Assembly: GCF_001552655.1 (NCBI RefSeq)
Contig: NZ_BCRP01000012.1
Span: 1 to 64,000 of the forward strand
Length of the DNA: 64,000 nt
Source: Alicyclobacillus kakegawensis NBRC 103104
GTDB taxonomy: Bacteria; Bacillota; Bacilli; Alicyclobacillales; Alicyclobacillaceae
Reading direction: 5' to 3'
Numbering within the stretch: the first letter of the stretch is position 1; each line of letters begins with the position of its first letter. The notes under the pieces were generated by a model, which worked only from the letters and a program-made list of their open reading frames with translations, did no database searches and was not told the DNA's origin. This document shows positions 1-64,000 of this stretch, piece after piece. A program made the translations under genes and the position numbers.

Positions 1-96
1 GTCTGCAAAATGACTGTAACATGCTGGCCGTCAGTAGGGGCAGGTTGAGAGCCTGCTCACAAACTGAACACAAATGGTGACTCGTTCCGTAAACCT

Positions 97-137
97 AAAA
101 GAGTGGCGGCCAGTGTGTAGACCAACCGCCAATCTCT
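97..137 (-). terminator. Probable terminator after the anti-sigma gene
   Basis: On the minus strand, about 20 nt past the end of the anti-sigma gene, an AGAG.TGGCGG arm pairs with CCGCCACTCT across a loop of about 16 nt and is followed by a TTTT run. The stem contains a bulge and the loop is long, so this is a moderate candidate for a Rho-independent terminator of the sigma/anti-sigma operon. Confidence 0.4.
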
Positions 138-156
138 CTTTTTTCTTTGTATTGTG

Positions 157-1233
157 TCACTTCAATGGGACCACAATTGCTGTGTTCTTCGGACCTAATC
201 CGACTTGAATCGTAAACGACGCTGGAAGTGAACGAGGAGTCATAAATACAGCCTGGAACTCCTGAACCACTGTGTCGCCACGTATTTGCGCCGAGCTAAT
301 TGGGCCACCACCGGCATCGAGCAGTCTCACTCCGGAGTTGTTGTTCAATACGGTGATATGACTGATATCCGGAATACCCAGGCTGCCACCAATCGTACCA
401 ACCGAAGCCACCGGATCGGTCACTTGATAGTCGATCAAAGTCTGCGCAGGCCCGACAATGACTCTCTTGACCTTAACCGTGCGCCCATTATCCGACACAG
501 TTTTCATCGGGGAGAAAACCTTCGTCGCGGCAAGTACCCTCGCTTGCGATACGGGAATTACAAAGTGCCAACTGCCGTGGATTGAACCAACTTGATGAAT
601 CTGGACATCTAGCTGAAAGTTTTTAGGAAATGGCCGATAGGGCCAGGTGTTGAATGCGTTGTTATACACGATGCCTGCATAGCGGCCATTTTGTGTTGGA
701 CAAAATTCTCCACCGCTGATGTTTATGAGCGACCTCTGTCCATTGATGGTGAGCGTCGTGGTTTGGTCAGACGGAACGAAAACTTGGTCCGCCGTATCCC
801 CGTTTACCGACGATTCGACCATATCGAACGCCAATTGGTTCTGGTCACAGTAGACGTTCCCGATGGTCAGCGTGATCCCGTTGTCCGTCACCGATTGATT
901 TATCCGTTGCCCGTAGCCTTCTATCACCGCTTGTTGAATATCTTGCGGGGCGATGTTCTGATCGCGGAGTAAGTCGAATACTGCACCGATGATGGGGAGA
1001 TTTGCTGCATTCGGAGAAACAAATCCCACAGCACACGTGCTAGCCACGGCAAGCAGGGCGGCTGCCCCGGACACGAACCCCCACCGTTTCCGACGGTGAG
1101 ATCGGCGTTGCAGAGTAGGGGTTGTGGAGTCGTCCCTCAGAGCCGTGAACACCCTGTCTTTCATAGTGGCTGTGTTCACCATGTGGGCCGAGAAGTACGG
1201 CTTGGAATTTCGAATTCTTTCGTCGATATTCAC
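157..1233 (-). CDS. DUF4179-type membrane anti-sigma factor
   Basis: This 358-aa protein has a short cytoplasmic N-terminus, one hydrophobic segment at about residues 52-73 (rich in Ala, Val and Leu) preceded by an Arg/Lys/His cluster, and a large predicted extracytoplasmic domain. That layout and its place directly after an ECF sigma gene match DUF4179 anti-sigma partners, which hold the sigma factor at the membrane until a signal arrives. I chose the GTG at 1233 because GGGGTGA lies just upstream; the open frame extends to 1278 without a ribosome site. It overlaps the sigma gene by about 190 nt in another frame, far more than usual for such pairs. No zinc-binding anti-sigma motif is visible. 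The signal it senses is unknown. Confidence 0.75.
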   Translation of the reverse strand: MNIDERIRNSKPYFSAHMVNTATMKDRVFTALRDDSTTPTLQRRSHRRKRWGFVSGAAALLAVASTCAVGFVSPNAANLPIIGAVFDLLRDQNIAPQDIQQAVIEGYGQRINQSVTDNGITLTIGNVYCDQNQLAFDMVESSVNGDTADQVFVPSDQTTTLTINGQRSLINISGGEFCPTQNGRYAGIVYNNAFNTWPYRPFPKNFQLDVQIHQVGSIHGSWHFVIPVSQARVLAATKVFSPMKTVSDNGRTVKVKRVIVGPAQTLIDYQVTDPVASVGTIGGSLGIPDISHITVLNNNSGVRLLDAGGGPISSAQIRGDTVVQEFQAVFMTPRSLPASFTIQVGLGPKNTAIVVPLK

Positions 1234-1744
1234 CTTTTTCACCCCGTTCCAGATGTAGTCGCAATCGTTCTCTCCCACGCATCAACCGGATCCGTACGGT
1301 GCCCGGACGTATGCCCATCACTTCTGCGATTTCCTGCGTGGACAATTCCTGTATGTAGTAAAGGACGATGGGCGTACGGTACTTTTCAGGCAAGGCCAGG
1401 ATGGAATCATGTACTCTCTCGGAATCTGACTTGTAAAAGTATTCATCTTCCGAACTGAGAACCGTCTCTTCAGGTAACAGAGATGTAATCACTTCACGCC
1501 TCGACCTGCGTAGCATCATTTTACATTCATTGATCACTATCCTCGCGATCCATGGATATGGCTGATCTAGGTTGTTCAATTGATGCATTGAACGATAGGC
1601 TTTAACGAAAGCCTCTTGAGTTGCGTCTTCGGCCTTTCCCCAGTCCCGCAAATATGTATAAGCCAACTGAGTGAGGCGATTCGAGTATGAATCAATCCAT
1701 TGTGCCAAAAGGGCATCTCGTTCACGCTCCAATTGACTATTCAC
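1040..1744 (-). CDS. ECF-type RNA polymerase sigma factor
   Basis: Residues 24-85 carry a sigma-70 region 2 (the DATQEAFVKAY core-binding helix), and residues 116-163 carry region 4 with a helix-turn-helix (STQEIAEVMGIRPGTVRIRL). It would direct RNA polymerase to a small regulon under control of the anti-sigma factor encoded downstream. The start is GTG 1744 with GAGGTG seven nt upstream. Family members usually end near residue 170-180; here about 60 extra residues (low complexity, Arg/Gly/His/Ser-rich) arise because no stop occurs until deep in the overlapping anti-sigma gene. The tail could be a genuine overlap product or reflect loss of the original stop. The sigma call is firm, the functional C-terminus is not. 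Confidence 0.85.
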   Translation of the reverse strand: MNSQLERERDALLAQWIDSYSNRLTQLAYTYLRDWGKAEDATQEAFVKAYRSMHQLNNLDQPYPWIARIVINECKMMLRRSRREVITSLLPEETVLSSEDEYFYKSDSERVHDSILALPEKYRTPIVLYYIQELSTQEIAEVMGIRPGTVRIRLMRGRERLRLHLERGEKGEYRRKNSKFQAVLLGPHGEHSHYERQGVHGSEGRLHNPYSATPISPSETVGVRVRGSRPACRG

Positions 1745-1786
1745 CTCTTTTCACCTCTAGGATGCGCATTTAATGAAACATGTTAC

Positions 1787-1804
1787 GTATATGCGCTCAT
1801 ATAC
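1787..1804. promoter_or_regulatory. Inverted repeat upstream of the ECF sigma gene
   Basis: Perfect 7-bp arms GTATATG and CATATAC are separated by 4 nt, about 45 nt upstream of the sigma GTG. The position fits an operator or part of the promoter of the sigma/anti-sigma operon. The rest of the 190-bp gap to the UbiA gene is AT-rich, and I see no convincing pair of promoter boxes in it. Confidence 0.3.
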
Positions 1805-1936
1805 CTACAAGGGATGTTTGAATTGGGATGAATGGAGCAACTCGCACATTCCCCAGTTGCTATTCAGAATATTATGTAATTAAGTATCTCTAGCCTAAAT
1901 TTATGTGTCGTCTTTGGCTTCAAGTTACGAATCGCG

Positions 1937-2821
1937 TCATCCAAAGCAATATAGCAGTGTGATGACCATGACCGTAAAGAGAACGACGGTCCCGAGGATG
2001 TACTTGTCCTTTACCAATACAATTTCCGGCCGCCCGCCCTGGTTCTCAACATGCATCAGTTGAAAGTAGCGAAAGATCCCGTACATGACCAACGGAATGG
2101 TCATCATCAAATACTGCGAATGTCCGGATGAGAACGTGAACATGGAATACATCATGATGACCGAGGCCGCAGTGACACTGCTAAGTTGATTCAGCAACTC
2201 AGGAGAGTATTGCTCAAGGACCCTCCGCGAAGCTGCGTTTCCTTTGTGCCATATCATGTATTCATACTTGCGCTTGCCAGTCGCGAGAAAGAGAGATAAC
2301 ATCATGGCACACGACAAGAACCAGGGTGTCAAACGCACGGATATGACGAATCCTCCGGCCGCGGCGCGGAGCACAAACCCGGCTGCGATGGTGAAAATGT
2401 CAATTACTACGATGTTTTTTAGCCAGAGTGAATAAACGACGTTGATCATGAAGTATCCGATGAGAGCGACCCCGAACCATGCGTTCAACGTGAAACCTAA
2501 AATCAGCGAAAGCAGCAGCAGGAAGAAGCCGCAACCCAGCGCCAAGCGAATGTCCAACCTGCCCGATGCCATAGGACGGTGGCGCTTGTCCGGGTTGTTG
2601 CAATCCACTTCCAGATCGATGAAGTCGTTCAAGATGTAAACGCAACTCGAAACCAACGAGAACAGGATGAATGCGGCAATAGTTTTCTCCAGCATCGCCA
2701 CGGATACCCTTGGAATCGTAAAGATCAAGGCCGCCAACACGAGCGTATTTTTGGTCCACTGGACTGGGCGAAGCTGCGTGAAAAGCAACCATAATGAATT
2801 ACGTCGAAACCTTATAGACAT
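1937..2821 (-). CDS. UbiA-family decaprenyl-phosphate phosphoribosyltransferase
   Basis: This 294-aa polytopic membrane protein carries the UbiA NDxxDxxxD motif followed by NPxKRxRP, and closely resembles decaprenyl-phosphate phosphoribosyltransferases (RPVQWTKN near the N-terminus, the YSLWLKN segment, the TGKRKYEY loop). Those enzymes transfer phosphoribose from PRPP to polyprenyl phosphate, the first step towards lipid-linked pentose donors. The start is ATG 2821 with GAGGGG eight nt upstream, rather than the longer frame to 2884. It overlaps the end of the upstream glycosyltransferase gene by 23 nt, so the two are translationally linked. The partner suggests that the lipid-linked pentose is used on a surface glycan. 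The epimerase partners (DprE1/DprE2) are not seen in this window. Confidence 0.8.
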   Translation of the reverse strand: MSIRFRRNSLWLLFTQLRPVQWTKNTLVLAALIFTIPRVSVAMLEKTIAAFILFSLVSSCVYILNDFIDLEVDCNNPDKRHRPMASGRLDIRLALGCGFFLLLLSLILGFTLNAWFGVALIGYFMINVVYSLWLKNIVVIDIFTIAAGFVLRAAAGGFVISVRLTPWFLSCAMMLSLFLATGKRKYEYMIWHKGNAASRRVLEQYSPELLNQLSSVTAASVIMMYSMFTFSSGHSQYLMMTIPLVMYGIFRYFQLMHVENQGGRPEIVLVKDKYILGTVVLFTVMVITLLYCFG

Positions 2822-4661
2822 TATAATTCCCCTCAGAGCGGTATAGTTGGAATATTTCAGGGTGTTGAGTGGCCCATTGGTCATAGGTCTCTTTCTTTTC
2901 AGTCATCAAAAAACGGATGTAATGCGTGCGCACTTGGCGAAGAAAAGCAGCTACGGTGTTGCTCTGAACAAGGAATACCGTGTTCTTCGCGCCACGCCCA
3001 TAAAGGGCGTACACAAAGGGAACGTGGTCGGTGCAGCCAATGGTCGTGGGTGCGGAAAGTTTGTCCACCCATGCGTACTCGGGGAACACGACGCTGCCGA
3101 CCGTGCGGTCCTGGGGCGGCGTGTGCAACGCGCGAAGGATGGCTTGCGAAACGAGACTGGAATCGCGTTTATGAAGAAGAAAAAACAGCCCCACGCCGAG
3201 TACATACGAGCCACCAATCACAGCGAGAAGCCCGATTGACAGTGCCCTGCGCAGCCACGGACGCCAAATCAAAGAAACCATGTAGACAAACGCCCACGCT
3301 CCCAACGAGACCATGAATAGCGTGTATCTTCCCCACCAATTCGCCGGCTGCAGCACGAAGATGACCACCAAGGGCAGGATTGCCCGCACGAGCAGGAGTC
3401 GTTGCCGGAGCAGGCAATACACGCAAAAAATCGTTAGAGCAGGCCATTCGGCGATTGTCCACTGCAGGCCGTATCCGCCGATTTGCATGTCGTAGGCGAA
3501 ATAAGTCGGAATGGTTGTCCACGAGATCCACACCTCCCGCCACCAAGGTAGGTGGAGCAGTGACGCCGGAGTATTTGGAACCATGATGAGTTGATTGACG
3601 GTTCCTTTGCCCGGAAAAATGACATGTCCGTGCAAGGCCACAGTGAATGGGTACAGCGGATTCCCGTAGACCGCCCAGGTGTGAATATACCAATACGTTC
3701 CGAGCAACAGCACAGGCACGATGAAAAGGACGACGTGCAACCCCATCCTGCACCAAGTCACCCGCCTGCTGCGGAGCTGCCATCCCGTCCATACAGCCAT
3801 CACTAGGCCGCAAACCGCGATATAAACGAGAGCGGAAGACTTGATGCCAAGTGTCATACCGGCTGCGACGCCGGCTAATATCGTGTAACGGAGATTGGGT
3901 CTTTCCTGTACGAACCTTAGATAGAAATAAAAGAAGACCAGAAACATGGACGCGAATGCCAGGTCGTTGTAGTCCGTTGTTGCCTGCAGCAGAACCGTTG
4001 GCGTTGCAAAAAACAACGTTCCCGTCATCACAGCCCTGGACCTGTTTAGACCCAGCATTCTCGCACATGCCATCGTTGCCACGATCCCGACGATCCCGAA
4101 CAACCACTGCCCAAGATGAATCCAGGCGTCGCCGTTGACAGACATGTAGAGCCAGGTGAACACCAGTTCCGCATTTTTGGGATATACATTGGCCCACAAC
4201 GTCGCCTCAGTGTCGACAATCCGATGGTTGTGTATCCAAGATGCGACAGCCACCAGATGGTAGTTCAGTTCGTCGTATGCGTAGGGCGGTAACAAATGTC
4301 CGACATAGGCAGCCAGAACCAACAGAAGGACCAGAACAAGACCGTACGCGATGCCAATACCGTCCAACTGAAGAGATCGAAACCCATGCCATTGAACGGA
4401 TGGAAGCAGCCGGTGTCTGCGGATCACGGCCAGTGCGGCTGACAAGAAGAGCAGTACCGTGTCCACTGACAGGAGGGTGCCGTTTGTAAGAGACTTCAGA
4501 CCAGCACCTGTGACAAAGATGGCGAAAGATGTTTCCGTAATGAACAGCAGAATAAACGTGATCGTGCGATCTTTGTTGTCCTCAAAACAAAAGGTGAACA
4601 TGAGAATATAGGAACTCAGACCCGTGAAAAGTGTTGCGACTATCCATTCAAGACCGTGCAT
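2799..4661 (-). CDS. GT-C family membrane glycosyltransferase (ArnT/PMT-like)
   Basis: The 620-aa protein has about a dozen hydrophobic helices and, after the third or fourth, an Asp-Glu pair in a PYAYDELNYHL loop, the typical catalytic acidic site of GT-C enzymes that take sugar from a polyprenyl-phosphate donor on the outer membrane face. A soluble C-terminal part follows from about residue 510. Being first in a two-gene operon with the phosphoribosyltransferase-like UbiA enzyme, it probably uses the lipid-linked pentose made there, although the acceptor cannot be read from sequence. GAAGGA precedes ATG 4661. Alternatives are a mannosyl- or aminoarabinosyl-type transferase of the same fold. 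Confidence 0.7.
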   Translation of the reverse strand: MHGLEWIVATLFTGLSSYILMFTFCFEDNKDRTITFILLFITETSFAIFVTGAGLKSLTNGTLLSVDTVLLFLSAALAVIRRHRLLPSVQWHGFRSLQLDGIGIAYGLVLVLLLVLAAYVGHLLPPYAYDELNYHLVAVASWIHNHRIVDTEATLWANVYPKNAELVFTWLYMSVNGDAWIHLGQWLFGIVGIVATMACARMLGLNRSRAVMTGTLFFATPTVLLQATTDYNDLAFASMFLVFFYFYLRFVQERPNLRYTILAGVAAGMTLGIKSSALVYIAVCGLVMAVWTGWQLRSRRVTWCRMGLHVVLFIVPVLLLGTYWYIHTWAVYGNPLYPFTVALHGHVIFPGKGTVNQLIMVPNTPASLLHLPWWREVWISWTTIPTYFAYDMQIGGYGLQWTIAEWPALTIFCVYCLLRQRLLLVRAILPLVVIFVLQPANWWGRYTLFMVSLGAWAFVYMVSLIWRPWLRRALSIGLLAVIGGSYVLGVGLFFLLHKRDSSLVSQAILRALHTPPQDRTVGSVVFPEYAWVDKLSAPTTIGCTDHVPFVYALYGRGAKNTVFLVQSNTVAAFLRQVRTHYIRFLMTEKKETYDQWATQHPEIFQLYRSEGNYNVYKVST

Positions 4662-5122
4662 TCCGTCTGTCCTTCACGTTCTGTTGGAGTAAGACGCGTC
4701 TAACATCGGCTCTGCCCTTTACCGCGGAACAACGCGTTGCCGCTGGAATTGGTCCTCCATTTTGTAAGGTAAGAGACCGTCCGACTATATTCAGCGCCTT
4801 CTATAGCAAAACTCAGATCTACCCACACTTGGCAATAGATTCACCACAAGGATGCCTGCAAGCCCTGCTCCAATCACCGAGACGTCATTTATTGCTACAT
4901 ACCCCTCCCCAGAAAGCTCATTCACTTCACTGTCTAAATGAGCGGAGAGCCTTAACTGTTACAAGCCTCGTTTTCATTGAGGCGAGTGGGGTTGATTGAA
5001 GTGGAACAGTATTGAACAAAGCAAAAGAAAATGGCCAAGAATCTACTCCACATGCGGGCTCACGCAGATGATAGGGTACAGCAGTGGCAGCTAAGACGAG
5101 CTTGGAAACTGGCGGATCGGAG
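4662..5122. other. Intergenic stretch between divergent operons
   Basis: About 460 bp separate the minus-strand glycosyltransferase gene from the hairpin and promoter of the uronate operon. Only short frames without ribosome sites or family features are present. The promoter of the minus-strand operon should lie here, but I could not pick convincing boxes. Confidence 0.5.
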
Positions 5123-5148
5123 ACCGCTGGGGGAGCATCCCCGGCGGT
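5123..5148 (+). terminator. GC-rich hairpin upstream of the kinase promoter
   Basis: ACCGCTGGGG pairs with CCCCGGCGGT (10 bp including one G-U) across the loop GAGCAT and is followed by GTTTCTC. It resembles a terminator with a weak T-tract and sits directly before the -35 box of the kinase promoter, so it may insulate that promoter from upstream transcription. Confidence 0.4.
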
Positions 5149-5150
5149 GT

Positions 5151-5179
5151 TTCTCATGGCGGCGCCCTGTTCGTATAAT
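5151..5179 (+). promoter_or_regulatory. Sigma-A-type promoter of the FGGY kinase gene
   Basis: TTCTCA at 5151 and a perfect TATAAT at 5174 are separated by 17 nt, giving a leader of about 85 nt before the kinase GTG at 5272. The -10 box is ideal and the -35 box matches at four of six positions. Confidence 0.6.
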
Positions 5180-5271
5180 TGAAGCGAACTGGCCGGTGAT
5201 TTGCGGCGCTTCGTGCGCATGGCACCATCCTGCCCGGTGCCAGACCGAATTCGTTATGGGGGTGCAGTCGC

Positions 5272-6816
5272 GTGCGTGCGCAGGAAGCGGTATTAACCAT
5301 AGATTTGGGCACATCCGCCTGCAAGGCGATGCTGTTTGGCGCAGGTCTCAATCTGCTGCATGGTGTTACCGTTCCGTACCCCCGACAGGTCACGCCCGAC
5401 GGGGAGGTGTGCCAGTTTCCTGATGATTGGATACGCACCCTGAAACAGGCGGTTTCCCGGCTTCTTGGCGAGGCCCCGCCCGCAGCTGTGCGGATGATTG
5501 CCCTAACGTCCCAACGAGAGACGGTGGTGCCGGTGGGAGCGGACATGCGTCCGCTCATGCCTGCCTTGCTGTGGCTAGATAGACGTGGAATTGCCGAGGC
5601 CGGCGCCCTGCAGGACGCCTTTCAAGGCCGAGTGCAGGAGTGGACTGGGCTCGCCCCCGGCGCAGCGTATGCTGCCGGCAAAATCCTTTGGCTGCGCCGC
5701 CGGCGTCCGGACGTGTTCGCCAAAGCTCGCTGGTACATGCAGCCGAAAGACTACATCTTATACTGGTTGTCTGGAGAGGTGGCCACCGACTGGACTTTGG
5801 CCGCCCGCACCCTCCTGTTCGATATCCACCGGCTGGCGTGGCGGCCGGAACTGCTCCAGGCTTGTGAAGTGGGGCTGCATCAGCTGCCGCCGGTGCACTC
5901 GCCGCAGGAGACGGTGGGCCGGTTGTCGCGCACGGCGGCCGGGCAACTGGGCTTGTCGCCGGGCATCCCCGTCCTGCTCGGCGGCGGCGACAGGCCATGC
6001 GAAGTGCTGGGCTCCGGAGTGCGGCCGCAGGAAATCATGGAGTCGTCCGGAACCACCAGCAACATGTCCTGTGAGGTGGAACGCATTGTCCAAGGGGAGT
6101 GCCTGAGCTGCGCCCCGCACGTGTTGGACGGCAAGTGGATAGTGGAGCAAGGGATTTCCGCCTCCGGGGCTGTGCTGGAGTGGGTGACAAGTTTGCTGCG
6201 GGCACCTGCGTCCGGTGCGCAACAGCTTGAACGTGTCCTGGAGTCAGTGGGGCCCGGGGCTGCGGGCGTTCTGATGCTGCCTCTATTCATGGGGCGCAAG
6301 GGTAGCTCCGCGACCGCCAGCGCCACTGGGGTTATCGGCGGATTGACACTGGGGCACAGGCCCGAACACCTGGTACGGGCCGCTTTGGAATCGATTGGCT
6401 ATGAGCTGCGCGCCGTACTCGAGCGGATGCGCCGTTATGTGGAACCCATCCACGCGGTGCGCGTCGTCGGCGGGATGACGGGGAACAGGGCTTGGAACCG
6501 CATGAAAGCGTCCTTGTACGGGGTGCCAGTTCACCAACCGAGGGTTCGACACGCGGCCGCCTACGGCGCTTTTTTGTTGGCCGCCCGGGCCCTGGGCTGG
6601 GTGACCGAAGAGGAGTTGCGATCCGTCAACCCCGTGCAGGAGGAGTATGTTCCGGATTCGCGGGAGCAGGAGGTATACGGGGCCGGGTTCGCGGCTTACC
6701 AAGCGTTTGCGGCCGGCATGCAGGAAATCTGGCCGCGCTTGGATGCTTACCGCCAGCAGGCGATGCGGGCGGATGGCGCCGGGGTGGATGGCGGCGCGTC
6801 CAGGGACCGCGCGTGA
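5272..6816 (+). CDS. FGGY-family carbohydrate kinase
   Basis: This 514-aa protein starts with the FGGY/actin-fold phosphate motif (IDLGTSACKAMLFG, residues 10-23) and has the second-domain features of xylulokinase/gluconokinase-type enzymes (GGGDRPCEVLGSG around residue 240, and a late GGMTGNRAWNRM motif). It should phosphorylate a sugar or sugar acid with ATP in the cytosol. It opens the hexuronate cluster under its own promoter, with GGGGGTG eight nt upstream of the GTG start. Later genes already supply KdgK, so this enzyme probably handles a different entry substrate such as a ketose, pentulose or aldonate. The family alone does not fix the substrate. Confidence 0.8.
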   Translation: MRAQEAVLTIDLGTSACKAMLFGAGLNLLHGVTVPYPRQVTPDGEVCQFPDDWIRTLKQAVSRLLGEAPPAAVRMIALTSQRETVVPVGADMRPLMPALLWLDRRGIAEAGALQDAFQGRVQEWTGLAPGAAYAAGKILWLRRRRPDVFAKARWYMQPKDYILYWLSGEVATDWTLAARTLLFDIHRLAWRPELLQACEVGLHQLPPVHSPQETVGRLSRTAAGQLGLSPGIPVLLGGGDRPCEVLGSGVRPQEIMESSGTTSNMSCEVERIVQGECLSCAPHVLDGKWIVEQGISASGAVLEWVTSLLRAPASGAQQLERVLESVGPGAAGVLMLPLFMGRKGSSATASATGVIGGLTLGHRPEHLVRAALESIGYELRAVLERMRRYVEPIHAVRVVGGMTGNRAWNRMKASLYGVPVHQPRVRHAAAYGAFLLAARALGWVTEEELRSVNPVQEEYVPDSREQEVYGAGFAAYQAFAAGMQEIWPRLDAYRQQAMRADGAGVDGGASRDRA

Positions 6817-6904
6817 AGCTGAGGGGATTCGGGATTTTGTGTTGACTTTTGCGAGATGGTGAGGTTTTCTTGAAGGGTAGGCTGCTTGGTCCAGGAAAGG
6901 AAGA

Positions 6905-7696
6905 TTGGCCGTGCTAGGGGAGATGCGCCAGCGCAAGCTGAAGGAGATTTTGCTGAGGGAAGGATCGGTACGTATTGCGGATCTCAAGAGCCGGTTTGGG
7001 GTGTCAGAAGAGACGGTGCGCCGTGACCTGCGCAAGCTGGAGTCGGAGGGTCTGGCGAGGCGCACCCACGGCGGCGCGATGTTGGCCGAGCCGGTGCATG
7101 TCGTGCCGCCGGCACAGCAGCGCATGCACCAAAACGTGGCGGAAAAAGCTGCGGTAGCCGAGCGGGCGGTCGACTTCATTCGCGACGGGAACACGGTGAT
7201 GCTGGACAGCGGCACGACCACGCTCGAGATTGCGCGGCGGTTGGCGGCGCGACCGGTGACGGTGGTGACAAACGACCTGGTCATCGCCGCGGAGCTGGCC
7301 ACGTCGGTCCATGTCCAGTTGGTGGTGCTGGGCGGCACTCACCAGCGGGGCACTCCCTGCGTCGTCGGCCCCGAATGTGTGGAGATGATTGGGCGTTACC
7401 ACGTGGACGTGGTGTTTCTCGGAGCGGGCGGGGTGTCCGTCAACCAAGGACTGACCACGGCTTCCAGCGCGGAGCGGCAGGTGAAACGGGCGATGATGCT
7501 TGCTGGGGACGCGGTCTACTGCGTGGTGGATGGGAGCAAGTTGGGGCGTGCGGCTTTGGTCTCGTACGCGCGTGTGGACGAGGTGGACGGCATCGTGCTG
7601 AACGCGTCGGTCCCGAACGAGGCCGTGGAGCCGCTGCGGCGGCAGGGCGCACAGGTGATTCTGGCAGAAGTTGTAGCGACCGAGAAAGGGGGCTGA
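6905..7696 (+). CDS. DeoR-family transcriptional regulator
   Basis: Residues 6-60 form the DeoR winged helix (recognition region VSEETVRRDLRKLESEG followed by RRTHGGA), and residues 77-235 the sugar-phosphate-sensing DeoR C-terminal domain with the MLDSGTTTLEIA phosphate loop. The family represses carbohydrate operons and is released by a phosphorylated intermediate. The start is TTG 6905, placed after AGGAAAGGAAGA. It lies between the kinase gene and the rest of the uronate cluster, so it most likely controls this cluster; the inverted repeat over the uxaA promoter is a candidate target. Only a 5-bp gap separates it from the M24-like gene. Confidence 0.88.
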   Translation: MAVLGEMRQRKLKEILLREGSVRIADLKSRFGVSEETVRRDLRKLESEGLARRTHGGAMLAEPVHVVPPAQQRMHQNVAEKAAVAERAVDFIRDGNTVMLDSGTTTLEIARRLAARPVTVVTNDLVIAAELATSVHVQLVVLGGTHQRGTPCVVGPECVEMIGRYHVDVVFLGAGGVSVNQGLTTASSAERQVKRAMMLAGDAVYCVVDGSKLGRAALVSYARVDEVDGIVLNASVPNEAVEPLRRQGAQVILAEVVATEKGG

Positions 7697-7701
7697 CGCG
7701 C

Positions 7702-8775
7702 GTGGCGTATACGGACAGAATTGAGCGCGTCCGGTCGATGCTTGAGGAACAAGGTTGGGACGGATTGATCATCGAGCGGGCCATCAATTTGGCGTGGCTG
7801 TTTGGCGGGAGATTCCATGTCAATGTGGCGGCCGAACAGGGATTGGCGGCGGTTTTCATCAGCCAGCAGCGGATAGAAAGCGCTGTCAGCAACATAGAAC
7901 AGGTCCGGCTCGCGGCAGAGGAAGGTCTGTCAGCCGATTCGGTCCATGCTTACCCGTGGTTCGATGGGGCCGCGAGGGAAGCGGTCGTACGCCGGTGGCG
8001 TGAGCAGGGCCGGGTGGTGACCGACAGCGAGGCGGCGGAAGCGATGCTGCGTCTGCGCATCCGGTTGGACGCGGAGCAGGTTGACGCCTATCGCCAGCTC
8101 GGACGGCGGACATCCTGGGCGGTGGAGGAGGCGTGCCGCTTGGCCCGCGCGGAGGACACGGAGGCTGATTTGGCGGCCCGCGTGGCTGCTCTGTGCGTGG
8201 CCCAGGGATTGGACGCGGTGGTGCTCCTGGCCGCCGGCGAGCGCCGCGCGGGCCTGTATCGCCATCCGCTGCCGACCTCCGAGCGGTTGGGACGGTACGC
8301 TATTGTCTCGCTGTGTGCTCGAGGCAGCGGCCTGGTGGCCGCGGCCACACGCACGGTCGCCTTTGCGGGTCTGCCAGAAGAGTTAGCCCGGCGATACGAC
8401 GCGGTGCTGCGCGTGGAGGCCAGGATGCTGGCGGCCACGCAGCCTGGCGTGCCGCTGGCTGAGGTTGTGCGCGAGGCGCAGGCCGCGTACGCGGAGCAGG
8501 GATTTCCTGACGCCTGGACGGAGCATCACCAGGGCGGACTGATTGGATTTCAATCGCGCGAGGTGCGCGCCGACCTGGAGCAATCGTTACCCGTGCCGAG
8601 CCTCGCGGCTGTCGCCTGGAATCCTTCGGTGGCCGGAGCGAAAGCAGAAGATACCTTTCTGATTACCGCATCTGGCCGTGAGTGGTTGACAGGCACGCAT
8701 CATTATCCACAGACCCAGGTCCGGGTTGATCAGGTCACCCTGACGCGGCCTTGGGTATTGGTGAAAAATGCGTAG
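7702..8775 (+). CDS. M24-fold (creatinase/aminopeptidase P-like) protein lacking metal ligands
   Basis: The 357-aa product has a creatinase-type N-terminal domain (about residues 1-130) and an M24 pita-bread domain (about 140-350). In active M24 peptidases two Asp, one His and two Glu bind the metals. Here the segment ending in TRTV carries SLCARGSG and AAATRTV instead of the Asp-bearing motifs, and the usual EPG position reads WNPS; only the EHHQGG His and the last Glu (EDTFLIT) look kept. It is therefore probably not a metallopeptidase. It is co-directional with DeoR (5-bp gap) and uronate genes, so a non-peptidase role in sugar-acid metabolism or sensing is likely. The start is GTG 7702 after GAGAAAGGGGG. 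Confidence 0.75.
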   Translation: MAYTDRIERVRSMLEEQGWDGLIIERAINLAWLFGGRFHVNVAAEQGLAAVFISQQRIESAVSNIEQVRLAAEEGLSADSVHAYPWFDGAAREAVVRRWREQGRVVTDSEAAEAMLRLRIRLDAEQVDAYRQLGRRTSWAVEEACRLARAEDTEADLAARVAALCVAQGLDAVVLLAAGERRAGLYRHPLPTSERLGRYAIVSLCARGSGLVAAATRTVAFAGLPEELARRYDAVLRVEARMLAATQPGVPLAEVVREAQAAYAEQGFPDAWTEHHQGGLIGFQSREVRADLEQSLPVPSLAAVAWNPSVAGAKAEDTFLITASGREWLTGTHHYPQTQVRVDQVTLTRPWVLVKNA

Positions 8776-8792
8776 GACCGATTGAGAGATTA

Positions 8793-8819
8793 TGTGGTAT
8801 AATCCAACACGATACCACA
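8793..8819. promoter_or_regulatory. Operator-like inverted repeat over an extended -10 promoter for uxaA
   Basis: Perfect 8-bp arms TGTGGTAT (8793-8800) and ATACCACA (8812-8819) flank 11 nt. A perfect TATAAT lies at 8798-8803, preceded by TGG (an extended -10), so it straddles the left arm. A repressor on this repeat would block RNA polymerase directly. The DeoR product is the nearest candidate, but the half-site also resembles GntR-type operators. No good -35 box is present, consistent with an extended -10 promoter. Confidence 0.6.
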
Positions 8820-8913
8820 AATCAAAAGGAGGCCGTTGCCGCCGCCGGAGCGCATGCGCCCACAAGCGGTTGGCAGACGGCATCTGTACGCATGGGGCCA
8901 GGGAGGCGAGTGC

Positions 8914-10437
8914 ATGCCGGTAATGGAGGCGGCTGCGCGGCGGGCCTTGCGGATTCACGTGGAGGACAACGTCGCGGTCGTGTTGCAAGCGGTTGCGAAA
9001 GGCGACACGGTGGAACTGGCGGAAGGGCGACTGACGGCCCTTGAAGACATCCCGCGCGGCCACAAGATTGCGCTCAGCGATGTGGCGGTGGGGCAGGACA
9101 TCCTCAAGTACGGCCACCCAATAGGGCGGGCGACGCAGCCGATTCGCCGCGGCGCTTGGGTGCATACGCACAACGTGCAAACGAAATTGGGAGACAAGTT
9201 GTCTTATCAGTATGCGCCGAGCCTTGCCCAGGGTCACATGGAAGGGAATTTGGAGGCCCTGCCGGACATGTTTGAGGGCTACGTGCGCGAGAACGGCGAG
9301 GTGGGAATCCGCAACGAGATCTGGGTGCTGCCCACGGTGGGCTGTGTCAACAAGATGGTGGAGCGTTTGGCGCAGGCGGCGCATGCCGAGTTGGCTGGGG
9401 CTGGGATTGACGGTGTCTACGCCTTTCCCCATCCGTACGGCTGCTCGCAGTTGGGGGATGACCTCGGCTACACACAAAAGGCGATTGCCGGACTGGCCCG
9501 CCACCCCAACGCGGCTGGGGTGCTGGTGGTCGGATTGGGTTGTGAAAACAACCAGATAGATTGGCTGCAGGCCCAGCTTGGCGATGTCCCAGCGGCCAAG
9601 GTTCGCTTCATGACGCTGCAGAGCGTGGAGGACGAGTTCGAGGCTGGCCTTTCGCACCTGCGCCAGTTGGGCGACTACGCCCGCCGGTTCCGCCGCACCT
9701 GGGTCCCGGTGGCCAAGCTGCGCCTTGGGTTGAAGTGCGGGGGATCGGACGGATTTTCGGGCATCACGGCCAATCCGCTCGTGGGCAAGGTGGCTGATCT
9801 GTTCACAAATCGCAGGGCTGCGGCGTTGTTGACCGAGGTGCCGGAGATGTTTGGCGCGGAGACGATTCTCATGAACCGGGCGCAGGACGAACGGACGTTT
9901 TCGGACATTGTGCAGCTCATCAACGATTTCAAGGACTACTACATCCGGCACGGCCAGGTCATTTACGAAAACCCTTCCCCAGGCAACAAGGAAGGCGGAA
10001 TCACGACGCTGGAAGAAAAATCGTTGGGCTGTGTGCAAAAAGGCGGGCACGGCCCGGTGACCGCCGTGCTCCCGTATGGGGATCTCGCCCAGGGTGGTGG
10101 GGTGCAGCTGGTGCAGGCGCCGGGGAACGACTTGGTTTCCGTGACCGCCCTGGCGCTGGCCGGGGCGCAGTTGGTGCTGTTCACCACCGGGCGCGGAACC
10201 CCGTTCGGCGGCCCCGTGCCGACGCTCAAGATTGCCACCAACAGCGACCTGTACGAGCGCAAGCGCCATTGGATGGACTTTGATGCCGGCCGCCTCGTCG
10301 GCGGGGCGTCGATGGTTGACCTGGCGGCCGGGTTGTATCGGCAGATCGTCGATGTGGCTTCGGGCTTGTCGCAGACCCAAAACGAGCGGTTTGGGTACCG
10401 TGAAATCGCGATTTTCAAAGACGGGGTGACGCTGTAG
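8914..10437 (+). CDS. uxaA: Altronate dehydratase
   Basis: The 507-aa protein has the fused layout of UxaA: a small N-terminal SAF-like domain (about residues 10-80, ending near GAWVHTHN) and a large C-terminal dehydratase domain with the GYVRENGEVGIRNEI, HPYGCSQLGDD and GCENNQ motifs. It removes water from D-altronate to give 2-keto-3-deoxy-gluconate in galacturonate breakdown. I chose ATG 8914, which follows GGGAGGCGAG, instead of the earlier frame start at 8836. It is the first gene after the promoter/operator at 8793-8819 and is followed by the cupin isomerase, UxaB, KdgK, KdgA and UxuA. A long open frame on its opposite strand is a shadow. Confidence 0.92.
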   Translation: MPVMEAAARRALRIHVEDNVAVVLQAVAKGDTVELAEGRLTALEDIPRGHKIALSDVAVGQDILKYGHPIGRATQPIRRGAWVHTHNVQTKLGDKLSYQYAPSLAQGHMEGNLEALPDMFEGYVRENGEVGIRNEIWVLPTVGCVNKMVERLAQAAHAELAGAGIDGVYAFPHPYGCSQLGDDLGYTQKAIAGLARHPNAAGVLVVGLGCENNQIDWLQAQLGDVPAAKVRFMTLQSVEDEFEAGLSHLRQLGDYARRFRRTWVPVAKLRLGLKCGGSDGFSGITANPLVGKVADLFTNRRAAALLTEVPEMFGAETILMNRAQDERTFSDIVQLINDFKDYYIRHGQVIYENPSPGNKEGGITTLEEKSLGCVQKGGHGPVTAVLPYGDLAQGGGVQLVQAPGNDLVSVTALALAGAQLVLFTTGRGTPFGGPVPTLKIATNSDLYERKRHWMDFDAGRLVGGASMVDLAAGLYRQIVDVASGLSQTQNERFGYREIAIFKDGVTL

Positions 10438-10511
10438 CCATCAAGGCTGCAAGCGGAGCCGAGGCCAAAAGTCCATCGCTACGCCCAGGTGGCGAGAACG
10501 GGGCACGTTCA

Positions 10512-10535
10512 GGCCGCGCGGGTCATCGCGCGGCC
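10512..10535 (+). other. Strong GC hairpin between uxaA and the iolB-like gene
   Basis: GGCCGCGCG pairs perfectly with CGCGCGGCC around the 6-nt loop GGTCAT, ending 25 nt before the iolB-like ATG. It lacks a T-tract, so it is more likely an mRNA-stability or processing element, or a weak attenuator, than a terminator. Confidence 0.5.
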
Positions 10536-10560
10536 CCAGCACAAATGGAGGGATGGCAAC

Positions 10561-11364
10561 ATGCTGTTGGTCAAGTCTCAGGAGTTCACCGGTTACCGGG
10601 AGTTGGTTGGGCGCACGAACCCAGGCGGACTGCGCTTCCTGCGCTTTGGCGTCCTGCGCCTGGGCCCGGGCGAGCGGCATCAAGACCAGTTTGCGGATGT
10701 GGAGACTGTGTTGCTGCTCTTGTCCGGCCAGTGCGAGGTGGAGGTGGGAGACGCAACCTATCACGGCCTTCAACGCAGCGACGTCTTCGCGGAGCGGGCG
10801 ACTGCCGTCTACGTGCCTGTGCGCGCGCCTTTCACCGTCGCCAACACGGGCGCCGGGCCGCTTGAGGTCGCGGTCTGTCAGGCGCCCGCCAGCGAGGGGC
10901 ACGCACCGTTTGTCGTGCGACCGGATGAGGTGAAGCCTCGCCTCGTCGGCAGGGACAACTACAGCCGGTACGTGCATGACGTGGTGGTCAAGGAGGCAGA
11001 GGGTAAGGTCCAGCGCATCATCGTCGGCGAGACGTTCAACCTGCCGGGCAATTGGTCGAGCTATCCGCCGCACAAGCACGACGATTACCAGCCCGGCGTC
11101 GAGGCGTGCATGGAAGAGGTGTACTACTACCGCTTGAAACCACGGCAGGGATTCGGACTGCAGGCGATTTACACAAAGGATCGCTCCCTCGATGAAGTGT
11201 ACCGGGTGGAGCACGGAGACGTGTTCTTGATACCGCGTGGGTACCACCCGGTGTGCGCGGCCGCCGGGTACGAGCTGTATTACCTGTGGGTCATGGCCGG
11301 GGACATCGACCGGATCATGATTCCGCATGACGATCCGGACCACGCCTGGGTCCACCACGCCTGA
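10561..11364 (+). CDS. iolB: IolB/KduI-like cupin sugar-acid isomerase
   Basis: This 267-aa double cupin matches 5-deoxy-glucuronate isomerase (IolB): the C-terminal cupin has the metal ligands in PPHKHD, MEEVYYYR and PRGYHPV. IolB interconverts 5-deoxy-glucuronate and 5-dehydro-2-deoxy-gluconate in myo-inositol breakdown, and its structural relative KduI acts on 5-keto-4-deoxyuronate. No other inositol gene is nearby, and the gene lies inside a uronate operon, so a uronate or deoxyuronate isomerase role is more likely here (inference). The start is ATG 10561 with GGAGGGATGG upstream, rather than the longer frame to 10489. Confidence 0.8.
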   Translation: MLLVKSQEFTGYRELVGRTNPGGLRFLRFGVLRLGPGERHQDQFADVETVLLLLSGQCEVEVGDATYHGLQRSDVFAERATAVYVPVRAPFTVANTGAGPLEVAVCQAPASEGHAPFVVRPDEVKPRLVGRDNYSRYVHDVVVKEAEGKVQRIIVGETFNLPGNWSSYPPHKHDDYQPGVEACMEEVYYYRLKPRQGFGLQAIYTKDRSLDEVYRVEHGDVFLIPRGYHPVCAAAGYELYYLWVMAGDIDRIMIPHDDPDHAWVHHA

Positions 11365-11429
11365 CGGACGGGGCAACGTGCTATCCGTAAAGACCAGGTG
11401 CCCTCAAGCCATGGAAAGGAGGCCGCTGG

Positions 11430-12950
11430 GTGGAGCGTTTGTCGATGCAGTGGTTGAAGCAGCACCAGCCGGATCGGTATGAACAGGTGAGAAGTTGGCC
11501 GGAGCGCATCATCCAGTTTGGCGAAGGCAACTTCCTGCGCGGGTTTGTCGACTGGTTGGTGGACGAGTTGAACGAGCGCGGTCACTTTGGCGGCCGCATC
11601 GTCGTGGTGGCGCCGCGCCGCAGCGGGGCCGACAATGTACGCCGGCTCAACGCTCAGGACGGGCTGTACACGGTGTGGCTGCGCGGGCTGGAGGACGGCC
11701 GGCGGGTGGATGAGGCGCGCGTCATCGCGTCGGTCAGCCGCGCCCTCAACCCGTACACCGATTGGCCGCAAATTTTGCGCTTGGCCGAAGCGCCGGAAAT
11801 CGATATCCTGGTCTCGAACACCACCGAGCGTGGGCTGGTATACGAAAAGGAGGCGCACCATCCGGTGCGGCCGCCCGAGTCCTTCCCCGCCAAGGTGACG
11901 GCGTATCTCTATCACCGCTATCAACACTTTGCCGGTGACGAGCAGGCTGGGATGACGCTCATTCCCTGTGAGTTGATTGACGACAACGGGGACGAATTGC
12001 GCCGTTTGGTGCTGCGACACGCTCGGGAATGGGGGCTGCCGCAGGCGTTTTCAGACTGGGTGGAGCGGGCCAATCGCTTCTGCAACACGCTGGTGGACCG
12101 CATCCTGCCGGGGTATCCAGCCGCGGCGGAGGCGGAGGGATTGTTTGCGCGCATGGGTTACAGGGATGAGTTGTTGACCGTCGGCGAGCCTTATCACCTG
12201 TGGGCCCTCAGCGGCGACGAGCGCCTGCCCGCCCGCTGGCCGTTTTCCAGCCTGGGCTTCAACGTCCATATGGTGGACGATGTGACCCCGTTCCGGCTGC
12301 AGAAGGTGCGCATCCTCAACGGGCTGCACACGGCCATGTCGGCCTTGGCGCTGCTGGCCGGCCGACGGACGGTGGGCGAGGTGATGGCCGACACATATTT
12401 CTCGCGATTTGTCAGGGGGCTTGCCGAGGCGGAAATCGTCCCGGCCCTCCACTCGGAGTCGCTCCCGTCGCCCGTGTTGCGGTCGTTTGCCGCCCAGGTG
12501 TTCGAGCGTTTTCAAAACCCGTATCTGGAGCACGAGCTGTTGAGCATCACCCTCAATACCATCGCCAAGACGCGGGTACGCCTGGTGCCGACGCTGATCT
12601 CGTACGTCGACCGCTACGGCGTGCTGCCTCCGCGTCTGGTCTGCGCCTTGGCCGCGTTGCTGATGTATTACCCGCGGGCTCAGGCCGAAGGCTGGCCGAT
12701 TCGCGACGATGAGCGGCAGGTGCAGGTCCTGCTTGACGCTTGGAAGGGCGAGCCGGAGGTGGGGCTGTTGGCCGTCGTGGAGAGTCTCTTGGCGCGGGAG
12801 GAGATGTGGGGAGTGAACCTGCGGAGACTGCCTGGATTGGCTCCGGCCGTCGCCGAGAACATCCGAGCGATTCAATCGGAGGGGGCGGAGGCGGTGGTCC
12901 GCCGGGTGGCACATGCGTCGGCGCCCGCCCACGAGCAGGGGAGGTTTTAG
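11430..12950 (+). CDS. uxaB: Tagaturonate/fructuronate reductase
   Basis: The 506-aa protein belongs to the long-chain mannitol dehydrogenase family. It has an N-terminal Rossmann start (IIQFGEGNFLRGFVDWL, residues 28-44) and the catalytic KVRILNGLH motif (K-x4-N-x2-H) near residue 290. UxaB reduces D-tagaturonate to D-altronate with NADH, and the related UxuB reduces D-fructuronate to D-mannonate. Because both UxaA and UxuA are encoded here but only one reductase, this enzyme may serve both branches (inference). AAGGAGG lies eight nt upstream of GTG 11430, and the next gene starts 5 nt after its stop. Confidence 0.88.
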   Translation: MERLSMQWLKQHQPDRYEQVRSWPERIIQFGEGNFLRGFVDWLVDELNERGHFGGRIVVVAPRRSGADNVRRLNAQDGLYTVWLRGLEDGRRVDEARVIASVSRALNPYTDWPQILRLAEAPEIDILVSNTTERGLVYEKEAHHPVRPPESFPAKVTAYLYHRYQHFAGDEQAGMTLIPCELIDDNGDELRRLVLRHAREWGLPQAFSDWVERANRFCNTLVDRILPGYPAAAEAEGLFARMGYRDELLTVGEPYHLWALSGDERLPARWPFSSLGFNVHMVDDVTPFRLQKVRILNGLHTAMSALALLAGRRTVGEVMADTYFSRFVRGLAEAEIVPALHSESLPSPVLRSFAAQVFERFQNPYLEHELLSITLNTIAKTRVRLVPTLISYVDRYGVLPPRLVCALAALLMYYPRAQAEGWPIRDDERQVQVLLDAWKGEPEVGLLAVVESLLAREEMWGVNLRRLPGLAPAVAENIRAIQSEGAEAVVRRVAHASAPAHEQGRF

Positions 12951-12955
12951 ACACG

Positions 12956-13927
12956 GTGACAGCGCGGAGTGTACTGACATTTGGAGAACCACTGGTGGCG
13001 ATGGTCCCCAGTCACCCCGGGGCCTACTGCGAAGGTTCGCCGCTGACTCCGTACGCGGCAGGGGCAGAACTGAACACCGCCGTGGGTTTGGTCAGGCTGG
13101 GCGTCGAAGCGGCGTTTGCCGCGGCTGTTGGCCAAGATCCGTGGGGGCAACTGTTGATTCGCCAGGCCCGGGCGGAAGGGATTGACGTGCGCTGGGTGCA
13201 AGAGTCGGAGGCTCCGACCGCTTTGTTGTTCAAACAGTGGAGCGGGCTCCAACAGGCGACCTCAGTGTACTATTACCGTTCCACGTCTCCGATGGCGCAG
13301 GGACTCTGGGACGTGCGCCCGCTCGCCCGGGAAGTGGCGGCCGGGCGTTACCGCTGGGTGCATGCGACCGGAATCACCTGGATGCTCGGCGCCCAGGCCA
13401 GGGAGGCCGCAGACGACCTGCTGGACGCGGCCAGGACCGGAGGGAGCACCGTCTCGTTCGACGTGAACATCCGCTACAAACTGGCCGACAAGCCGGCTTG
13501 GAGAAGCTTGGTGGATCACGTCTTGCCCCGCTTGGACTGGTTCTTCCTCGGCGATGAGGAAGCCATGGCCCTGTTTGGCACCAAAGCGGCGGACGCGGTG
13601 GAGCGGGCGGCGCGTGGGCTTGGATTTCTCGGCCAAGGGGTTGTGGTCAAATGGGGGGCGGAAGGTGCCCAGGTGAGCGAAGGCGGGCGCCTCACCCAAG
13701 TCCCCGCTTGTCCGGTACCACGCGTGGTCGATACGGTCGGCGCCGGGGATGGCTTTAACGCCGGCTTTATCGCCGGCCTGATGGAAGGCTGGCCCATCGA
13801 GCAGGCGGCGCGCCTGGGCGCGGTGGTCGGCGCCTACGCGGTCACCCGGGTCGGCGACCATACCGGCTATCCTTCCCGCGCCGAGGCGTTGGCGGAGCTG
13901 AAAGGAACGGAAGGGGTATGGAGATGA
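12956..13927 (+). CDS. kdgK: 2-keto-3-deoxygluconate kinase (PfkB family)
   Basis: The 323-aa protein shows the ribokinase/PfkB signatures: an early FGEPLVAMVP strand, the GGAELNTA-like sugar loop (here AGAELNTAVGLVRLG), and the C-terminal GAGDGFNAGF catalytic/anion-hole motif near residue 262. It phosphorylates KDG, made by UxaA and UxuA, to KDPG for the next gene product. The GTG at 12956 follows a GGGGAGG ribosome site; the frame is open far upstream inside uxaB, but the family starts here. Its last 10 nt overlap kdgA. The position between the dehydratases and the aldolase makes the assignment secure. Confidence 0.9.
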   Translation: MTARSVLTFGEPLVAMVPSHPGAYCEGSPLTPYAAGAELNTAVGLVRLGVEAAFAAAVGQDPWGQLLIRQARAEGIDVRWVQESEAPTALLFKQWSGLQQATSVYYYRSTSPMAQGLWDVRPLAREVAAGRYRWVHATGITWMLGAQAREAADDLLDAARTGGSTVSFDVNIRYKLADKPAWRSLVDHVLPRLDWFFLGDEEAMALFGTKAADAVERAARGLGFLGQGVVVKWGAEGAQVSEGGRLTQVPACPVPRVVDTVGAGDGFNAGFIAGLMEGWPIEQAARLGAVVGAYAVTRVGDHTGYPSRAEALAELKGTEGVWR

Positions 13928-14580
13928 GGAGCGAAACGACGGGGCGCCTGGTTGAGCGCATCGGAGAGGCGGGCGTCATCGCTGTGCTGCGCCGACTGCC
14001 CGGCGACGCGGTGCATGGGGTCGTGGAGGCGTTGCTGGAAGGGGGCGTGAAGGCGGTCGAATTGACGATGGACACACCGGCCGCAGCCGAGGTGATAGCG
14101 ACCATCCGGGAGCGCCTGGGCGGGGAGCTGCTGCTCGGTGCGGGAACGGTGATGACGGCGGGGCAGGTTAAAGAGGCCATTGCGGCCGGGGCGGATTTTC
14201 TCGTCGGGCCGCATTTTGACCCGGAGCTGGTCGAGGCGGCGCGGGAACAGGGCCATCTGTACATACCTGGTGTCCTTACAGCCAGTGAGGCGGCCGGAGC
14301 CCTGCGGACGGGGGCGGAGGTGTTGAAACTGTTCCCTGCGGGGCCGCTTGGACCCGGATACCTGAAAGATTTGCTGGGGCCGTTCCGAGGCACGCTGTTT
14401 GTACCCACCGGCGGCATCCGGCCGGATGAGGTGGGGGTTTACCTGGCAGCCGGCGCCCTGGCGGTGGGCGTCGGCAGCGCCCTGACCCCCCAAGACGCGG
14501 TGGCCGCAGGGGACTTTGCCCGCGTGCGGGAACTGGCGGCAACGGTCGTCCGGCTGGTGGAGGAGGCCCGCCGGGGATGA
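13918..14580 (+). CDS. kdgA: KDPG/KHG aldolase
   Basis: The 220-aa TIM-barrel protein has the class I aldolase residues of the Eda family: Glu48 in AVELTMDTP, the Schiff-base Lys137 in VLKLFPAG, and the phosphate-binding PTGGI loop near residue 163. It splits 2-keto-3-deoxy-6-phosphogluconate into pyruvate and glyceraldehyde-3-phosphate, the end of this uronate pathway. ATG 13918 follows GGAACGGAAGGGG and overlaps the kdgK end. Its own stop overlaps the uxuA start (ATGA), indicating coupled translation. Confidence 0.92.
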   Translation: MEMRSETTGRLVERIGEAGVIAVLRRLPGDAVHGVVEALLEGGVKAVELTMDTPAAAEVIATIRERLGGELLLGAGTVMTAGQVKEAIAAGADFLVGPHFDPELVEAAREQGHLYIPGVLTASEAAGALRTGAEVLKLFPAGPLGPGYLKDLLGPFRGTLFVPTGGIRPDEVGVYLAAGALAVGVGSALTPQDAVAAGDFARVRELAATVVRLVEEARRG

Positions 14581-15629
14581 AGATGTCCTTCCGCTGGTAC
14601 GGCCACGATGATCCGGTCCGTCTCTGGCAGATCCGCCAAATCCCCGGCATGGTGGGGGTTGTCAGCGCACTCTACACCGTCCCGGTCGGGGAGGTGTGGC
14701 CGGTTGAAGGCATCGCAGCCCTGAAACGGGAGATCGCCGAGCAGGGTTTAGAGCTGACGGTGATCGAGAGCGTGCCTGTGCACGAGGACATCAAGCTGGG
14801 GCGGCCGTCCCGCGACCGTTACATCGAGAATTTCATCAGCACTGTGCGCCGCTTGGGACAGGCCGGCATCCAGACGGTCTGTTATAACTTCATGCCGGTC
14901 TTCGATTGGACCCGATCCCGCCTGGACTATCGATTGCCGGACGGATCGCTGACGCTGGCTTATGACGAGGACGAGGTCGCGCGCATGGACCCGCTTGGTG
15001 GGGAGTGGAAGCTGCCGGGATGGGACGCCAGCTACGGTGACGACGAGTTGGAGGGCCTGATGCGGGCGTACCGGGAGGTTGACGCCGAGACGCTTTGGAC
15101 CAACCTGGCGTACTTCATCCGGGCGGTCGCCCCGGCGGCCCAGGAGGCGAGGGTGAAGCTCGCGGTGCACCCGGATGATCCCCCCTGGCCTGTGTTCGGC
15201 TTGCCCCGCATCCTCGGCGACGGCCCGGGCCTGCGGCGGCTGCTCGACCTGTGCGATGTGGCCAGCAACGGGTTGTGCGTCTGCACCGGGTCTCTCGGCG
15301 CCAACCCGGACAACGATATCCCGTCGCTGCTGCGGGAATTCCTGGCGCGGGGGCGCGTTCATTTCGTGCATGCGCGCAACGTGCGCGTGACCGGGCCCAG
15401 ACGGTTTCACGAGAGTGGGCACCGAAGCGCGGACGGATCGGTCGATATGTACGAGGTGATGAAAGCCCTGGCCGAGTTCGACTACGACGGGCCAATTCGG
15501 CCGGACCACGGGCGCATGATATGGGGGGAACGGGGCCGACCCGGCTACGGCTTGTACGACCGGGCGCTGGGGGCGGCCTACCTGAACGGGCTGTGGGAGG
15601 CAGCCAGCCGCCAGCGCACCGGCTCCTAA
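14577..15629 (+). CDS. uxuA: Mannonate dehydratase
   Basis: The 350-aa protein matches the UxuA family from its first residues (SFRWYGHDDPVRLWQIRQIPG) through the NFMPVFDWTRS segment and C-terminal metal-site motifs (LAVHPDDPP, RNVR, RPDHGRMIWGE). It dehydrates D-mannonate to 2-keto-3-deoxygluconate, the glucuronate branch feeding the same kinase and aldolase. It starts in an ATGA overlap with kdgA and is the last gene of the operon. No uronate isomerase (UxaC) or mannonate oxidoreductase distinct from UxaB is found nearby. Confidence 0.92.
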   Translation: MKMSFRWYGHDDPVRLWQIRQIPGMVGVVSALYTVPVGEVWPVEGIAALKREIAEQGLELTVIESVPVHEDIKLGRPSRDRYIENFISTVRRLGQAGIQTVCYNFMPVFDWTRSRLDYRLPDGSLTLAYDEDEVARMDPLGGEWKLPGWDASYGDDELEGLMRAYREVDAETLWTNLAYFIRAVAPAAQEARVKLAVHPDDPPWPVFGLPRILGDGPGLRRLLDLCDVASNGLCVCTGSLGANPDNDIPSLLREFLARGRVHFVHARNVRVTGPRRFHESGHRSADGSVDMYEVMKALAEFDYDGPIRPDHGRMIWGERGRPGYGLYDRALGAAYLNGLWEAASRQRTGS

Positions 15630-15662
15630 ACGGAGGCCCGGGCGCGGTGGACTGGGCTTCGC

Positions 15663-16664
15663 TTACGGCGCGATGCCAAACGCCTCGGCAATCAACTCGT
15701 ACGAGCGCAGGCGCGATTCGAAACTGTCGGTGATGGTCACGAGGATCCACTCATCGATGCCGTAGGCCTGGGCCAAGGTGACCAACTGTTCGCGCACCTG
15801 GGCGGGGGTGCCGAACACCATCCGCGCCCGGTTGCTTTTCACGCGTCGGAGCTCCCACGGTGTGTACGAATACGATGCGGCGACCTCGGCGGTCGGGATC
15901 TCGCCGCCGCGGCCCTGCTCCAGCCACAGCAGCCGCAGGTCCATGATGGCCGCCAACTGCTGGGCCTCCTCCTCGGTCTCCGCGCACAGCGCGAAGATGG
16001 CGGCGTTGGCTTCGGGGTGCTCCAGGTACGGGGAGGGGCGAAACGCCTCCTTATACATCCGCACCACCTCAGGGCCGCCATGGCCGTTGATGAACTGCGC
16101 GAACGAGAAACGGGTGCCGAGCGTGGCCGCGTAGTAGGCGCTGGCGTCGCTGGACCCAAGCAGCCACACCTCGGGCGTCCCGGGGCCCACGGGCATGGCG
16201 TGGACGCCGTGGTATCTATGATCCGCTGGGACATCGTCGTGCAGGAAGTGGATGAGTGTCTGCACCTGCTCCGGGTAGTCGTCGACGGACACGCGGCCTC
16301 GGTCCTGCAGCGCCCGCATGGTGTGCATGTCGCCCCCCGGCGCCCGCCCGAGCCCCAGGTCCACCCTGTCCGGGTAGAGGGAGTGCAGCATGCGAAAGTT
16401 TTCCGCCACTTTCAGTGGGCTGTAATAAGGAAGCAGGACGCCCCCGGATCCAATCCGAATCCGCCGGGTCTTGGCGCCCAGGTGGGCCAGCAGCACTTCT
16501 GGAGTGGTGCCGGCCAGCCGCTTGGTGTTGTGGTGCTCCGACACCCAAAACCGGTGGTACCCCAACTGCTCCACCGCCTGCGCCAGGCGCACCGTCTCCT
16601 GCAACGCCGCTTGCGGGGTCGCGCCCGGTCCGATGGGAGACTGGTCAAGTACACTCAGCTTCAT
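15663..16664 (-). CDS. LLM-class flavin-dependent oxidoreductase
   Basis: The 333-aa protein has the bacterial luciferase-like fold and the signature of the single-chain LLM oxidoreductases: the MKLSVLDQSPI start, FWVSEHHN near residue 42, and the GLGRAPGGD loop around residue 107. Such enzymes use FMNH2 or F420 to oxidise small organic substrates; the substrate cannot be predicted. I favour ATG 16664, eight nt after AGGGG, over the ATG at 16670. It faces uxuA tail to tail with a gap of only 33 bp, and is probably unrelated to the uronate pathway. Confidence 0.85.
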   Translation of the reverse strand: MKLSVLDQSPIGPGATPQAALQETVRLAQAVEQLGYHRFWVSEHHNTKRLAGTTPEVLLAHLGAKTRRIRIGSGGVLLPYYSPLKVAENFRMLHSLYPDRVDLGLGRAPGGDMHTMRALQDRGRVSVDDYPEQVQTLIHFLHDDVPADHRYHGVHAMPVGPGTPEVWLLGSSDASAYYAATLGTRFSFAQFINGHGGPEVVRMYKEAFRPSPYLEHPEANAAIFALCAETEEEAQQLAAIMDLRLLWLEQGRGGEIPTAEVAASYSYTPWELRRVKSNRARMVFGTPAQVREQLVTLAQAYGIDEWILVTITDSFESRLRSYELIAEAFGIAP

Positions 16665-16894
16665 CAGCATCGCCCCTGACTGAAAATCGTTGCCGAGAAG
16701 GCCGCGGGTTTGTCGCTTCTGTCGAGGGCTAACCGCCTATGGCAACCCTCCCCTTGCAGTGTACTCCTCTTCGGGATTTCCTGCGAACTTGCCTGTCTTC
16801 CCGGTTCGCTGGCGGGCCCAGGCAGGTCCGTCGCCCGGTCGGAGCGAATAAGTTACCCTGTGCAAGAGACGCATTGGTGGTGAAGGGAGTCGGC

Positions 16895-18478
16895 ATGGCT
16901 TCTCGATTGACCTGGTTGCACTTGGCGGAGTCCATCAAGAGCGAAATCCAGCCCCACATTTTGGCGCGAGGGCTCCATTACTTGGCTGACAACCGTGTTA
17001 CGGCTCTGGCGCTGGAGGGCACCCTGGTCACCGCGACCGTGGAAGGGACCGAATCCTACAGCGTCCAATTGGACGTGGACAGGTTTCCGGGGCGCAGTCT
17101 ATGCACCTGCCCGTACGGGGACTTGTGCAAGCACATGGCGGCCGTTGCGCTGCAAGTGCTGGAAGAGGCCGGGGTTACATTCGACACCCTGGACGACCTG
17201 GTCCATGGACCCAGACTGCAGGGATTGAATAGAGTCGCGCGGGACTTAAAGACCGATGAGGTGGCCCCGGTGGGGGATTTTCGCCCAAGCGCCGCCTTGA
17301 CCGATTGGGCGCGGTACGTGGAATCGCAGATCGATAGCCTGTCTTCATGGGGGGATTACCGCGGATACGAGCTGGATCGGGTGTGTGAAAGGCTGCTCCA
17401 GCAAACGACGTCGTGGCCGCCCACCAAACGGCAGCTGGCCGCGGTGGTCGTGCGCACAGTCACAATGGTCAAGCGGTTGGAACGGGGACAGGGCGGGCAA
17501 ACTCCTATCTCCCTGTCCTATTCCGTTCGCTCTGCCGAGGGCGAGGCCCGGCAGCTGGAGTCCAACCTGCGGCAGCTCTCGGCCAGCGCGGAGGATGTAT
17601 CTTTCCTGGACGAAGGATGGGTGGGAGATTGGATAGCCTGGCTGCACGCGCGCTTGTTCGATCAACTGGGGCTGGTCCCGACGTCGATGGCGGCGCTGGA
17701 GTGGATGTGGCTGTATTGGCTGCGTCTGTATCCGGAACGGCTGCGACAAGAGCGGGTATACCTGGAGCAGCAGGCGCGGCGCCTGCACGCGGAGGGATGT
17801 ACCGCCAGGGAAGGCTTGGCCCGCGTCGGCCGTCTGCAGGCGTTGTTGCAAATCCTCGCCGGTGAGGAAGAGGAAGGCCTGCGTCGGCTGAGCGAGCTGG
17901 AGGGAGCGGATTTTGATGGGGCGGTGCGCGTGTTACAGGCGTTGGAGCAGCGCGGGCGGTGGGATCTGTGCGGGCGTTTGCTCAGGGATGTCAGTGCCCT
18001 GCTGCAGCCGGGACAGGCGTGGGCGGGTGTATTCGCGGAGCACTGGATGGTGTTGGCGCGCCACGTGGAGAGTGCGCAGCGTGAGTGCCGCGATTTTCTT
18101 CGCGCCCATCTTCCGACCACGGCTGGCCAGTATCGTGATTACCTGTTGCAGCATGCCGCTTTTGTCGACTGGGCGGACTACGTCATGACGGCCGGGGGGC
18201 TTGACGCGGTGTCCAGTGACGAGCGCAAATGGGTGGAGAAGAGGGCCCCACAGGTGCTGCTGCCCATCCTGCACCAGGAGGTCCACCGCCTGGTCGGGCA
18301 GCGCACCCGCGAGCACTACCGCCTGGCCTGCCGGCGCCTGAAGCAACTGCGCACGCAGTACCGCAAGCTGAAGCAAGCGGACGTCTGGGAGGCGTACATA
18401 GGTCGCTTCACGGCCCGCCACCGGCGCCTGCGGGCGTTGATGGAAGAGATGGAAAAGGCCAAAGTGATGCCGCCATGA
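16895..18478 (+). CDS. SWIM zinc-finger protein (YwqB-like)
   Basis: The 527-aa protein carries a SWIM zinc finger at about residues 68-82 (the CTCPYGDLCKH core, a CxC...CxH arrangement) and a long helical, Arg/Leu-rich remainder. SWIM domains bind nucleic acid or protein. The next gene, an SNF2 helicase, overlaps it by ATGA, the same pairing as B. subtilis YwqB/YwqA, so the two probably act as a complex on DNA or on stalled transcription or replication structures (inference). The ATG at 16895 follows GAAGGGAG; the open frame upstream to 16739 lacks a ribosome site. Confidence 0.82.
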   Translation: MASRLTWLHLAESIKSEIQPHILARGLHYLADNRVTALALEGTLVTATVEGTESYSVQLDVDRFPGRSLCTCPYGDLCKHMAAVALQVLEEAGVTFDTLDDLVHGPRLQGLNRVARDLKTDEVAPVGDFRPSAALTDWARYVESQIDSLSSWGDYRGYELDRVCERLLQQTTSWPPTKRQLAAVVVRTVTMVKRLERGQGGQTPISLSYSVRSAEGEARQLESNLRQLSASAEDVSFLDEGWVGDWIAWLHARLFDQLGLVPTSMAALEWMWLYWLRLYPERLRQERVYLEQQARRLHAEGCTAREGLARVGRLQALLQILAGEEEEGLRRLSELEGADFDGAVRVLQALEQRGRWDLCGRLLRDVSALLQPGQAWAGVFAEHWMVLARHVESAQRECRDFLRAHLPTTAGQYRDYLLQHAAFVDWADYVMTAGGLDAVSSDERKWVEKRAPQVLLPILHQEVHRLVGQRTREHYRLACRRLKQLRTQYRKLKQADVWEAYIGRFTARHRRLRALMEEMEKAKVMPP

Positions 18479-21348
18479 TCACCATCCAGATGGACCTGAA
18501 GCGCCTCGCGGACGGGGCGGTGTGGCTGGGCCCGGCGGAGCTGCCTGCTCCCTTGTCCACAGAAGAACTGGCGCTGCGGGTGTTCGCGTGGGATCCGGAT
18601 TCCGAGTACGGGACCTGGGTCGAGACGGAGCCCTGCGACGGGCGTGTCGGCTTTCGCCTGTCCCCCGCGCATGCGCTGCGCTACTTCCGGCGTCCCCACT
18701 ATCACCGGCACACCGACTGGCGTTGGTCCGAGGCGTGTCAAGAGGCGTTCACCTGGGCGCCCGTGCTTGCCCAGGCCTTGGACGAGGGCCGCTTTGAGCC
18801 GGCGCTTCGGCTCCAACCGCCGCAGTCGAGTGAAAAGGACAGTGAATGGGCTTCGGCGCCGGTCGCTCACCCGCAGGCGCCCAACCTGACCTGGCGCATC
18901 CGCTGGCTGCAGGACTCGACCCCTCCTCAGCCGCTGCGGGCGGCGCTGGAGGCATGGGGCAACGCGGTGATCTGGGAGGAGGTAGCCGCCCACCCGGAGG
19001 TCCAGCAGGCGTGGGAAGAGGTGCTTGCGACACGGCCGCTGTTGACAGCGCGCAAGCTGCCGTCTTGGATGGAAGGCGAGGAGTGGCTGGCGGCTATCGG
19101 CTGGGACACTTATGTCTCTCCCGTGCAGCCCGCCCTCCAGCTGGTCGATCCGCCCGTCGCTGAACGACCTTGGCTGCTACGTGTGGTGTTCAAGGCGGAC
19201 GTGGAGCCAGGGCGCGTTTGGACCGCGGCCGAGGCACGGGCGGACGCCTCGTTTCCTGGGGAATGGCTGGCGGACCTGGAGGCGGCGCAGCAGCGCGCCC
19301 AGCGTTGGCTGAGGGAGGACCCGTGGCTTCTCGGCTTGAGCTGGCAGGACGGCATCGCTTCCTTGGATGTGGCCGGGGCGTGGCGGTTCCTCACCGAGTC
19401 TAGTCCGCGTCTGACCCAGGCGGGCTGTGAGGTCATGGTTCCCGCCTGGTGGGGGTTGGATAGGGAGATAAGGCCTCAGGTGCGCGCCCATGTCAAGCCG
19501 CCGCAGGGTGGGCGGACATGGGTGGGGCTGGCCGAGACCCTGGACTTCGACTGGAAGGTGGCGCTGGGCGGGGCGGAACTGGATGAACAGGAGTTCTGGC
19601 GCCTGGTGGACAGAAACCAGCGTCTCATCAACCTCAACGGCCAGTGGCTGGTGCTCAACCCAGACCATCTTCGGCGCTTGCGTCGGCGTTTGGATTCCAT
19701 GCGCCGGCGCGGTCTGACGATGATGGATGTCCTTCAGCACGCGCTGCTGGAAGGCACGGATGGCCAGGATGCGGCCATCCGGCCCGACACTGGCGGGAGC
19801 GTGGACGAGGCGGACGGCGCTGTGCGATTTGTGTTTCCGGCGGCTATGCAGAAAACTCTGCACGGCCTCGCCCGTGTCGAAGGGGTCCCGCTACGAGACG
19901 TTCCAGCCGGTTTTCGGGGCCGGTTGCGCCCCTATCAGGAGTTGGGGTTTCGCTGGCTGTGCTGGCTGCGGGAATTGGGTTTGGGAGCCTGCCTGGCGGA
20001 TGACATGGGCCTGGGCAAAACCGTCCAATTCATTGCGTATCTCTTGGCCTGCGGCCGCCAGGACGGACCGGCATTGATTGTCTGTCCGACCTCCGTGCTC
20101 GGCAACTGGCAGAGGGAGCTGCGCCAGTTCGCTCCTGGGTTGCGCGTATGCGTGCACTACGGCAGCGAGCGGGCGCATGGTGACGCGCTGGCCAAAGTGG
20201 CGGGGCGAGCGGACGTCATCGTGACCACCTACAACCTGGTCCACCTGGACAAGGAAGACCTGGGGAGGATTCGGTTTGGGACGGTCTGCCTGGACGAGGC
20301 GCAGAACATCAAGAATCCGGCGACCAAGCAGGCGCAGGCCGTGCGCCGGCTGCAGGCGAGACACCGCATCGCGCTCACCGGCACGCCGGTGGAAAACCGC
20401 CTTAGCGAATTATGGTCACTGTTTGCCTTCTTGAACCCCGGCTATCTGGGGAGCTGGCGAAGCTTCACCGAGCGTTTCGTGACTCCGATTGAGAGGCATC
20501 AGGACGAGGCGCGCACGCACCAGTTGCAGCGCTTGGTGCAGCCGTTTTTGCTGCGCCGGATGAAGACGGATTCCACCATTGAACTGGATCTGCCGGACAA
20601 GACGGAGACGCGCGAGTATGTGCATCTGACCCGCGAACAGGCGGCCCTCTATCAAGCCGTGCTGGATGAACTGCTGGCCTCCATGGACGGGGTACCGGCC
20701 ATGCAGCGCCGGGGCTTGATTCTCGCCGCTTTGACGCGGCTGAAGCTAATTTGCGACCATCCCGCCGTCTATCTGAAGGAGCGCGGACGGCGGTACAAAG
20801 GTCGATCCAACAAATTTGACCGGCTGCTGGAGATGGTGGAGGAACTGCGGCTGGAAGGTGGTCAGTGCCTCATCTTCACGCAGTTCACGGAGGTGGGGCG
20901 AATGATTCAGCAGGTGCTCGGCCAGCGCCTGAAGGAACCCGTGTTGTTTCTGCACGGTGCGGTGTCGCAGGCGGATCGGGAAGAGATGGTTGCCCAGTTT
21001 CAGGATCCGGCCCATCTGGCCGGGGTCTTCGTCCTTTCGCTGCGGGCGGGAGGCGTCGGTCTCAACCTGACGGCGGCCAGCCACGTGTTCCACTTTGACC
21101 GCTGGTGGAACCCAGCCGTCGAAGAGCAAGCGACGGACCGCGCCTACCGGATTGGGCAGCAGCGGCACGTGCAGGTGCACAAGTTTGTCTCGATGGGGAC
21201 GTTGGAGGAGCGCATCGACCAGATGCTGCTGGAAAAGGCGGCGCTGTCCGAGCGGATTGTCGGCACCGGGGAGCAGTGGTTGACCGACTTGTCCGATGAA
21301 GAGCTGAAAGAGCTGTTCAGCTTAAGGAGGGAATGGATCGGCGAGTGA
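18475..21348 (+). CDS. SNF2-family ATP-dependent helicase (YwqA-like)
   Basis: The 957-aa protein has a roughly 480-residue N-terminal accessory region and then a complete SNF2 motor: DDMGLGKT (Walker A, about residue 505), DEAQ (Walker B, about 606), TGTPVENR (motif III), LIFTQFTEV and the DRAYRIGQ motif VI near residue 888. SNF2 proteins translocate on double-stranded DNA using ATP to remodel bound proteins. The start is the ATG overlapping the SWIM gene stop, not the longer frame to 18229. The one-to-one pairing with a SWIM protein is conserved in several Firmicutes. No toxin, methylase or nuclease gene flanks the pair to suggest a defence island. Confidence 0.9.
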   Translation: MITIQMDLKRLADGAVWLGPAELPAPLSTEELALRVFAWDPDSEYGTWVETEPCDGRVGFRLSPAHALRYFRRPHYHRHTDWRWSEACQEAFTWAPVLAQALDEGRFEPALRLQPPQSSEKDSEWASAPVAHPQAPNLTWRIRWLQDSTPPQPLRAALEAWGNAVIWEEVAAHPEVQQAWEEVLATRPLLTARKLPSWMEGEEWLAAIGWDTYVSPVQPALQLVDPPVAERPWLLRVVFKADVEPGRVWTAAEARADASFPGEWLADLEAAQQRAQRWLREDPWLLGLSWQDGIASLDVAGAWRFLTESSPRLTQAGCEVMVPAWWGLDREIRPQVRAHVKPPQGGRTWVGLAETLDFDWKVALGGAELDEQEFWRLVDRNQRLINLNGQWLVLNPDHLRRLRRRLDSMRRRGLTMMDVLQHALLEGTDGQDAAIRPDTGGSVDEADGAVRFVFPAAMQKTLHGLARVEGVPLRDVPAGFRGRLRPYQELGFRWLCWLRELGLGACLADDMGLGKTVQFIAYLLACGRQDGPALIVCPTSVLGNWQRELRQFAPGLRVCVHYGSERAHGDALAKVAGRADVIVTTYNLVHLDKEDLGRIRFGTVCLDEAQNIKNPATKQAQAVRRLQARHRIALTGTPVENRLSELWSLFAFLNPGYLGSWRSFTERFVTPIERHQDEARTHQLQRLVQPFLLRRMKTDSTIELDLPDKTETREYVHLTREQAALYQAVLDELLASMDGVPAMQRRGLILAALTRLKLICDHPAVYLKERGRRYKGRSNKFDRLLEMVEELRLEGGQCLIFTQFTEVGRMIQQVLGQRLKEPVLFLHGAVSQADREEMVAQFQDPAHLAGVFVLSLRAGGVGLNLTAASHVFHFDRWWNPAVEEQATDRAYRIGQQRHVQVHKFVSMGTLEERIDQMLLEKAALSERIVGTGEQWLTDLSDEELKELFSLRREWIGE

Positions 21349-21421
21349 GATGGCAGAGAGCATTCGCCGGCGGACCCACTGGAGGGATTGCGCTATTACA
21401 GCCCGGCCAGAGAATCTTGGC

Positions 21422-21430
21422 TGATATAAC
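21422..21430 (+). promoter_or_regulatory. Possible extended -10 promoter of the dehydrogenase operon
   Basis: TGATATAAC (an extended -10 with TATAAC at 21425) lies in the 249-bp gap after the helicase gene and about 165 nt before the dehydrogenase ATG. No matching -35 box is seen. It is offered as the best candidate in this gap. Confidence 0.3.
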
Positions 21431-21597
21431 TCTCATGCATACCTTCAGACACGAAGATGCATTGGATTCCAGCGCCCGCCCGGTGCTACACTCGGCTCAA
21501 GCGATACCGGTGCGCAGGTAGCGTATTCGCCCTGTTTGCTGAAAATCGCGCAACTACGAGTGGGGGCATCGCTGCAGACTGGAAAGGGAGGGCTTGC

Positions 21598-22605
21598 ATG
21601 TTCGAACTCTTGCTTACGGAGCCAGGCCGCTTGGAACTACATGAGCTTTTGCAGGACGACCGGCCCCTGCAGCCGCACGAGGTGCGTATTCGTCTGCTGT
21701 ATGGCGGTATCTGTGGCTCCGACCTGAAAGTGTACCAGGGCAAGCTCAGGCATGCGAAGTACCCGGTACGGCCGGGGCACGAGTTGTTGGGGCGGGTAAT
21801 CGCCACAGGAGAAGCCGTCCAGTTGCCCATTGGCGCGCGGGTGGTGGTAAATCCGAACACGTATTGTGGGCTGTGTGCACAGTGTCAACGTGGGCGAACG
21901 AACCTGTGCAAGCAAAAGGAGTCTCTTGGCATTAATATTCCGGGGGGATTTGTTGAAGAATTCGTCGTGCCGGCAAAGTACGTCGTGGGGGTGCCACATG
22001 AGGTTCCCGACCGCCTGGCGGTGTTGACGGAGCCCCTGGCGGTTGCTGTGCACGCACTCAAACGAGCTCCCGTTGAACCTGGAGGTCGGATGTTGATATT
22101 AGGGTGCGGCACGGAAGGGATGCTGTGCGCGCTCTTGGCACGCGACAATGGATGCGATGTCGCGGTCGCGGACGTGCTACCGGAAAGATTACGTTGGGCC
22201 CGGTCCATCATACCAGGAATTGAGGCGCGTTCACCGGAGGACTATCCTGACGATTCATTTTCCGTCGTCGTTGAAGCTGCGGGAAGTCCATCAGCGGTCG
22301 AGCAGGCCCTGAGGCTCATCGAGCCTGGTGGAGTGGTTGTACTTGTCGGAATGGCCCAGGAAGCGGTTTTTCCTGTACAGCGGTTCGTGCGGAAAGAGGT
22401 TTCCCTCCATGGTTCCATTATCTATGTGCGCCAGGACTTCGACGATGCGCTGCAACGGTTGACCGACCCACAGTTGCAGCGGATGTTGCAAAACATCATT
22501 GGCACGGATGTGTGGTTTGAAGAGTTTCACAGCGCCTATGAATACACGTTGTCTGGACAGCCCGGCAAGGCCCTGTTGCGATGGCAGGGACACCCGGCGC
22601 CGTAA
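21598..22605 (+). CDS. Zinc-dependent medium-chain dehydrogenase (sorbitol/threonine type)
   Basis: The 335-aa MDR protein has the catalytic zinc site (ICGSD near residue 37, RPGHE near 58), the four-Cys structural zinc loop C-x2-C-x2-C-x7-C (CGLCAQCQRGRTNLC, about residue 89), and a Rossmann fold (LILGCGTEGML). It likely oxidises a polyol or sugar-acid hydroxyl with NAD. The next two genes encode a TIM-barrel isomerase and an ACS-type transporter, so it should act in uptake and conversion of a sugar acid or polyol. The start is ATG 21598 after GGAAAGGGAGGG; the frame is open to 21457 but lacks a ribosome site there. Confidence 0.87.
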   Translation: MFELLLTEPGRLELHELLQDDRPLQPHEVRIRLLYGGICGSDLKVYQGKLRHAKYPVRPGHELLGRVIATGEAVQLPIGARVVVNPNTYCGLCAQCQRGRTNLCKQKESLGINIPGGFVEEFVVPAKYVVGVPHEVPDRLAVLTEPLAVAVHALKRAPVEPGGRMLILGCGTEGMLCALLARDNGCDVAVADVLPERLRWARSIIPGIEARSPEDYPDDSFSVVVEAAGSPSAVEQALRLIEPGGVVVLVGMAQEAVFPVQRFVRKEVSLHGSIIYVRQDFDDALQRLTDPQLQRMLQNIIGTDVWFEEFHSAYEYTLSGQPGKALLRWQGHPAP

Positions 22606-22676
22606 CCAACACGCCGGCATCATCAGGATGTACGCATGACCAAACTAGCGAATGGATAGGGGGCAGGCCCTACACA

Positions 22677-23492
22677 ATGAAATGGAGCGTCTGCACAACC
22701 GGAATGAAATCGCATTCATTGGAATGGGTGTTACAGGTGTTTTCTCGCTGGCGCGCGGAAGGAGCCGTGCTTGACGGATTGGATTTGTGGATCGGGCACG
22801 TCGAGGATTACAGCAAGTGTTGTATCGGGGGATTGGGGAAATTGGCGGAACGCCTGCGCGCCAGCCACATCCACATCCCCGTCATCAGTGGCTACACATA
22901 TTTTTCTGATGGCGCGCACGGCAGAAACAGAGACTTGGAAGAATTCCGTAAGGCGCTGCAGGCCGCAGAGATATTGGGAGCGCGAGCTGTACGCACGTTT
23001 TTTGGGCATCTTCCTTCCCATCGTGCCAGTCCAGAATTGTGGGATGAATCGTTAAGCGCTCTACTGCAGGCTGTGACTCTGGCGCGGGCCGCGGGGGTCG
23101 AGGTCTGGGTCGAGACGCACTACCAGACGTTTGCAGATCATCCGCAAGCCGTTCTCGAATTGATGAGTGCTGCCGGTGACGAAAACCTCCACATCATATA
23201 TGACGCCGCCAATTTTCACGTGGACGGTGTTGATCCTTTGGCAGCTCTGTCCGTACTCTACCCTTTTGTCCGTCACGTCCATCTGAAAAACTACCGCTGG
23301 GATCACGACTGTTGGTATCGCAGTCAGCCCGTTTCCGCTTTGAGCCGGCATGGCGATGTTGATAACATTTCGATTTTGCGTATGCTACAGCAAAGAGGCT
23401 ACAGTGGATATGTCTCTTTGGAATACTTCGGCGCCAGGGGGTGGGAAGCGCTCGTACAATCGCTTGTGGAGTGTCGCAGCAATCCGGCTTGA
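22677..23492 (+). CDS. Sugar phosphate isomerase/epimerase-like TIM barrel
   Basis: The 271-aa protein belongs to the AP-endonuclease-2/xylose-isomerase-like TIM-barrel family. The four expected metal ligands appear as VWVETHY (Glu), IIYDAANFH (Asp), RHVHLKNY (His) and VSLEYFG (Glu). These proteins isomerise or epimerise ketoses or keto-acids, or act as lyases; the substrate is unknown. It follows the zinc dehydrogenase by 71 bp and precedes the MFS gene, so it probably acts on the dehydrogenase product. ATG 22677 follows AGGGGGCAGG; the longer frame to 22581 overlaps the dehydrogenase gene. A cre-like box lies within its first 15 codons. Confidence 0.82.
   Translation: MKWSVCTTGMKSHSLEWVLQVFSRWRAEGAVLDGLDLWIGHVEDYSKCCIGGLGKLAERLRASHIHIPVISGYTYFSDGAHGRNRDLEEFRKALQAAEILGARAVRTFFGHLPSHRASPELWDESLSALLQAVTLARAAGVEVWVETHYQTFADHPQAVLELMSAAGDENLHIIYDAANFHVDGVDPLAALSVLYPFVRHVHLKNYRWDHDCWYRSQPVSALSRHGDVDNISILRMLQQRGYSGYVSLEYFGARGWEALVQSLVECRSNPA
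22704..22718 (+). promoter_or_regulatory. CcpA cre-like box inside the isomerase gene
   Basis: ATGAAATCGCATTCA fits the cre consensus WTGNAANCGNWNNCW at every fixed position and sits in a near-palindrome (AATGAA ... TTCATT). It begins 28 nt into the coding sequence, where bound CcpA could act as a transcription roadblock on the isomerase and transporter genes. Confidence 0.45.
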
Positions 23493-23579
23493 TATGACTG
23501 AACCTGGGCACCGCAGAGTAGACACAAAAATCTGCAAGTTACTACTGTCGGAAATGTGAGATTGGGGTGTTGGCCATTG

Positions 23580-24881
23580 ATGAAAAATCGACGCTGGTTG
23601 ATTGCACTGCTCTTCTCGCTGGGTGTCATCATAAATTATTTCGATCGTACGAACATGTCCATCGCTACAGAGCCAATCGCGAAGGAATTTCATCTTTCCC
23701 CAGGACAGATGGGGATTCTGTTGTCTGCGTTTGCTTGGTCCTATGCGGTGTTGCAGATTCCCGCCGGAACTTTGCTGGATAAGATTGGTGTCAAATGGGT
23801 GACGCGGATAGGGACGATTGTCTGGACCGTCGCCTGTGTTCTCACGGCGATGGCGAATGGACAAGCTTTGGTCATCCTGTCGCGCGTTCTGTTGGGTATT
23901 GGAGAAGCTCCTTACTTTCCTGGTTCAACCAAGGCCACTGGTTATTGGTTCCCTCGCCATGAACGGGGGCGAGCCGTCTCCTTGTTCGATGCGCAATCCA
24001 AGTTTTCAAACGCCATCGGTGCCCCCTTGCTCGCACTGGTCGTCACCCAATGGGGTTGGCGCGGCGGCTTTTGGTTCACGGCTGCTCTCAGTCTGTTGTA
24101 TGTGATCCTCTTCTGGATCCGTTATCGCGATCCGCATGAAGACAAGCACCTGTCGAAAGAGGAATACGCGTACATTGTTGAAGGCGGTTCACAGTTGCAG
24201 GGAGAAGCGCCGGGAGGCGTGTGGAAAAACATCCGGTTTCTCCTGACCCAACGGAAAGTCTGGGGTGTCTTTATCGGGTTCGCCGCATACGGCTACTCGT
24301 GGTGGCTCTTTTTGACCTGGCTGCCTGGTTATCTAGAAACGTCGTTGCACATGTCCGTTCTGAAGACCGGATGGTATTCGGCGGTTCCTTGGCTCGTGGG
24401 TACGATCTCCGAGTTATTGATTGGCGGCTGGCTCGTGGATAAGCTGGTGAACAAAGGGCATGATTCCCTGCGCGTGCGCAAGACGATTCTCGTCATCTGC
24501 ATGCTGCTTGGGTTGTCGGTCATCGGCGCCGCACTCACCCATAAGCCGGTTGTGGCGGTCACCTTTATTTCCATCGCGTTGGGCTCGCTGGTGATTACGT
24601 CGTCGATCGCTTACAGCATTCCGACTTTCATCGCGCCCAAGGGCATGGTCGGCTCTTTAATCGGAATTCTAACTTTTGGGAACAATGCGATGGCTATCGT
24701 GGCACCGATTGCCACCGGATTTATTGTCCAAGCGACTGGGTCGTTCATGTACGCGTTCTTGCTCGCTGCGCTCATCTTGGTGGCTGGCATACTCAGCTAC
24801 GTTTTCCTGTTAACCGACCTGGATCCACTCGGGCACGCGTCTGACACTTTGGTCGTGCCGGATGGTAAAATAAGGGCCTAA
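23580..24881 (+). CDS. MFS transporter, anion:cation symporter (ACS) family
   Basis: The 433-aa protein has 12 predicted helices and the ACS-family landmarks: YFDRTNMSIA in helix 1, the GxxxDKxGVK loop between helices 2 and 3 (here GTLLDKIGVKWVTR), and LLGIGEAPYFPGSTK in helix 4, as in hexuronate (ExuT) and galactonate transporters. It most likely imports a sugar acid with protons. It is the last gene after a zinc dehydrogenase and a TIM-barrel isomerase. It could also feed the uronate operon about 8 kb away, which has no transporter of its own (inference). I chose ATG 23580; a GTG at 23556 is possible. Confidence 0.87.
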   Translation: MKNRRWLIALLFSLGVIINYFDRTNMSIATEPIAKEFHLSPGQMGILLSAFAWSYAVLQIPAGTLLDKIGVKWVTRIGTIVWTVACVLTAMANGQALVILSRVLLGIGEAPYFPGSTKATGYWFPRHERGRAVSLFDAQSKFSNAIGAPLLALVVTQWGWRGGFWFTAALSLLYVILFWIRYRDPHEDKHLSKEEYAYIVEGGSQLQGEAPGGVWKNIRFLLTQRKVWGVFIGFAAYGYSWWLFLTWLPGYLETSLHMSVLKTGWYSAVPWLVGTISELLIGGWLVDKLVNKGHDSLRVRKTILVICMLLGLSVIGAALTHKPVVAVTFISIALGSLVITSSIAYSIPTFIAPKGMVGSLIGILTFGNNAMAIVAPIATGFIVQATGSFMYAFLLAALILVAGILSYVFLLTDLDPLGHASDTLVVPDGKIRA

Positions 24882-24927
24882 AGGCGCCGTAGGATTCACC
24901 TTGTCTCTTAGTCAATCCCCGTTGTTT

Positions 24928-24951
24928 GCCGCCAGCAATCCTGCTGGCGGC
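24928..24951. terminator. Hairpin between the MFS and LysR genes
   Basis: GCCGCCAGCA pairs perfectly with TGCTGGCGGC around a 4-nt loop in the gap between convergent genes. Neither side has a clear T-tract, but the position fits a bidirectional transcription stop. Confidence 0.5.
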
Positions 24952-24981
24952 ACCCGTATGAAACCTGAAGCCCACGTTCCA

Positions 24982-25884
24982 TTAAGTTGACGGAGCGACA
25001 TCTAGACAAAAAGTCGAGTGGTGTTTGACAAATTCGATAAAGCGTTGAACCGCCGGCAGCATACGCTCGTGTTTTCGCCATACCATGTGAACCGTGCGGC
25101 TGCATGGCGGAGTGCTGATGCGAATCAGAGAGATTCTCTCCAAGTCGAGATTGGGGATGCGTGGTACGATGGCGATGCCCAGGTTTGCCGCCACCAACCC
25201 GGCAATGGTTGTGTCCTCGACACCTTCCAGCACGATGTGGGGCTGGAAGCCGCTCTGTTGGCAATATCGTTCGATGACGCTCCGTAAGCCGCTCTCCGGC
25301 TTGTACATGACAAACGGTTCCGCTGCTACTTCCGCTAATGCGATCTCGTGCCTGGAGGCTAAAGGATGACACTTTGGTACGATGAGGTACAATTCCTCGT
25401 TTAGCACAGGGATGGTGTCTATGTGATGACAATCATCGTGCGGAGAGCAAAGAGCGAGATCAATATCGCAAGACAACAACATTTCCATTAATGTCGTCGT
25501 TGAGCCTTCCACCAATCGAAACTCAATGTCTATGTCCCCGTTGCGAAATGTATTGATGAGGCTGGGGATGTATTGGGTACCTAATGTGTATATAAACCCT
25601 AGCGATACGACGCCATGCCTCGGATTGATCATGCGTTCCAATTCTGCTCGCCCTCGTTCAATCTCTTCGACAGCTCGCTTCACGTATGGAAGAAAGGTTT
25701 GGCCAAACCGGCTCAGAACCATGCCGCGACGGGTCCGTTCAAATAACGGCACACCCAGCTCATCCTCCAGTTTTGCGATGGCGCGACTGAGTGCGGGTTG
25801 TGTGATAGCCAGTTCTTCAGAGGCCTTCGTTAGGTTGAGAGTCGTACAAACGGTTTGAAAGTACCGCAACTGATACCACTCCAT
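24982..25884 (-). CDS. LysR-family transcriptional regulator
   Basis: The 300-aa protein has the LysR winged helix (LTKASEELAITQPALSRAIAKLEDELG, split here over residues 18-42) and the RTRRGMVLSRFG wing, followed by a substrate-binding-like effector domain from about residue 90. LysR proteins usually activate genes for metabolising the effector. It is convergent with the dehydrogenase-isomerase-MFS operon, so control of that operon is plausible though not shown. GAAGGAGGAAGG lies just before ATG 25884. Confidence 0.9.
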   Translation of the reverse strand: MEWYQLRYFQTVCTTLNLTKASEELAITQPALSRAIAKLEDELGVPLFERTRRGMVLSRFGQTFLPYVKRAVEEIERGRAELERMINPRHGVVSLGFIYTLGTQYIPSLINTFRNGDIDIEFRLVEGSTTTLMEMLLSCDIDLALCSPHDDCHHIDTIPVLNEELYLIVPKCHPLASRHEIALAEVAAEPFVMYKPESGLRSVIERYCQQSGFQPHIVLEGVEDTTIAGLVAANLGIAIVPRIPNLDLERISLIRISTPPCSRTVHMVWRKHERMLPAVQRFIEFVKHHSTFCLDVAPST

Positions 25885-26506
25885 TGTCTCCTTCCTCCTT
25901 CAATTCCTGATAACAGGAGACATCACCCGATTTGCCTGACAGGTTCGGTTTATTGTAAAACAGAGTCAGTCGAGGTTCAGATTTTGACAGCGCTTACGTC
26001 CTGCGCACGAGATCGAAAAGATCCATTGTTGCTGGAATGATTGTATGAAAAAATCATATGCCAGCGGACATCAGAAGACAGCTTGGCGGTTCTTTTCTGC
26101 GGAACAGGGTATAACAGAGGTTCCGTTACTCGGGTACGAACCTGCGCGACTTGTTTATCATGACGGACCAAGTGTACAGCGAAAGGGGTAGCCTTCAGGT
26201 GATCAAAAATCGGTCACGACACTCATCTCGCGAGTCTGGCGCACCGTTGCGCGGTCGTGACACGGGTAAGCCTGGCCTAGTCCAGGACTCTCGGAAGCAG
26301 GGGCAAGCGCGCTCTGACACGACCCCGCCGGCGGAGGAGGCGCTGGGCATACGAGCGCCGGACGGGGTTGCGACCGAATGGAAAAAGTTTTACCAAACGT
26401 GGGTCCGTGCGTGGCGAAACGAGCGTCGGTAGCTGGGCCGGGCTGCGGTCCCTCCGTCGTCCTCCAAGTTTGGCTGCGCTGACCCGTACTGTGTTCTCTC
26501 ATCTGT
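25885..26506. other. Gene-poor stretch with one hairpin
   Basis: About 620 bp lie between the LysR gene start and the end of the deacetylase-like gene. One perfect inverted repeat, CGGAAC (26100-26105) and GTTCCG (26120-26125), encloses TATAAC. A 93-codon plus-strand frame (26151-26432) has no ribosome site and no recognisable family, so I do not call it. The part nearest the LysR gene should contain that gene's promoter; a TACAAT box on the minus strand there lacks a good -35. Confidence 0.45.
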
Positions 26507-27322
26507 CTAGAAGGGACTGTACTGTCGCATCCCCGCTTGCACCTCGCGGTACGTCAGCAGTACAAACTCACCGAGGAGTCGCCGGACATCCGGGTGGCGC
26601 AGGGCTTCCAAGTCGGCCTCCCGTTTCTGCCAATCCGGCAGTACGCGTGCTTCATCGGTCGGGACGGCGGCGTGGTGAATGAGGTGGTACACGCCCGGCG
26701 GAAGGCCACTTAAGGTGTCGATGTACCAGGATGCGCGCTGATCGGCCGGTACGGGATAGCTGTCAATGAGTCGCACCCTGGGCAGAGGCGACGCTTCCAA
26801 GATGCGGAGAAGGGGCTCCAGCAGATAGCCTGGGAGGCCTGCATCGGTGAGGCTTTCTGGAAGCAAAACCGGGATTCCCAGTTCCCGTGCCAATTGGTGG
26901 TACACGGCTGCGATGTCGGGCCGCAAGACGGCGCCCATGTGCGTGTCCAGGTGGGTGGGCTCCACCCCCATGCGTCGACAGGCCGCTATCTGTGCTTCCA
27001 TCTCCGCTTTCGCCTCTTCCACTCGGATGTGTTGCCACGCCTGCTCGAGGGTGGGCCAAAAATGGCCTGTTTCGTCACACAGACTCTGCCCGCCCGTCAG
27101 CGGGCGCATACGCGGGTACGCCCATTCGCTCGTCAACGTCAGGTGCACACCCAAGTCGCCCACGTTGACCTGCGGCGCCCAGGCGCCCGGCGTCATAATG
27201 CTCCCGGTCGGGAGGCCCAATTGGGCGTACGCCTCATTTTGCGCGGCTAACATGCCCAGGTCGTCGTGGTGCACGATGAGGCAGCGTTTCCCCTCCAGGC
27301 CCATGTCTCTCCACAGCGCCAT
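26507..27322 (-). CDS. YdjC/ChbG-HpnK family carbohydrate deacetylase
   Basis: The 271-aa protein shows the ChbG/YdjC pattern: an early HHDDLG metal motif (family usually A/N-DDFG), GVHLTLTSEW near residue 58, and HLDTHMGAV near residue 121. Members remove acetyl groups from chito-oligosaccharides or related N-acetyl sugars. AGGAGG lies seven nt before ATG 27322, and a promoter candidate lies upstream. It is divergent from an AraC regulator that may control it. Its link to amino-sugar genes farther downstream (nanE, ROK kinase) is only suggestive. Confidence 0.75.
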   Translation of the reverse strand: MALWRDMGLEGKRCLIVHHDDLGMLAAQNEAYAQLGLPTGSIMTPGAWAPQVNVGDLGVHLTLTSEWAYPRMRPLTGGQSLCDETGHFWPTLEQAWQHIRVEEAKAEMEAQIAACRRMGVEPTHLDTHMGAVLRPDIAAVYHQLARELGIPVLLPESLTDAGLPGYLLEPLLRILEASPLPRVRLIDSYPVPADQRASWYIDTLSGLPPGVYHLIHHAAVPTDEARVLPDWQKREADLEALRHPDVRRLLGEFVLLTYREVQAGMRQYSPF

Positions 27323-27352
27323 CCCGTCGCCTCCTAGCGGTCCGCAGTGAAC

Positions 27353-27381
27353 AGAATACTCTTTTTTTTATGTTACTACAA
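27353..27381 (-). promoter_or_regulatory. Promoter of the YdjC-like gene
   Basis: On the minus strand, TTGTAG and TATTCT are separated by 17 nt (an A-rich spacer), each matching the sigma-A consensus at four of six positions, about 30 nt before the gene's ATG. Confidence 0.5.
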
Positions 27382-27431
27382 TCTTCCCGCATGCGCTGCA
27401 ACTCGAGCAAAAACCTCATGGAAGCGCTCAA

Positions 27432-27466
27432 TTTACACCTAGACCCGATGAACAAGGCAGTGTAAA
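27432..27466. promoter_or_regulatory. Inverted repeat upstream of the AraC gene
   Basis: TTTACAC (27432-27438) and GTGTAAA (27460-27466) are perfect 7-bp arms 21 nt apart, just before the ribosome site of the AraC regulator. The spacing is about 28 bp centre to centre, compatible with a dimeric regulator; autoregulation is plausible. Confidence 0.35.
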
Positions 27467-27490
27467 CTGGCGTGGAGGTGACGGCAGCAC

Positions 27491-28303
27491 GTGAACGACG
27501 ATACAGTGGGGGCGTATGTGCGGGTGGCCGGATATGGTTATCACGACCGCCCGTATTATTCGGTGAAGCGGGAAGGCTTTACGACCTATTTGCTGCGCTT
27601 GCAGGTGGAGGGTCAGGCGGAGACTGTGATTGACGGCCGGCGTGTCCCGCTTGGGGTTGGGGACATCCTGTTGCTGGCTCCGAAACAGCCGTACGAACTG
27701 CGCATCGGCGATCCGTCCGCGTACCAGACACCGGTGCGCAGCGCGGATTATTACATCTTCTGCGATGGGCCTTGGCTGGACGCGTGGTGGCGGGATCGCT
27801 GCCGTCCGCGCCTCGCGACGATTCCCTTGGATGACGGGATGCTCTCCCTGTGGCGTCAGGTGGCCTGGGAGAAAAGGCGGATTGGCCGGACGGATGAGCG
27901 CATCAGCGACTACCTGCTGCGCGTGCTGTGCCTGTTTATCGACCGCAGTCTGGACGACTGGCAGACCCGTTTGGTCAGTCCGGAGTCGTTGGCGGCCCAC
28001 CGCATGAAACGGTTCATCGAGCAGAACATCGGCGACGAACTCACCTTGCAGGATGTCGCGGACGAGGTCGGGCTGAGCGTGTCGCGGGCGGTCCACCTGT
28101 TCAAGGAGACGTTTGGCTGCACCATCGTTCAGTACATCGTGGACGTACGGCTCAAACTGGCGTCTGACCGCATCCGTTTCAGCGCCATGACGTTGGAACA
28201 GGCGGCTGAGTCGGCCGGGTTCCGCAGTTATTCCTATTTCTACCGTGTCTTTCGGGATCGTTACGGTGTCTCTCCGAAACAGTATCGCCAGCAGATGCAG
28301 TGA
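27491..28303 (+). CDS. AraC-family transcriptional regulator with cupin sensor
   Basis: The 270-aa protein has an N-terminal cupin-like ligand domain (about residues 15-110) and a C-terminal double helix-turn-helix (about 172-268; TLQDVADEVGLSVSRAVHLFK and the FRSYSYFYRVFRDRYGVSP core). Such regulators usually activate sugar-utilisation genes. It starts at GTG 27491 after GGAGGTGACGG. Its neighbours are the divergent deacetylase-like gene and, downstream, the ABC exporter/isomerase operon; either could be its target. Confidence 0.88.
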   Translation: MNDDTVGAYVRVAGYGYHDRPYYSVKREGFTTYLLRLQVEGQAETVIDGRRVPLGVGDILLLAPKQPYELRIGDPSAYQTPVRSADYYIFCDGPWLDAWWRDRCRPRLATIPLDDGMLSLWRQVAWEKRRIGRTDERISDYLLRVLCLFIDRSLDDWQTRLVSPESLAAHRMKRFIEQNIGDELTLQDVADEVGLSVSRAVHLFKETFGCTIVQYIVDVRLKLASDRIRFSAMTLEQAAESAGFRSYSYFYRVFRDRYGVSPKQYRQQMQ

Positions 28304-28405
28304 GCGGCGCATGGCGAAACATAGCCAGATCTGAAAAGTACGCAACCAGATACGTCATTCTCAGCCCTCCCCTTTTGTGATTAAATCTCAACTACGTTGT
28401 CAATT

Positions 28406-28456
28406 CTCCGCCACATCAGAATGCGGAGAGGAAAACCGCCCTGGTTACCCAGGGCG
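28406..28456 (+). other. Two leader hairpins before the ABC exporter operon
   Basis: CTCCGC (28406) pairs with GCGGAG (28423) across 11 nt, and CGCCCTGG (28437) pairs perfectly with CCAGGGCG (28449) around TTAC. Both end less than 25 nt before the exporter start, close to its GGGGAGGG ribosome site. They may form a leader that modulates expression; no T-tract follows. Confidence 0.4.
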
Positions 28457-28479
28457 CAGATACACGGGGAGGGCTTGGC

Positions 28480-30261
28480 TTGGCGGGAGAGTTTCGACGA
28501 TTGTCCGGCTTTTACCGTCCCTATCTACCCTGGATGTACCTTAGCATGGGCCTATTAGTGGTCACGACCGCACTCGGACTGGTTTATCCCTACTTGTTGA
28601 AGTTGATTGTCAATCGGGTCATCGTCGGCCATGCGTACGGGGAGCTACCGTGGTTGATTGCAGCGATTTTGGCCGCCGCTTTGGTGAAAGGCGTGTTCAA
28701 CTTCGGGCAGCAGTACACCGGTCAGGTGTTCGGCAGCCGCACCGCCTACGACTTGCGCAGCGCGCTGTACCATAAACTCAACCGGCAGACGTTCAGCTGG
28801 TACGACGAGATCCACACCGGTGACCTGATGTCTCGCCTGACGGCCGACCTGGATGCGTTCCGCATGTTTCTTGCTTTCGGCATCAACAACCTGGTCAATC
28901 TGGGGCTGATTGTCGGCTTCAGCATGGCGATGATGTGGTGGATGAACGGCTGGCTGGCGCTGGTCATGCTCTGCCTGATGCCGGTTCTCGGGTTTGCCGG
29001 GGTGTTCTTCGACCGCCGGCTGCACAAGGCCTTCCGCCGCATTCGCCAAAGCCTCGGGACGCTGAACTCGGGTGTGCAGGAAACCATCATGGGCATCCGC
29101 ACAGTCAAGTCGTTCGCCCGGGAAGACTTCGAGATCGACAAGTTCACCCACCGCAATGACGACTATTTTGATTCGAACATGAGCGCCAGCAACATCTGGA
29201 AGTGGTTTTTCCCCGTGGTGGGCATCATCGGCAATCTCGGCATCGTGCTGATTCTGCTCGTGGGCGGCTGGCTGGTCATGCATCAGCGCATGGAGCTGGG
29301 CGACCTGGTCGCTTTTCTGAGTATCCTGTGGTACATCCTGTGGCCGCTCTCAGAGCTGGGGTTTTATCTGAACAATTGGACGCAAGCGCGCGCCGCTGGG
29401 GGACGCCTGTTGGAAGTTCTCGAGGCGCCGGTGGGCATCACCACGCCAACAGCCGCCCAGCGCCCGCCGATGCGTGGACACGTGTGTCTGGAGCACGTGC
29501 ACGTCGACTACGGCGAGAACCGGGTGCTGGAGGACATCAACCTGGAGGTGGCCCCCGGAGAGACCGTGGCCCTGCTGGGCTTGACCGGATCAGGAAAGTC
29601 GACGCTGGTCAATCTGCTGCCCCGGTTTTATGATGTCAGCTCGGGCCGCGTGCTGGTGGACGGCAAGGATGTCCGACAGTGGGATCTCGAGGCGCTGCGC
29701 CGCAATGTGGCGGTGGTGTTCCAGGAGCCGTTCCTATTCTCCACCACCATTTTCTCAAACATCGCCTACGGCCGCCCGGACGCGACCTTGGAAGAGGTCA
29801 GACGGGCAGCGCGGATGGCGGCCGCGGCTGAGTTCATCGAGCAGTTGCCCGATGGCTATGCGACGGTTGTCGGTGAGCGCGGCCTGGGGCTCTCCGGCGG
29901 CCAGAAGCAGCGCATAGCTTTGGCCCGGGCCCTCCTACAAAATCCGTCCATCCTCATCCTGGATGACGCGACCAGTGCGGTCGATATGGAGACGGAGTAT
30001 CAGATTCAGCAAGCGCTGCAGGAAGTTATGCGCGGGCGCACCACATGGATCATCGCGCACCGGATTTCGACGCTGAAAAGGGCGGACAAAATCTTGGTAA
30101 TTGACCGCGGCCGGATTGTGGAGCGGGGGACCCACCAGGAGCTGCTGGCGCGGCAGGGGCTGTATCGCCGCATCTTTGACATGCAGTTTCGTGATTACGA
30201 CACGCACCTGGCTGCGGTGGCTGGCGGACGCGCGCCGCAAAAGGGAGGCCATCATGTCTAA
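28480..30261 (+). CDS. ABC exporter half-transporter with degenerate ATP site
   Basis: The 593-aa protein fuses a six-helix exporter domain (about residues 15-300) to a nucleotide-binding domain (about 330-575) with GLTGSGKST (Walker A), LSGGQKQR signature and ILDDATSAVD (Walker B). In Walker B the catalytic Glu is Asp, typical of the non-catalytic subunit in heterodimeric exporters such as BmrCD or TM287/288. The next gene encodes the partner with the normal Glu. Together they probably export a lipid, peptide or drug. The start is TTG 28480 after GGGGAGGG, and the gene overlaps its partner by 8 nt. Confidence 0.88.
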   Translation: MAGEFRRLSGFYRPYLPWMYLSMGLLVVTTALGLVYPYLLKLIVNRVIVGHAYGELPWLIAAILAAALVKGVFNFGQQYTGQVFGSRTAYDLRSALYHKLNRQTFSWYDEIHTGDLMSRLTADLDAFRMFLAFGINNLVNLGLIVGFSMAMMWWMNGWLALVMLCLMPVLGFAGVFFDRRLHKAFRRIRQSLGTLNSGVQETIMGIRTVKSFAREDFEIDKFTHRNDDYFDSNMSASNIWKWFFPVVGIIGNLGIVLILLVGGWLVMHQRMELGDLVAFLSILWYILWPLSELGFYLNNWTQARAAGGRLLEVLEAPVGITTPTAAQRPPMRGHVCLEHVHVDYGENRVLEDINLEVAPGETVALLGLTGSGKSTLVNLLPRFYDVSSGRVLVDGKDVRQWDLEALRRNVAVVFQEPFLFSTTIFSNIAYGRPDATLEEVRRAARMAAAAEFIEQLPDGYATVVGERGLGLSGGQKQRIALARALLQNPSILILDDATSAVDMETEYQIQQALQEVMRGRTTWIIAHRISTLKRADKILVIDRGRIVERGTHQELLARQGLYRRIFDMQFRDYDTHLAAVAGGRAPQKGGHHV

Positions 30262-32059
30262 ATCGGACGTTCAAGCAGAACTGCGGGTTCCGTTTGTGTA
30301 CCGTGAAGACGAGCGGATTGAGAAGTTTGATTGGGGGCAGATCCGCCGGCTGCTCGGCTACATGCTGGCGTATCCAAAGGTGATTGTATTCGCGTTCACC
30401 GCCACCTGTGCGACGGCTCTGGTCACGCTGGTGGCGCCGTACGTGGTCGGGCGCGTGATTGACTCAGCCATCGCCATTGGACACACCGGCCGTCTCATCG
30501 CCTACTGCGCCGTTTTGTCGGCGCTCTACGCTGCCAACTTCTATGCCAGTAACCGGCGCATTTACTACACCAATCTGTTGGGACAGAACGTCATTCGCGA
30601 CCTGCGTCGGCAGCTGTTCAGCCACGTACAGAAACTGTCGCTGACGTTTTTCGACAATCGACCGGCCGGATCGGTGTTGGTGCGCATCATGAACGACGTG
30701 AACTCGCTGCAGGACCTGTTCACGAACGGGGTCATCAACTCCATCACCAACATGTTTACGCTGGTCGGCATCATCGTCATCATGGTCAGTCTGAACGCCA
30801 GGCTGGCGTTGGTGACGATGGTCGTGGTGCCGTTCATGTTCCTGCTGTCCATGCGGTTGACGGTTAAAATCCGCCGGGCTTGGCAGCAGGTGCGGCTGCG
30901 CACGTCGAAGATGAACGCGCACCTTGCGGAGAGCATTCAGGGCGTGCGCGTGACCGAGGCGTACGCGCGGCAGGACGAGAATCAGGCATTTTTCGAAGAC
31001 ATGAACCAAGACTACATGCGCATGTTCCTGTGCGCCCAGCGGCGCAGCATCGTGTTCAGCCCGCTGGTGGATTTGACCGGGGCGGTCGGCAGCGCGTTGC
31101 TGTTCGGCTACGGGGTTCACCTGTTGACCGCAGGAGAGGTCACCGTCGGTCTGTTGGTCTCGTTTGCCAATTACCTGGGAAATTTCTGGACGCCGATTGC
31201 CCAGCTCGGCCAGGTTTACAATCAATTGTTGGTGGCCTCCGCATCGTCCGAACGAATATTCCAGTATTTGGACAGCAAACCGGTCGTACAGGATGCCCTA
31301 GACGCTCCCGAATTGCCGACGATTGAGGGACGGGTCGAGTTTGTCAATGTCGAATTCGAGTATGAACCTGGCCGCAAGGCGCTGGATGGCGTCAGTTTCC
31401 GCGTGGAGCCCGGCCAGACAGTGGCTTTGGTCGGCCACACCGGTGCCGGCAAGAGCACGGTCATCAACCTGCTCTCCCGCTTTTATGATCCGACCGCAGG
31501 CGCCATCCGCATTGACGGCTGTGACATCCGTACGGTCCAGTCCGACAGCCTGCGCCAGCAGATTGGCATGGTGCTGCAGGACACGTTCATCTTCTCGGGC
31601 ACAATCATGGACAACATTCGCTACGGAAATCCTTCCGCTAGCGACGAGGATGTGATAGCCGCCGCTTGTGCTGTGTACGCGGACGAGTTCATCCGGCAGA
31701 TGGAAAACGGGTATTACACGGAGGTCCGCGAGCGGGGCAGTCGGCTGTCGATGGGCCAGCGGCAGTTGATCTCGTTCGCCCGCGCCATCCTTGCGGATCC
31801 CAAAATCTTGATATTGGATGAGGCCACCGCCAGCATTGACACGTATACGGAACATCTCATCCAAAAGGCGCTGGAGGTGCTCCTCTCCGGTCGCACCGCG
31901 TTTGTCGTGGCGCACCGTCTATCAACCATTCGCGAAGCGGACCAGATCCTGGTCTTCGACCATGGGCAGATTGTCGAGCGTGGAACGCACGCTGAATTAT
32001 TGGCGCAACGCGGCCACTACTATCACCTGGTCGCGGCCCAGTACCGGTTTTTGGCGTAA
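30254..32059 (+). CDS. ABC exporter half-transporter with canonical Walker B
   Basis: The 601-aa partner has a roughly 40-residue N-terminal extension, a six-helix exporter domain (about residues 40-330), and an ATPase domain with GHTGAGKST, the altered signature LSMGQRQ in place of LSGGQ, and ILDEATASID with the catalytic Glu. The complementary defects in the two subunits leave one competent ATP site, the usual heterodimer design. ATG 30254 follows AAGGGAGG and overlaps the first subunit gene. Only 15 bp separate it from a sugar isomerase gene, an unusual operon partner for an exporter. Confidence 0.88.
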   Translation: MSKSDVQAELRVPFVYREDERIEKFDWGQIRRLLGYMLAYPKVIVFAFTATCATALVTLVAPYVVGRVIDSAIAIGHTGRLIAYCAVLSALYAANFYASNRRIYYTNLLGQNVIRDLRRQLFSHVQKLSLTFFDNRPAGSVLVRIMNDVNSLQDLFTNGVINSITNMFTLVGIIVIMVSLNARLALVTMVVVPFMFLLSMRLTVKIRRAWQQVRLRTSKMNAHLAESIQGVRVTEAYARQDENQAFFEDMNQDYMRMFLCAQRRSIVFSPLVDLTGAVGSALLFGYGVHLLTAGEVTVGLLVSFANYLGNFWTPIAQLGQVYNQLLVASASSERIFQYLDSKPVVQDALDAPELPTIEGRVEFVNVEFEYEPGRKALDGVSFRVEPGQTVALVGHTGAGKSTVINLLSRFYDPTAGAIRIDGCDIRTVQSDSLRQQIGMVLQDTFIFSGTIMDNIRYGNPSASDEDVIAAACAVYADEFIRQMENGYYTEVRERGSRLSMGQRQLISFARAILADPKILILDEATASIDTYTEHLIQKALEVLLSGRTAFVVAHRLSTIREADQILVFDHGQIVERGTHAELLAQRGHYYHLVAAQYRFLA

Positions 32060-32074
32060 TGAAGGAGGAAGGTC

Positions 32075-32896
32075 ATGAAGATTGGGTTGAACCAATGGTG
32101 TTTCGGCGATTGGGTCGGGTTGGCGCATGTGTTTGCCGCCTGTCAGAGGGCGGGGGTGGACGGGGTTGAGCTGAATCTCCAGGAGGCCGGCGGAGACGAA
32201 TTGACGATGGACAGTACTCCGTCGGATGTACGGGAGATTGCGAGGCGGGCGCACGCCGCCGGGTTGGAACTGAAGAGTTTGGCGACTGGACTGTTGTGGA
32301 ATTTCCCGCTTTCCGCCCCGCAACCTGAGGTGCGCCAGAAGGCCCGGACCATCGTGCACAGGCAGCTGGAGATAGCGTCCTGGCTGGAAATGGACGCGGT
32401 TTTGGTCGTGCCGGGCGTGGTCACCGCGGAGGTCCCGTATGACGAATGTTATGAACGAAGCCTCGCGGAGCTGGAGGCACTGGCGGGCGAGGCGCAGCGC
32501 CGAGGAGTCAAAATCGCCATTGAGAACGTTTGGAACAAGTTTTTGCTCTCTCCGCTCGAGATGAAGGCGTACGTGGATACGATAGGATCGGCTTGGGTTG
32601 GGGTATACCTGGATGTGGGCAACGTGCTGGCTTTTGGTTTCCCCGAGCAGTGGATTCGCATCCTTGGGCCGCGAATCTGCAAGGTGCATGTCAAGGATTA
32701 CGCGCAGTCGGTCGGCAACATCCACGGATTTGTGCCGCTGTGGGCGGGAGACGTCAATTGGCCCCAGGTCCTCGAGGCATTGCGCGGCATCGGGTATGAC
32801 GACTATTTGACCGCGGAGTGCACACCGTACCGGTACGGCGGTACCCAGGTTGCGGACGACGTCGCGCGCCAGTTGCGCCGCATTCTGCAGTTGTAG
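32075..32896 (+). CDS. Sugar phosphate isomerase/epimerase-like TIM barrel
   Basis: The 273-aa protein resembles UlaE/SgbU-type hexulose or pentulose phosphate epimerases. The metal ligands appear in IAIENVW (Glu), VYLDVGNV (Asp), KVHVKDY (His) and LTAECTPY (Glu). It is preceded by GAAGGAGGAAGG and begins 15 bp after the ABC exporter genes, so it is co-transcribed with them. An RpiR-type regulator follows after 164 bp. The substrate is unknown; a phosphorylated ketose or an inosose-type keto sugar is possible. Confidence 0.82.
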   Translation: MKIGLNQWCFGDWVGLAHVFAACQRAGVDGVELNLQEAGGDELTMDSTPSDVREIARRAHAAGLELKSLATGLLWNFPLSAPQPEVRQKARTIVHRQLEIASWLEMDAVLVVPGVVTAEVPYDECYERSLAELEALAGEAQRRGVKIAIENVWNKFLLSPLEMKAYVDTIGSAWVGVYLDVGNVLAFGFPEQWIRILGPRICKVHVKDYAQSVGNIHGFVPLWAGDVNWPQVLEALRGIGYDDYLTAECTPYRYGGTQVADDVARQLRRILQL

Positions 32897-33018
32897 ACCA
32901 GACGGAAATCACCGCCGTGCCGGAACAGGGCGAGCGCCTGAGGGGCGCTGTGAATCATGCGCCACACCCCGTGGAGGAGCCTTCTTTTTGTTCAATCACG
33001 GCGGATATTTCCGGCGCA

Positions 33019-33027
33019 TGATAGAAT
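33019..33027 (+). promoter_or_regulatory. Extended -10 promoter of the RpiR-type gene
   Basis: TGATAGAAT (an extended -10 with TAGAAT at 33022) lies 34 nt before the ATG. The -35 region is poor, as is common for extended -10 promoters. Confidence 0.4.
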
Positions 33028-33060
33028 AATGAAGATTACATTCACTGTGGGGATGGGGAC

Positions 33061-33921
33061 ATGAACAAAACAGGTACCGGTCAGCGTTCCTTGACGATGA
33101 TTGCGAGCGTCTATCCATCGCTTTCCAAGGCTGAACAGAAGGTGGCCGATGCGGTTTTGGGCGACGCTGAGACCACCGTCTATTCCTCGGTCACCGATTT
33201 GGCTGAAAAGGCCGGAGTCGGTGAGACCACCGTCATCCGCTTCTGTCGCAAGCTTGGGTACCGCGGTTTCCAGGAGTTTAAGCTGGCCGTCGCGCAGGAC
33301 CTGGTTTCTCCCAGCCAGCATGTGCACGGGCGGATTGAAGATTCCGATGATGTGCGGACGATGGCCGAGAAGATCACGGCGCACAACACACAGACGCTTC
33401 AGGATACGCACAGCCTGCTGCAGGAAGTGGAGCTGGAAAAGGCATCGGAGGCGCTGATTCGCTGTCGAAGAGTGATGTTTTTTGGCGTGGGTTCTTCCGG
33501 CATCACGGCAGCAGACGCCAAGTACCGCTTCATGCGCCTTGGTTTTGATGCCCATTGCGCGTCTGACGCTCATGTCATCGCGATGAGCGCGTCCCTGGCC
33601 ACTCCGGAGGATGTGGTGGTCGGCATCACAACGTCCGGAAGCACCAAAGATCTGGTCGATGCGGTGGAGATTGCGAAGCAAAACGGGGCTTATGTCATCT
33701 GCATCACCCATCACGCACGTTCGCCTGTCACCCAGTACGCGGATGCGATTCTGCTCGGGGCCGCCAAGGAAACACCGCTGCAGGGCGGGGCGTTTTCGTC
33801 GAAACTGGCCCAGATCCACGTGCTGGACATCCTGTCCACGGTTGTGGCTATGCGCAACCGGGAGTCTGCCTTTCGCGCCTTGAACACCACGGCCAAGTCG
33901 GTGCTGGACAAACTGTACTGA
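33061..33921 (+). CDS. RpiR/MurR-family regulator with SIS domain
   Basis: The 286-aa protein has an RpiR-type helix-turn-helix (residues about 1-77; YSSVTDLAEKAGVGETTVIRF in positions 41-61) and a SIS sugar-phosphate-binding domain (about 125-260; GVGSSGITAADAKYRFMRLG). Members sense phosphosugars such as N-acetylmuramate or N-acetylmannosamine phosphates. It is transcribed towards the DUF4855/phosphoesterase pair and lies 2.8 kb from nanE, so it is the best local candidate regulator of the amino-sugar and glycan region. Confidence 0.88.
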   Translation: MNKTGTGQRSLTMIASVYPSLSKAEQKVADAVLGDAETTVYSSVTDLAEKAGVGETTVIRFCRKLGYRGFQEFKLAVAQDLVSPSQHVHGRIEDSDDVRTMAEKITAHNTQTLQDTHSLLQEVELEKASEALIRCRRVMFFGVGSSGITAADAKYRFMRLGFDAHCASDAHVIAMSASLATPEDVVVGITTSGSTKDLVDAVEIAKQNGAYVICITHHARSPVTQYADAILLGAAKETPLQGGAFSSKLAQIHVLDILSTVVAMRNRESAFRALNTTAKSVLDKLY

Positions 33922-33929
33922 CCCGGCTT

Positions 33930-33961
33930 GCCCGTCCGGGCCGATGAAGGAACGGACGGGC
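33930..33961. terminator. Convergent hairpin after the RpiR-type gene
   Basis: GCCCGTCCG (33930) pairs perfectly with CGGACGGGC (33953) across 14 nt, 8 nt after the stop codon and between two convergent genes. There is no T-tract, so the strength of any transcription stop is uncertain. Confidence 0.45.
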
Positions 33962-33982
33962 GAGCTTCATGTGAAGTTGTCT

Positions 33983-35683
33983 TTAACCGGAAGTGCCTGG
34001 GTTTTCCTGGGGATGGTAGTTCCCGTGGATAAAGTCGTACGTCTCATCGTAGACGTGGCGGATTGCCGGCGTTGAACTGTTCTCGCAGTCCAACAGTGTG
34101 GTTGTATTCTGGTACCAGGCGAGAAAGCTGTTTTGGTAGTGGTACTGGTAGGCTGCATTCAGGTAGTCGGCGTAGTTTTGCCGCGCCCAATCACCGAGGC
34201 TGTCGGTGCGGGTGATATCCCAATGCATTTCCATCTCAATCCCCAGTCCGTAGTGCTTGGCCAATTGCGCCGTGGATTCGAGACGCTGCACAGTGGCACC
34301 CGTGGTGAACGCGTAGTTGGGTTGCATCAAGGCGGTGTCGAACTGCATCCATTGCCAGTCGCGGAACCCGGTGGCTTCATTGTACGGGATCCAGTCGAAC
34401 GTGTAGGAACCTAGAGCGTGTACAAATCTCCCGGTATCGCGGATGAGCCTTTCATCATTGGGCGTCCATTGCAAATCAACGCTTTCATTTTGCCAATAAA
34501 ACCCGCTCAACTGCAGGTGTTTGTAGCCGGCGGACGCGAATTTTTGTTTCACATATGAGATATACCAGCGCACTGCAGCCTCCCGGTTGGCAAGCGACTG
34601 CGCCTGACCGACATGGTCTGGGTTAAAGTCGAGACCTTCTCCCCAGTTGCTGATGAGGCCCGGAAGGGGGATACCGATGACAACCTTGGCTTTCCAGTTT
34701 CTCTGGTGCAGGGCGGCGTCGGTCTGAGCGACGGCGGCGTCCAAAGCGCCCAGCTGCAGGTCAGGTTGAAACAGTTGGTCCGCAAAATATTTCCAGTCAG
34801 CCTGGGTGGCGCTGCCGGTGCCGTAGCTGCCGCCGCTGGGTCCCGTGTCAAAGGGTGTGAACAAAAAGCTGTCGAACATGCGTCCGCGGATCTCCTGTTT
34901 CTGGTTGAGGTAAGCAACGTATGGCAGCAATTCATTGGCATGCCAGACACCAAGCTCGGGGTCGCTCGCATAGTAGCCGCTGGGAATCAGGACTTCGGCC
35001 CGCCGTCCGGCAACCTGTTTGGATGCGGCTTTCGGATAACCAACGTCGTGCATCGGTGGCATGGGATTGGGGCGAGGGCGCTGGGCACCCGGTTGAACGC
35101 CGGGAAGGCCGAACGCTTCCGCTTCACTCAAAAAGACAAACACATCGTCATAGAACGTATAACGCACGTAACGGGCGGCGACGTTCAGGTGGTCAACCGT
35201 CAACGGCTCTGTGAAGATTCCCTTTTGGCTGATTGGAATTGACGGGCTCGCTGTCCCGACGCGGGACCAGTGCTTGCCGTCCGAGGAGACGGAAAATTGC
35301 ACCTGTCGCGGAAAGTAGATGCCAGACGCCGTATCCTGCAAGAACCAAGCGTCCAACTTGTGAAGGGTCCCCGTCTGTCCCAAATCGATTGTGACACTGT
35401 GTTGGTCCTGGCGCAGGTAACCCACCCATGGACCATCGCTGCTCCAAGAGGCGGGGCCTATCACGCCATCGGTCAATTTCGTTCCGTCGTCGGGAAAGTT
35501 GGCTGTTTCCGAGGCGTGGTAGACGTCGTCGACGACCGACGTGGAGACCTGGTACGGGCGGTGCAACGCGAGATCAACATCCTGCTGGGTTGGACTCGCC
35601 GCTGCCGGGGAAGCGAGCAGCGCGATTACGCTGGCTGTGGCAGAGCCGCACCCGACGAGTCTGTACCATTTTGTTGGCTTCAT
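33983..35683 (-). CDS. Secreted DUF4855 protein with discoidin-like domain
   Basis: The 566-aa product begins with a signal peptide (Lys/Trp/Arg, then a hydrophobic stretch ending ASPAAASP) and is therefore exported. An F5/8-type-C (discoidin) carbohydrate-binding-like domain spans about residues 35-175, followed by a DUF4855 domain (about 205-560, with the FDSFLFTPFD segment) that resembles a TIM-barrel glycoside-acting enzyme. The function of DUF4855 is not established; the layout suggests a glycan-binding or glycan-cleaving surface enzyme. ATG 35683 follows GGAGGTGGAGAGG and overlaps the phosphoesterase stop (ATGA), so the two are coupled. The longer frame to 35716 lacks support. Confidence 0.75.
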   Translation of the reverse strand: MKPTKWYRLVGCGSATASVIALLASPAAASPTQQDVDLALHRPYQVSTSVVDDVYHASETANFPDDGTKLTDGVIGPASWSSDGPWVGYLRQDQHSVTIDLGQTGTLHKLDAWFLQDTASGIYFPRQVQFSVSSDGKHWSRVGTASPSIPISQKGIFTEPLTVDHLNVAARYVRYTFYDDVFVFLSEAEAFGLPGVQPGAQRPRPNPMPPMHDVGYPKAASKQVAGRRAEVLIPSGYYASDPELGVWHANELLPYVAYLNQKQEIRGRMFDSFLFTPFDTGPSGGSYGTGSATQADWKYFADQLFQPDLQLGALDAAVAQTDAALHQRNWKAKVVIGIPLPGLISNWGEGLDFNPDHVGQAQSLANREAAVRWYISYVKQKFASAGYKHLQLSGFYWQNESVDLQWTPNDERLIRDTGRFVHALGSYTFDWIPYNEATGFRDWQWMQFDTALMQPNYAFTTGATVQRLESTAQLAKHYGLGIEMEMHWDITRTDSLGDWARQNYADYLNAAYQYHYQNSFLAWYQNTTTLLDCENSSTPAIRHVYDETYDFIHGNYHPQENPGTSG

Positions 35684-36540
35684 TCCTCTCCACCTCCAGA
35701 ATGAGGTGATGAACACGTTAGGGTTGGCAAGGAAAACACAAATTCATAGTCGCTGTTCCACCGTTTTTGACGGCAGTCGCGCAGCCGGAGAACAATACGG
35801 TCCTCGTACACCTGTACGAAGCGAAACTGCGGGTGTTCCCCGTGCGGGCAGCCTCCGCCGACAAACCAGGTTCCATCCTGATGCACCAGCTGGTCGACGC
35901 GGTCCATGCGGCAGTGTGTGTGGCCGCTGAACACCAGTGTTTGGGGCCGAGACTTGAGGATGGTGAGCAGGGCATCCGATTGCGGCAGGGTATTTTCGGA
36001 TTGGGCCACGGTATGGTTGAGCGGTTGATGCATGAAGAGGAATACCGGTCCGGCTGGAATCCGGTCCAGCTCTTGCTGCAGCCAGGCGAGTTGCGCGTCG
36101 GACAGCCAGCCGGCGTCTTTTAAGTCGGGCGCGTACGCTTCGCAGGACAGGAATAGGAACGCGTATCCGTTGCGCTCCACGGCGTAATAGATGCTCGGCA
36201 ACCCAGTGTACTCCAGGAAACGCTGTTGTGCCCCTTGCAGGCTGAACGGAGCCGGGGCATAGTCGTCCGGTTCATAGTAACCGTAATATTCATGGTTTCC
36301 CATTGTGGAATACACCGGACACGACAGTGCCCTGTGAATCGATGCAAATGCCAGATCATAATCTCTGCGTTTTCCGTTGGTCAGGTCGCCGTTAAGCACG
36401 ATAAAGTCGGGACGCTGTGCCATAGCGTCTTCAAGGCAGTCGACTACCTGGGGGACCCATTCCACCGGCACGAGCGTCTCTTTCCACGCCATGAAGTGCA
36501 GGTCCGACAGCACAGCGAACGAAACTCCGGGGCCATCCAT
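35680..36540 (-). CDS. Calcineurin-like metallophosphoesterase
   Basis: The 286-aa protein has the complete metallophosphoesterase motif set: LSDLHF (D-x-H), NGDLTNG (GD), GNHEYYG (GNHE), HQPLNH and GHTHCRMD. It hydrolyses phosphomono- or diesters in the cytosol (no signal peptide), of the Icc/CpdA or phosphodiesterase-like type. I chose the ATG at 36540, six nt after GAGGTG, over two earlier ATGs. It is translationally coupled to the exported DUF4855 protein and divergent from nanE, which points to a glycan- or teichoic-acid-linked substrate (inference). Confidence 0.85.
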   Translation of the reverse strand: MDGPGVSFAVLSDLHFMAWKETLVPVEWVPQVVDCLEDAMAQRPDFIVLNGDLTNGKRRDYDLAFASIHRALSCPVYSTMGNHEYYGYYEPDDYAPAPFSLQGAQQRFLEYTGLPSIYYAVERNGYAFLFLSCEAYAPDLKDAGWLSDAQLAWLQQELDRIPAGPVFLFMHQPLNHTVAQSENTLPQSDALLTILKSRPQTLVFSGHTHCRMDRVDQLVHQDGTWFVGGGCPHGEHPQFRFVQVYEDRIVLRLRDCRQKRWNSDYEFVFSLPTLTCSSPHSGGGEE

Positions 36541-36622
36541 ACGCATCACCTCATTTGCTTTGATGGTATGTCTGTTTGTCATGAAAAATCAATCCGTCAA
36601 ATAAAAATATTTAGGAGGATAT

Positions 36623-36639
36623 TTCTCTTTTGCAGAGAA
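36623..36639. promoter_or_regulatory. Inverted repeat upstream of nanE
   Basis: TTCTCT and AGAGAA form perfect 6-bp arms around 5 nt within the AT-rich divergent region between the phosphoesterase gene and nanE. With an extra base on one side, the arms extend to TATT and AATA. It may be an operator for the RpiR-type regulator or an mRNA hairpin in the nanE leader. Confidence 0.3.
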
Positions 36640-36693
36640 TAGCTAGGTACGGGAAGCGGCAAAGAACAGCCAATCCGCACTGGGTGGGAAGAG

Positions 36694-37422
36694 ATGACAC
36701 AAGAATCTATATTGCAGAATATTCGCGGAGGTCTTATCGTTTCGTGTCAGGCACTGGAGAGTGAGCCCCTATACGGGGCGGACATTATGGCACGGATGGC
36801 GGTTGCGGCCGAGCGCGGCGGGGCAGTTGGGATTCGCGCCAATGGCAGTACCGACATTCGACAGATTAAATCGGCGACCCATCTGCCTGTGATAGGTCTT
36901 TGTAAGCGAACGGTTCACGGCAGCGACGTGTACATCACTCCGACGATTGATGATGTGGAAGAGGTGTTGGGGGCTGGTGCGGACATGGTCGCGGTTGACG
37001 CAACCCTGCGTCCGCGCCCCGGAGGCCAACTCGGAGCCGATTTTGTCCTGAAGGTGAAGCAGCAGTATCCAGAGATTCTTTTGGTGGCAGACATCTCCAC
37101 TTACCAGGAGGGGGTGCTGGCAGCCCAGGCTGGAGCCGATGTTGTCGCCACTACACTTTCCGGGTACACCCCGTATTCCGCAGAACGCGATGGACCGGAT
37201 TTTTCGTTGATTGTTTCGTTAAGCCGGTCCCTGAACGTGCCAGTGGTTGCGGAGGGACACATTCGAACTCCGCGCCAAGCGGCCGAGTGCCTGCGTCTCG
37301 GAGCCTGGGCCGTGGTGGTCGGCTCGGCCATCACGCGGCCACAGGAGATCACCCAGTCGTTTGTCCAGTCCCTGCATGAGTGTCTGCAAGAACAGGCCGC
37401 AAAGGGTGAGCAGCGTGCATGA
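36694..37422 (+). CDS. nanE: N-acetylmannosamine-6-phosphate 2-epimerase
   Basis: The 242-aa TIM-barrel protein matches NanE throughout: SCQALESEPLYG at residues 13-24, the catalytic Lys in IGLCKR, VAVDATLRPRP, ADISTYQEG and VVAEGHIRTP. It converts ManNAc-6-phosphate to GlcNAc-6-phosphate. It overlaps the ROK kinase gene by 8 nt; that kinase could supply its substrate. No sialate lyase (NanA), GlcNAc-6-P deacetylase (NagA) or deaminase (NagB) is in the window. ManNAc is therefore more likely to come from a glycan or wall polymer than from sialic acid, unless those genes lie elsewhere. Confidence 0.9.
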   Translation: MTQESILQNIRGGLIVSCQALESEPLYGADIMARMAVAAERGGAVGIRANGSTDIRQIKSATHLPVIGLCKRTVHGSDVYITPTIDDVEEVLGAGADMVAVDATLRPRPGGQLGADFVLKVKQQYPEILLVADISTYQEGVLAAQAGADVVATTLSGYTPYSAERDGPDFSLIVSLSRSLNVPVVAEGHIRTPRQAAECLRLGAWAVVVGSAITRPQEITQSFVQSLHECLQEQAAKGEQRA

Positions 37423-38401
37423 ATGTGCTGTCGGCGTGGATATCGGTGCCACAAAGATTGCAGCAGGGCTAGTGGACGGAAGCGGCCGAGTGCTCGCATC
37501 GCAGACAGTGCCGACTCCAGAGGCGGGGGGTGAGGAGGCGTTTCATGCGGTGGTGCAGGTGGTAGGGCAAATCAAGCAACACGCTCAACGACACGACCTG
37601 TGCATCCGTGGCGTCGGTGTGGGAACGGCCGGTCAAGTGGATAGCAAAAAGGGCGCCGTGCGTTCGGCCACAATCAATCTGCCCGAGTGGGGTGGAATTC
37701 CCCTTGCCGAGCGGATTCGTGCGGAAGTGGAACTGCCTGTGCGCATAGACAATGATGGGAATGTCGCCTTATTGGCAGAGGTGTGGGCCGGAGCCGCCCA
37801 GGGTCATGAGCATGCCTTGGGTCTCACCCTTGGCACCGGGATTGGTGGCGGGGTGGTAACCGGTGGCCGTATCCTGCACGGGACCTGGGGAGGGGCGGCT
37901 GAGCTCGGACACGTCTGCGTCAATCTCGGCGGGCCGCGGTGCACGTGCGGATCGAACGGGTGTATGGAGGTCTATGCCTCTGGCCGCGGCATGGTGGAGC
38001 GGCTGCAGGAACGACTCATGGCACGGCCCGGGGACGCCTCGGCTGCAGCGCGGGCGTATGTGTCTAAGCACGGCCTCGATCGTGTGACGGCGGCCCTGGT
38101 CTTTGCGTGGGCCAGAGCAGGCGACAAATTGGCCTGTGAGACGCTGGACGAGGCGAATGCGGCGCTGGCGTACGGTGTGACCAGCCTGATTCACGTGTTC
38201 AATCCGACGGTCGTGGTTGTGGGTGGGGGGGTGGTGGCGGCAAATCCGTCTATTGTACCCGAACTCGCGGAGCGTGTACACGGGCTTGGTATGCCGTCTT
38301 TGGTGCAGGCCGTTTCCATTACGGCGGCTCGGTTTGGGGCTTGGTCCGGTGTCATCGGCGCCGCAGCCCTGATTCTGCAAGACGAGGCCGTATATGGCTA
38401 G
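37415..38401 (+). CDS. ROK-family sugar kinase (probable N-acetylmannosamine kinase)
   Basis: The 328-aa protein has the ROK ATP motif GVDIGATKIAAG near the N-terminus, the IDNDGNVALLAE sugar site (about residue 110), and the zinc-binding cysteine motif CTCGSNGCMEVYASG (about 181). ROK kinases phosphorylate glucose or N-acetylhexosamines. Overlap with nanE strongly suggests ManNAc as substrate. The start is GTG 37415 after AAAGGGTGAG; the open frame reaches far back inside nanE but is a shadow there. It precedes the first Gfo/Idh dehydrogenase by 26 bp. Confidence 0.85.
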   Translation: MHECAVGVDIGATKIAAGLVDGSGRVLASQTVPTPEAGGEEAFHAVVQVVGQIKQHAQRHDLCIRGVGVGTAGQVDSKKGAVRSATINLPEWGGIPLAERIRAEVELPVRIDNDGNVALLAEVWAGAAQGHEHALGLTLGTGIGGGVVTGGRILHGTWGGAAELGHVCVNLGGPRCTCGSNGCMEVYASGRGMVERLQERLMARPGDASAAARAYVSKHGLDRVTAALVFAWARAGDKLACETLDEANAALAYGVTSLIHVFNPTVVVVGGGVVAANPSIVPELAERVHGLGMPSLVQAVSITAARFGAWSGVIGAAALILQDEAVYG

Positions 38402-38427
38402 GAACAGCACTGAAAGGGGAGATTTTG

Positions 38428-39525
38428 GTGGGCAAGCTGCGAGTTGCCGTGATTGGAGCAGGGACTATTGCCAAGGTCGCGCACCTGCCCAACTATCGGA
38501 GCCATCCGGATGTGGAACTGGCGGCTGTGGCCGACCTGGATGCGGACAGGGCACGCCATCTGGCCGAAGAATTTGGTGTGAAAGCTGTCTATACCGATGT
38601 GCAGACCATGTTGGAAGCAGAACAGTTGGATGCGGTGAGCATTTGTACGCCGAATCGTACACACGCAGCGCTGGTGCGAACAGCGCTTGCGCATGGCGTG
38701 GATGTGCTGGTGGAAAAGCCACTGTGCACGGACGTGGGCGATGCACGACGCTTGGTCGAGGCGGCTCAGCGTGGTGGACGCATCTGTATGGTGGGTATGA
38801 CGCACCGTTTCCGCAGCGATGTGCAGGCCATAAAGCGGTTCATCGACGCAGGTGACTTGGGCCGGTTGTACTATGTGCGGGCACACATCTTGCGGCAGCG
38901 GGGCACGCCGGCCGGGTGGTTTACGGATAAGTCCAAATCCGGCGGCGGTTGTTTGATGGATATTGGTGTGCACGCTCTCGATTTGGCATGGTGGCTGGTT
39001 GGCATGCCCGATTTGCTCAGCGCCTCGGGGCAACTGGTGGCGGGAATCGGCCGCTACCAAACGCTGACGGCGTCGCGCTGGCAATCTTCCGACCCCGACA
39101 ACCGGGATAATCAGGTGTTTGACGTCGAGGATTTTGCCACGGCGTACCTGCGTTTCGCAGGGGGTCTCGTGTTGCAGCTTGAGGTCAGTTGGGCGGTCAA
39201 CGGCCCGCAGGATGATGCGCTGAAGGTGGATGTGTTCGGCGAGGCCGGCGGCATCACGCTGGATCCGCCCGTGTTTTACACAGAACACAATCGGGTGCTG
39301 ACGGAATCAAAACTGTCGGTCGAGAGCAATCACTTTTATCAGGACGAAATCTATCACTTTGTTGAGTGCATTCAGCAGCGCAGGCAACCGCTGTGCACGT
39401 TCGACCAGGGGGCCAAGGTCGTCCAGATGCTGCTGGCCATTGCACAGTCGGCCGCGACCGGCCGCGAAGTCCGCCTGGGTTCTCCAGCGTCGCAGGCGTC
39501 ATCTGAAAACGGTGGGGGGAAATGA
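38428..39525 (+). CDS. Gfo/Idh/MocA-family oxidoreductase (first of three)
   Basis: The 365-aa protein starts with a Rossmann motif (VAVIGAGTIAKVAHLP), has the catalytic EKP motif (VLVEKPLC, about residue 96) and the DIGVHALDL motif (Asp-x-Gly-x-His-x2-Asp, about 177) of active family members. These enzymes oxidise or reduce a sugar hydroxyl/keto group, often at C3, with NAD(P). GTG 38428 follows AAAGGGGAG. It is followed one nt later by a TIM-barrel gene, so the two probably act in sequence. Confidence 0.87.
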   Translation: MGKLRVAVIGAGTIAKVAHLPNYRSHPDVELAAVADLDADRARHLAEEFGVKAVYTDVQTMLEAEQLDAVSICTPNRTHAALVRTALAHGVDVLVEKPLCTDVGDARRLVEAAQRGGRICMVGMTHRFRSDVQAIKRFIDAGDLGRLYYVRAHILRQRGTPAGWFTDKSKSGGGCLMDIGVHALDLAWWLVGMPDLLSASGQLVAGIGRYQTLTASRWQSSDPDNRDNQVFDVEDFATAYLRFAGGLVLQLEVSWAVNGPQDDALKVDVFGEAGGITLDPPVFYTEHNRVLTESKLSVESNHFYQDEIYHFVECIQQRRQPLCTFDQGAKVVQMLLAIAQSAATGREVRLGSPASQASSENGGGK

Positions 39526-39526
39526 C

Positions 39527-40369
39527 GTGAAGCTGTGTGTGAGCATGTGGAGCATGCACCGAAAGTTTTACGACCAGGGTTGGCATGTGATGGACTTCTT
39601 GCGCTTCTGTGCGCAGCAGGGCATTCACTGTGTGGAATTGTTGGACGTGTTTTGGCGCGACATAAACCAGGAGTTGCCTGCCGTTATACAATTTCTGGAT
39701 GACCATCAGATGCAGGTCGGCGCCTACGCGGTGAGCAATGACTTTGTGCAAACCGAGGCATCGTTGCGGGAGCAGGCGCTGATATCCGTTCTCGACGGGT
39801 TGGCGATTGCGGAGGCGCTGAGGACCCAGGTGGTGCGCGTGTTTGCGGGCGACGCGAAGCCCGAGTCCGATTTTGCAGCTGGGTTCCAGTACATCGTGGA
39901 AGGACTGCGGGAAGCCGCCGCAGCGGCCGAACAAATGGGGCTGACCCTGGCCCTCGAAAACCACGGCCAGCTGGCTGGTCGTGGGGAACAAGTACAGAAG
40001 ATTCTGGATGAAGTGGGCAGCACGGCTCTGGGGGCTGCCTTTGACACCGGGAACTTCATCCTCGTCGGGCAGTCGTCGCTCGCGGCCCTCGAAACGCTGC
40101 TACCGAGGATAGTCCATGTGCATGCGAAGGACTTTCAGAGGACCGTTGGAGAGGACGGGTATCTGGCCAGCGACGGCACTCGCTACAAGTCGGTTATCTG
40201 TGGCCGCGGAGTGATCCCTTTGGAGGGTATTCTCAAGCGCCTCCAGGAGGCCGCGTACAACGGGTGCATCTCGCTGGAATACGAAGGTGGTGGCGACGAA
40301 GCGCGGGGCGTGGTGGAAAGTGTGCAGGCGCTGGCGCGCTGGATGAATATAACCAGCGCGAAAGGATAA
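39527..40369 (+). CDS. TIM-barrel sugar isomerase/lyase-like protein
   Basis: The 280-aa protein belongs to the sugar phosphate isomerase/epimerase fold; expected metal ligands appear in LALENHG (Glu), AAFDTGNF (Asp), VHAKDF (His) and ISLEYEG (Glu). In 3-keto-glycoside pathways, proteins of this fold eliminate or hydrolyse the glycosidic bond of a substrate first oxidised by a Gfo/Idh enzyme; elsewhere they are epimerases. GTG 39527 begins immediately after the stop of the Gfo/Idh gene with GGTGGGGGG upstream, so coupled expression is expected. The precise reaction is unknown. Confidence 0.83.
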   Translation: MKLCVSMWSMHRKFYDQGWHVMDFLRFCAQQGIHCVELLDVFWRDINQELPAVIQFLDDHQMQVGAYAVSNDFVQTEASLREQALISVLDGLAIAEALRTQVVRVFAGDAKPESDFAAGFQYIVEGLREAAAAAEQMGLTLALENHGQLAGRGEQVQKILDEVGSTALGAAFDTGNFILVGQSSLAALETLLPRIVHVHAKDFQRTVGEDGYLASDGTRYKSVICGRGVIPLEGILKRLQEAAYNGCISLEYEGGGDEARGVVESVQALARWMNITSAKG

Positions 40370-40382
40370 AGGGGGGTCTGAT

Positions 40383-42167
40383 ATGAAAGCAGGAAAATGG
40401 GTGGGGTTGCAGGCACTCACTGTGCTGACAGCGGCTGGGCTGGTTGCCGGCTGCAGCGGAGGCAATACGGGGCAGAACGAGACGAACACGCCCGTCCAGA
40501 CTTCGCAACAGGGCACCTCGGATACGTTTTCCCTGTACTGGAACGACGGCAGCAGCGGTTTTGATCCAGCACTCTGGACGTTCCAGATGTTCCTGGATTC
40601 GGCCGGGGTTTTTGAGGGACTTGTGCACGGAGGTCCGAATGGCAAGTATGAGTTGGGGGTAGCCGACAAGATCGAACACAACAGCGATTACACCCTCTGG
40701 ACGTTTCATCTGCGCCAGGATGCTAAGTTTTCAAACGGCGATCCGGTGACGGCACAGGACTTCGTTTACTCCATCCAGCGTGCAGTCAGCCTGCAAACCT
40801 CCCAGGAGACCAAGCATGGCCCGGTGCCTATCACTGACGTGCCGATTGCCAACATCGTCGAGTGCCGGACTGGCCAGAAGCCGATGAGCGCGTTGGGAGT
40901 CAAGGCTCTGGACGATCACACCCTGCAGGTGAAGCTCAGTCATAAAGACGAGCACCTGTTGCGTGACATGACGCTGAACACGTCCGCTTGGATTGTCCCC
41001 GTGGATAAAAAGGTTGTCGAGAATATGAAGCCCGATGACTGGTCAGATCCGAGCAAGGTGGTGGGAAACGGGCCGTACAAGTTGGCTTCGTTCAAAAATA
41101 AGACCTCGGCGACATTGGTGCCCAACCCCTATTACTGGGGCAAGGTGAGTCTCAAGAAGATCACCGTGCAATTCTCATCGAACATTAACCAACTGCTCGC
41201 TTTCAAAAATGGAACCCTGGATTGCGCCCTCCTGAGCCCGCAGGACGTGGCAGCGGTCAATGCCGACCCGACGCTGAAGAAACAGCTGCATTATTGGAAT
41301 ACACAAGCCCAATACACTCTGGAAGTCATGCCTTCGAAGAACAATGCATTGCAAAACGAGGATGTGCGAAAGGCGTTTGAAATGGCCATCGACAAGGAGG
41401 CGATATGCAAGAGCGTTCTCAAAGGCACCGCCATTCCTGCCTACGATCCGTTCCTTATGCAATGGCAAGAGTCTTGGGTGAAAGACACCGGCATTTCGTA
41501 CAACCCAGAAAAGGCGAAGCAATTGCTCGCCAAGGCAGGGTATCCCAACGGCAAGGGCTTTCCCACCGTCGTGCTGTTGGTCGGGTCGACCACCGACAAC
41601 GTGGCGGAGGCCATTCAACAGATGTGGCAACAGACGCTCGGGGTCAAGGTGGTTTTCAAGGGCGAAGAATGGGGTCAGTACCTGACCGACATGAAAAAGC
41701 AACTGCCTGCCAATGAGGTAGGATGGGTGAACAATTCCCAGCAGGGCTCTTATCCGGAATTGAAACTTCCGCAAAACTTGGGTGATTGGTTGTACAGCAA
41801 CGGTGGATTGCACAGTCAGTTCCTGCCTCCCGACGTCTATCAACGCTGGTATCAGATTGACAGCAACACGAGCCTGGATCCGACAAAGAAAGAGTCGGAA
41901 GAGGTTGGTATATACGAAAAATACCTGCCGAAGGAATACATTGATTACGTGAAAACAGGCGTCAAAGCGTACCAGACGCAAGACGAGAACCTCTTGAAAA
42001 AGTTCTATGTAACACGTGAGCAGCGGGCCTACGACATCCCGGTATACACGCCGAAAAATCCGGTTTTGCTGCGTTCTAACTTCACCGGGTACGCGCCTAA
42101 CTACTTTATCTTGACTAATCCCCCGTACTGGTTCAACGACATTCATGCGACAAGCGGGTCCAAGTAA
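40383..42167 (+). CDS. Opp/Dpp-type ABC transporter solute-binding lipoprotein
   Basis: The 594-aa product has a lipoprotein signal peptide ending in LVAGC at about residue 24, then a full family-5 solute-binding fold (FDPALWTFQMF near 58, WTFHLRQDAKFSNGDPVTA, VKLSHKDE). It is anchored outside the membrane and delivers substrate to the permeases encoded next. Family 5 proteins bind oligopeptides, but some bind oligosaccharides; the sugar-enzyme neighbours argue for a glycan fragment. ATG 40383 follows AAAGGGGGG. A strong hairpin lies between it and the permease gene. Confidence 0.87.
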   Translation: MKAGKWVGLQALTVLTAAGLVAGCSGGNTGQNETNTPVQTSQQGTSDTFSLYWNDGSSGFDPALWTFQMFLDSAGVFEGLVHGGPNGKYELGVADKIEHNSDYTLWTFHLRQDAKFSNGDPVTAQDFVYSIQRAVSLQTSQETKHGPVPITDVPIANIVECRTGQKPMSALGVKALDDHTLQVKLSHKDEHLLRDMTLNTSAWIVPVDKKVVENMKPDDWSDPSKVVGNGPYKLASFKNKTSATLVPNPYYWGKVSLKKITVQFSSNINQLLAFKNGTLDCALLSPQDVAAVNADPTLKKQLHYWNTQAQYTLEVMPSKNNALQNEDVRKAFEMAIDKEAICKSVLKGTAIPAYDPFLMQWQESWVKDTGISYNPEKAKQLLAKAGYPNGKGFPTVVLLVGSTTDNVAEAIQQMWQQTLGVKVVFKGEEWGQYLTDMKKQLPANEVGWVNNSQQGSYPELKLPQNLGDWLYSNGGLHSQFLPPDVYQRWYQIDSNTSLDPTKKESEEVGIYEKYLPKEYIDYVKTGVKAYQTQDENLLKKFYVTREQRAYDIPVYTPKNPVLLRSNFTGYAPNYFILTNPPYWFNDIHATSGSK

Positions 42168-42182
42168 AAGGTTCACTTGCAG

Positions 42183-42204
42183 CCCAGGGGGGTTGCCCCC
42201 TGGG
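42183..42204 (+). other. Intergenic stem-loop after the binding-protein gene
   Basis: CCCAGGGGG pairs perfectly with CCCCCTGGG around GTTG, 15 nt after the binding-protein stop and about 14 nt before the permease start, close to its ribosome site. Such hairpins often stabilise the upstream message and reduce permease expression, giving excess binding protein. Confidence 0.65.
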
Positions 42205-42217
42205 TGATGAGAGGTGG

Positions 42218-43189
42218 ATGGGGTTGTTCAAGTATCTGATCCGGCGTGTGCTGTACATCATCGTGGCGTTTTTTGTCGTCAGCTTGGTCACGTTCTTTTT
42301 GATGAAGGCTGCACCCGGGAGCTTTCTGCAATTGAACCAATACGTGGGCAACATCGCCGCGGCGGCCACCAGCATGGGCCTGGACAATGTGGTCGCGCAA
42401 GAGTTGGCGCAGGAATATCATCTCCATGACCCCTGGTATGTTCAATATTGGTACTATGTCTGGCACTTCATCACGTTTCATATGGGATATTCGTTCGAAT
42501 TCCCCAATACCGATACGATGACGTTGATTCGCCAAACTTTTCCGCTCTCCCTGGGCCTGGCTGTGACTTCCATTGCTGTTGCGATGGTGCTGTCGATTGT
42601 ATTTGGCACGCTTGCGGCTGTGCGGGAGAACTCCTGGATCGACGGAAGCACGATGTTTGTGGCCATGATAGGGACGGCGGTGCCGTCTTATGTCGTGGCT
42701 GTGTTTCTGATGCTTGTCTTTGGGGTCTGGTTTCATCTGTTGCCAGTCCTCGGATACCAAGGTCCGCAGTATTTCATCTTGCCGGTACTGTCGTTGGCCA
42801 TCCCGATGATGGGTTCGATGTCGCGTTACATGCGCAACAGCTTGATAGAAAGTCTCCATTCCGAGTACATCATCACGGTATTTGCCAAGGGGGGAAGCCT
42901 GTGGCAGGCGGCTTTTGGGCATGCCATGCGCAATTCACTGCTGCCGTTTGTCACGGTGGTGGGGCCCCACCTGGCCGCCCTGATGATGGGCACCGTCTTC
43001 ATCGAACAGCTGTTTGGCTTGCCGGGCCTGGCTCATGTTTTCACTGATGCGGCCTCAACCAGGGACTATCCGCTCATCATGGATTCGACGTTGCTGTATT
43101 CACTGGTCATCATGGTCATGAACCTGATTGTCGATCTTATCTACGGCGTGCTCGATCCCCGCATTCGCAGGTCCAGGTATGTGCAATGA
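42218..43189 (+). CDS. Opp/Dpp-type ABC transporter permease (DppB-like)
   Basis: The 323-aa protein has the DppB/OppB pattern: a first helix right at the N-terminus (YLIRRVLYIIVAFFVVSLVTF), five further helices, and the cytoplasmic EAA-like loop (here FAKGGSLWQAAFGHAMRNSL). It forms half of the membrane channel with the following gene product. The start is ATG 42218 after GAGAGGTGG, directly after the stem-loop. Confidence 0.9.
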   Translation: MGLFKYLIRRVLYIIVAFFVVSLVTFFLMKAAPGSFLQLNQYVGNIAAAATSMGLDNVVAQELAQEYHLHDPWYVQYWYYVWHFITFHMGYSFEFPNTDTMTLIRQTFPLSLGLAVTSIAVAMVLSIVFGTLAAVRENSWIDGSTMFVAMIGTAVPSYVVAVFLMLVFGVWFHLLPVLGYQGPQYFILPVLSLAIPMMGSMSRYMRNSLIESLHSEYIITVFAKGGSLWQAAFGHAMRNSLLPFVTVVGPHLAALMMGTVFIEQLFGLPGLAHVFTDAASTRDYPLIMDSTLLYSLVIMVMNLIVDLIYGVLDPRIRRSRYVQ

Positions 43190-43237
43190 CGTTTCCTCAC
43201 CATCTGCAGTGGTATCTGTCTAGAAGGGGGCAAGGAT

Positions 43238-44128
43238 ATGGCGGTGGAAATTGGGCGGCCTGACAGCCTGTCGCGGGCGATGTGGCGAAGATCCATCCTG
43301 CGTATGCGATGGCACCGTTTCTCCCGCAATCCCTTGGCGCTTGCGGGGTTGGCGGTGATTGCCGTGCTGGTGCTGTTGGCCATTCTGGCGCCCTTGATTG
43401 CTCCGTATCCTTATTTTAAGTCTGATTTCTCAGCGACGTACCAAGCGCCGAGTCTGCAACACTGGCTGGGCACCGATTCGTTGGGGCGGGATGTCCTAAG
43501 CCGCGTCCTGTGGGGACTGCGCAGCGCCTGCATTGTCGGTTTTGGTGCTGAGGCCGTGGAATTGACGTTGGGCGTTCTGCTCGGTGCCGTGGCCGGTTAC
43601 ATGGGCGGGTTTGTGGACAATGTCTTGATGCGTGTCGTCGATATCGTGTACGCGTTTCCGAGTTTCTTGTTCAGCATCATCCTGGTGGTTTTGCTCGGTC
43701 ACAACATCTGGGCGGTGTTGATTGCTGTATCGGCGACCAGTTGGGTTGGTATGGCGCGGGTGGTGCGCAGTCAGGTGTTGACCATCCGCCAGTCTGGCTA
43801 TATCGAGAGCGCCCTCGCCATGGGAGCGGGGTGGTGGCGGGCGATACGCCGTTACGTGATTCCGAATTCTCTGGGACCTATTCTGGTCGCTGTTACGTTT
43901 GGTATCCCTGCAAACATGATGACTGAAGCCGGCTTGTCTGTCGTCGGGTTGGGCATTGAGCCGCCGACGCCAGACCTCGGACAAATGATTATTGAAGGGC
44001 AATCGTCACTGTTTTCTTACCCGTATCTCTTGCTTGCTCCGGCACTTGTGTTCGCTGTGGCCCTGCTCGCGTTCACGTTTGTCGGTGATGGACTGCGCGA
44101 CGCGTTTGACACCAAGCAACGGCGCTAA
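43238..44128 (+). CDS. Opp/Dpp-type ABC transporter permease (DppC-like)
   Basis: The 296-aa protein shows the DppC/OppC order: a cytoplasmic Arg-rich N-terminus, a first helix (ALAGLAVIAVLVLLAILAPL), the HWLGTDSLGRDVLSR periplasmic-face motif, and the ESALAMGAGWWRAIRRYVIPN EAA loop, cut here at the conserved Gly. It pairs with the DppB-like permease. It is preceded by AGAAGGGGGCAAGG and followed 19 nt later by the first ATPase gene. Confidence 0.9.
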   Translation: MAVEIGRPDSLSRAMWRRSILRMRWHRFSRNPLALAGLAVIAVLVLLAILAPLIAPYPYFKSDFSATYQAPSLQHWLGTDSLGRDVLSRVLWGLRSACIVGFGAEAVELTLGVLLGAVAGYMGGFVDNVLMRVVDIVYAFPSFLFSIILVVLLGHNIWAVLIAVSATSWVGMARVVRSQVLTIRQSGYIESALAMGAGWWRAIRRYVIPNSLGPILVAVTFGIPANMMTEAGLSVVGLGIEPPTPDLGQMIIEGQSSLFSYPYLLLAPALVFAVALLAFTFVGDGLRDAFDTKQRR

Positions 44129-44147
44129 CGGGAAAGGGGGGCTGCGC

Positions 44148-45176
44148 GTGTCCGCAGTACTTCGGATAGACGATTTGCGCGTACAGTTCCGTTCTGACCA
44201 GGGACTCGTGCACGCCGTCAATGGGCTCAACCTCGAACTTCCGGCTGGAGGCGCAATCGCCATCGTAGGTGAGAGCGGCAGCGGCAAGAGCACAGCCATG
44301 ACGGCTTTGATGCGGCTTTTGCCGCGTACGGCCCGCGTTTCTGGGCGCATCTGGTTTGATGGACAAGACCTCCTCGCCCTGTCCGAGCGCCAGATGAGAA
44401 AATTGCGCGGCCACCAAGTATCGATGGTGTTTCAGAATCCCATGGCCTATCTGAATCCCACCAAGACGATTGGACAACAGCTGATGGAACCGCTCCTGTA
44501 TCACCATTTAGCAACGCCACGGCAGGCCAGGTGGCGCGCCCTTGAGTTCCTGGAGCGTGTCGGTATCGCGGACGCCGAGTCCCGGTTCAAGGGCTATCCG
44601 TTTGAATTCAGTGGCGGTATGTTGCAGCGGGTGATGATTGCCATGGCTCTGATGGCTGGCCCCAAGTTGTTGATAGCCGATGAGCCGACGACCGCATTGG
44701 ATGTCACCGTACAGGCTGAAATTCTGGCCCTGCTGAAAGAATTGCAGGCCGAACACGGGATGGGCATGATTTTGGTGACCCACGACCTGGCCGTGGCGGC
44801 GCAGATGGCGGATGAAATATATGTCATGTACGCTGGCTTGGTGGTGGAACACCTGCCCGCCGGTTCGCTTATGAGCGCTCACGCCCACCCGTATCTGCAC
44901 GGTCTGCTTCGTTCGATTCCGAGAATCGACGGGCCGCGGGAGAAGCTCCCCTTCATCGCGGGCAACCCGGTGAACCCGGTCGGGGCCTTGCCGCAAGGGT
45001 GCCTGTTTGCAAGCCGCTGTAGCCAACGCCGTCCGGAGTGCAACCAGCGTCCACCCACTGTCCGTCTTGACAACAACCACGAAGTCGTGTGTTGGCTCCC
45101 CGATATCGGTGTGGAGGGTGATAAGAGTGGCCCGTTTGACGTCCCAACGGTTGGCCCAGCTGGAACACGTCTATAA
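44148..45176 (+). CDS. Opp/Dpp-type ABC transporter ATPase (DppD-like)
   Basis: The 342-aa protein has GESGSGKST (Walker A, about residue 42), FSGGMLQRV (signature, about 157), LLIADEPTTALD (Walker B) and the C-terminal oligopeptide/dipeptide ATPase domain with a Cys cluster (GCLFASRCSQRRPEC) that can carry an iron-sulfur cluster in this family. It powers the importer. GTG 44148 follows AAAGGGGGG. Its end overlaps the next ATPase gene by 50 nt, longer than usual. Confidence 0.9.
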   Translation: MSAVLRIDDLRVQFRSDQGLVHAVNGLNLELPAGGAIAIVGESGSGKSTAMTALMRLLPRTARVSGRIWFDGQDLLALSERQMRKLRGHQVSMVFQNPMAYLNPTKTIGQQLMEPLLYHHLATPRQARWRALEFLERVGIADAESRFKGYPFEFSGGMLQRVMIAMALMAGPKLLIADEPTTALDVTVQAEILALLKELQAEHGMGMILVTHDLAVAAQMADEIYVMYAGLVVEHLPAGSLMSAHAHPYLHGLLRSIPRIDGPREKLPFIAGNPVNPVGALPQGCLFASRCSQRRPECNQRPPTVRLDNNHEVVCWLPDIGVEGDKSGPFDVPTVGPAGTRL

Positions 45177-46164
45177 GACTTTTTCCACACAGCGTGGCGA
45201 GGTAAGGGCGTGCGATGACGTCTCGCTTGTGGTTACGAAAGGGCAGAGCCTGGGGGTCGTTGGCGAGAGCGGAAGTGGTAAATCGACTCTGGTACGGATT
45301 CTCCTGATGCTGATCCCTCCAACCTCAGGCCGCGTATGGGTGCATGGTACAGACGTTACTCACCTGCCTGAACGCAGGTTGAAACCGTACCGCCGGCAGA
45401 TCCAGTTTGTTGCACAAGATCCCTTATCCGCGCTGGTGCCTAATCTGACCGTGGCTGAAAATATCGCTGAACCGCTGTGGATTCATCGTATCGGTGACAA
45501 GTCATCGCGGCGTGAGACGGCGCTTGCGCTGATGGAGAAGGTTGGTTTGACCCTGGCCTTGGGCAACTCCTTTCCCAGTGAATTGAGCGGCGGTCAGCAG
45601 CAGCGTGTCGCCATCGCGAGAGCGCTCGCTCTCATGCCGGAATTGATTGTCCTCGACGAGGCCGTATCGAGTCTCGACGTCTCCATTCAAGCCCAGATCC
45701 TCAATCTTTTACAAACCTTGAAGGAGGATATGGAACTCACCTACGTCTTCATTTCTCACAACCTGGCGGTCATCCGTCTTATGTGTGAGCAGACCGCCGT
45801 CATGTACAAGGGAAGAATTATCGAGTGGGGCGAGTCGGAGACCCTCTTTGCCACCCCCCTACACCCGTATACACGGGAGTTGATTGATGCCATTCCTGCT
45901 TTCACGGCGCAAGGGGTGACACCACTGCGGGCGGTGGGCAGGAAGACGTTTGAGGCAAGCGGTTCGACCGTGACAGGGTGTCCCTACCATCCGCGCTGTC
46001 CACTGGCATCTGAGGTGTGCAGGCGGGATCGACCGTCCCTGCGGCCGGTGGGAGATCGCCAGGTGGCCTGCCACCATGCTGACGTGGCCCACGTTTCGTG
46101 CGCAGTCTCCAGGCGACGCGGTCATGAAAAGCGGTTGGTGGAAAAAGGAGGAAACGGAGGATGA
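45127..46164 (+). CDS. Opp/Dpp-type ABC transporter ATPase (DppF-like)
   Basis: The 345-aa second ATPase has GESGSGKST (about residue 45), LSGGQQQRVAIARAL signature, LIVLDEAVSSLD Walker B and the C-terminal Cys motif (CPYHPRCPLASEVC). It completes a five-gene importer (binding protein, two permeases, two ATPases). I chose GTG 45127, six nt after GGAGGGTGA. It overlaps the following Gfo/Idh gene by ATGA, tying transporter and enzyme genes into one transcript. Confidence 0.9.
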   Translation: MARLTSQRLAQLEHVYKTFSTQRGEVRACDDVSLVVTKGQSLGVVGESGSGKSTLVRILLMLIPPTSGRVWVHGTDVTHLPERRLKPYRRQIQFVAQDPLSALVPNLTVAENIAEPLWIHRIGDKSSRRETALALMEKVGLTLALGNSFPSELSGGQQQRVAIARALALMPELIVLDEAVSSLDVSIQAQILNLLQTLKEDMELTYVFISHNLAVIRLMCEQTAVMYKGRIIEWGESETLFATPLHPYTRELIDAIPAFTAQGVTPLRAVGRKTFEASGSTVTGCPYHPRCPLASEVCRRDRPSLRPVGDRQVACHHADVAHVSCAVSRRRGHEKRLVEKGGNGG

Positions 46165-47180
46165 GCAGTCTGAAGGTGGCGATAATCGGCGCCGGGACGA
46201 TGGGATGGGTCCATTCGGACGGGTACCGCAACATGGCGGATGTCGATCTGGTCGGCATTCTCGACATCCGGGCGGATGCGGCACGGCGTCTGGCTGCGAG
46301 CAAGGATACAGCAGCTTTCACGGACATGGATGAGCTGATTCGCGAAGCGCGGCCGGACATCATCGATGTTTGTGTTCCTACCTACCTGCACCGGCAGGTG
46401 GTCGAAGCGGCAGCTTCGGCAGGGTGTCACGTCATCTGCGAGAAGCCGATTGCCCGCACGTTGGAGGATGCGCGGGCCATGATACGCGCCTGTCGGGCGG
46501 CCGGTGTGCAACTGTACATCGCCCACGTCGTGCGGTTTTTTCCTGAATATCGGCGCGCACATGACTGGGTGGCCAGCGGTGCCGCCGGACGCGTCGGTGT
46601 GGTGCGGGCGATGCGAGGCGGGGCTTTCCCCACAGCCTGGGAGGACTGGTACGTGAACGTGGCCAAAAGCGGAACGGTCATCGTCGACTCCATGATCCAT
46701 GATTTCGATTTTCTGCGCTGGTGTTTTGGTGAGGTCCACCGCGTCTTTGCCAAGAGTCAACTCGGGCGCGATCTGATGAAGCTGGACCATGCGTTTGTCA
46801 GCCTGCGCTTTCGCAATGGGGTCATGGCGCACGTCGAGGGGACCTGGGCGTACCCGAAGGGATTCCAGACCGAATTGGAAATCGCCGGTTCGCAAGGACT
46901 GCTCGAGTTCAGGAGTGGGCGTGCAGCGGCCCTGAGCAGCCAATTCCGGCAGACGGAGCACACCGCCGCCGGCGTGGAGGTGCCCGAAAGTCCGTTGCGG
47001 ATAAGCCCGTATCAACGAGAGCTGGAGCACTTTGTGCAATGCATTCAATCCGGTGAGAAGCCGCTGGTGACGGCCGAGGACGCGTTAAAAGCCCTGGAAA
47101 TCAGTCTCGCGGCCTTGACCAGTGTCCAGACGGGGGCGCCGGTTGTGTTGCACGAGACGGCTGGATACGACCAAGAATGA
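46161..47180 (+). CDS. Gfo/Idh/MocA-family oxidoreductase (second of three)
   Basis: The 339-aa protein has a Rossmann start (VAIIGAGTMGWVHSDGY), the EKP motif (VICEKPIA, about residue 96) and DSMIHDFDFLRW (about 178), where the Asp and His of the usual D-x-G-x-H motif are kept. It should oxidise a sugar hydroxyl with NAD(P). The ATGA overlap with the transporter ATPase gene and the following paralogue suggest that imported substrate is handled directly. The sequence is well diverged from its neighbouring paralogue, so the two likely have different substrates or opposite directions. Confidence 0.87.
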   Translation: MSSLKVAIIGAGTMGWVHSDGYRNMADVDLVGILDIRADAARRLAASKDTAAFTDMDELIREARPDIIDVCVPTYLHRQVVEAAASAGCHVICEKPIARTLEDARAMIRACRAAGVQLYIAHVVRFFPEYRRAHDWVASGAAGRVGVVRAMRGGAFPTAWEDWYVNVAKSGTVIVDSMIHDFDFLRWCFGEVHRVFAKSQLGRDLMKLDHAFVSLRFRNGVMAHVEGTWAYPKGFQTELEIAGSQGLLEFRSGRAAALSSQFRQTEHTAAGVEVPESPLRISPYQRELEHFVQCIQSGEKPLVTAEDALKALEISLAALTSVQTGAPVVLHETAGYDQE

Positions 47181-47191
47181 GGGGGATGGTC

Positions 47192-48187
47192 ATGACCAAG
47201 CAACCGTTGGGTATTGGCATCCTGAGCTTCGCTCACATGCATGCCTATGCGTACGCAGACGTCCTCAAGCAGCTGCCTAACGTGCGCATTCAGGCAGTGG
47301 CAGACACGGACGAGGAACGCGGCCGTAAGGCCCAGGCGCAATATGGCGGAGATTTCTGCGTGGATTATCAGCGGCTGTTGCAGCGGGAAGACATTGATGC
47401 GGTCATTGTGTGTTCGGAAAACGCCCGCCATGCCGAAATGGTGCTGGCTGCGGCCGAGGCGGGCAAACATGTGCTCTGCGAAAAACCGATAGCCACCACA
47501 GTGAATGATGCACAACGCATGATTGACGCCTGCGAGCAACATCAGGTAACGTTACAAATCGCATTCCCTGTCCGCTTCAGTACGCCCCTTTGCCGCCTGA
47601 AGCAGACGGTGGAGGAGGGACGCCTTGGCCGAATCGTGGCCATCCGCGGCACCAATCACGGGCAAAATCCAGGCGGATGGTTCGTAGACCCGGTCCTTTC
47701 CGGCGGCGGGGCCGTGATGGATCATACTGTGCATGTCGTGGATATCATGCGTTGGCTGTCGGAAAGTGAGGTCCGGGAGGTCTACGCCGAGGTCGACACC
47801 CGTTTTTACGACATCGAGACGGACGATTGCGGTCTGCTTATGCTGGAATTTGAGAATGGCGTATTCGCGTCTCACGATCCCAGTTGGTCACGGCCGCGCG
47901 CATACCCAACGTGGGGGGATGTGACGCTTGAGGTGATAGGCACCGGCGGAGTGACGCAGGTGGACGCGCTTGCCCAGCACCTGGACGTGTACTCCGACAG
48001 AGACGGCGGGTATCAGCACGCCTTTTTTGGCGATTCGATGGACGCGGCGCTGATTTTGGACTTCGTGGACTGTGTGCAAACCGGGCGCATGCCTTCCATT
48101 TCCGGCGTAGACGGTCTGCGCGCGCTGGAGGTTGCTCTGGCTGCCTATGAATCGGCGCAGTCCGGCCGCCCGGTGAGGCTCCGCTGA
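47192..48187 (+). CDS. Gfo/Idh/MocA-family oxidoreductase (third of three)
   Basis: The 331-aa protein shows GIGILSFAHMHAYAY at the N-terminus, a variant of the Rossmann motif, VLCEKPIA (about residue 92) and the VMDHTVHVVDIMRW catalytic region (about 175). The family role is NAD(P)-linked sugar oxidation or reduction. The ATG at 47192 follows GAGGGGGATGG; an ATG at 47177 overlaps the previous stop. It is the last gene before a 110-bp gap and a further TIM-barrel gene. The first glycine-rich loop lacks the GxGxxG of its two relatives, which may alter cofactor use. Confidence 0.85.
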   Translation: MTKQPLGIGILSFAHMHAYAYADVLKQLPNVRIQAVADTDEERGRKAQAQYGGDFCVDYQRLLQREDIDAVIVCSENARHAEMVLAAAEAGKHVLCEKPIATTVNDAQRMIDACEQHQVTLQIAFPVRFSTPLCRLKQTVEEGRLGRIVAIRGTNHGQNPGGWFVDPVLSGGGAVMDHTVHVVDIMRWLSESEVREVYAEVDTRFYDIETDDCGLLMLEFENGVFASHDPSWSRPRAYPTWGDVTLEVIGTGGVTQVDALAQHLDVYSDRDGGYQHAFFGDSMDAALILDFVDCVQTGRMPSISGVDGLRALEVALAAYESAQSGRPVRLR

Positions 48188-48297
48188 AGGGTGTCCGTTT
48201 TCACCTCTCCCTTGTCCCGATACGCCCGATTCTTTTAAAATTGAACGGAGAAGTGTGCAATTGTTCACGCCATCCTGGATCCCGAGGAGAGGTTGCC

Positions 48298-49266
48298 ATG
48301 AAGCTTGGAGTATTTGCCGTTTTGTTTGGCCAGAAACCGCTTGAGGAGGCGCTCGATATCATCGCCGAGGCCGGTTTGCAGACTGTCGAAATCGGCACCG
48401 GCGGCAACCCTGGGAAGGCTCATTGCAATCCGGCCGAGTTGCTTGCCGATGAGGGCAAGCTGCGGGCGTTTCGGCAGGCGGTGGAAAGCCGGGGCCTGGA
48501 GATCAGCGCCCTTAGCTGTCACGATAACCCGCTTCATCCCTATGCCGAAGCGGCTCGGCAGGCGCATGAGGATTTCGTCAACACGGTCCTGTTGGCGGAG
48601 CGGCTCGGAGTGAAAAACGTCATCACGTTTTCCGGCTGCCCCGGTGAGTCGGACCACTCCCGGTACCCGGTCTGGGTGACCTGCCCCTGGCCGACCGACA
48701 ACCTGACGGTGCTGGAGTGGCAGTGGAATGAAAAGGTCATTCCGTACTGGCGCGAGCAGAACCGGTTTGTCGCGGAGCATGGGGTGCGGGTTGCGATTGA
48801 GCCGCATCCAAGCTTTGTTGTGTACAATACCGAAACGATGCTTCGGCTGCGCGAAGCATGCGGTGAATCCATCGGCGTGAACTTTGACCCGAGCCACCTC
48901 TTCTGGCAAGCCATGGATCCGGTGGTGGCCATCAAGGAATTGGCGGCAGCGGGGGCGCTTTTCCACGTGCACGCCAAGGACACAGCGTTCGACCGCGAGA
49001 ACACGGCCAAAAACGGCGTCCTGGACACCAAGCCGTATACAGACGAGTTGCACCGCTCCTGGATCTTCCGCACCGTCGGGTACGGCCACGGGGAGGAGAC
49101 TTGGCGGCGAATCGTGAGCGCCCTGCAGCTGGTCGGCTACGACGGGGCCATCAGTATCGAACACGAAGACAGTCTGATGTCGATTGAAGAAGGATTCCAA
49201 AAAGCGGTGAAGTTTTTGCAGCAGCAGCTCATTCGCGAACGTCTGGACAAGGTGTGGTGGGCCTGA
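48298..49266 (+). CDS. TIM-barrel sugar isomerase/lyase-like protein
   Basis: The 322-aa protein is another member of the sugar phosphate isomerase/epimerase fold, longer than its window relatives. Metal ligands are seen in VAIEPHP (Glu), GVNFDPSHLFW (Asp), FHVHAKDT (His) and ISIEHED (Glu). The FDPSHLFWQ segment and the region around residue 130 (PWPTDNLTVLEWQWNEKVIPYW) are typical of a subgroup found beside Gfo/Idh genes. It follows three Gfo/Idh genes and the importer. ATG 48298 follows GAGGAGAGG. An isomerase, epimerase or keto-glycoside lyase role is possible. Confidence 0.83.
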   Translation: MKLGVFAVLFGQKPLEEALDIIAEAGLQTVEIGTGGNPGKAHCNPAELLADEGKLRAFRQAVESRGLEISALSCHDNPLHPYAEAARQAHEDFVNTVLLAERLGVKNVITFSGCPGESDHSRYPVWVTCPWPTDNLTVLEWQWNEKVIPYWREQNRFVAEHGVRVAIEPHPSFVVYNTETMLRLREACGESIGVNFDPSHLFWQAMDPVVAIKELAAAGALFHVHAKDTAFDRENTAKNGVLDTKPYTDELHRSWIFRTVGYGHGEETWRRIVSALQLVGYDGAISIEHEDSLMSIEEGFQKAVKFLQQQLIRERLDKVWWA

Positions 49267-49332
49267 CAGCCTGTTGACGGGGGACCTGCCGGGAACCTCG
49301 GCACCCCGAGACGGAGGAGATGATCACATCGC

Positions 49333-50169
49333 ATGGCACATCCCCAGATCCAGGCGCACCGAGGATGGAGCGGGCGTTACCCCGAGAACACATGCTTGGC
49401 CTTCGAGCGGGCACTGGATCTGCCGATTGAGGGCATCGAGTTGGACGTCCAGCTGTCGGCGGATGGAGTCCCGGTGGTGATGCATGATGCGACGGTGGAT
49501 CGGACGACCGGTAGTCATGGCCGGGTGGCTTCGTACACGGCGCGGGAGTTGGCGCGGTTGAATGCGGCTGCCCATTGGCCAGCGTCCACCCGTCCAGGGT
49601 CCCGCTCATCCAATCTGAAACGCCAGGTCCTCGAGCAGGGCCTGGCGTTTCAGCCCATCCCGACGCTGGAACAGGCGCTGACGGCGATTTGGATGGCGCG
49701 GCCAGAGGCCATTGTCAACATGGAACTCAAGGTGTATCGCGCGGGCGGCCGGGCGCTGGTGGACGCCGTCGTGCCGGTGGCGCGGGAGTTGGCGCGCCGT
49801 ATGTCGGTGCCCTTCCGGTGTGTCCGCTTTTCGTCGTTTCGCCACACCTGTCTGGAGTATCTCAAGTCGCGCTGGCCGGACGTCCCCATCGGTCTGTTGT
49901 TTGATCGCGACGTGGGGCAGCCGTGGCGCCGGGCGCGACGGCTTGGTGCTGAATCGGTCAACCTGCAGCACCTTCTCATCCGGCCCGATACCGTGGCTGC
50001 CTGCCACGAGGCGGGAGTCCAGGTGGCCGCCTGGACGGTGGACGATCCGGCCCGCATCGCGGAGATGTATCGGTGGGGCGTGGATGTGCTGATCTCCAAT
50101 CATCCAGACGTGGCGGAGACGGTGCGCAGACAATGGCTGAAGGGGGACAACACGTGGACGTCATCCTAA
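49333..50169 (+). CDS. Glycerophosphodiester phosphodiesterase
   Basis: The 278-aa TIM-barrel protein has the GDPD catalytic residues: AHRG (His-Arg, residues 8-11), IELDVQL (Glu-x-Asp, about 36) and VMHDATVDRTT (His, about 51). It cleaves glycerophosphodiesters to glycerol-3-phosphate and an alcohol. No signal peptide is evident, so it acts in the cytosol. GGAGGAGATGATC precedes its ATG, and its end overlaps the MgtC-like gene by 16 nt. The adjacent glycan genes raise the option of teichoic-acid-derived substrates (inference). Confidence 0.87.
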   Translation: MAHPQIQAHRGWSGRYPENTCLAFERALDLPIEGIELDVQLSADGVPVVMHDATVDRTTGSHGRVASYTARELARLNAAAHWPASTRPGSRSSNLKRQVLEQGLAFQPIPTLEQALTAIWMARPEAIVNMELKVYRAGGRALVDAVVPVARELARRMSVPFRCVRFSSFRHTCLEYLKSRWPDVPIGLLFDRDVGQPWRRARRLGAESVNLQHLLIRPDTVAACHEAGVQVAAWTVDDPARIAEMYRWGVDVLISNHPDVAETVRRQWLKGDNTWTSS

Positions 50170-50831
50170 TCAAGCTGGGGTTGTCTGCCCTGTGCGGGAT
50201 CGTCCTCGGCCTGGAGCGGGAGATCAAGCACAAGCCCTTGGGCCTGAAAACCTGCCTGGTCATCTCGGTAGCCAGCTGCCTGCTCACCATCGTCTCCATC
50301 GAGTCCGCGCTGGCCTCTTGGGGCGGATCGCAGATGATACGGGCGGATCCGATGCGCTTGGCGGCCCAGATTGTCAGCGGCATCGGCTTCCTGGGGGCCG
50401 GCGTCATCCTGCGTCGCAGCAACGAGGTGATCTCGGGACTGACCACCGCGGCCATTGTCTGGGCCGCCTCGGGTCTTGGCATCGCCATTGGCGCAGGCTA
50501 CTATGCGGAGTCGCTGATGGGCCTCTCCCTCATCATCATCAGCGTCGAGGTGATCCCGTTCATCATGAAGCGGGTGGGCCCCCGCGCGCTGCGCGAAGAC
50601 GAAGTCCATGTTACTGTCATCGTCGGTAGCGAAGGCGCGATTGAATCGGTAGTCAAGGCGGTGGTGGGCTTGGGGATGCACGTGGAAAACCTGCGCGTGC
50701 GCGGCCTTGAGGACGGGCACGAGGTGTTTCTGACCTGCGCGGCCGCCCTCGGCCATGACGAAATCCCGGATGCCTACCGCAGACTCATCGCTCTTGCCGA
50801 TGTCCGCTACGCGGAAATCGAGGTGCTGTGA
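50154..50831 (+). CDS. MgtC/SapB-family membrane protein
   Basis: The 225-aa protein has four to five N-terminal helices with the MgtC signature (CGIVLGLEREIKHKPLGLKT, residues about 13-32, and GIGFLGAGVILR, about 77), then a cytoplasmic ACT-like C-terminal domain. MgtC proteins modulate membrane energetics and low-Mg or acid responses rather than transport Mg directly. GTG 50154 follows AAGGGGGAC; a possible ATG at 50133 is further upstream. It is coupled to the GDPD gene by overlap and faces lutC tail to tail. Confidence 0.87.
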   Translation: MDVILIKLGLSALCGIVLGLEREIKHKPLGLKTCLVISVASCLLTIVSIESALASWGGSQMIRADPMRLAAQIVSGIGFLGAGVILRRSNEVISGLTTAAIVWAASGLGIAIGAGYYAESLMGLSLIIISVEVIPFIMKRVGPRALREDEVHVTVIVGSEGAIESVVKAVVGLGMHVENLRVRGLEDGHEVFLTCAAALGHDEIPDAYRRLIALADVRYAEIEVL

Positions 50832-50852
50832 CCTTCCGGCGACATGTGCACA

Positions 50853-51512
50853 TCAGGTTGCCCGCCCAGCCAACACCAGGGCGTATACCGCCGCCGGACC
50901 GTGCACGCCGATGCTCAGGTCGTTTTCGATGTCCGAAGACCGGCTGGGCCCGCTGACAAAGTGCAGCGATGACGGCACGCGCTCCCCGGGCTTCGGCAGT
51001 GCCTCGCCAAGCCGGGTCTTGATCTGCCGGGCGTGAAGCAACGCGATGTGCACCGTCGGCAGGAGGTGGACGGATCGGCCTCGCCAAGCGTCCGCCGCCA
51101 TCATCAAGGTCCCAGTGTCGGCAATTGCCGCGGCGCAGCCGGTGATGCCGACGTGGGTGTCGGCAAACGATTTCGCCGGCGCCTCTCCCCAGCGTAGGAC
51201 CGTAAACCGTGCGAGCAGTCCGTCAATCTGGAACTCTTTCAGGGTATCGCCGCCCCACACCCCAATGGCCGGCGGGGCGAGATCGCGGAGCAACCCTTCC
51301 AGTCGGTTGTGTAGGTCTGTGAGATCCGGGCAGACCCACGCCTGACCGCCCTGCTGGGCAAACCGCTCGACGAAAGTGGATACCCTATCCGCCGAGCTCA
51401 GCGAACGCCCGGTCCAAAATTCGGGTGCACCGCGTCGGTACGGCGCTACAGGAGCCCCGTCCTGGCGGCCCAATCGTTCGCGAATGCGGGCAAGAAACGC
51501 TTGTTCTTCCAT
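50853..51512 (-). CDS. lutC: Lactate utilisation protein LutC
   Basis: The 219-aa protein has the LUD (YkgG) domain with GITGCAAAIADTGTLMM (about residues 127-143) and a late PSRSSDIENDLSIGVHGP segment. With LutA and LutB it forms the iron-sulfur enzyme system that oxidises L-lactate to pyruvate. The ATG at 51512 follows AAGGAGTGAG, and only 5 nt separate it from lutB. It ends 21 bp from the convergent mgtC-like gene. Confidence 0.9.
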   Translation of the reverse strand: MEEQAFLARIRERLGRQDGAPVAPYRRGAPEFWTGRSLSSADRVSTFVERFAQQGGQAWVCPDLTDLHNRLEGLLRDLAPPAIGVWGGDTLKEFQIDGLLARFTVLRWGEAPAKSFADTHVGITGCAAAIADTGTLMMAADAWRGRSVHLLPTVHIALLHARQIKTRLGEALPKPGERVPSSLHFVSGPSRSSDIENDLSIGVHGPAAVYALVLAGRAT

Positions 51513-51517
51513 GGGCC

Positions 51518-52996
51518 TCACTCCTTGTTGACCGCCGTCTCATGCGCGGGTGCGCCTTCAGTCCCTGCCGCGGGCGGGCGGTTGCCCTGGCGGAGCTCCT
51601 GTCTGAGCCCGGGCCAGCTTTCCCGGAATGACCGCTTGGCGAGGACCGGGGCCCGCCGCGTCTGCGTCCACCCGCGCAGGGGACCGATGCGCGCGTCAAT
51701 CCCGCCGTGGCGGGCCACCAGCACCTGACCCAGGCGTCCGCTTCGGATGATTGCGCGGTACCGCCCGGCACGGGCAAAGACAAGCCGGAAGCCGCGGAAA
51801 GCTGCCCGTTCGCCGCGCTTGGCCAACCCCTGGGCCACGTGGCGCCGGCGCAGTTTGACCAGCATGTCGTGCAGCGGAATCTGGACCGGGCAGGCTTCGA
51901 AACAAGCGCCGCACAGACTAGAGGCGTACGGCAAGTCCGCGTACTCGGGTCCCGGGTTGAGCAGCGGCGTCAGCACCGCGCCGACAGGCCCCGGATAGAC
52001 CGATCCGTACGCGTGCCCACCAATCTGCCGGTACACGGGGCACACGTTGAGGCAGGCGCCGCAGCGGATGCAATGCAGGATGTCCTGAAAGTCGGCGTCG
52101 CCGAGCTGACGGGAGCGACCGTTGTCGAGGATGACGACGTGCAATTCGCGGGCGCCATCGGCCTCTCCGTCGCGCCTGGGACCGGTGAAGCACGACATGT
52201 AGGTGATGACGTTCTGCCCGGTCGCGCTTTTGGGAAGCAGGTGCGAAAACACCTCCAGGTCGGCAAAGCTGGGCAGGATGCGCTCCATGCCCATGATGAC
52301 CACATGCGTCCGCGGCAGGTTGGCGACCATGTCGGCGTTGCCCTCGTTCGTGAACAGGACCACCGTGCCCGACTCGGCGATGCCGAAGTTGCACCCGGTG
52401 ACGCCGATGTCGGCGCTCTGAAACAGGGTCCGCAGCGTCCGCCTGGCGAAGCCGGTCAGCGCTTTCGTGTCGGTGGTCAGGTTTTCGCCGCCCGCCTTGG
52501 TGAACAACTCCCGGATTTGCTCCCGCGTCTTGTGAATCGAGGGGATGATGATGTGCGAAGGCGTTTCCCCGGCCAGTTGAATGATGTATTCTCCAAGGTC
52601 CGTCTCCACCACTTGGACTCCCTCGTCCTCCAGGTGCCGGTTGAGGTGGATTTCCTCCGAGACCATCGACTTGGACTTGACCACGAGCTTCGCCCGCCGC
52701 TTCTTGGCGATGTCGACGATGGCCTGCGCCGCCTCCTCGGCATCGGCCGCAAAGTGCACGTGGCCGCCCGCTGCCCGGACGTTGTCGGCGAACTGCTGCA
52801 GATAGAAGTCCAGATGGGCAATCGTATGGGCGCGAATATCGCGACCCCGGTCCCGCCATGCCTGCCAGCGGCCGAACGTCTCGGTGACATTCGCCTTGCG
52901 TGTGCGCAATCTGTCGGTCGTGAACTGCACCGCCTGCTGCAAGAGTGGATCCTGCAACGCCGATTTCGCCCGCTCCCGAATTCCGGTTTGGCTCAT
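51518..52996 (-). CDS. lutB: Iron-sulfur lactate oxidation protein LutB
   Basis: The 492-aa protein has an N-terminal LUD domain (about residues 60-290; GVTGCNFGIAESGTVVLFTN) and a bis-4Fe-4S ferredoxin-like region (CIRCGACLNVCPVY near 310 and CGACFEACPVQIPLHD near 362) that ferries electrons from lactate. It overlaps lutA by ATGA (52993-52996), so the proteins are made together. The long plus-strand frame antisense to it is a shadow. Confidence 0.92.
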   Translation of the reverse strand: MSQTGIRERAKSALQDPLLQQAVQFTTDRLRTRKANVTETFGRWQAWRDRGRDIRAHTIAHLDFYLQQFADNVRAAGGHVHFAADAEEAAQAIVDIAKKRRAKLVVKSKSMVSEEIHLNRHLEDEGVQVVETDLGEYIIQLAGETPSHIIIPSIHKTREQIRELFTKAGGENLTTDTKALTGFARRTLRTLFQSADIGVTGCNFGIAESGTVVLFTNEGNADMVANLPRTHVVIMGMERILPSFADLEVFSHLLPKSATGQNVITYMSCFTGPRRDGEADGARELHVVILDNGRSRQLGDADFQDILHCIRCGACLNVCPVYRQIGGHAYGSVYPGPVGAVLTPLLNPGPEYADLPYASSLCGACFEACPVQIPLHDMLVKLRRRHVAQGLAKRGERAAFRGFRLVFARAGRYRAIIRSGRLGQVLVARHGGIDARIGPLRGWTQTRRAPVLAKRSFRESWPGLRQELRQGNRPPAAGTEGAPAHETAVNKE

Positions 52997-53751
52997 CCCA
53001 CGATTTCCCTCCTGTGCTGTGCCTGCGTCCCTTCATACAGCAGCTGAGCCAGGTGCATCACGCGGACCCGGCGGCCTTCGCGCGCCATGCGGCCGCCGAT
53101 GTTCATGAGGCAGCCCATATCCGTGCCCACCAGTACCTGCGCTTGTGTTTCCTCGACATGGCGGACCTTGTCCTCCACCATCGCACCCGACAGTTCGCCC
53201 ATTTTGACCGCGAACGTACCGCCAAAGCCGCAGCAATCGGCCGCGTGGGCGAGGGGAACCAACTCGAGTCCGCGCACGTGACGGAGCAGCTCCAACGGCT
53301 CATCCCGCACGCCGAGCAGCCGTGATCCGTGGCAAGACGGATGGTACGTGGCCCGCGCCGGGAAGCTGGCGCCAACATCCGACACGCCCAGCACGCGCAC
53401 GAGAAACTGGGAGAATTCATAGGTTTTCTCGGCCAGGGCGCCCGCTCGCCGGCGACTTTGGGCATCGCCGGCAAACAAATCGGGGTAGTAATGGTGAATC
53501 ATGCCGCAGCACGATCCGGACGGAGACACGACATAATCGTACGGATCGAACGCGTCGAGCAGGGTGCGGGCGACCTCACGGGCGTCGTCCCAGTAACCGC
53601 TGTTGAACGCCGGCTGCCCGCAGCAGGTTTGCTGCTCCGGGAAATCTACGTCGACGCCCAGCTGGTGCAGGAGGCGCACCATCGCTTCACCGACCTGCGG
53701 GTACAGGCTGTCGACCAGACACGTAACGAACAGAGCCACCTTCACGCTCAT
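52993..53751 (-). CDS. lutA: Lactate oxidation protein LutA
   Basis: The 252-aa protein consists of two cysteine-rich CCG domains: CCGQPAFNSGYW (about residue 43) with GSCCGM (about 79), and CHGSRL (about 139) with DCCGFGGTFAVK (about 172). Such domains bind iron-sulfur or zinc centres in lactate, glycolate and heterodisulfide enzymes. It lies between lutR and lutB with 4-nt overlaps on both sides. Confidence 0.92.
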   Translation of the reverse strand: MSVKVALFVTCLVDSLYPQVGEAMVRLLHQLGVDVDFPEQQTCCGQPAFNSGYWDDAREVARTLLDAFDPYDYVVSPSGSCCGMIHHYYPDLFAGDAQSRRRAGALAEKTYEFSQFLVRVLGVSDVGASFPARATYHPSCHGSRLLGVRDEPLELLRHVRGLELVPLAHAADCCGFGGTFAVKMGELSGAMVEDKVRHVEETQAQVLVGTDMGCLMNIGGRMAREGRRVRVMHLAQLLYEGTQAQHRREIVG

Positions 53752-54482
53752 ACCTCCTCGGACGGTTGTGTTGACGGACGTTCCAGGTGCAACCGACTCT
53801 CGACATAGAGCAGGTGGGTCTGCATGGCGGCTTCCGCACCGTCCCCGTCGGCTGCAAAGATGGCTTGGGCGATGTGCTGGTGCTGCCGCAACAGCGTTTG
53901 CGCTTCGCCCGGCCGTTCAAACAGCCGCCGGCGGCTTTCATACAGTTGGGCCTGCACCTTCTCCGCGATGGTATCCAGCAGCGACGGAAACAGTGGATTC
54001 CCGGAGGCGGCCGCGACCGCCCGGTGGAACGTCCAGTCAGCCGCCTCTCCCAGCGATCCGCTGGCGATATCGGCCTCCATCTCGGCCAATGCGCCGGCCA
54101 GTGTCTCCATGTCAGCTGTCGTTCGGCGACCGGCCGCGAGGCGGGCGGCCCCGCCTTCGACCACTCGCCGCAGCTCCAGCAGGTGGCGCATCTCCTGCCG
54201 CGTCAACACCCCGGTGGCCGTCGCTTGGCGCGCGAGCGCGGACGCGTCAAAGCGCGTGACGAAGGTACCCTCGCCCTGTTTCACCGTCACCAGGTGCATC
54301 GCCTTGAGCGCTGACAGGGCCTCCCGCACCGCCGCCTGTCCGACCGAAAACTGTTGGCTCAGCTCCCGCACCGAGGGCAGCCTGCTGCCCGGGGCAAACA
54401 CGCCCCCCAGGATAGCCTCTTTCAGCCGTTCGGTCACGGCTTCGGTGGTCTTGGTCGTGCGGATGGGTTGGAGCGATGGCAA
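53748..54482 (-). CDS. lutR: FadR-type GntR regulator of lactate utilisation (LutR-like)
   Basis: The 244-aa protein has a GntR winged helix at residues 11-78 (LPSVRELSQQFSVGQAAVREALSALKA) and an FCD effector domain (about 95-220). FadR-subfamily members such as LutR and LldR repress lactate genes until lactate binds. It is the first gene of lutR-lutA-lutB-lutC, joined by 4-nt overlaps, so it would repress its own operon. Palindromes at 54631-54668 are candidate operators. Confidence 0.87.
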   Translation of the reverse strand: MPSLQPIRTTKTTEAVTERLKEAILGGVFAPGSRLPSVRELSQQFSVGQAAVREALSALKAMHLVTVKQGEGTFVTRFDASALARQATATGVLTRQEMRHLLELRRVVEGGAARLAAGRRTTADMETLAGALAEMEADIASGSLGEAADWTFHRAVAAASGNPLFPSLLDTIAEKVQAQLYESRRRLFERPGEAQTLLRQHQHIAQAIFAADGDGAEAAMQTHLLYVESRLHLERPSTQPSEEV

Positions 54483-54630
54483 GCGTTTTCCTCCTTCAGC
54501 GTGTTCAATGTGTCGATAACCGAGTCATCAGATCACCACATGGCTATACTGTACCATGCAGCGACGGCTGCTACCAAGCCCAATGGCGGGCAGATCATCC
54601 ACCGCATCTATACGTAGGAGGCCGATAAGG

Positions 54631-54641
54631 TGTATCATACA
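54631..54641. promoter_or_regulatory. Palindrome TGTATCATACA, candidate LutR operator
   Basis: TGTAT and ATACA are perfect inverted 5-bp arms around C. The GT-N5-AC core resembles GntR-family sites, and a FadR-type regulator is encoded 150 bp away. The site lies 13 bp from a second, longer palindrome. Confidence 0.45.
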
Positions 54642-54653
54642 AGGAGGAAACCC

Positions 54654-54668
54654 TTGTGTTTCACACAA
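54654..54668. promoter_or_regulatory. Palindrome with TTGTGT/ACACAA arms, candidate operator
   Basis: TTGTGT and ACACAA flank TTC in a perfect 15-bp inverted repeat, directly abutting a cre box. Together with the neighbouring palindrome it may give cooperative regulator binding. Confidence 0.45.
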
Positions 54669-54683
54669 ATGAAAGCGCTATCT
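54669..54683 (+). promoter_or_regulatory. CcpA cre box
   Basis: ATGAAAGCGCTATCT matches WTGNAANCGNWNNCW at every position and also the stricter TGWAARCGYTWNCW. Placed between the lut operon and the acyl-CoA synthetase, it suggests carbon catabolite control of one or both. Confidence 0.6.
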
Positions 54684-54883
54684 TTTGTGTTCGTCATCGA
54701 CCGACTGTTTGGTAGAGTTACGAAATGGTCAATCCAGATTGAGATTGTGCTGTCGTCCGCTTGTCTTTCGCAACTCCGCCCAGTTATGCTGGGCCACGGA
54801 GCCAAGGAACCAGTTTCGGCCATGGAACCAAGCTCATCCGCCGGCGATGGCCGTGGTCCGACAAAGGGGGAAACGAGTTCGAG

Positions 54884-56542
54884 ATGATGAACTATCCGCT
54901 GCTGCTCCGCTCGGTGTTGTATCGCGCCGTTACCGTGTCTCCAGAAAAGGAAATTGTGTCCCGGGATTACTCCCAGACCGTTCGCTATACTTACGCGGAC
55001 ATGCACCGGCGGGTGTGCCAATTGGCGAACGCGCTGGACGCTTTGGGTGTGCAAAAGGGAGAGCGCGTCGCGTCGTTTGCCTGGAACCACCATCGCCACC
55101 TCGAACTGTACTTTGCCGTCCCCTGTTCTCAGCGGGTGCTTCACACCGTAAACATCCGTCTGTTCCGGGATCAAATCGTGTACACCATCAACCACGCGGA
55201 AGACAAGGCGCTGTTTGTCGATGAGGACTTGGTGCCGCTCATCGAGTCGATGGTCTCGGAGTTGAAGACTGTCCAGCACTACATCATCATGACGGACAAA
55301 CGGGGGACTCCCACCACGTCTTTGCCTGGTGCCGTGTACTACGAAGATTTCATCGCCGGCCAGCCCGAGACCTACGAGTTTCCGGAGTTTGACGAATGGA
55401 CACCGGCCATTCTGAGCTATACGTCGGCCACCACCGGGAATCCGAAAGGGGTTCTTTACACGCATCGTGGTCTGTATCTGCACTGTTTGACCAGTCTGAC
55501 CGGTGAGCTGGGGACGCGTGAGTACGATGTCACCATGCCCGTGGTGCCGATGTTTCATGTCAACGCATGGGGGCGTCCCTACACCGATACCTGGATCGGC
55601 GCCAAGCAAGTCTATCCGGGCAGCCGCCCCACTGCGAAAGACCTGTGCGAGTTGATACACACAGAGCGGGTGAGCTTCGCGGTGGGGGTCCCGACCATCT
55701 GGATGGGTGTGCTGCAGCATGTGCGGGCCCATCCACAACAATACGACTTCAGCTGTGTACGTTTCCTGATGTCCGGTGGGGCCGCAATGCCGGCGTCGCT
55801 GACCCAGGCTTTTGAACGTGAACTGGGGGTGCGTCTGTGGCAAGGGTACGGGCAAACCGAGACGACCCCCGTGACCTTCGTGAATGAACCCAAGAGCTCC
55901 TTATCCCATCTCTCCGAAGACGAGAGGCTGAAGCTGCGGACAAAAACGGGTCTCATCATGCCTGGCCTGGAGATGCGTGTCGTCGGGGAGGACGGGTGTG
56001 AGGTCGCTCACGATGGGAAGCAGATGGGTGAGCTGTGGCTGCGTGGGCCTTGGGTGTTGGCGGAATACTACAAGGATGCGGATCAGACCGAGCAGTCGTT
56101 CGTGGACGGTTGGTTCCGCACGGGCGATATTGCCACCTTGGATGAGCACGGCTACCTGCAGATTGTCGACAGGACCAAAGACCTGATTAAGAGCGGGGGC
56201 GAGTGGATTTCTTCGGTCGATCTCGAGAACACCATCATGGCGCATCCGCTGGTCGCCGAAGCAGCGGTCATCGGCATTCCGCACGAAAAGTGGCAGGAGC
56301 GACCCCTTGCCTGCGTTGTGCCGGTCCATGGCGCTGAGGGACGCGTAACGAAGGCGGACATCCTGGAGTTCCTGCGCGCGAGGGTCGCGAAGTGGTGGTT
56401 GCCCGACGACGTGGTCTTTGTCAGGGAAATCCCCAAGACCAGCGTGGGCAAGTTCTCGAAGAAGACGCTGCGTCAGTGGTATCAGGAAGGCAAACTGGCG
56501 GCGTCGACAGCGCCAGAGATGAGCGGAGAGAGCCACGCTTGA
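54884..56542 (+). CDS. AMP-forming acyl-CoA synthetase
   Basis: The 552-aa protein has the adenylation motifs in order: SYTSATTGNPKGV (phosphate loop, with Ala where Gly is usual), GYGQTET (about residue 325), GWFRTGDIA (about 408), DRTKDLIKSGGEW, and the C-terminal GKFSKK with the catalytic Lys. Such enzymes activate fatty or short/medium-chain carboxylic acids. It resembles long-chain acyl-CoA ligases such as LcfB. ATG 54884 follows AAAGGGGG; the open frame to 54761 has no ribosome site. The upstream cre box suggests catabolite control. Confidence 0.88.
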   Translation: MMNYPLLLRSVLYRAVTVSPEKEIVSRDYSQTVRYTYADMHRRVCQLANALDALGVQKGERVASFAWNHHRHLELYFAVPCSQRVLHTVNIRLFRDQIVYTINHAEDKALFVDEDLVPLIESMVSELKTVQHYIIMTDKRGTPTTSLPGAVYYEDFIAGQPETYEFPEFDEWTPAILSYTSATTGNPKGVLYTHRGLYLHCLTSLTGELGTREYDVTMPVVPMFHVNAWGRPYTDTWIGAKQVYPGSRPTAKDLCELIHTERVSFAVGVPTIWMGVLQHVRAHPQQYDFSCVRFLMSGGAAMPASLTQAFERELGVRLWQGYGQTETTPVTFVNEPKSSLSHLSEDERLKLRTKTGLIMPGLEMRVVGEDGCEVAHDGKQMGELWLRGPWVLAEYYKDADQTEQSFVDGWFRTGDIATLDEHGYLQIVDRTKDLIKSGGEWISSVDLENTIMAHPLVAEAAVIGIPHEKWQERPLACVVPVHGAEGRVTKADILEFLRARVAKWWLPDDVVFVREIPKTSVGKFSKKTLRQWYQEGKLAASTAPEMSGESHA

Positions 56543-56571
56543 CCCCGCATGGGGTGCGTAAGAACAGACAA

Positions 56572-56593
56572 ACCCGCCAGGTTCCTGGCGGGT
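56572..56593. terminator. Terminator between the acyl-CoA synthetase and namA
   Basis: ACCCGCCAGG pairs with CCTGGCGGGT around a 2-nt turn (or a shorter stem with a 4-nt loop) between two convergent genes, 30 nt after the synthetase stop. The flanks are only weakly T-rich. Confidence 0.65.
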
Positions 56594-56703
56594 CTGGCTG
56601 GGCCTGTGCATATTTCTGTGTGTATTGGAGTCCAGACACGCGCCCGGGCGGCTACCGGCTGTCGCGCCCCGGGGCGTGCGGGCGGCCTGGATGTTGTCGT
56701 CTG

Positions 56704-57726
56704 TCAAAAAGCCCGCATGTACTGCTTTGGCACCTGAGGCTCCTGTTGGAGCACCTGCGCCGCGTGAATCGGCCAATACGGATCGCGCAGCAGGCCTCGG
56801 GCAATCGCCACCAAATCGGCGTCCCCATTGGCTACGACCGCCTCCGCCAGGGCGGGATGCTCCAGCATGCCCACTGCAATCACCGGCGTCCCCAGCGTCT
56901 CCTTGAATGCGCGGGCAAACGGAACTTGGTAGCCCGGATAATTTCCCGGCCTGCGCTTGCCAGCCGGCCCTTCGCCACCTGAACTGACGTGGAAGATGTC
57001 GACACCCGCGTCCTTGTACCGTTTCCCGGTTTCCAAAATATGGTCTACATCGTAGCCCCCGTCCACATACTCCACCGCGGAGACGCGCATGAACAGCGGC
57101 ATCGAGGCCGGCATTTCGCTTTTTACCGCCTGAATCACCTCGTGGCCGAACCGGGCCAAATCCTGTCCGTATTCGTCGTCGCGGTGATTGGTGTACGGAG
57201 AGTGGAACTGGTGAATCAGATAGCCATGCGCCCCGTGCAGCTCGATGACGTCCACGCCCGCAGCCACCGCCCGCCGGGCCGCTTGGCGGAACTTTTCCAC
57301 CATCTGCTTCACTTCGTCCGTGCTCAACGCGCGCGGCGTCTTGTATCCCGGACCTTCGAAGCGGATGGGAGAGGGTGCCACGGGTACCTCCGCGTCCTCG
57401 GCTTTACGTCCGGCGTGGGCAATCTGAATTCCGACCTTGGCGCCGTGTCGGTGGCAGGCATCAATGATGCGCGCGAAGGCAGCGATGTGGTCATCTGACC
57501 ACAGCCCCAGGTCGTAGTCGGTGATACGACCGTCCGGTTCGACATCTGTCATTTCGATGATAATCAGACCGGCCCCGCCCACGGCGCGGCTGGTGTAGTG
57601 GACAAAGTGCCAATCGTTGGGCTTGCCATCCTTGGCGGTCACCGAATACTGGCACATCGGCGCCATCACGACGCGGTTTTTCAGTTCAAGACCTTTATAA
57701 GAAAACGGGGTAAAGAGCTTCGACAT
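56704..57726 (-). CDS. namA: NADPH dehydrogenase / old yellow enzyme (YqjM-like)
   Basis: The 340-aa FMN barrel matches the YqjM/NamA subgroup: MAPMCQYS near residue 25 with the flavin-tuning Cys and Tyr, QIAHAGRK (about 101), and HGAHGYLIHQF-type motif with the substrate-binding region (about 165). It reduces activated C=C bonds or nitro compounds with NADPH. The ATG at 57726 follows GGAGGAGGGA; the longer frame to 57804 is unsupported. It is a single gene, convergent with the acyl-CoA synthetase. Confidence 0.92.
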   Translation of the reverse strand: MSKLFTPFSYKGLELKNRVVMAPMCQYSVTAKDGKPNDWHFVHYTSRAVGGAGLIIIEMTDVEPDGRITDYDLGLWSDDHIAAFARIIDACHRHGAKVGIQIAHAGRKAEDAEVPVAPSPIRFEGPGYKTPRALSTDEVKQMVEKFRQAARRAVAAGVDVIELHGAHGYLIHQFHSPYTNHRDDEYGQDLARFGHEVIQAVKSEMPASMPLFMRVSAVEYVDGGYDVDHILETGKRYKDAGVDIFHVSSGGEGPAGKRRPGNYPGYQVPFARAFKETLGTPVIAVGMLEHPALAEAVVANGDADLVAIARGLLRDPYWPIHAAQVLQQEPQVPKQYMRAF

Positions 57727-58181
57727 GTGTGCAGTCCCTCCTCCTAGCAAGACTGGAACGGGCATAGAAGCCCTGTTTGTCCTTCCAAAGGAAGATGCGT
57801 CCAATCTCGGCGCCTTCTGGTCGGGGCAGATACTATCTTATTGTAAGCCAAGGAGCCAGTCAACGGGTCCCCCTGTGTGTCCACCCATGACGTGCAAAGG
57901 AGGGAGGTTATGATTCACATCCCTTCCGGCGAACGATTTCCATGAAATGTTAAGTTTGTGTTGATCATGTTTATGTGTGCACTTTTTATACGTTCCCGTG
58001 ATCCTAGGAGCTTGCAAGGTTGTGGTTGATAAGACACAATAGAACTGTCTTTTTATCAAAACTAAACAGATCGGCTGATTAATTTGTTGATTTTTGTTGG
58101 TGTATTTCAGAAAGGTGGTGAGACATGAGGATTCGCCTGGGGATTTCAACCGGGTTTGCAGGTGGATAGGTACCAAACATT
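57727..58181. other. AT-rich intergenic region upstream of the hxlB-like gene
   Basis: About 455 bp without a gene. It contains an imperfect inverted repeat (TTGATA-AGACA at 58026-58036 against TGTCT-TTTTATCAA at 58046-58059) that could be an operator or hairpin in front of the hxlB-like gene. No clear -35/-10 pair was found, although several AT-rich -10-like boxes exist. Confidence 0.4.
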
Positions 58182-58787
58182 ATGAATCCCGCGGAGGGGG
58201 ATGTTTGTAAACAAATGGGAAATGGCCAGTGTGATACGTTCGAACTGCGGGATCGGATGATGCAAGAATTGCGCCAGGCCTTCCAACGCGTGGAGGAGGA
58301 GCAGTTGGGACAACTACTGGACGAAATCTGCCAAGCTAAGCGGGTGTTCGTGTATGGCCTGGGTCGCGAACGACTGATGTTGCAAGCATTTGCGATGCGC
58401 CTCATGCATTTGGGGCTGACGGTTCACGTGGTGGGCGACGTTACGACACCACGCATAGGCGAGGGTGATCTTTTTCTGACCAGTTCTGGAACTGGGTATC
58501 TTGCGACTGTAGAGGCGTTGATGAAGATTGCGAGGACGGCCAGGGCTCGGATCGCTTTCTTTACAGCCGCCACGGATTCACCATTACTTCCAATGGTGGA
58601 CCAAGCAGTCTTGATTCCAGCGCGGACAATGCGTGACGACAGGAATGGCACTTCGTCCGTCCAGCCGATGGGGACGTTGTTTGAACAGGTGCAGCTCATG
58701 CTGCTCGATATGCTGGCAATGCGATTAAAAGAGCGGCTTGGCCGGACAGAGACGGATATGGTCGAGCTGCACACTAACCTGGAATAG
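58182..58787 (+). CDS. hxlB: 6-phospho-3-hexuloisomerase-like SIS protein
   Basis: The 201-aa protein is one SIS domain with the 6-phospho-3-hexuloisomerase pattern: GLGRERLMLQAFAMRLMHLG (residues about 53-72), VVGDVTTPRIGEGDLFLTSSGTG, and a C-terminal QPMGTLFEQ motif. HxlB converts 3-hexulose-6-phosphate to fructose-6-phosphate. The usual partner HPS (HxlA) is absent; instead a zinc dehydrogenase follows after 17 bp and a sugar importer after that. Use in a polyol or rare-hexose route rather than formaldehyde fixation is therefore likely (inference). The SIS loop has Tyr after SSGTG where Glu is common, so substrate preference may differ. Confidence 0.75.
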   Translation: MNPAEGDVCKQMGNGQCDTFELRDRMMQELRQAFQRVEEEQLGQLLDEICQAKRVFVYGLGRERLMLQAFAMRLMHLGLTVHVVGDVTTPRIGEGDLFLTSSGTGYLATVEALMKIARTARARIAFFTAATDSPLLPMVDQAVLIPARTMRDDRNGTSSVQPMGTLFEQVQLMLLDMLAMRLKERLGRTETDMVELHTNLE

Positions 58788-58804
58788 AAAAAGGTGAGGG
58801 AATC

Positions 58805-59827
58805 GTGAAAGCGGTTGTATATGATGCGCCGCGTTCGTTTCGAGTGGCAGATGTGCCAGTTCCGGAGATTGCGGCAAATCAGGTCCTTGTTAGAGTCGCC
58901 ACGTGTGGCGTTTGCAAAACGGACGTGCACATTCACCATGGCGAGTTTCTGGCGGAGTTTCCGTTGATACCTGGGCATGAGTTTGCTGGGGAGATTGTCA
59001 AGGTCGGAAGCGGGGTGGAGGCTTTCAGGCCTGGGGACAGAGTGGCGGTGGACAACACAGTGTTGTGTGGTCACTGTTACTACTGCCGGCGGAATGAACC
59101 ACTATTTTGTGAAAGATTCTACTCTCTGGGGTGTAATGGGCCCGGCGGTTTCGCCGAATATGTGGCTGCGGGGCATGACAAGGTGTTCCCGATTGGCAAT
59201 CTTACGTTTGAAGAAGCAGCCATGATTGAGCCGACAGCATGTGCGGTGCACGGATTGGATGTGATCGATGTACGCCCTGGGGACGATGTACTGTTGTTTG
59301 GTACCGGACCGACGGGCATCGTGCTGGCGCAGTTGCTGCGCCACGCGGGCGCCGGAAACCTCGTGGTGGTCGCTTCCGACGAGCGCAAATTGGAAGTGGT
59401 GGCGGGGCTGGCGGCAGCTGACGTAGTACGTATGGATAGGTCCGACTATTCCAAGCATACGGCCGAGTTACAGCGGCGTTACCCGAAAGGATTTGACGTT
59501 ATTATCGACGCGACAGGCGCAGTCACTGTCCTCCAGCACTGCACACAGTTCGCCAAGTACGGCGCGAAGATCGTGGTGTACGGCGTGTGCAACGAATCGG
59601 ACCAAATGGTCATCAGTCCGTATGAAGTGTTCCGAAAAGAACTGAAGATTATTGGTTCATTCGCGCAGACGCACTGTTTTGATCGGGCAATTAAATTCAT
59701 GCAGCGGGGTATTGTGAATGTTCGTGACATCATTACACATCGATTTTCACTCGACGATTTTGGAGACGCCATCAAGCAGGTCGAGTCCGGGCGTGGACAT
59801 ATAAAGGTGATAGTTGGAAGTGTGTGA
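58805..59827 (+). CDS. Zinc-dependent alcohol/polyol dehydrogenase
   Basis: The 340-aa MDR enzyme has the catalytic zinc region (CGVCKTD, about residue 36, and PGHEFAGEIV, about 57), a structural zinc loop (CGHCYYCRRNEPLFC, about 88) and a Rossmann motif (LLFGTGPTGIVLAQLL). Members oxidise polyols such as arabitol, sorbitol or galactitol to ketoses. It is preceded by AAAAAGGTGAGGGA and follows the hxlB-like gene by 17 bp. It probably makes the ketose whose phosphate is isomerised by that protein. Confidence 0.87.
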   Translation: MKAVVYDAPRSFRVADVPVPEIAANQVLVRVATCGVCKTDVHIHHGEFLAEFPLIPGHEFAGEIVKVGSGVEAFRPGDRVAVDNTVLCGHCYYCRRNEPLFCERFYSLGCNGPGGFAEYVAAGHDKVFPIGNLTFEEAAMIEPTACAVHGLDVIDVRPGDDVLLFGTGPTGIVLAQLLRHAGAGNLVVVASDERKLEVVAGLAAADVVRMDRSDYSKHTAELQRRYPKGFDVIIDATGAVTVLQHCTQFAKYGAKIVVYGVCNESDQMVISPYEVFRKELKIIGSFAQTHCFDRAIKFMQRGIVNVRDIITHRFSLDDFGDAIKQVESGRGHIKVIVGSV

Positions 59828-60106
59828 CGGTGGGTATGGGCGCAGTGAAGATTTTGAAGATATATGGGGAGTGACGAACTGAAGTTTTGAGCATGGCACG
59901 GGGAGCGATATAAGTTTGGGGAGTTAAGTTTTGTAACGGTCCACAAGTTCCGGAGAGATATAGAAAATCCCCTGGGCACCCGTGGATCGAAGTTCCTTTC
60001 TCCTGCCTACAACCGAATCTTGAAATCATGGCCACTCTACTCCCATGACATCGCACTCCCTCATGAGTGATTATCTTGTGGTTGGGTGTTTGTAGATGTT
60101 CAACTC
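59828..60106. other. Intergenic stretch after the dehydrogenase gene
   Basis: About 280 bp up to the importer promoter contain no supported gene; short minus-strand frames here lack ribosome sites and family features. No terminator-like hairpin with a T-tract was seen after the dehydrogenase gene. Confidence 0.45.
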
Positions 60107-60135
60107 TAGACAATGTCTTGTTGATTTGCTATAGT
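60107..60135 (+). promoter_or_regulatory. Strong promoter of the sugar ABC importer, with palindrome
   Basis: TAGACA (60107) and TATAGT (60130) are 17 nt apart, with TGC making an extended -10, a near-ideal sigma-A promoter. The palindrome AGACA-A-TGTCT (60108-60118) covers the -35 box and could bind a regulator. A leader of about 240 nt precedes the binding-protein gene. Confidence 0.65.
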
Positions 60136-60381
60136 CTACACGTCAAGAATTGTTTATTTGTGTTCTGGTGTTGTTGAATGAACTAGAATTTGGGGGTGAG
60201 AGGAGCTGTATCGCTGGGGAAGACTCCAAGGATGTTCTCTGTCTAGAGACGGTTTCCTCAGCGGATAGGCTGATATTGTAGTTTCACGAGTCGGTTGCGC
60301 GTGGATTGTGGCCAGTTTCAGTGTTGGGTCAGAACGAGGATGTCTATTTTACGTTTACGGGCAGTCAAGGGGGGTTGTGTT

Positions 60382-61935
60382 GTGAAGCAGCGTATGTTGA
60401 AAGCGGCTTCGATATGTATGTTGGGTTCTTTAGTGACTCTCGCGGGCTGTGGGACCGAAAGCAACAGCAACAATGCAAGCCAAGTCACCAGTGGGGGGAA
60501 AGCTGCCAGCACGAAGCAGGTGCAGGCGCCCTTTCCTGGATGGGTGAAAGGTTTGCCAAAGATCACAGCACCAGAGGGGTTCAACTGGAAACAGTTTGCC
60601 GGTACACATTTGACTTTGATATCAGAGAATACGCCGCCATCTTCCGCGTTAGCAGATAATATCAAGCAGTTCGAAAAGGTCACAGGAATTACTGTGACGA
60701 TAGAACAAAGTGACCTGAACACGGTGGCGCAAAAAGTGGCCTTGGACTTTGCTGCAAAATCGGACAAGTACCAGCTTATTTACGCGGATCCCTATCAGAT
60801 TTTGTCCAAGTACTCATATGACTTCGTGGACTTGAACACGTTCAATAATGACCCTAATTTGCCTCACATTCCTGGTGGTTTAAAGGACTTTATCCAAAGC
60901 CAGTTGTTCGTGGACGGATATATGGGCAACATGCAACATCTTTACGCGGTGCCATATGACTGTCCAACCATGATTCTCTTCTATCGCAAGGACATCTTTG
61001 ACAACCCAACGTACAAGGCTATGTTCAAGAAGGAAGAGGGCTTCGATTGGACTCCTGGCCCGAATTTGACGTGGCAGCAGTATTATACAATTGAAAAGTG
61101 GATCAACCAGAAAATAAAGCAAGGCGTTATCAAGGGAGTCAAGTACGCTGCCGGAGATCAAGCCAAACAATATGACTCCCTGCAGTGCGATTTCAGTGAT
61201 CTTTTAGCCGCGTATGGTGGAGACTATTTTAAGTCTTCGAGCCTCGGTAGCCTTGGTGCTGCGAATCCGGGACCGTCTGCGATGGATTCGTCGAAAGCGA
61301 TTGCGGCTGCCACTATGTACAAGAACATTGTTCAAGCTGCCGCTCCGGGTAGTACGTCGTGGGATTGGAACGGACTCGCTGAAGCTTTCGCCGCCGGTGA
61401 TATTGCTATGGCGCCAGAATGGCACGAAGATGCCTCTATGATGGAGAACCCGGCCAAGTCGAAGGTTGTGGGTAAGGTTGGATACGCCATCCTACCACAC
61501 GGTCCGGCTCGCAGCGCGAACATCTTTGGTGGCACCGGTATTGGAATTAACAAGAACGCGACATCCGAGGAACAAAAGGCTGCTTGGCTGTTTATAGTCT
61601 GGGCCACTTCGCCGCAATCGCAGTACATGATTCTGAAATCTAAGGATGGTGGAGAAACACCGACCCGTTACTCCGTATACAACCTGCCTGAAATTAAGAA
61701 GGGCATGACGCCTGGAACGCCGGAATCCAAGGAAATGCCCAATCTGTTGGCCATGAAGGCAACGCTGGAGGCGTGGAAGTCGCAGAATGTGTACATGCGC
61801 CCGAAGATCCCGCAGTGGCCGCAGGTGGACTCTATTGTGTTTACCGAGTTATCTAAGATGCTGGCAAACGAAGAAACACCGGCTCAGGCGATGAAAAATA
61901 TCGCGCAGCAGACCAACCAGTTGACCGGTCAATAA
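60382..61935 (+). CDS. Sugar ABC transporter solute-binding lipoprotein (family 1)
   Basis: The 517-aa product has a lipoprotein signal (Lys/Arg start, hydrophobic core, LVTLAGC at about residue 22) followed by a Ser/Asn/Gly-rich linker and a family-1 extracellular binding fold (THLTLISENTPPSSALADNI near 75, YAVPYDCPTMILFYRKDIF near 200, WPQVDSIVFTE near the end). Such proteins bind mono- or oligosaccharides or polyols for import. GTG 60382 follows AAGGGGGG; longer frames upstream lack this. The permease genes follow after a stem-loop. Confidence 0.87.
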   Translation: MKQRMLKAASICMLGSLVTLAGCGTESNSNNASQVTSGGKAASTKQVQAPFPGWVKGLPKITAPEGFNWKQFAGTHLTLISENTPPSSALADNIKQFEKVTGITVTIEQSDLNTVAQKVALDFAAKSDKYQLIYADPYQILSKYSYDFVDLNTFNNDPNLPHIPGGLKDFIQSQLFVDGYMGNMQHLYAVPYDCPTMILFYRKDIFDNPTYKAMFKKEEGFDWTPGPNLTWQQYYTIEKWINQKIKQGVIKGVKYAAGDQAKQYDSLQCDFSDLLAAYGGDYFKSSSLGSLGAANPGPSAMDSSKAIAAATMYKNIVQAAAPGSTSWDWNGLAEAFAAGDIAMAPEWHEDASMMENPAKSKVVGKVGYAILPHGPARSANIFGGTGIGINKNATSEEQKAAWLFIVWATSPQSQYMILKSKDGGETPTRYSVYNLPEIKKGMTPGTPESKEMPNLLAMKATLEAWKSQNVYMRPKIPQWPQVDSIVFTELSKMLANEETPAQAMKNIAQQTNQLTGQ

Positions 61936-61970
61936 TCCGCAGGTACTGCAGGTACTAAAGTATGCAAGAA

Positions 61971-62017
61971 AGAACAATAGGGTTCAGGCTTATTGATGCA
62001 CTGGACCCTGTTGTTCT
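61971..62017 (+). other. Intergenic stem-loop after the sugar-binding-protein gene
   Basis: Two 17-nt arms (61971-61987 and 62001-62017; core GGGTTCAG with CTGGACCC) pair with only two G-U wobbles around 13 nt, 35 nt after the stop codon and 24 nt before the permease start. As with the Opp-type importer, this probably raises binding-protein expression over permease expression. Confidence 0.6.
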
Positions 62018-62040
62018 CGTGAAAGGGGCGTAGCAACAAC

Positions 62041-62973
62041 GTGGAATCGAATGCAAGCGAAGTGCGTAGCGATCACATGCTGTCGGTTGCTGGGCCCAAA
62101 GTCACTCGTAGACGGAAGCGCAGCAATACAACAGAGATATGGATGCTAACGCCGTCCATTGTCATCCTAGCCGTCATCAGCATGGTTCCATTTTTCTACA
62201 TGATCTATGCCAGTCTAATGAATTACACGGTGAACCCGGATCAGCCGACGTTTTACCAGTTGCACAATTGGGTTTCGATATTGCGAGATTCGACTTATTG
62301 GCACTCATGGGAACGAACGGCGATATTTGTTATCATCGGCTTGGCAGTAGAGTTACTGGTCGGGACCGGAATTGCACTGGCCATCTACCATATTCCAAAA
62401 GGCCGCAATTTAATCGTTACATTGTGGATGCTACCGCTGTTTGTGGCACCTATCGTCACCGGTTTACTCGGCAGGTTCCTGCTTAACACTACGTATGGTA
62501 TGTACGCGTGGTTTTTACAATTGGTTGGCATAAAGACGGATATCCTGGGTACCACCTCTACGGCAATGCCGGCCATTATTCTAATGGACGTATGGGAGTG
62601 GACGCCCTTAATCACAATTATTGTCTTGGCTGGGCTGCAGTCGATGCCGGAGGAACCGCTAGAAGCGGCGGACGTAGACGGGGCGAACTATTGGGCCAAG
62701 CTCCGTTACGTAATCTTGCCCCTGGTGTCGCGAACTATTGTCGTGGCACTATTGATTCGGTCGATGGATATCCTCCGTTATGTGGATACTATTCTCATTA
62801 CTACGGAGGGGGGGCCCGCCGACTCCACTAAGACTATTGGTTACTATCTGGTTCAGGTCGCATTCCAATTCCAAGACTTCGGTCGAGCCGCAGCTATCGG
62901 TTTTACCATGTTAATTGTGAGTATTTTCTTGGGCAGGACGTTCATTCGGATCTTCGCGAGGGGTGAGCAGTGA
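62041..62973 (+). CDS. Sugar ABC transporter permease (MalF/UgpA-like)
   Basis: The 310-aa protein has a basic N-terminus, six helices starting at WMLTPSIVILAVISMVPFFY, and the EAA loop with LEAADVDGANYWAKLRYVILP (split here: EAADVDGAN then the Leu-Pro end), which docks the ATPase. It forms the channel with the next permease. Its gene starts at GTG 62041 and overlaps the next by ATGA. No ATPase gene follows within the window; such importers commonly share a MsmX/UgpC-type ATPase encoded elsewhere. Confidence 0.9.
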   Translation: MESNASEVRSDHMLSVAGPKVTRRRKRSNTTEIWMLTPSIVILAVISMVPFFYMIYASLMNYTVNPDQPTFYQLHNWVSILRDSTYWHSWERTAIFVIIGLAVELLVGTGIALAIYHIPKGRNLIVTLWMLPLFVAPIVTGLLGRFLLNTTYGMYAWFLQLVGIKTDILGTTSTAMPAIILMDVWEWTPLITIIVLAGLQSMPEEPLEAADVDGANYWAKLRYVILPLVSRTIVVALLIRSMDILRYVDTILITTEGGPADSTKTIGYYLVQVAFQFQDFGRAAAIGFTMLIVSIFLGRTFIRIFARGEQ

Positions 62974-63818
62974 TGGGCAGGAGTCGTGCTGGAAAGAAGC
63001 GGAGTTCCGTGGGAACAACTCTCATTTATATCATCGTCGTCATCGCGCTTATATGGGCGTTATTGCCAATTCTTTGGATGGTTCTCTCGTCGTTAAAGAC
63101 ACAAGCAGGAATGTTCTCAATGCCTCCGAAATTCTTTTTTAAGCCTACATTTGACACGTATCGTCAGATGTTCTCATCGACCGGGAATTTCGGACATTAC
63201 CTGTGGAACAGTGTGGTAGCGTCGGTATTGTCCACAATCATTTCCCTGGTCTTGGGGACACTAGGTGGCTTCGCTCTCGCACGAGGGAATTTCAAGCGCG
63301 AAAGTGATCTTTCTTTTTGGGTGATTAGTACACGCATGGCACCTATCCCGGCTGTAATGCTGCCCTTGTATTTGATGTTCTCCAAGCTTGGCCTCATTGG
63401 CACTATGACGGGGCTGGTATTCGCCTATACGACATTCAATCTTCCATTTGCATTATGGATCATGATGACCTTCTTCAGGGACATCCCGCCGGCACTTGAG
63501 GAGGCAGGGATGGTGGACGGGTGCAGTAAGTTTGAGGCATTCTGGAGGGTAACGTTACCTATGGCGGCTCCCGGTTTGGTGGCAACTGGCATTCTGTGCT
63601 TGATGTTTGCCTGGAATGACTATTCATTCGCCTCCGTGTTTACTGGGCAGAGCACGCAGACTGTACCGGTTGCAGCGTCCTTGCTAGTTTCTCAGGAAGG
63701 TGTCCAATGGGGACAGGCGATGGCCACGGGGACCATCATCATCCTGCCGATGGTGATTGCCGGTATCTTCGTCCGTAAGTACCTGGTGCGCGGTCTTTCG
63801 ATGGGAGCAGTGAAATGA
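62970..63818 (+). CDS. Sugar ABC transporter permease (MalG/UgpE-like)
   Basis: The 282-aa protein has a basic start and six helices (first YIIVVIALIWALLPILWMVL) with the EAA loop LEEAGMVDGCSKFEAFWRVT and the C-terminal TGTIIILPMVIAGIFV helix. It pairs with the upstream permease, starting in an ATGA overlap. The next gene, after 88 bp, encodes another zinc dehydrogenase, so imported substrate is probably oxidised. Confidence 0.9.
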   Translation: MMGRSRAGKKRSSVGTTLIYIIVVIALIWALLPILWMVLSSLKTQAGMFSMPPKFFFKPTFDTYRQMFSSTGNFGHYLWNSVVASVLSTIISLVLGTLGGFALARGNFKRESDLSFWVISTRMAPIPAVMLPLYLMFSKLGLIGTMTGLVFAYTTFNLPFALWIMMTFFRDIPPALEEAGMVDGCSKFEAFWRVTLPMAAPGLVATGILCLMFAWNDYSFASVFTGQSTQTVPVAASLLVSQEGVQWGQAMATGTIIILPMVIAGIFVRKYLVRGLSMGAVK

Positions 63819-63906
63819 TGTCTACGCATGACCACTGTGGCTAATTAGCAAACAGTCGAGTGGCGTAATTATACATGCGAAACAGAAATAAGGGAGGGAA
63901 AGCGAG

Positions 63907-64000
63907 ATGGCTATCGAAGTTAAGTCTACCTCGTCTACCGTAACCCAGGTGCCCAAGCAGATGTGTGCTGCCGTGTTGGAGCGACCGTTTCAGGTGAGTA
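63907..64000 (+). CDS. Zinc-dependent dehydrogenase, N-terminal part only
   Basis: The window ends 31 codons into this gene. The visible N-terminus (a polar 18-residue lead, then MCAAVLERPFQV) matches the start of medium-chain alcohol/polyol dehydrogenases, which begin K-A-A-V-L. AAGGGAGGGAAAG precedes the ATG. It would be the third such dehydrogenase in the window, directly after the importer. The family call rests on a few residues. Confidence 0.5.
   Translation, partial: MAIEVKSTSSTVTQVPKQMCAAVLERPFQVS

Follow-up and report, generated by a model that had tools for sequence, protein, structure and literature searches.

A uronate-operon protein of the M24 fold with four replaced metal ligands: a putative aldose 1-epimerase

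The gene at positions 7702–8775 of the window (the whole 64,000-nucleotide stretch of Alicyclobacillus kakegawensis DNA that was analysed) encodes a protein, called here M24L, in which four of the five metal ligands of M24 peptidases are replaced. We consider it probable, from sequence comparison, that M24L is a metal-free aldose 1-epimerase (anomerase), acting here on a hexuronate and feeding the adjacent KduI/IolB-like isomerase. With a little less confidence, we think that it belongs to a widespread group of metal-free aldose anomerases on the M24 fold, which displaced GalM in several lineages, diversified by sugar and serve in ring opening in isomerase operons. The sugars would be galactose, xylose and uronates, and perhaps also fucose, arabinose and glucose. 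The hosts would be Bacilli, Deinococcota, Cyanobacteria, Pantoea and haloarchaea, where the proteins are annotated as metallopeptidases. Four observations underlie this reading and come from the sequences themselves, namely the loss of the four ligands, the conservation of other residues, the operon contexts and the absence of GalM where M24L is linked to galK.

The gene and its uronate operon

The open reading frame is intact, comprises 357 amino acids and starts with GTG at 7702; AAAGGGGG lies a few bases 5′ of this start. The gene and its surroundings are as follows:

5272..6816, + strand, FGGY-family sugar kinase (XylB model 268.9 bits, under the cut-off of 380)
6905..7696, + strand, DeoR-family regulator (domain matches), ending 5 bp before M24L
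7702..8775, + strand, M24L, the subject of this study (Creatinase_N and M24 domains, four of five metal ligands replaced)
8793..8819, + strand, perfect 8-bp inverted repeat around an extended -10-like TGTGGTATAAT, between M24L and uxaA
8836..10437, + strand, UxaA-type altronate/galactarate dehydratase (domain match)
10489..11364, + strand, KduI/IolB-family protein, candidate uronate isomerase (Pfam KduI 279 bits; TIGR04378 242.6 bits, cut-off 205)
11430..12950, + strand, UxaB, tagaturonate reductase (NF002969 590.7 bits, cut-off 359)
12740..13927, + strand, PfkB-family kinase, probably KDG kinase (domain and profile matches)
13918..14580, + strand, KDPG/KHG aldolase (TIGR01182 191.4 bits, cut-off 156)
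14577..15629, + strand, UxuA, mannonate dehydratase (NF003027 465.9 bits, cut-off 191)

The preliminary description had placed the gene 5 bp after a DeoR gene and before uxaA, in uronate surroundings, and the gene calls and domain matches confirmed this position. The FGGY kinase, which adjoins the DeoR gene in the uronate operon, received no equivalog assignment in NCBIfam. The listed start of the PfkB reading frame overlaps uxaB, and homology begins near residue 73–78. The uxaA reading frame as listed starts with TTG at 8836; judging by homology, an ATG near 8914, preceded by GGGAGG, may be the true start. The repeat at 8793–8819 (0.07 expected by chance, with up to 3 mismatches) is conserved in its left half, and not in its right arm, in loci L003 and L004. 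A putative promoter of uxaA's own may lie there.

UxaC was searched for in the source genome and is absent. Judging by gene content, the KduI/IolB-like protein seems to replace it as the uronate isomerase. E. coli KduI, which belongs to the family of this neighbour gene and is no relative of M24L, is proposed, in the portion of the source available, to isomerise galacturonate and glucuronate (PMC3578941). The clade of the window's M24L has 14 members (tree support 84). In all of them a gene of the KduI/IolB family lies within the cluster or a few genes from it, and UxaC is absent from 12 of the 14 genomes (it is present in G043 and G048). Among 299 Bacilli genomes, UxaC occurs in one (G216) of the 10 UxaB genomes that carry M24L by uronate genes, versus 41 of the 59 other UxaB genomes. 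However, UxaB also occurs without UxaC where M24L is lacking: in ten genomes sharing the window's family code (G005, G015, G020, G026 and G029–G034), a KduI/IolB match lies no more than about 130 bp from the uxaB match, and both UxaC and M24L are missing. Because of these ten genomes, we assign the isomerase step to the KduI/IolB-like protein, and M24L is probably not the isomerase. It would then be an accessory protein that makes the right form of the substrate available.

Domains, fold and the former metal site

Pfam recognises Creatinase_N in residues 6–122 of M24L (23.9 bits; cut-off 22) and Peptidase_M24 (PF00557) in residues 129–288 (49.2 bits; gathering cut-off 23), so that the two-domain M24 architecture described earlier is indeed kept. 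Up to E 0.1, the M24 and Creatinase_N families alone matched in Pfam, with no match to PF01263, while NCBIfam gave two matches, of 26.2 and 24.8 bits, both far under cut-off. The PDB neighbours found by sequence and profile search are prolidases and related M24 enzymes. An AlphaFold2 model built from four sequences (M24L of the window, L003, L004 and L005) has a mean pLDDT of 61, with a C-domain of fair and an N-domain of poor quality. When the Foldseek matches were re-examined with VIA-align, the C-domain of the model superposed on prolidases with Z about 24, on creatinase (1chm) with Z 21.3 (rmsd 2.4, 219 residues) and on 6yo9 with Z 21.7. The model indicates that the catalytic domain is a pita-bread fold.

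The metal site was examined in an alignment of 68 family members and, from related genomes, 14 true M24 peptidases. One of these peptidases (G000:C4) is the only other match in the source genome, and a weak one (E 1.8e-4). Five aligned columns read D, D, H, E and E in all 14 peptidases, and we take these to be the metal ligands of M24. In the window's protein the same columns read S203, A214, G279, N307 and E316, and hence four of the five ligands are gone. Across the 68 members the first column holds V, S or T in 65 (A in two more) and the second N, S or A in all; the last three are invariably G, N and E. The loss of four ligands is therefore common to the whole family, and the earlier statement that at least three are replaced is upheld in a stronger form.

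The stretches with the D-D and His motifs align to true M24 sequences without gaps, and a search of the alignment for ligands reappearing at shifted positions recovered none. The preliminary description had also pointed to the His of EHHQGG as kept. It is present (H276, in 67 of 68 members), but not as a retained metal ligand: in the ungapped pairing of HHQGGxxG with HRTGHGxG, the ligand His falls on G279, and 13 of the 14 true peptidases have R in the column of H276. On this alignment, H276 is a family-specific residue. In addition, the His of the "HE" motif, found in all 14 true peptidases, is R286 in all 68 members. The spacings 203–214, 275–279 and 279–286 in M24L match those of E. coli aminopeptidase P at 260–271 (11), 350–354 (4) and 354–361 (7). 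These positions were taken from residues named in the titles of mutant structures, and which of them bind metal is our assumption.

Outside the ligand columns, conservation is high. In the N-domain, R69 and W86 are found in 68/68 members and W32, E66 and E73 in 67/68, and in the C-domain R217, R286, N307, K314 and E316 reach 68/68, H188 and H276 67/68, and D317 66/68. Because H188, E316 and other polar residues are conserved despite the ligand loss, the site looks, at the level of sequence, like a remade and constrained active site and not like decay. In the phylogenetic tree, the 68 members are split from the 14 true peptidases at SH-aLRT 100.

M24L thus shares with M24B prolidase/aminopeptidase P (PF00557 with PF01321) the two domains, the pita-bread fold (C-domain Z about 24) and the residues H188, R217, E316 and D317. 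It differs from them in the four replaced ligands, in the Arg at the His of the HE motif, in a Lys for the Arg before the last Glu and in its location in sugar operons. Creatinase and the ectoine hydrolase DoeA are metal-free M24 hydrolases, which use the pocket independently of metal. They share the fold of M24L (1chm, 6yo9), and M24L likewise keeps a His and the last Glu (H188 and E316) without the metal set, if H188 does, as we assume, occupy the place of the catalytic His in creatinase, a protein outside our alignment. The earlier suggestion of metal-free catalysis in the manner of creatinase fits these two residues, the parallel itself being presumed. In contrast, sequence similarity is weak (DoeA at E about 0.5, creatinase absent from the match list), and the context of M24L is sugar, not creatine or ectoine.

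Distribution, sugar operons and the occurrence of GalM

Across a set of 61 related genomes, the full-length relatives of M24L show 32–100% identity. Among the 299 Bacilli genomes, the family occurs in 37 (E up to 1e-30), always with at least 318 bits save for one fragment in G055 (143 codons), and leaving out this genome alters the contrast with GalM little. A search of a plasmid collection gave 47 matching records (E up to 1e-5); the weakest among the best 40 of these 47 resembles ordinary M24. Twelve plasmid records were examined, from Thermus, Deinococcus, two cyanobacteria, Pantoea and haloarchaea. Public annotation calls the protein an M24 family metallopeptidase in 11 of them and an aminopeptidase P N-terminal domain protein in one. 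One scan of viral_contigs found no viral relatives.

Labels for neighbouring genes came from BLAST comparison with sugar-operon proteins of E. coli and with proteins from some of these loci. Since the reference set was partly drawn from the studied loci, the labelling is biased to recognise such genes. Moreover, the gene caller was home-made, and some genes were missed or mislabelled: galK of L069 was seen only by a galactokinase profile search, and in L027 the counterpart of the KduI/IolB gene at 10489 was dropped from the neighbourhood set, yet is present there.

Within four genes of M24L, 40 of the 68 loci carry a sugar label (19 galactose, 15 uronate, 6 xylose) and 28 carry none of the three. 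The labels cluster on the M24L tree, with 14 changes versus a shuffled mean of 33.5. With the identical reference set, a labelled neighbour was found for 0 of 14 true M24 peptidases, several of whose stretches are short. The preliminary description would have been contradicted by homologues lying mainly beside peptide genes; no peptide-utilisation pattern was seen among the labelled neighbours, many neighbours being unlabelled. No creatinine, creatine or ectoine context was found either, and the annotated neighbours in the examined plasmid records include no creatine gene.

Several gene orders recur. The order galT-galK-galE-M24L-ROK is found in six loci (L072, L076, L084, L086, L088 and L090). 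In L097 and L098, ROK is followed by M24L-xylA-xylB, and in Thermus the order is xylose transporter genes-ROK-xylA-xylB-M24L. In E. coli, galM and fucU come after the kinase gene, and M24L occupies the same post-kinase slot in galactose operons and in the Thermus xylose operons. Elsewhere, malQ overlaps M24L (Nostoc), a glucoamylase gene lies two genes away (Gloeothece), M24L stands between GMC and SDR genes (Pantoea) and arabinofuranosidases are nearby (four haloarchaea). In Deinococcus, M24L follows ALDH, and L-fucose isomerase is encoded some 5 kb off on the opposite strand. Among the annotated plasmid neighbours in Natrinema, a sugar gene was looked for and none was found.

The relation to GalM was studied in the 299 Bacilli genomes, with galactokinase defined by TIGR00131 at E up to 1e-40 (161 genomes) and the GalM family by PF01263 (168 genomes). 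M24L was counted as gal-linked when its coordinates placed it within 10 kb of galK on the same contig, which gave 18 genomes; one of these, G090, was counted from its labelled neighbourhood and not from galK coordinates. The result for DISPLACEMENT of GalM was as follows: PF01263 occurs in 125 of the 131 galactokinase genomes without M24L versus 1 of the 18 gal-linked ones (G067, E 2.6e-28). Where M24L lies away from galK, PF01263 is present in 10 of 12 galactokinase genomes. The Fisher p for 18 versus 131 genomes is 1.8e-16, which is not to be taken literally because the genomes are related.

The 18 gal-linked genomes span nine family codes, and the two proteins are swapped even within families. 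In f12, within one genus, G162 has M24L without GalM and G231 GalM without M24L; the same M24L versus GalM contrast is seen in f18 (G289 vs G176), f31 (G090, G120, G134 and G225 vs G242 and G250) and f2 (G039 vs G037). The exception is f15, with both proteins in G067 and GalM alone in G118, G204 and G272. Six galactokinase genomes (G038, G124, G137, G144, G154 and G301) have neither protein, possibly owing to another mutarotase or secondary loss. The association is weaker when not conditioned on galactokinase (PF01263 in 13 of 37 M24L genomes vs 155 of 262 others, p = 0.008). As an occurrence pattern, displacement of GalM shows up in the galactose clade of Bacilli alone, and it is in this clade that M24L replaces GalM in galactokinase genomes as a mutarotase would. 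M24L of the galactose clade and GalM (PF01263) have in common the operon slot and mutually exclusive occurrence; on the other hand, M24L has no PF01263 match and the two folds are unrelated.

Candidate reaction and competing explanations

In the reading that we favour, a clade of the M24 fold would have lost its dinuclear metal site and given rise to metal-free aldose 1-epimerases. H188 and E316 would serve as acid/base residues and, together with H276, R217, R286, K314, W32, E66 and R69, would open the ring of the free aldose. In kinase operons M24L might provide the anomer that GalK, for instance, requires; in isomerase operons it might provide the open-chain form that XylA, for instance, requires. 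In the window, the substrate is likely a hexuronate (galacturonate or glucuronate), which would pass to the KduI/IolB-like protein in place of UxaC and then to UxaB, UxaA, KDG kinase and KDPG aldolase. The reaction, the part played by each residue and the substrate used in the uronate clade are our inferences, and for the window the substrate is suggested by the operon.

There are precedents for parts of this scheme. For GalM, an available extract proposes acid-base catalysis by a His and a Glu, with a second His for binding (PMC5902678). At the former M24 site, the M24L family nearly always has two His (H188 and H276) and always a Glu (E316), a set that resembles the one proposed for GalM. 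For YhcH, the accessible text reports that an anomerase can serve to provide open-chain sugar, as shown with NanA (PMC8141875). The sialic-acid anomerases YhcH and NanM thus serve an open-chain enzyme, the role proposed for M24L in isomerase operons. They belong to other families, however, and YhcH contains Zn, according to the same partial text. Two findings count against a simple transfer of the function to the window: its uronate clade is only 32–36% identical to galactose-clade members, and the source genome has a PF01263 protein elsewhere (G000:C4:11563). Other findings weigh against the anomerase reading more broadly: the 28 loci with none of the three sugar labels, the Natrinema locus, the joint presence of galK-linked M24L and PF01263 in G067, and the six galactokinase genomes that lack both proteins.

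The preliminary description had envisaged a C-N, lactone or sugar-acid hydrolase, or a sensor. Both fit less well than an anomerase, because galT-galK-galE and xylA-xylB operons contain no lactone step and GalM is replaced. A creatinase-type metal-free hydrolase of a sugar lactone, glycosylamine or other sugar derivative would agree with the creatinase fold and the retained H188 and E316, and some homologues lie near oxidoreductases (Gfo/Idh, GMC, SDR, ALDH) or an SMP-30 lactonase. We nevertheless regard it as unlikely, since it leaves the exclusion of GalM unexplained and the galactose and xylose operons offer it neither lactone nor C-N steps. A non-catalytic sensor, chaperone or regulator of sugar operons is more doubtful still. 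M24L often adjoins DeoR, ROK or LacI regulators, and pseudoenzymes of the M24 fold exist, for example EBP1/PA2G4 (PMC3888471, as far as its available part goes). However, the adjacent regulator families vary, a fixed acid/base set is maintained in the former catalytic pocket and the protein replaced, GalM, is an enzyme.

A uronate (aldose-ketose) isomerase replacing UxaC, to which we give just as little credence as to the sensor, would account for the scarcity of UxaC both in the clade of the window and among UxaB genomes with uronate-linked M24L. The ten genomes with KduI/IolB by uxaB and neither UxaC nor M24L speak against it, and we set it aside on their account; furthermore, xylA already adjoins M24L in xylose loci, and galactose breakdown via GalK requires no isomerase. 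That alignment errors disguise an ordinary M24 peptidase is scarcely conceivable. The Pfam match and the prevailing metallopeptidase annotation would favour this, but four ligands are absent from 68/68 members in motifs aligned without gaps, and we rejected it on these columns.

A search of the PMC full-text literature by title and start of abstract, which leaves subscription papers mostly outside, found no M24-fold protein with an assigned mutarotase role. In the portion available of the Thermus brockianus genome paper, the xylose genes are described without the M24L gene (PMC5292009). The fold and the type of reaction are each known, and their combination would be new; M24L may represent an enzyme family, so far unrecognised, that reuses an old protease fold. 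If M24L proteins are aldose anomerases, many sequences annotated as M24 metallopeptidases would be sugar mutarotases, the mutarotase that many galactose operons seem to lack would be identified and a metal-free activity other than hydrolysis would be added to the M24 fold. The findings would also point to a uronate pathway in which a KduI/IolB-like protein takes the place of UxaC. It would further become testable whether catabolic anomerases exist to feed open-chain sugars to isomerases, an idea that the authors of PMC8141875, in the part available, raise for fucose and rhamnose mutarotases.

Two further gene arrangements were observed. On the Pantoea plasmids (L061, 5362–8867; L063, 5368–8873), M24L is part of a unit MFS-GMC oxidoreductase-M24L-SDR, which is perhaps a sugar-oxidation route. 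An MreB-like gene immediately follows M24L in L042 (8824–11062) and L043 (8071–10267), and in L036 (6341–10425) it lies a few genes past M24L.
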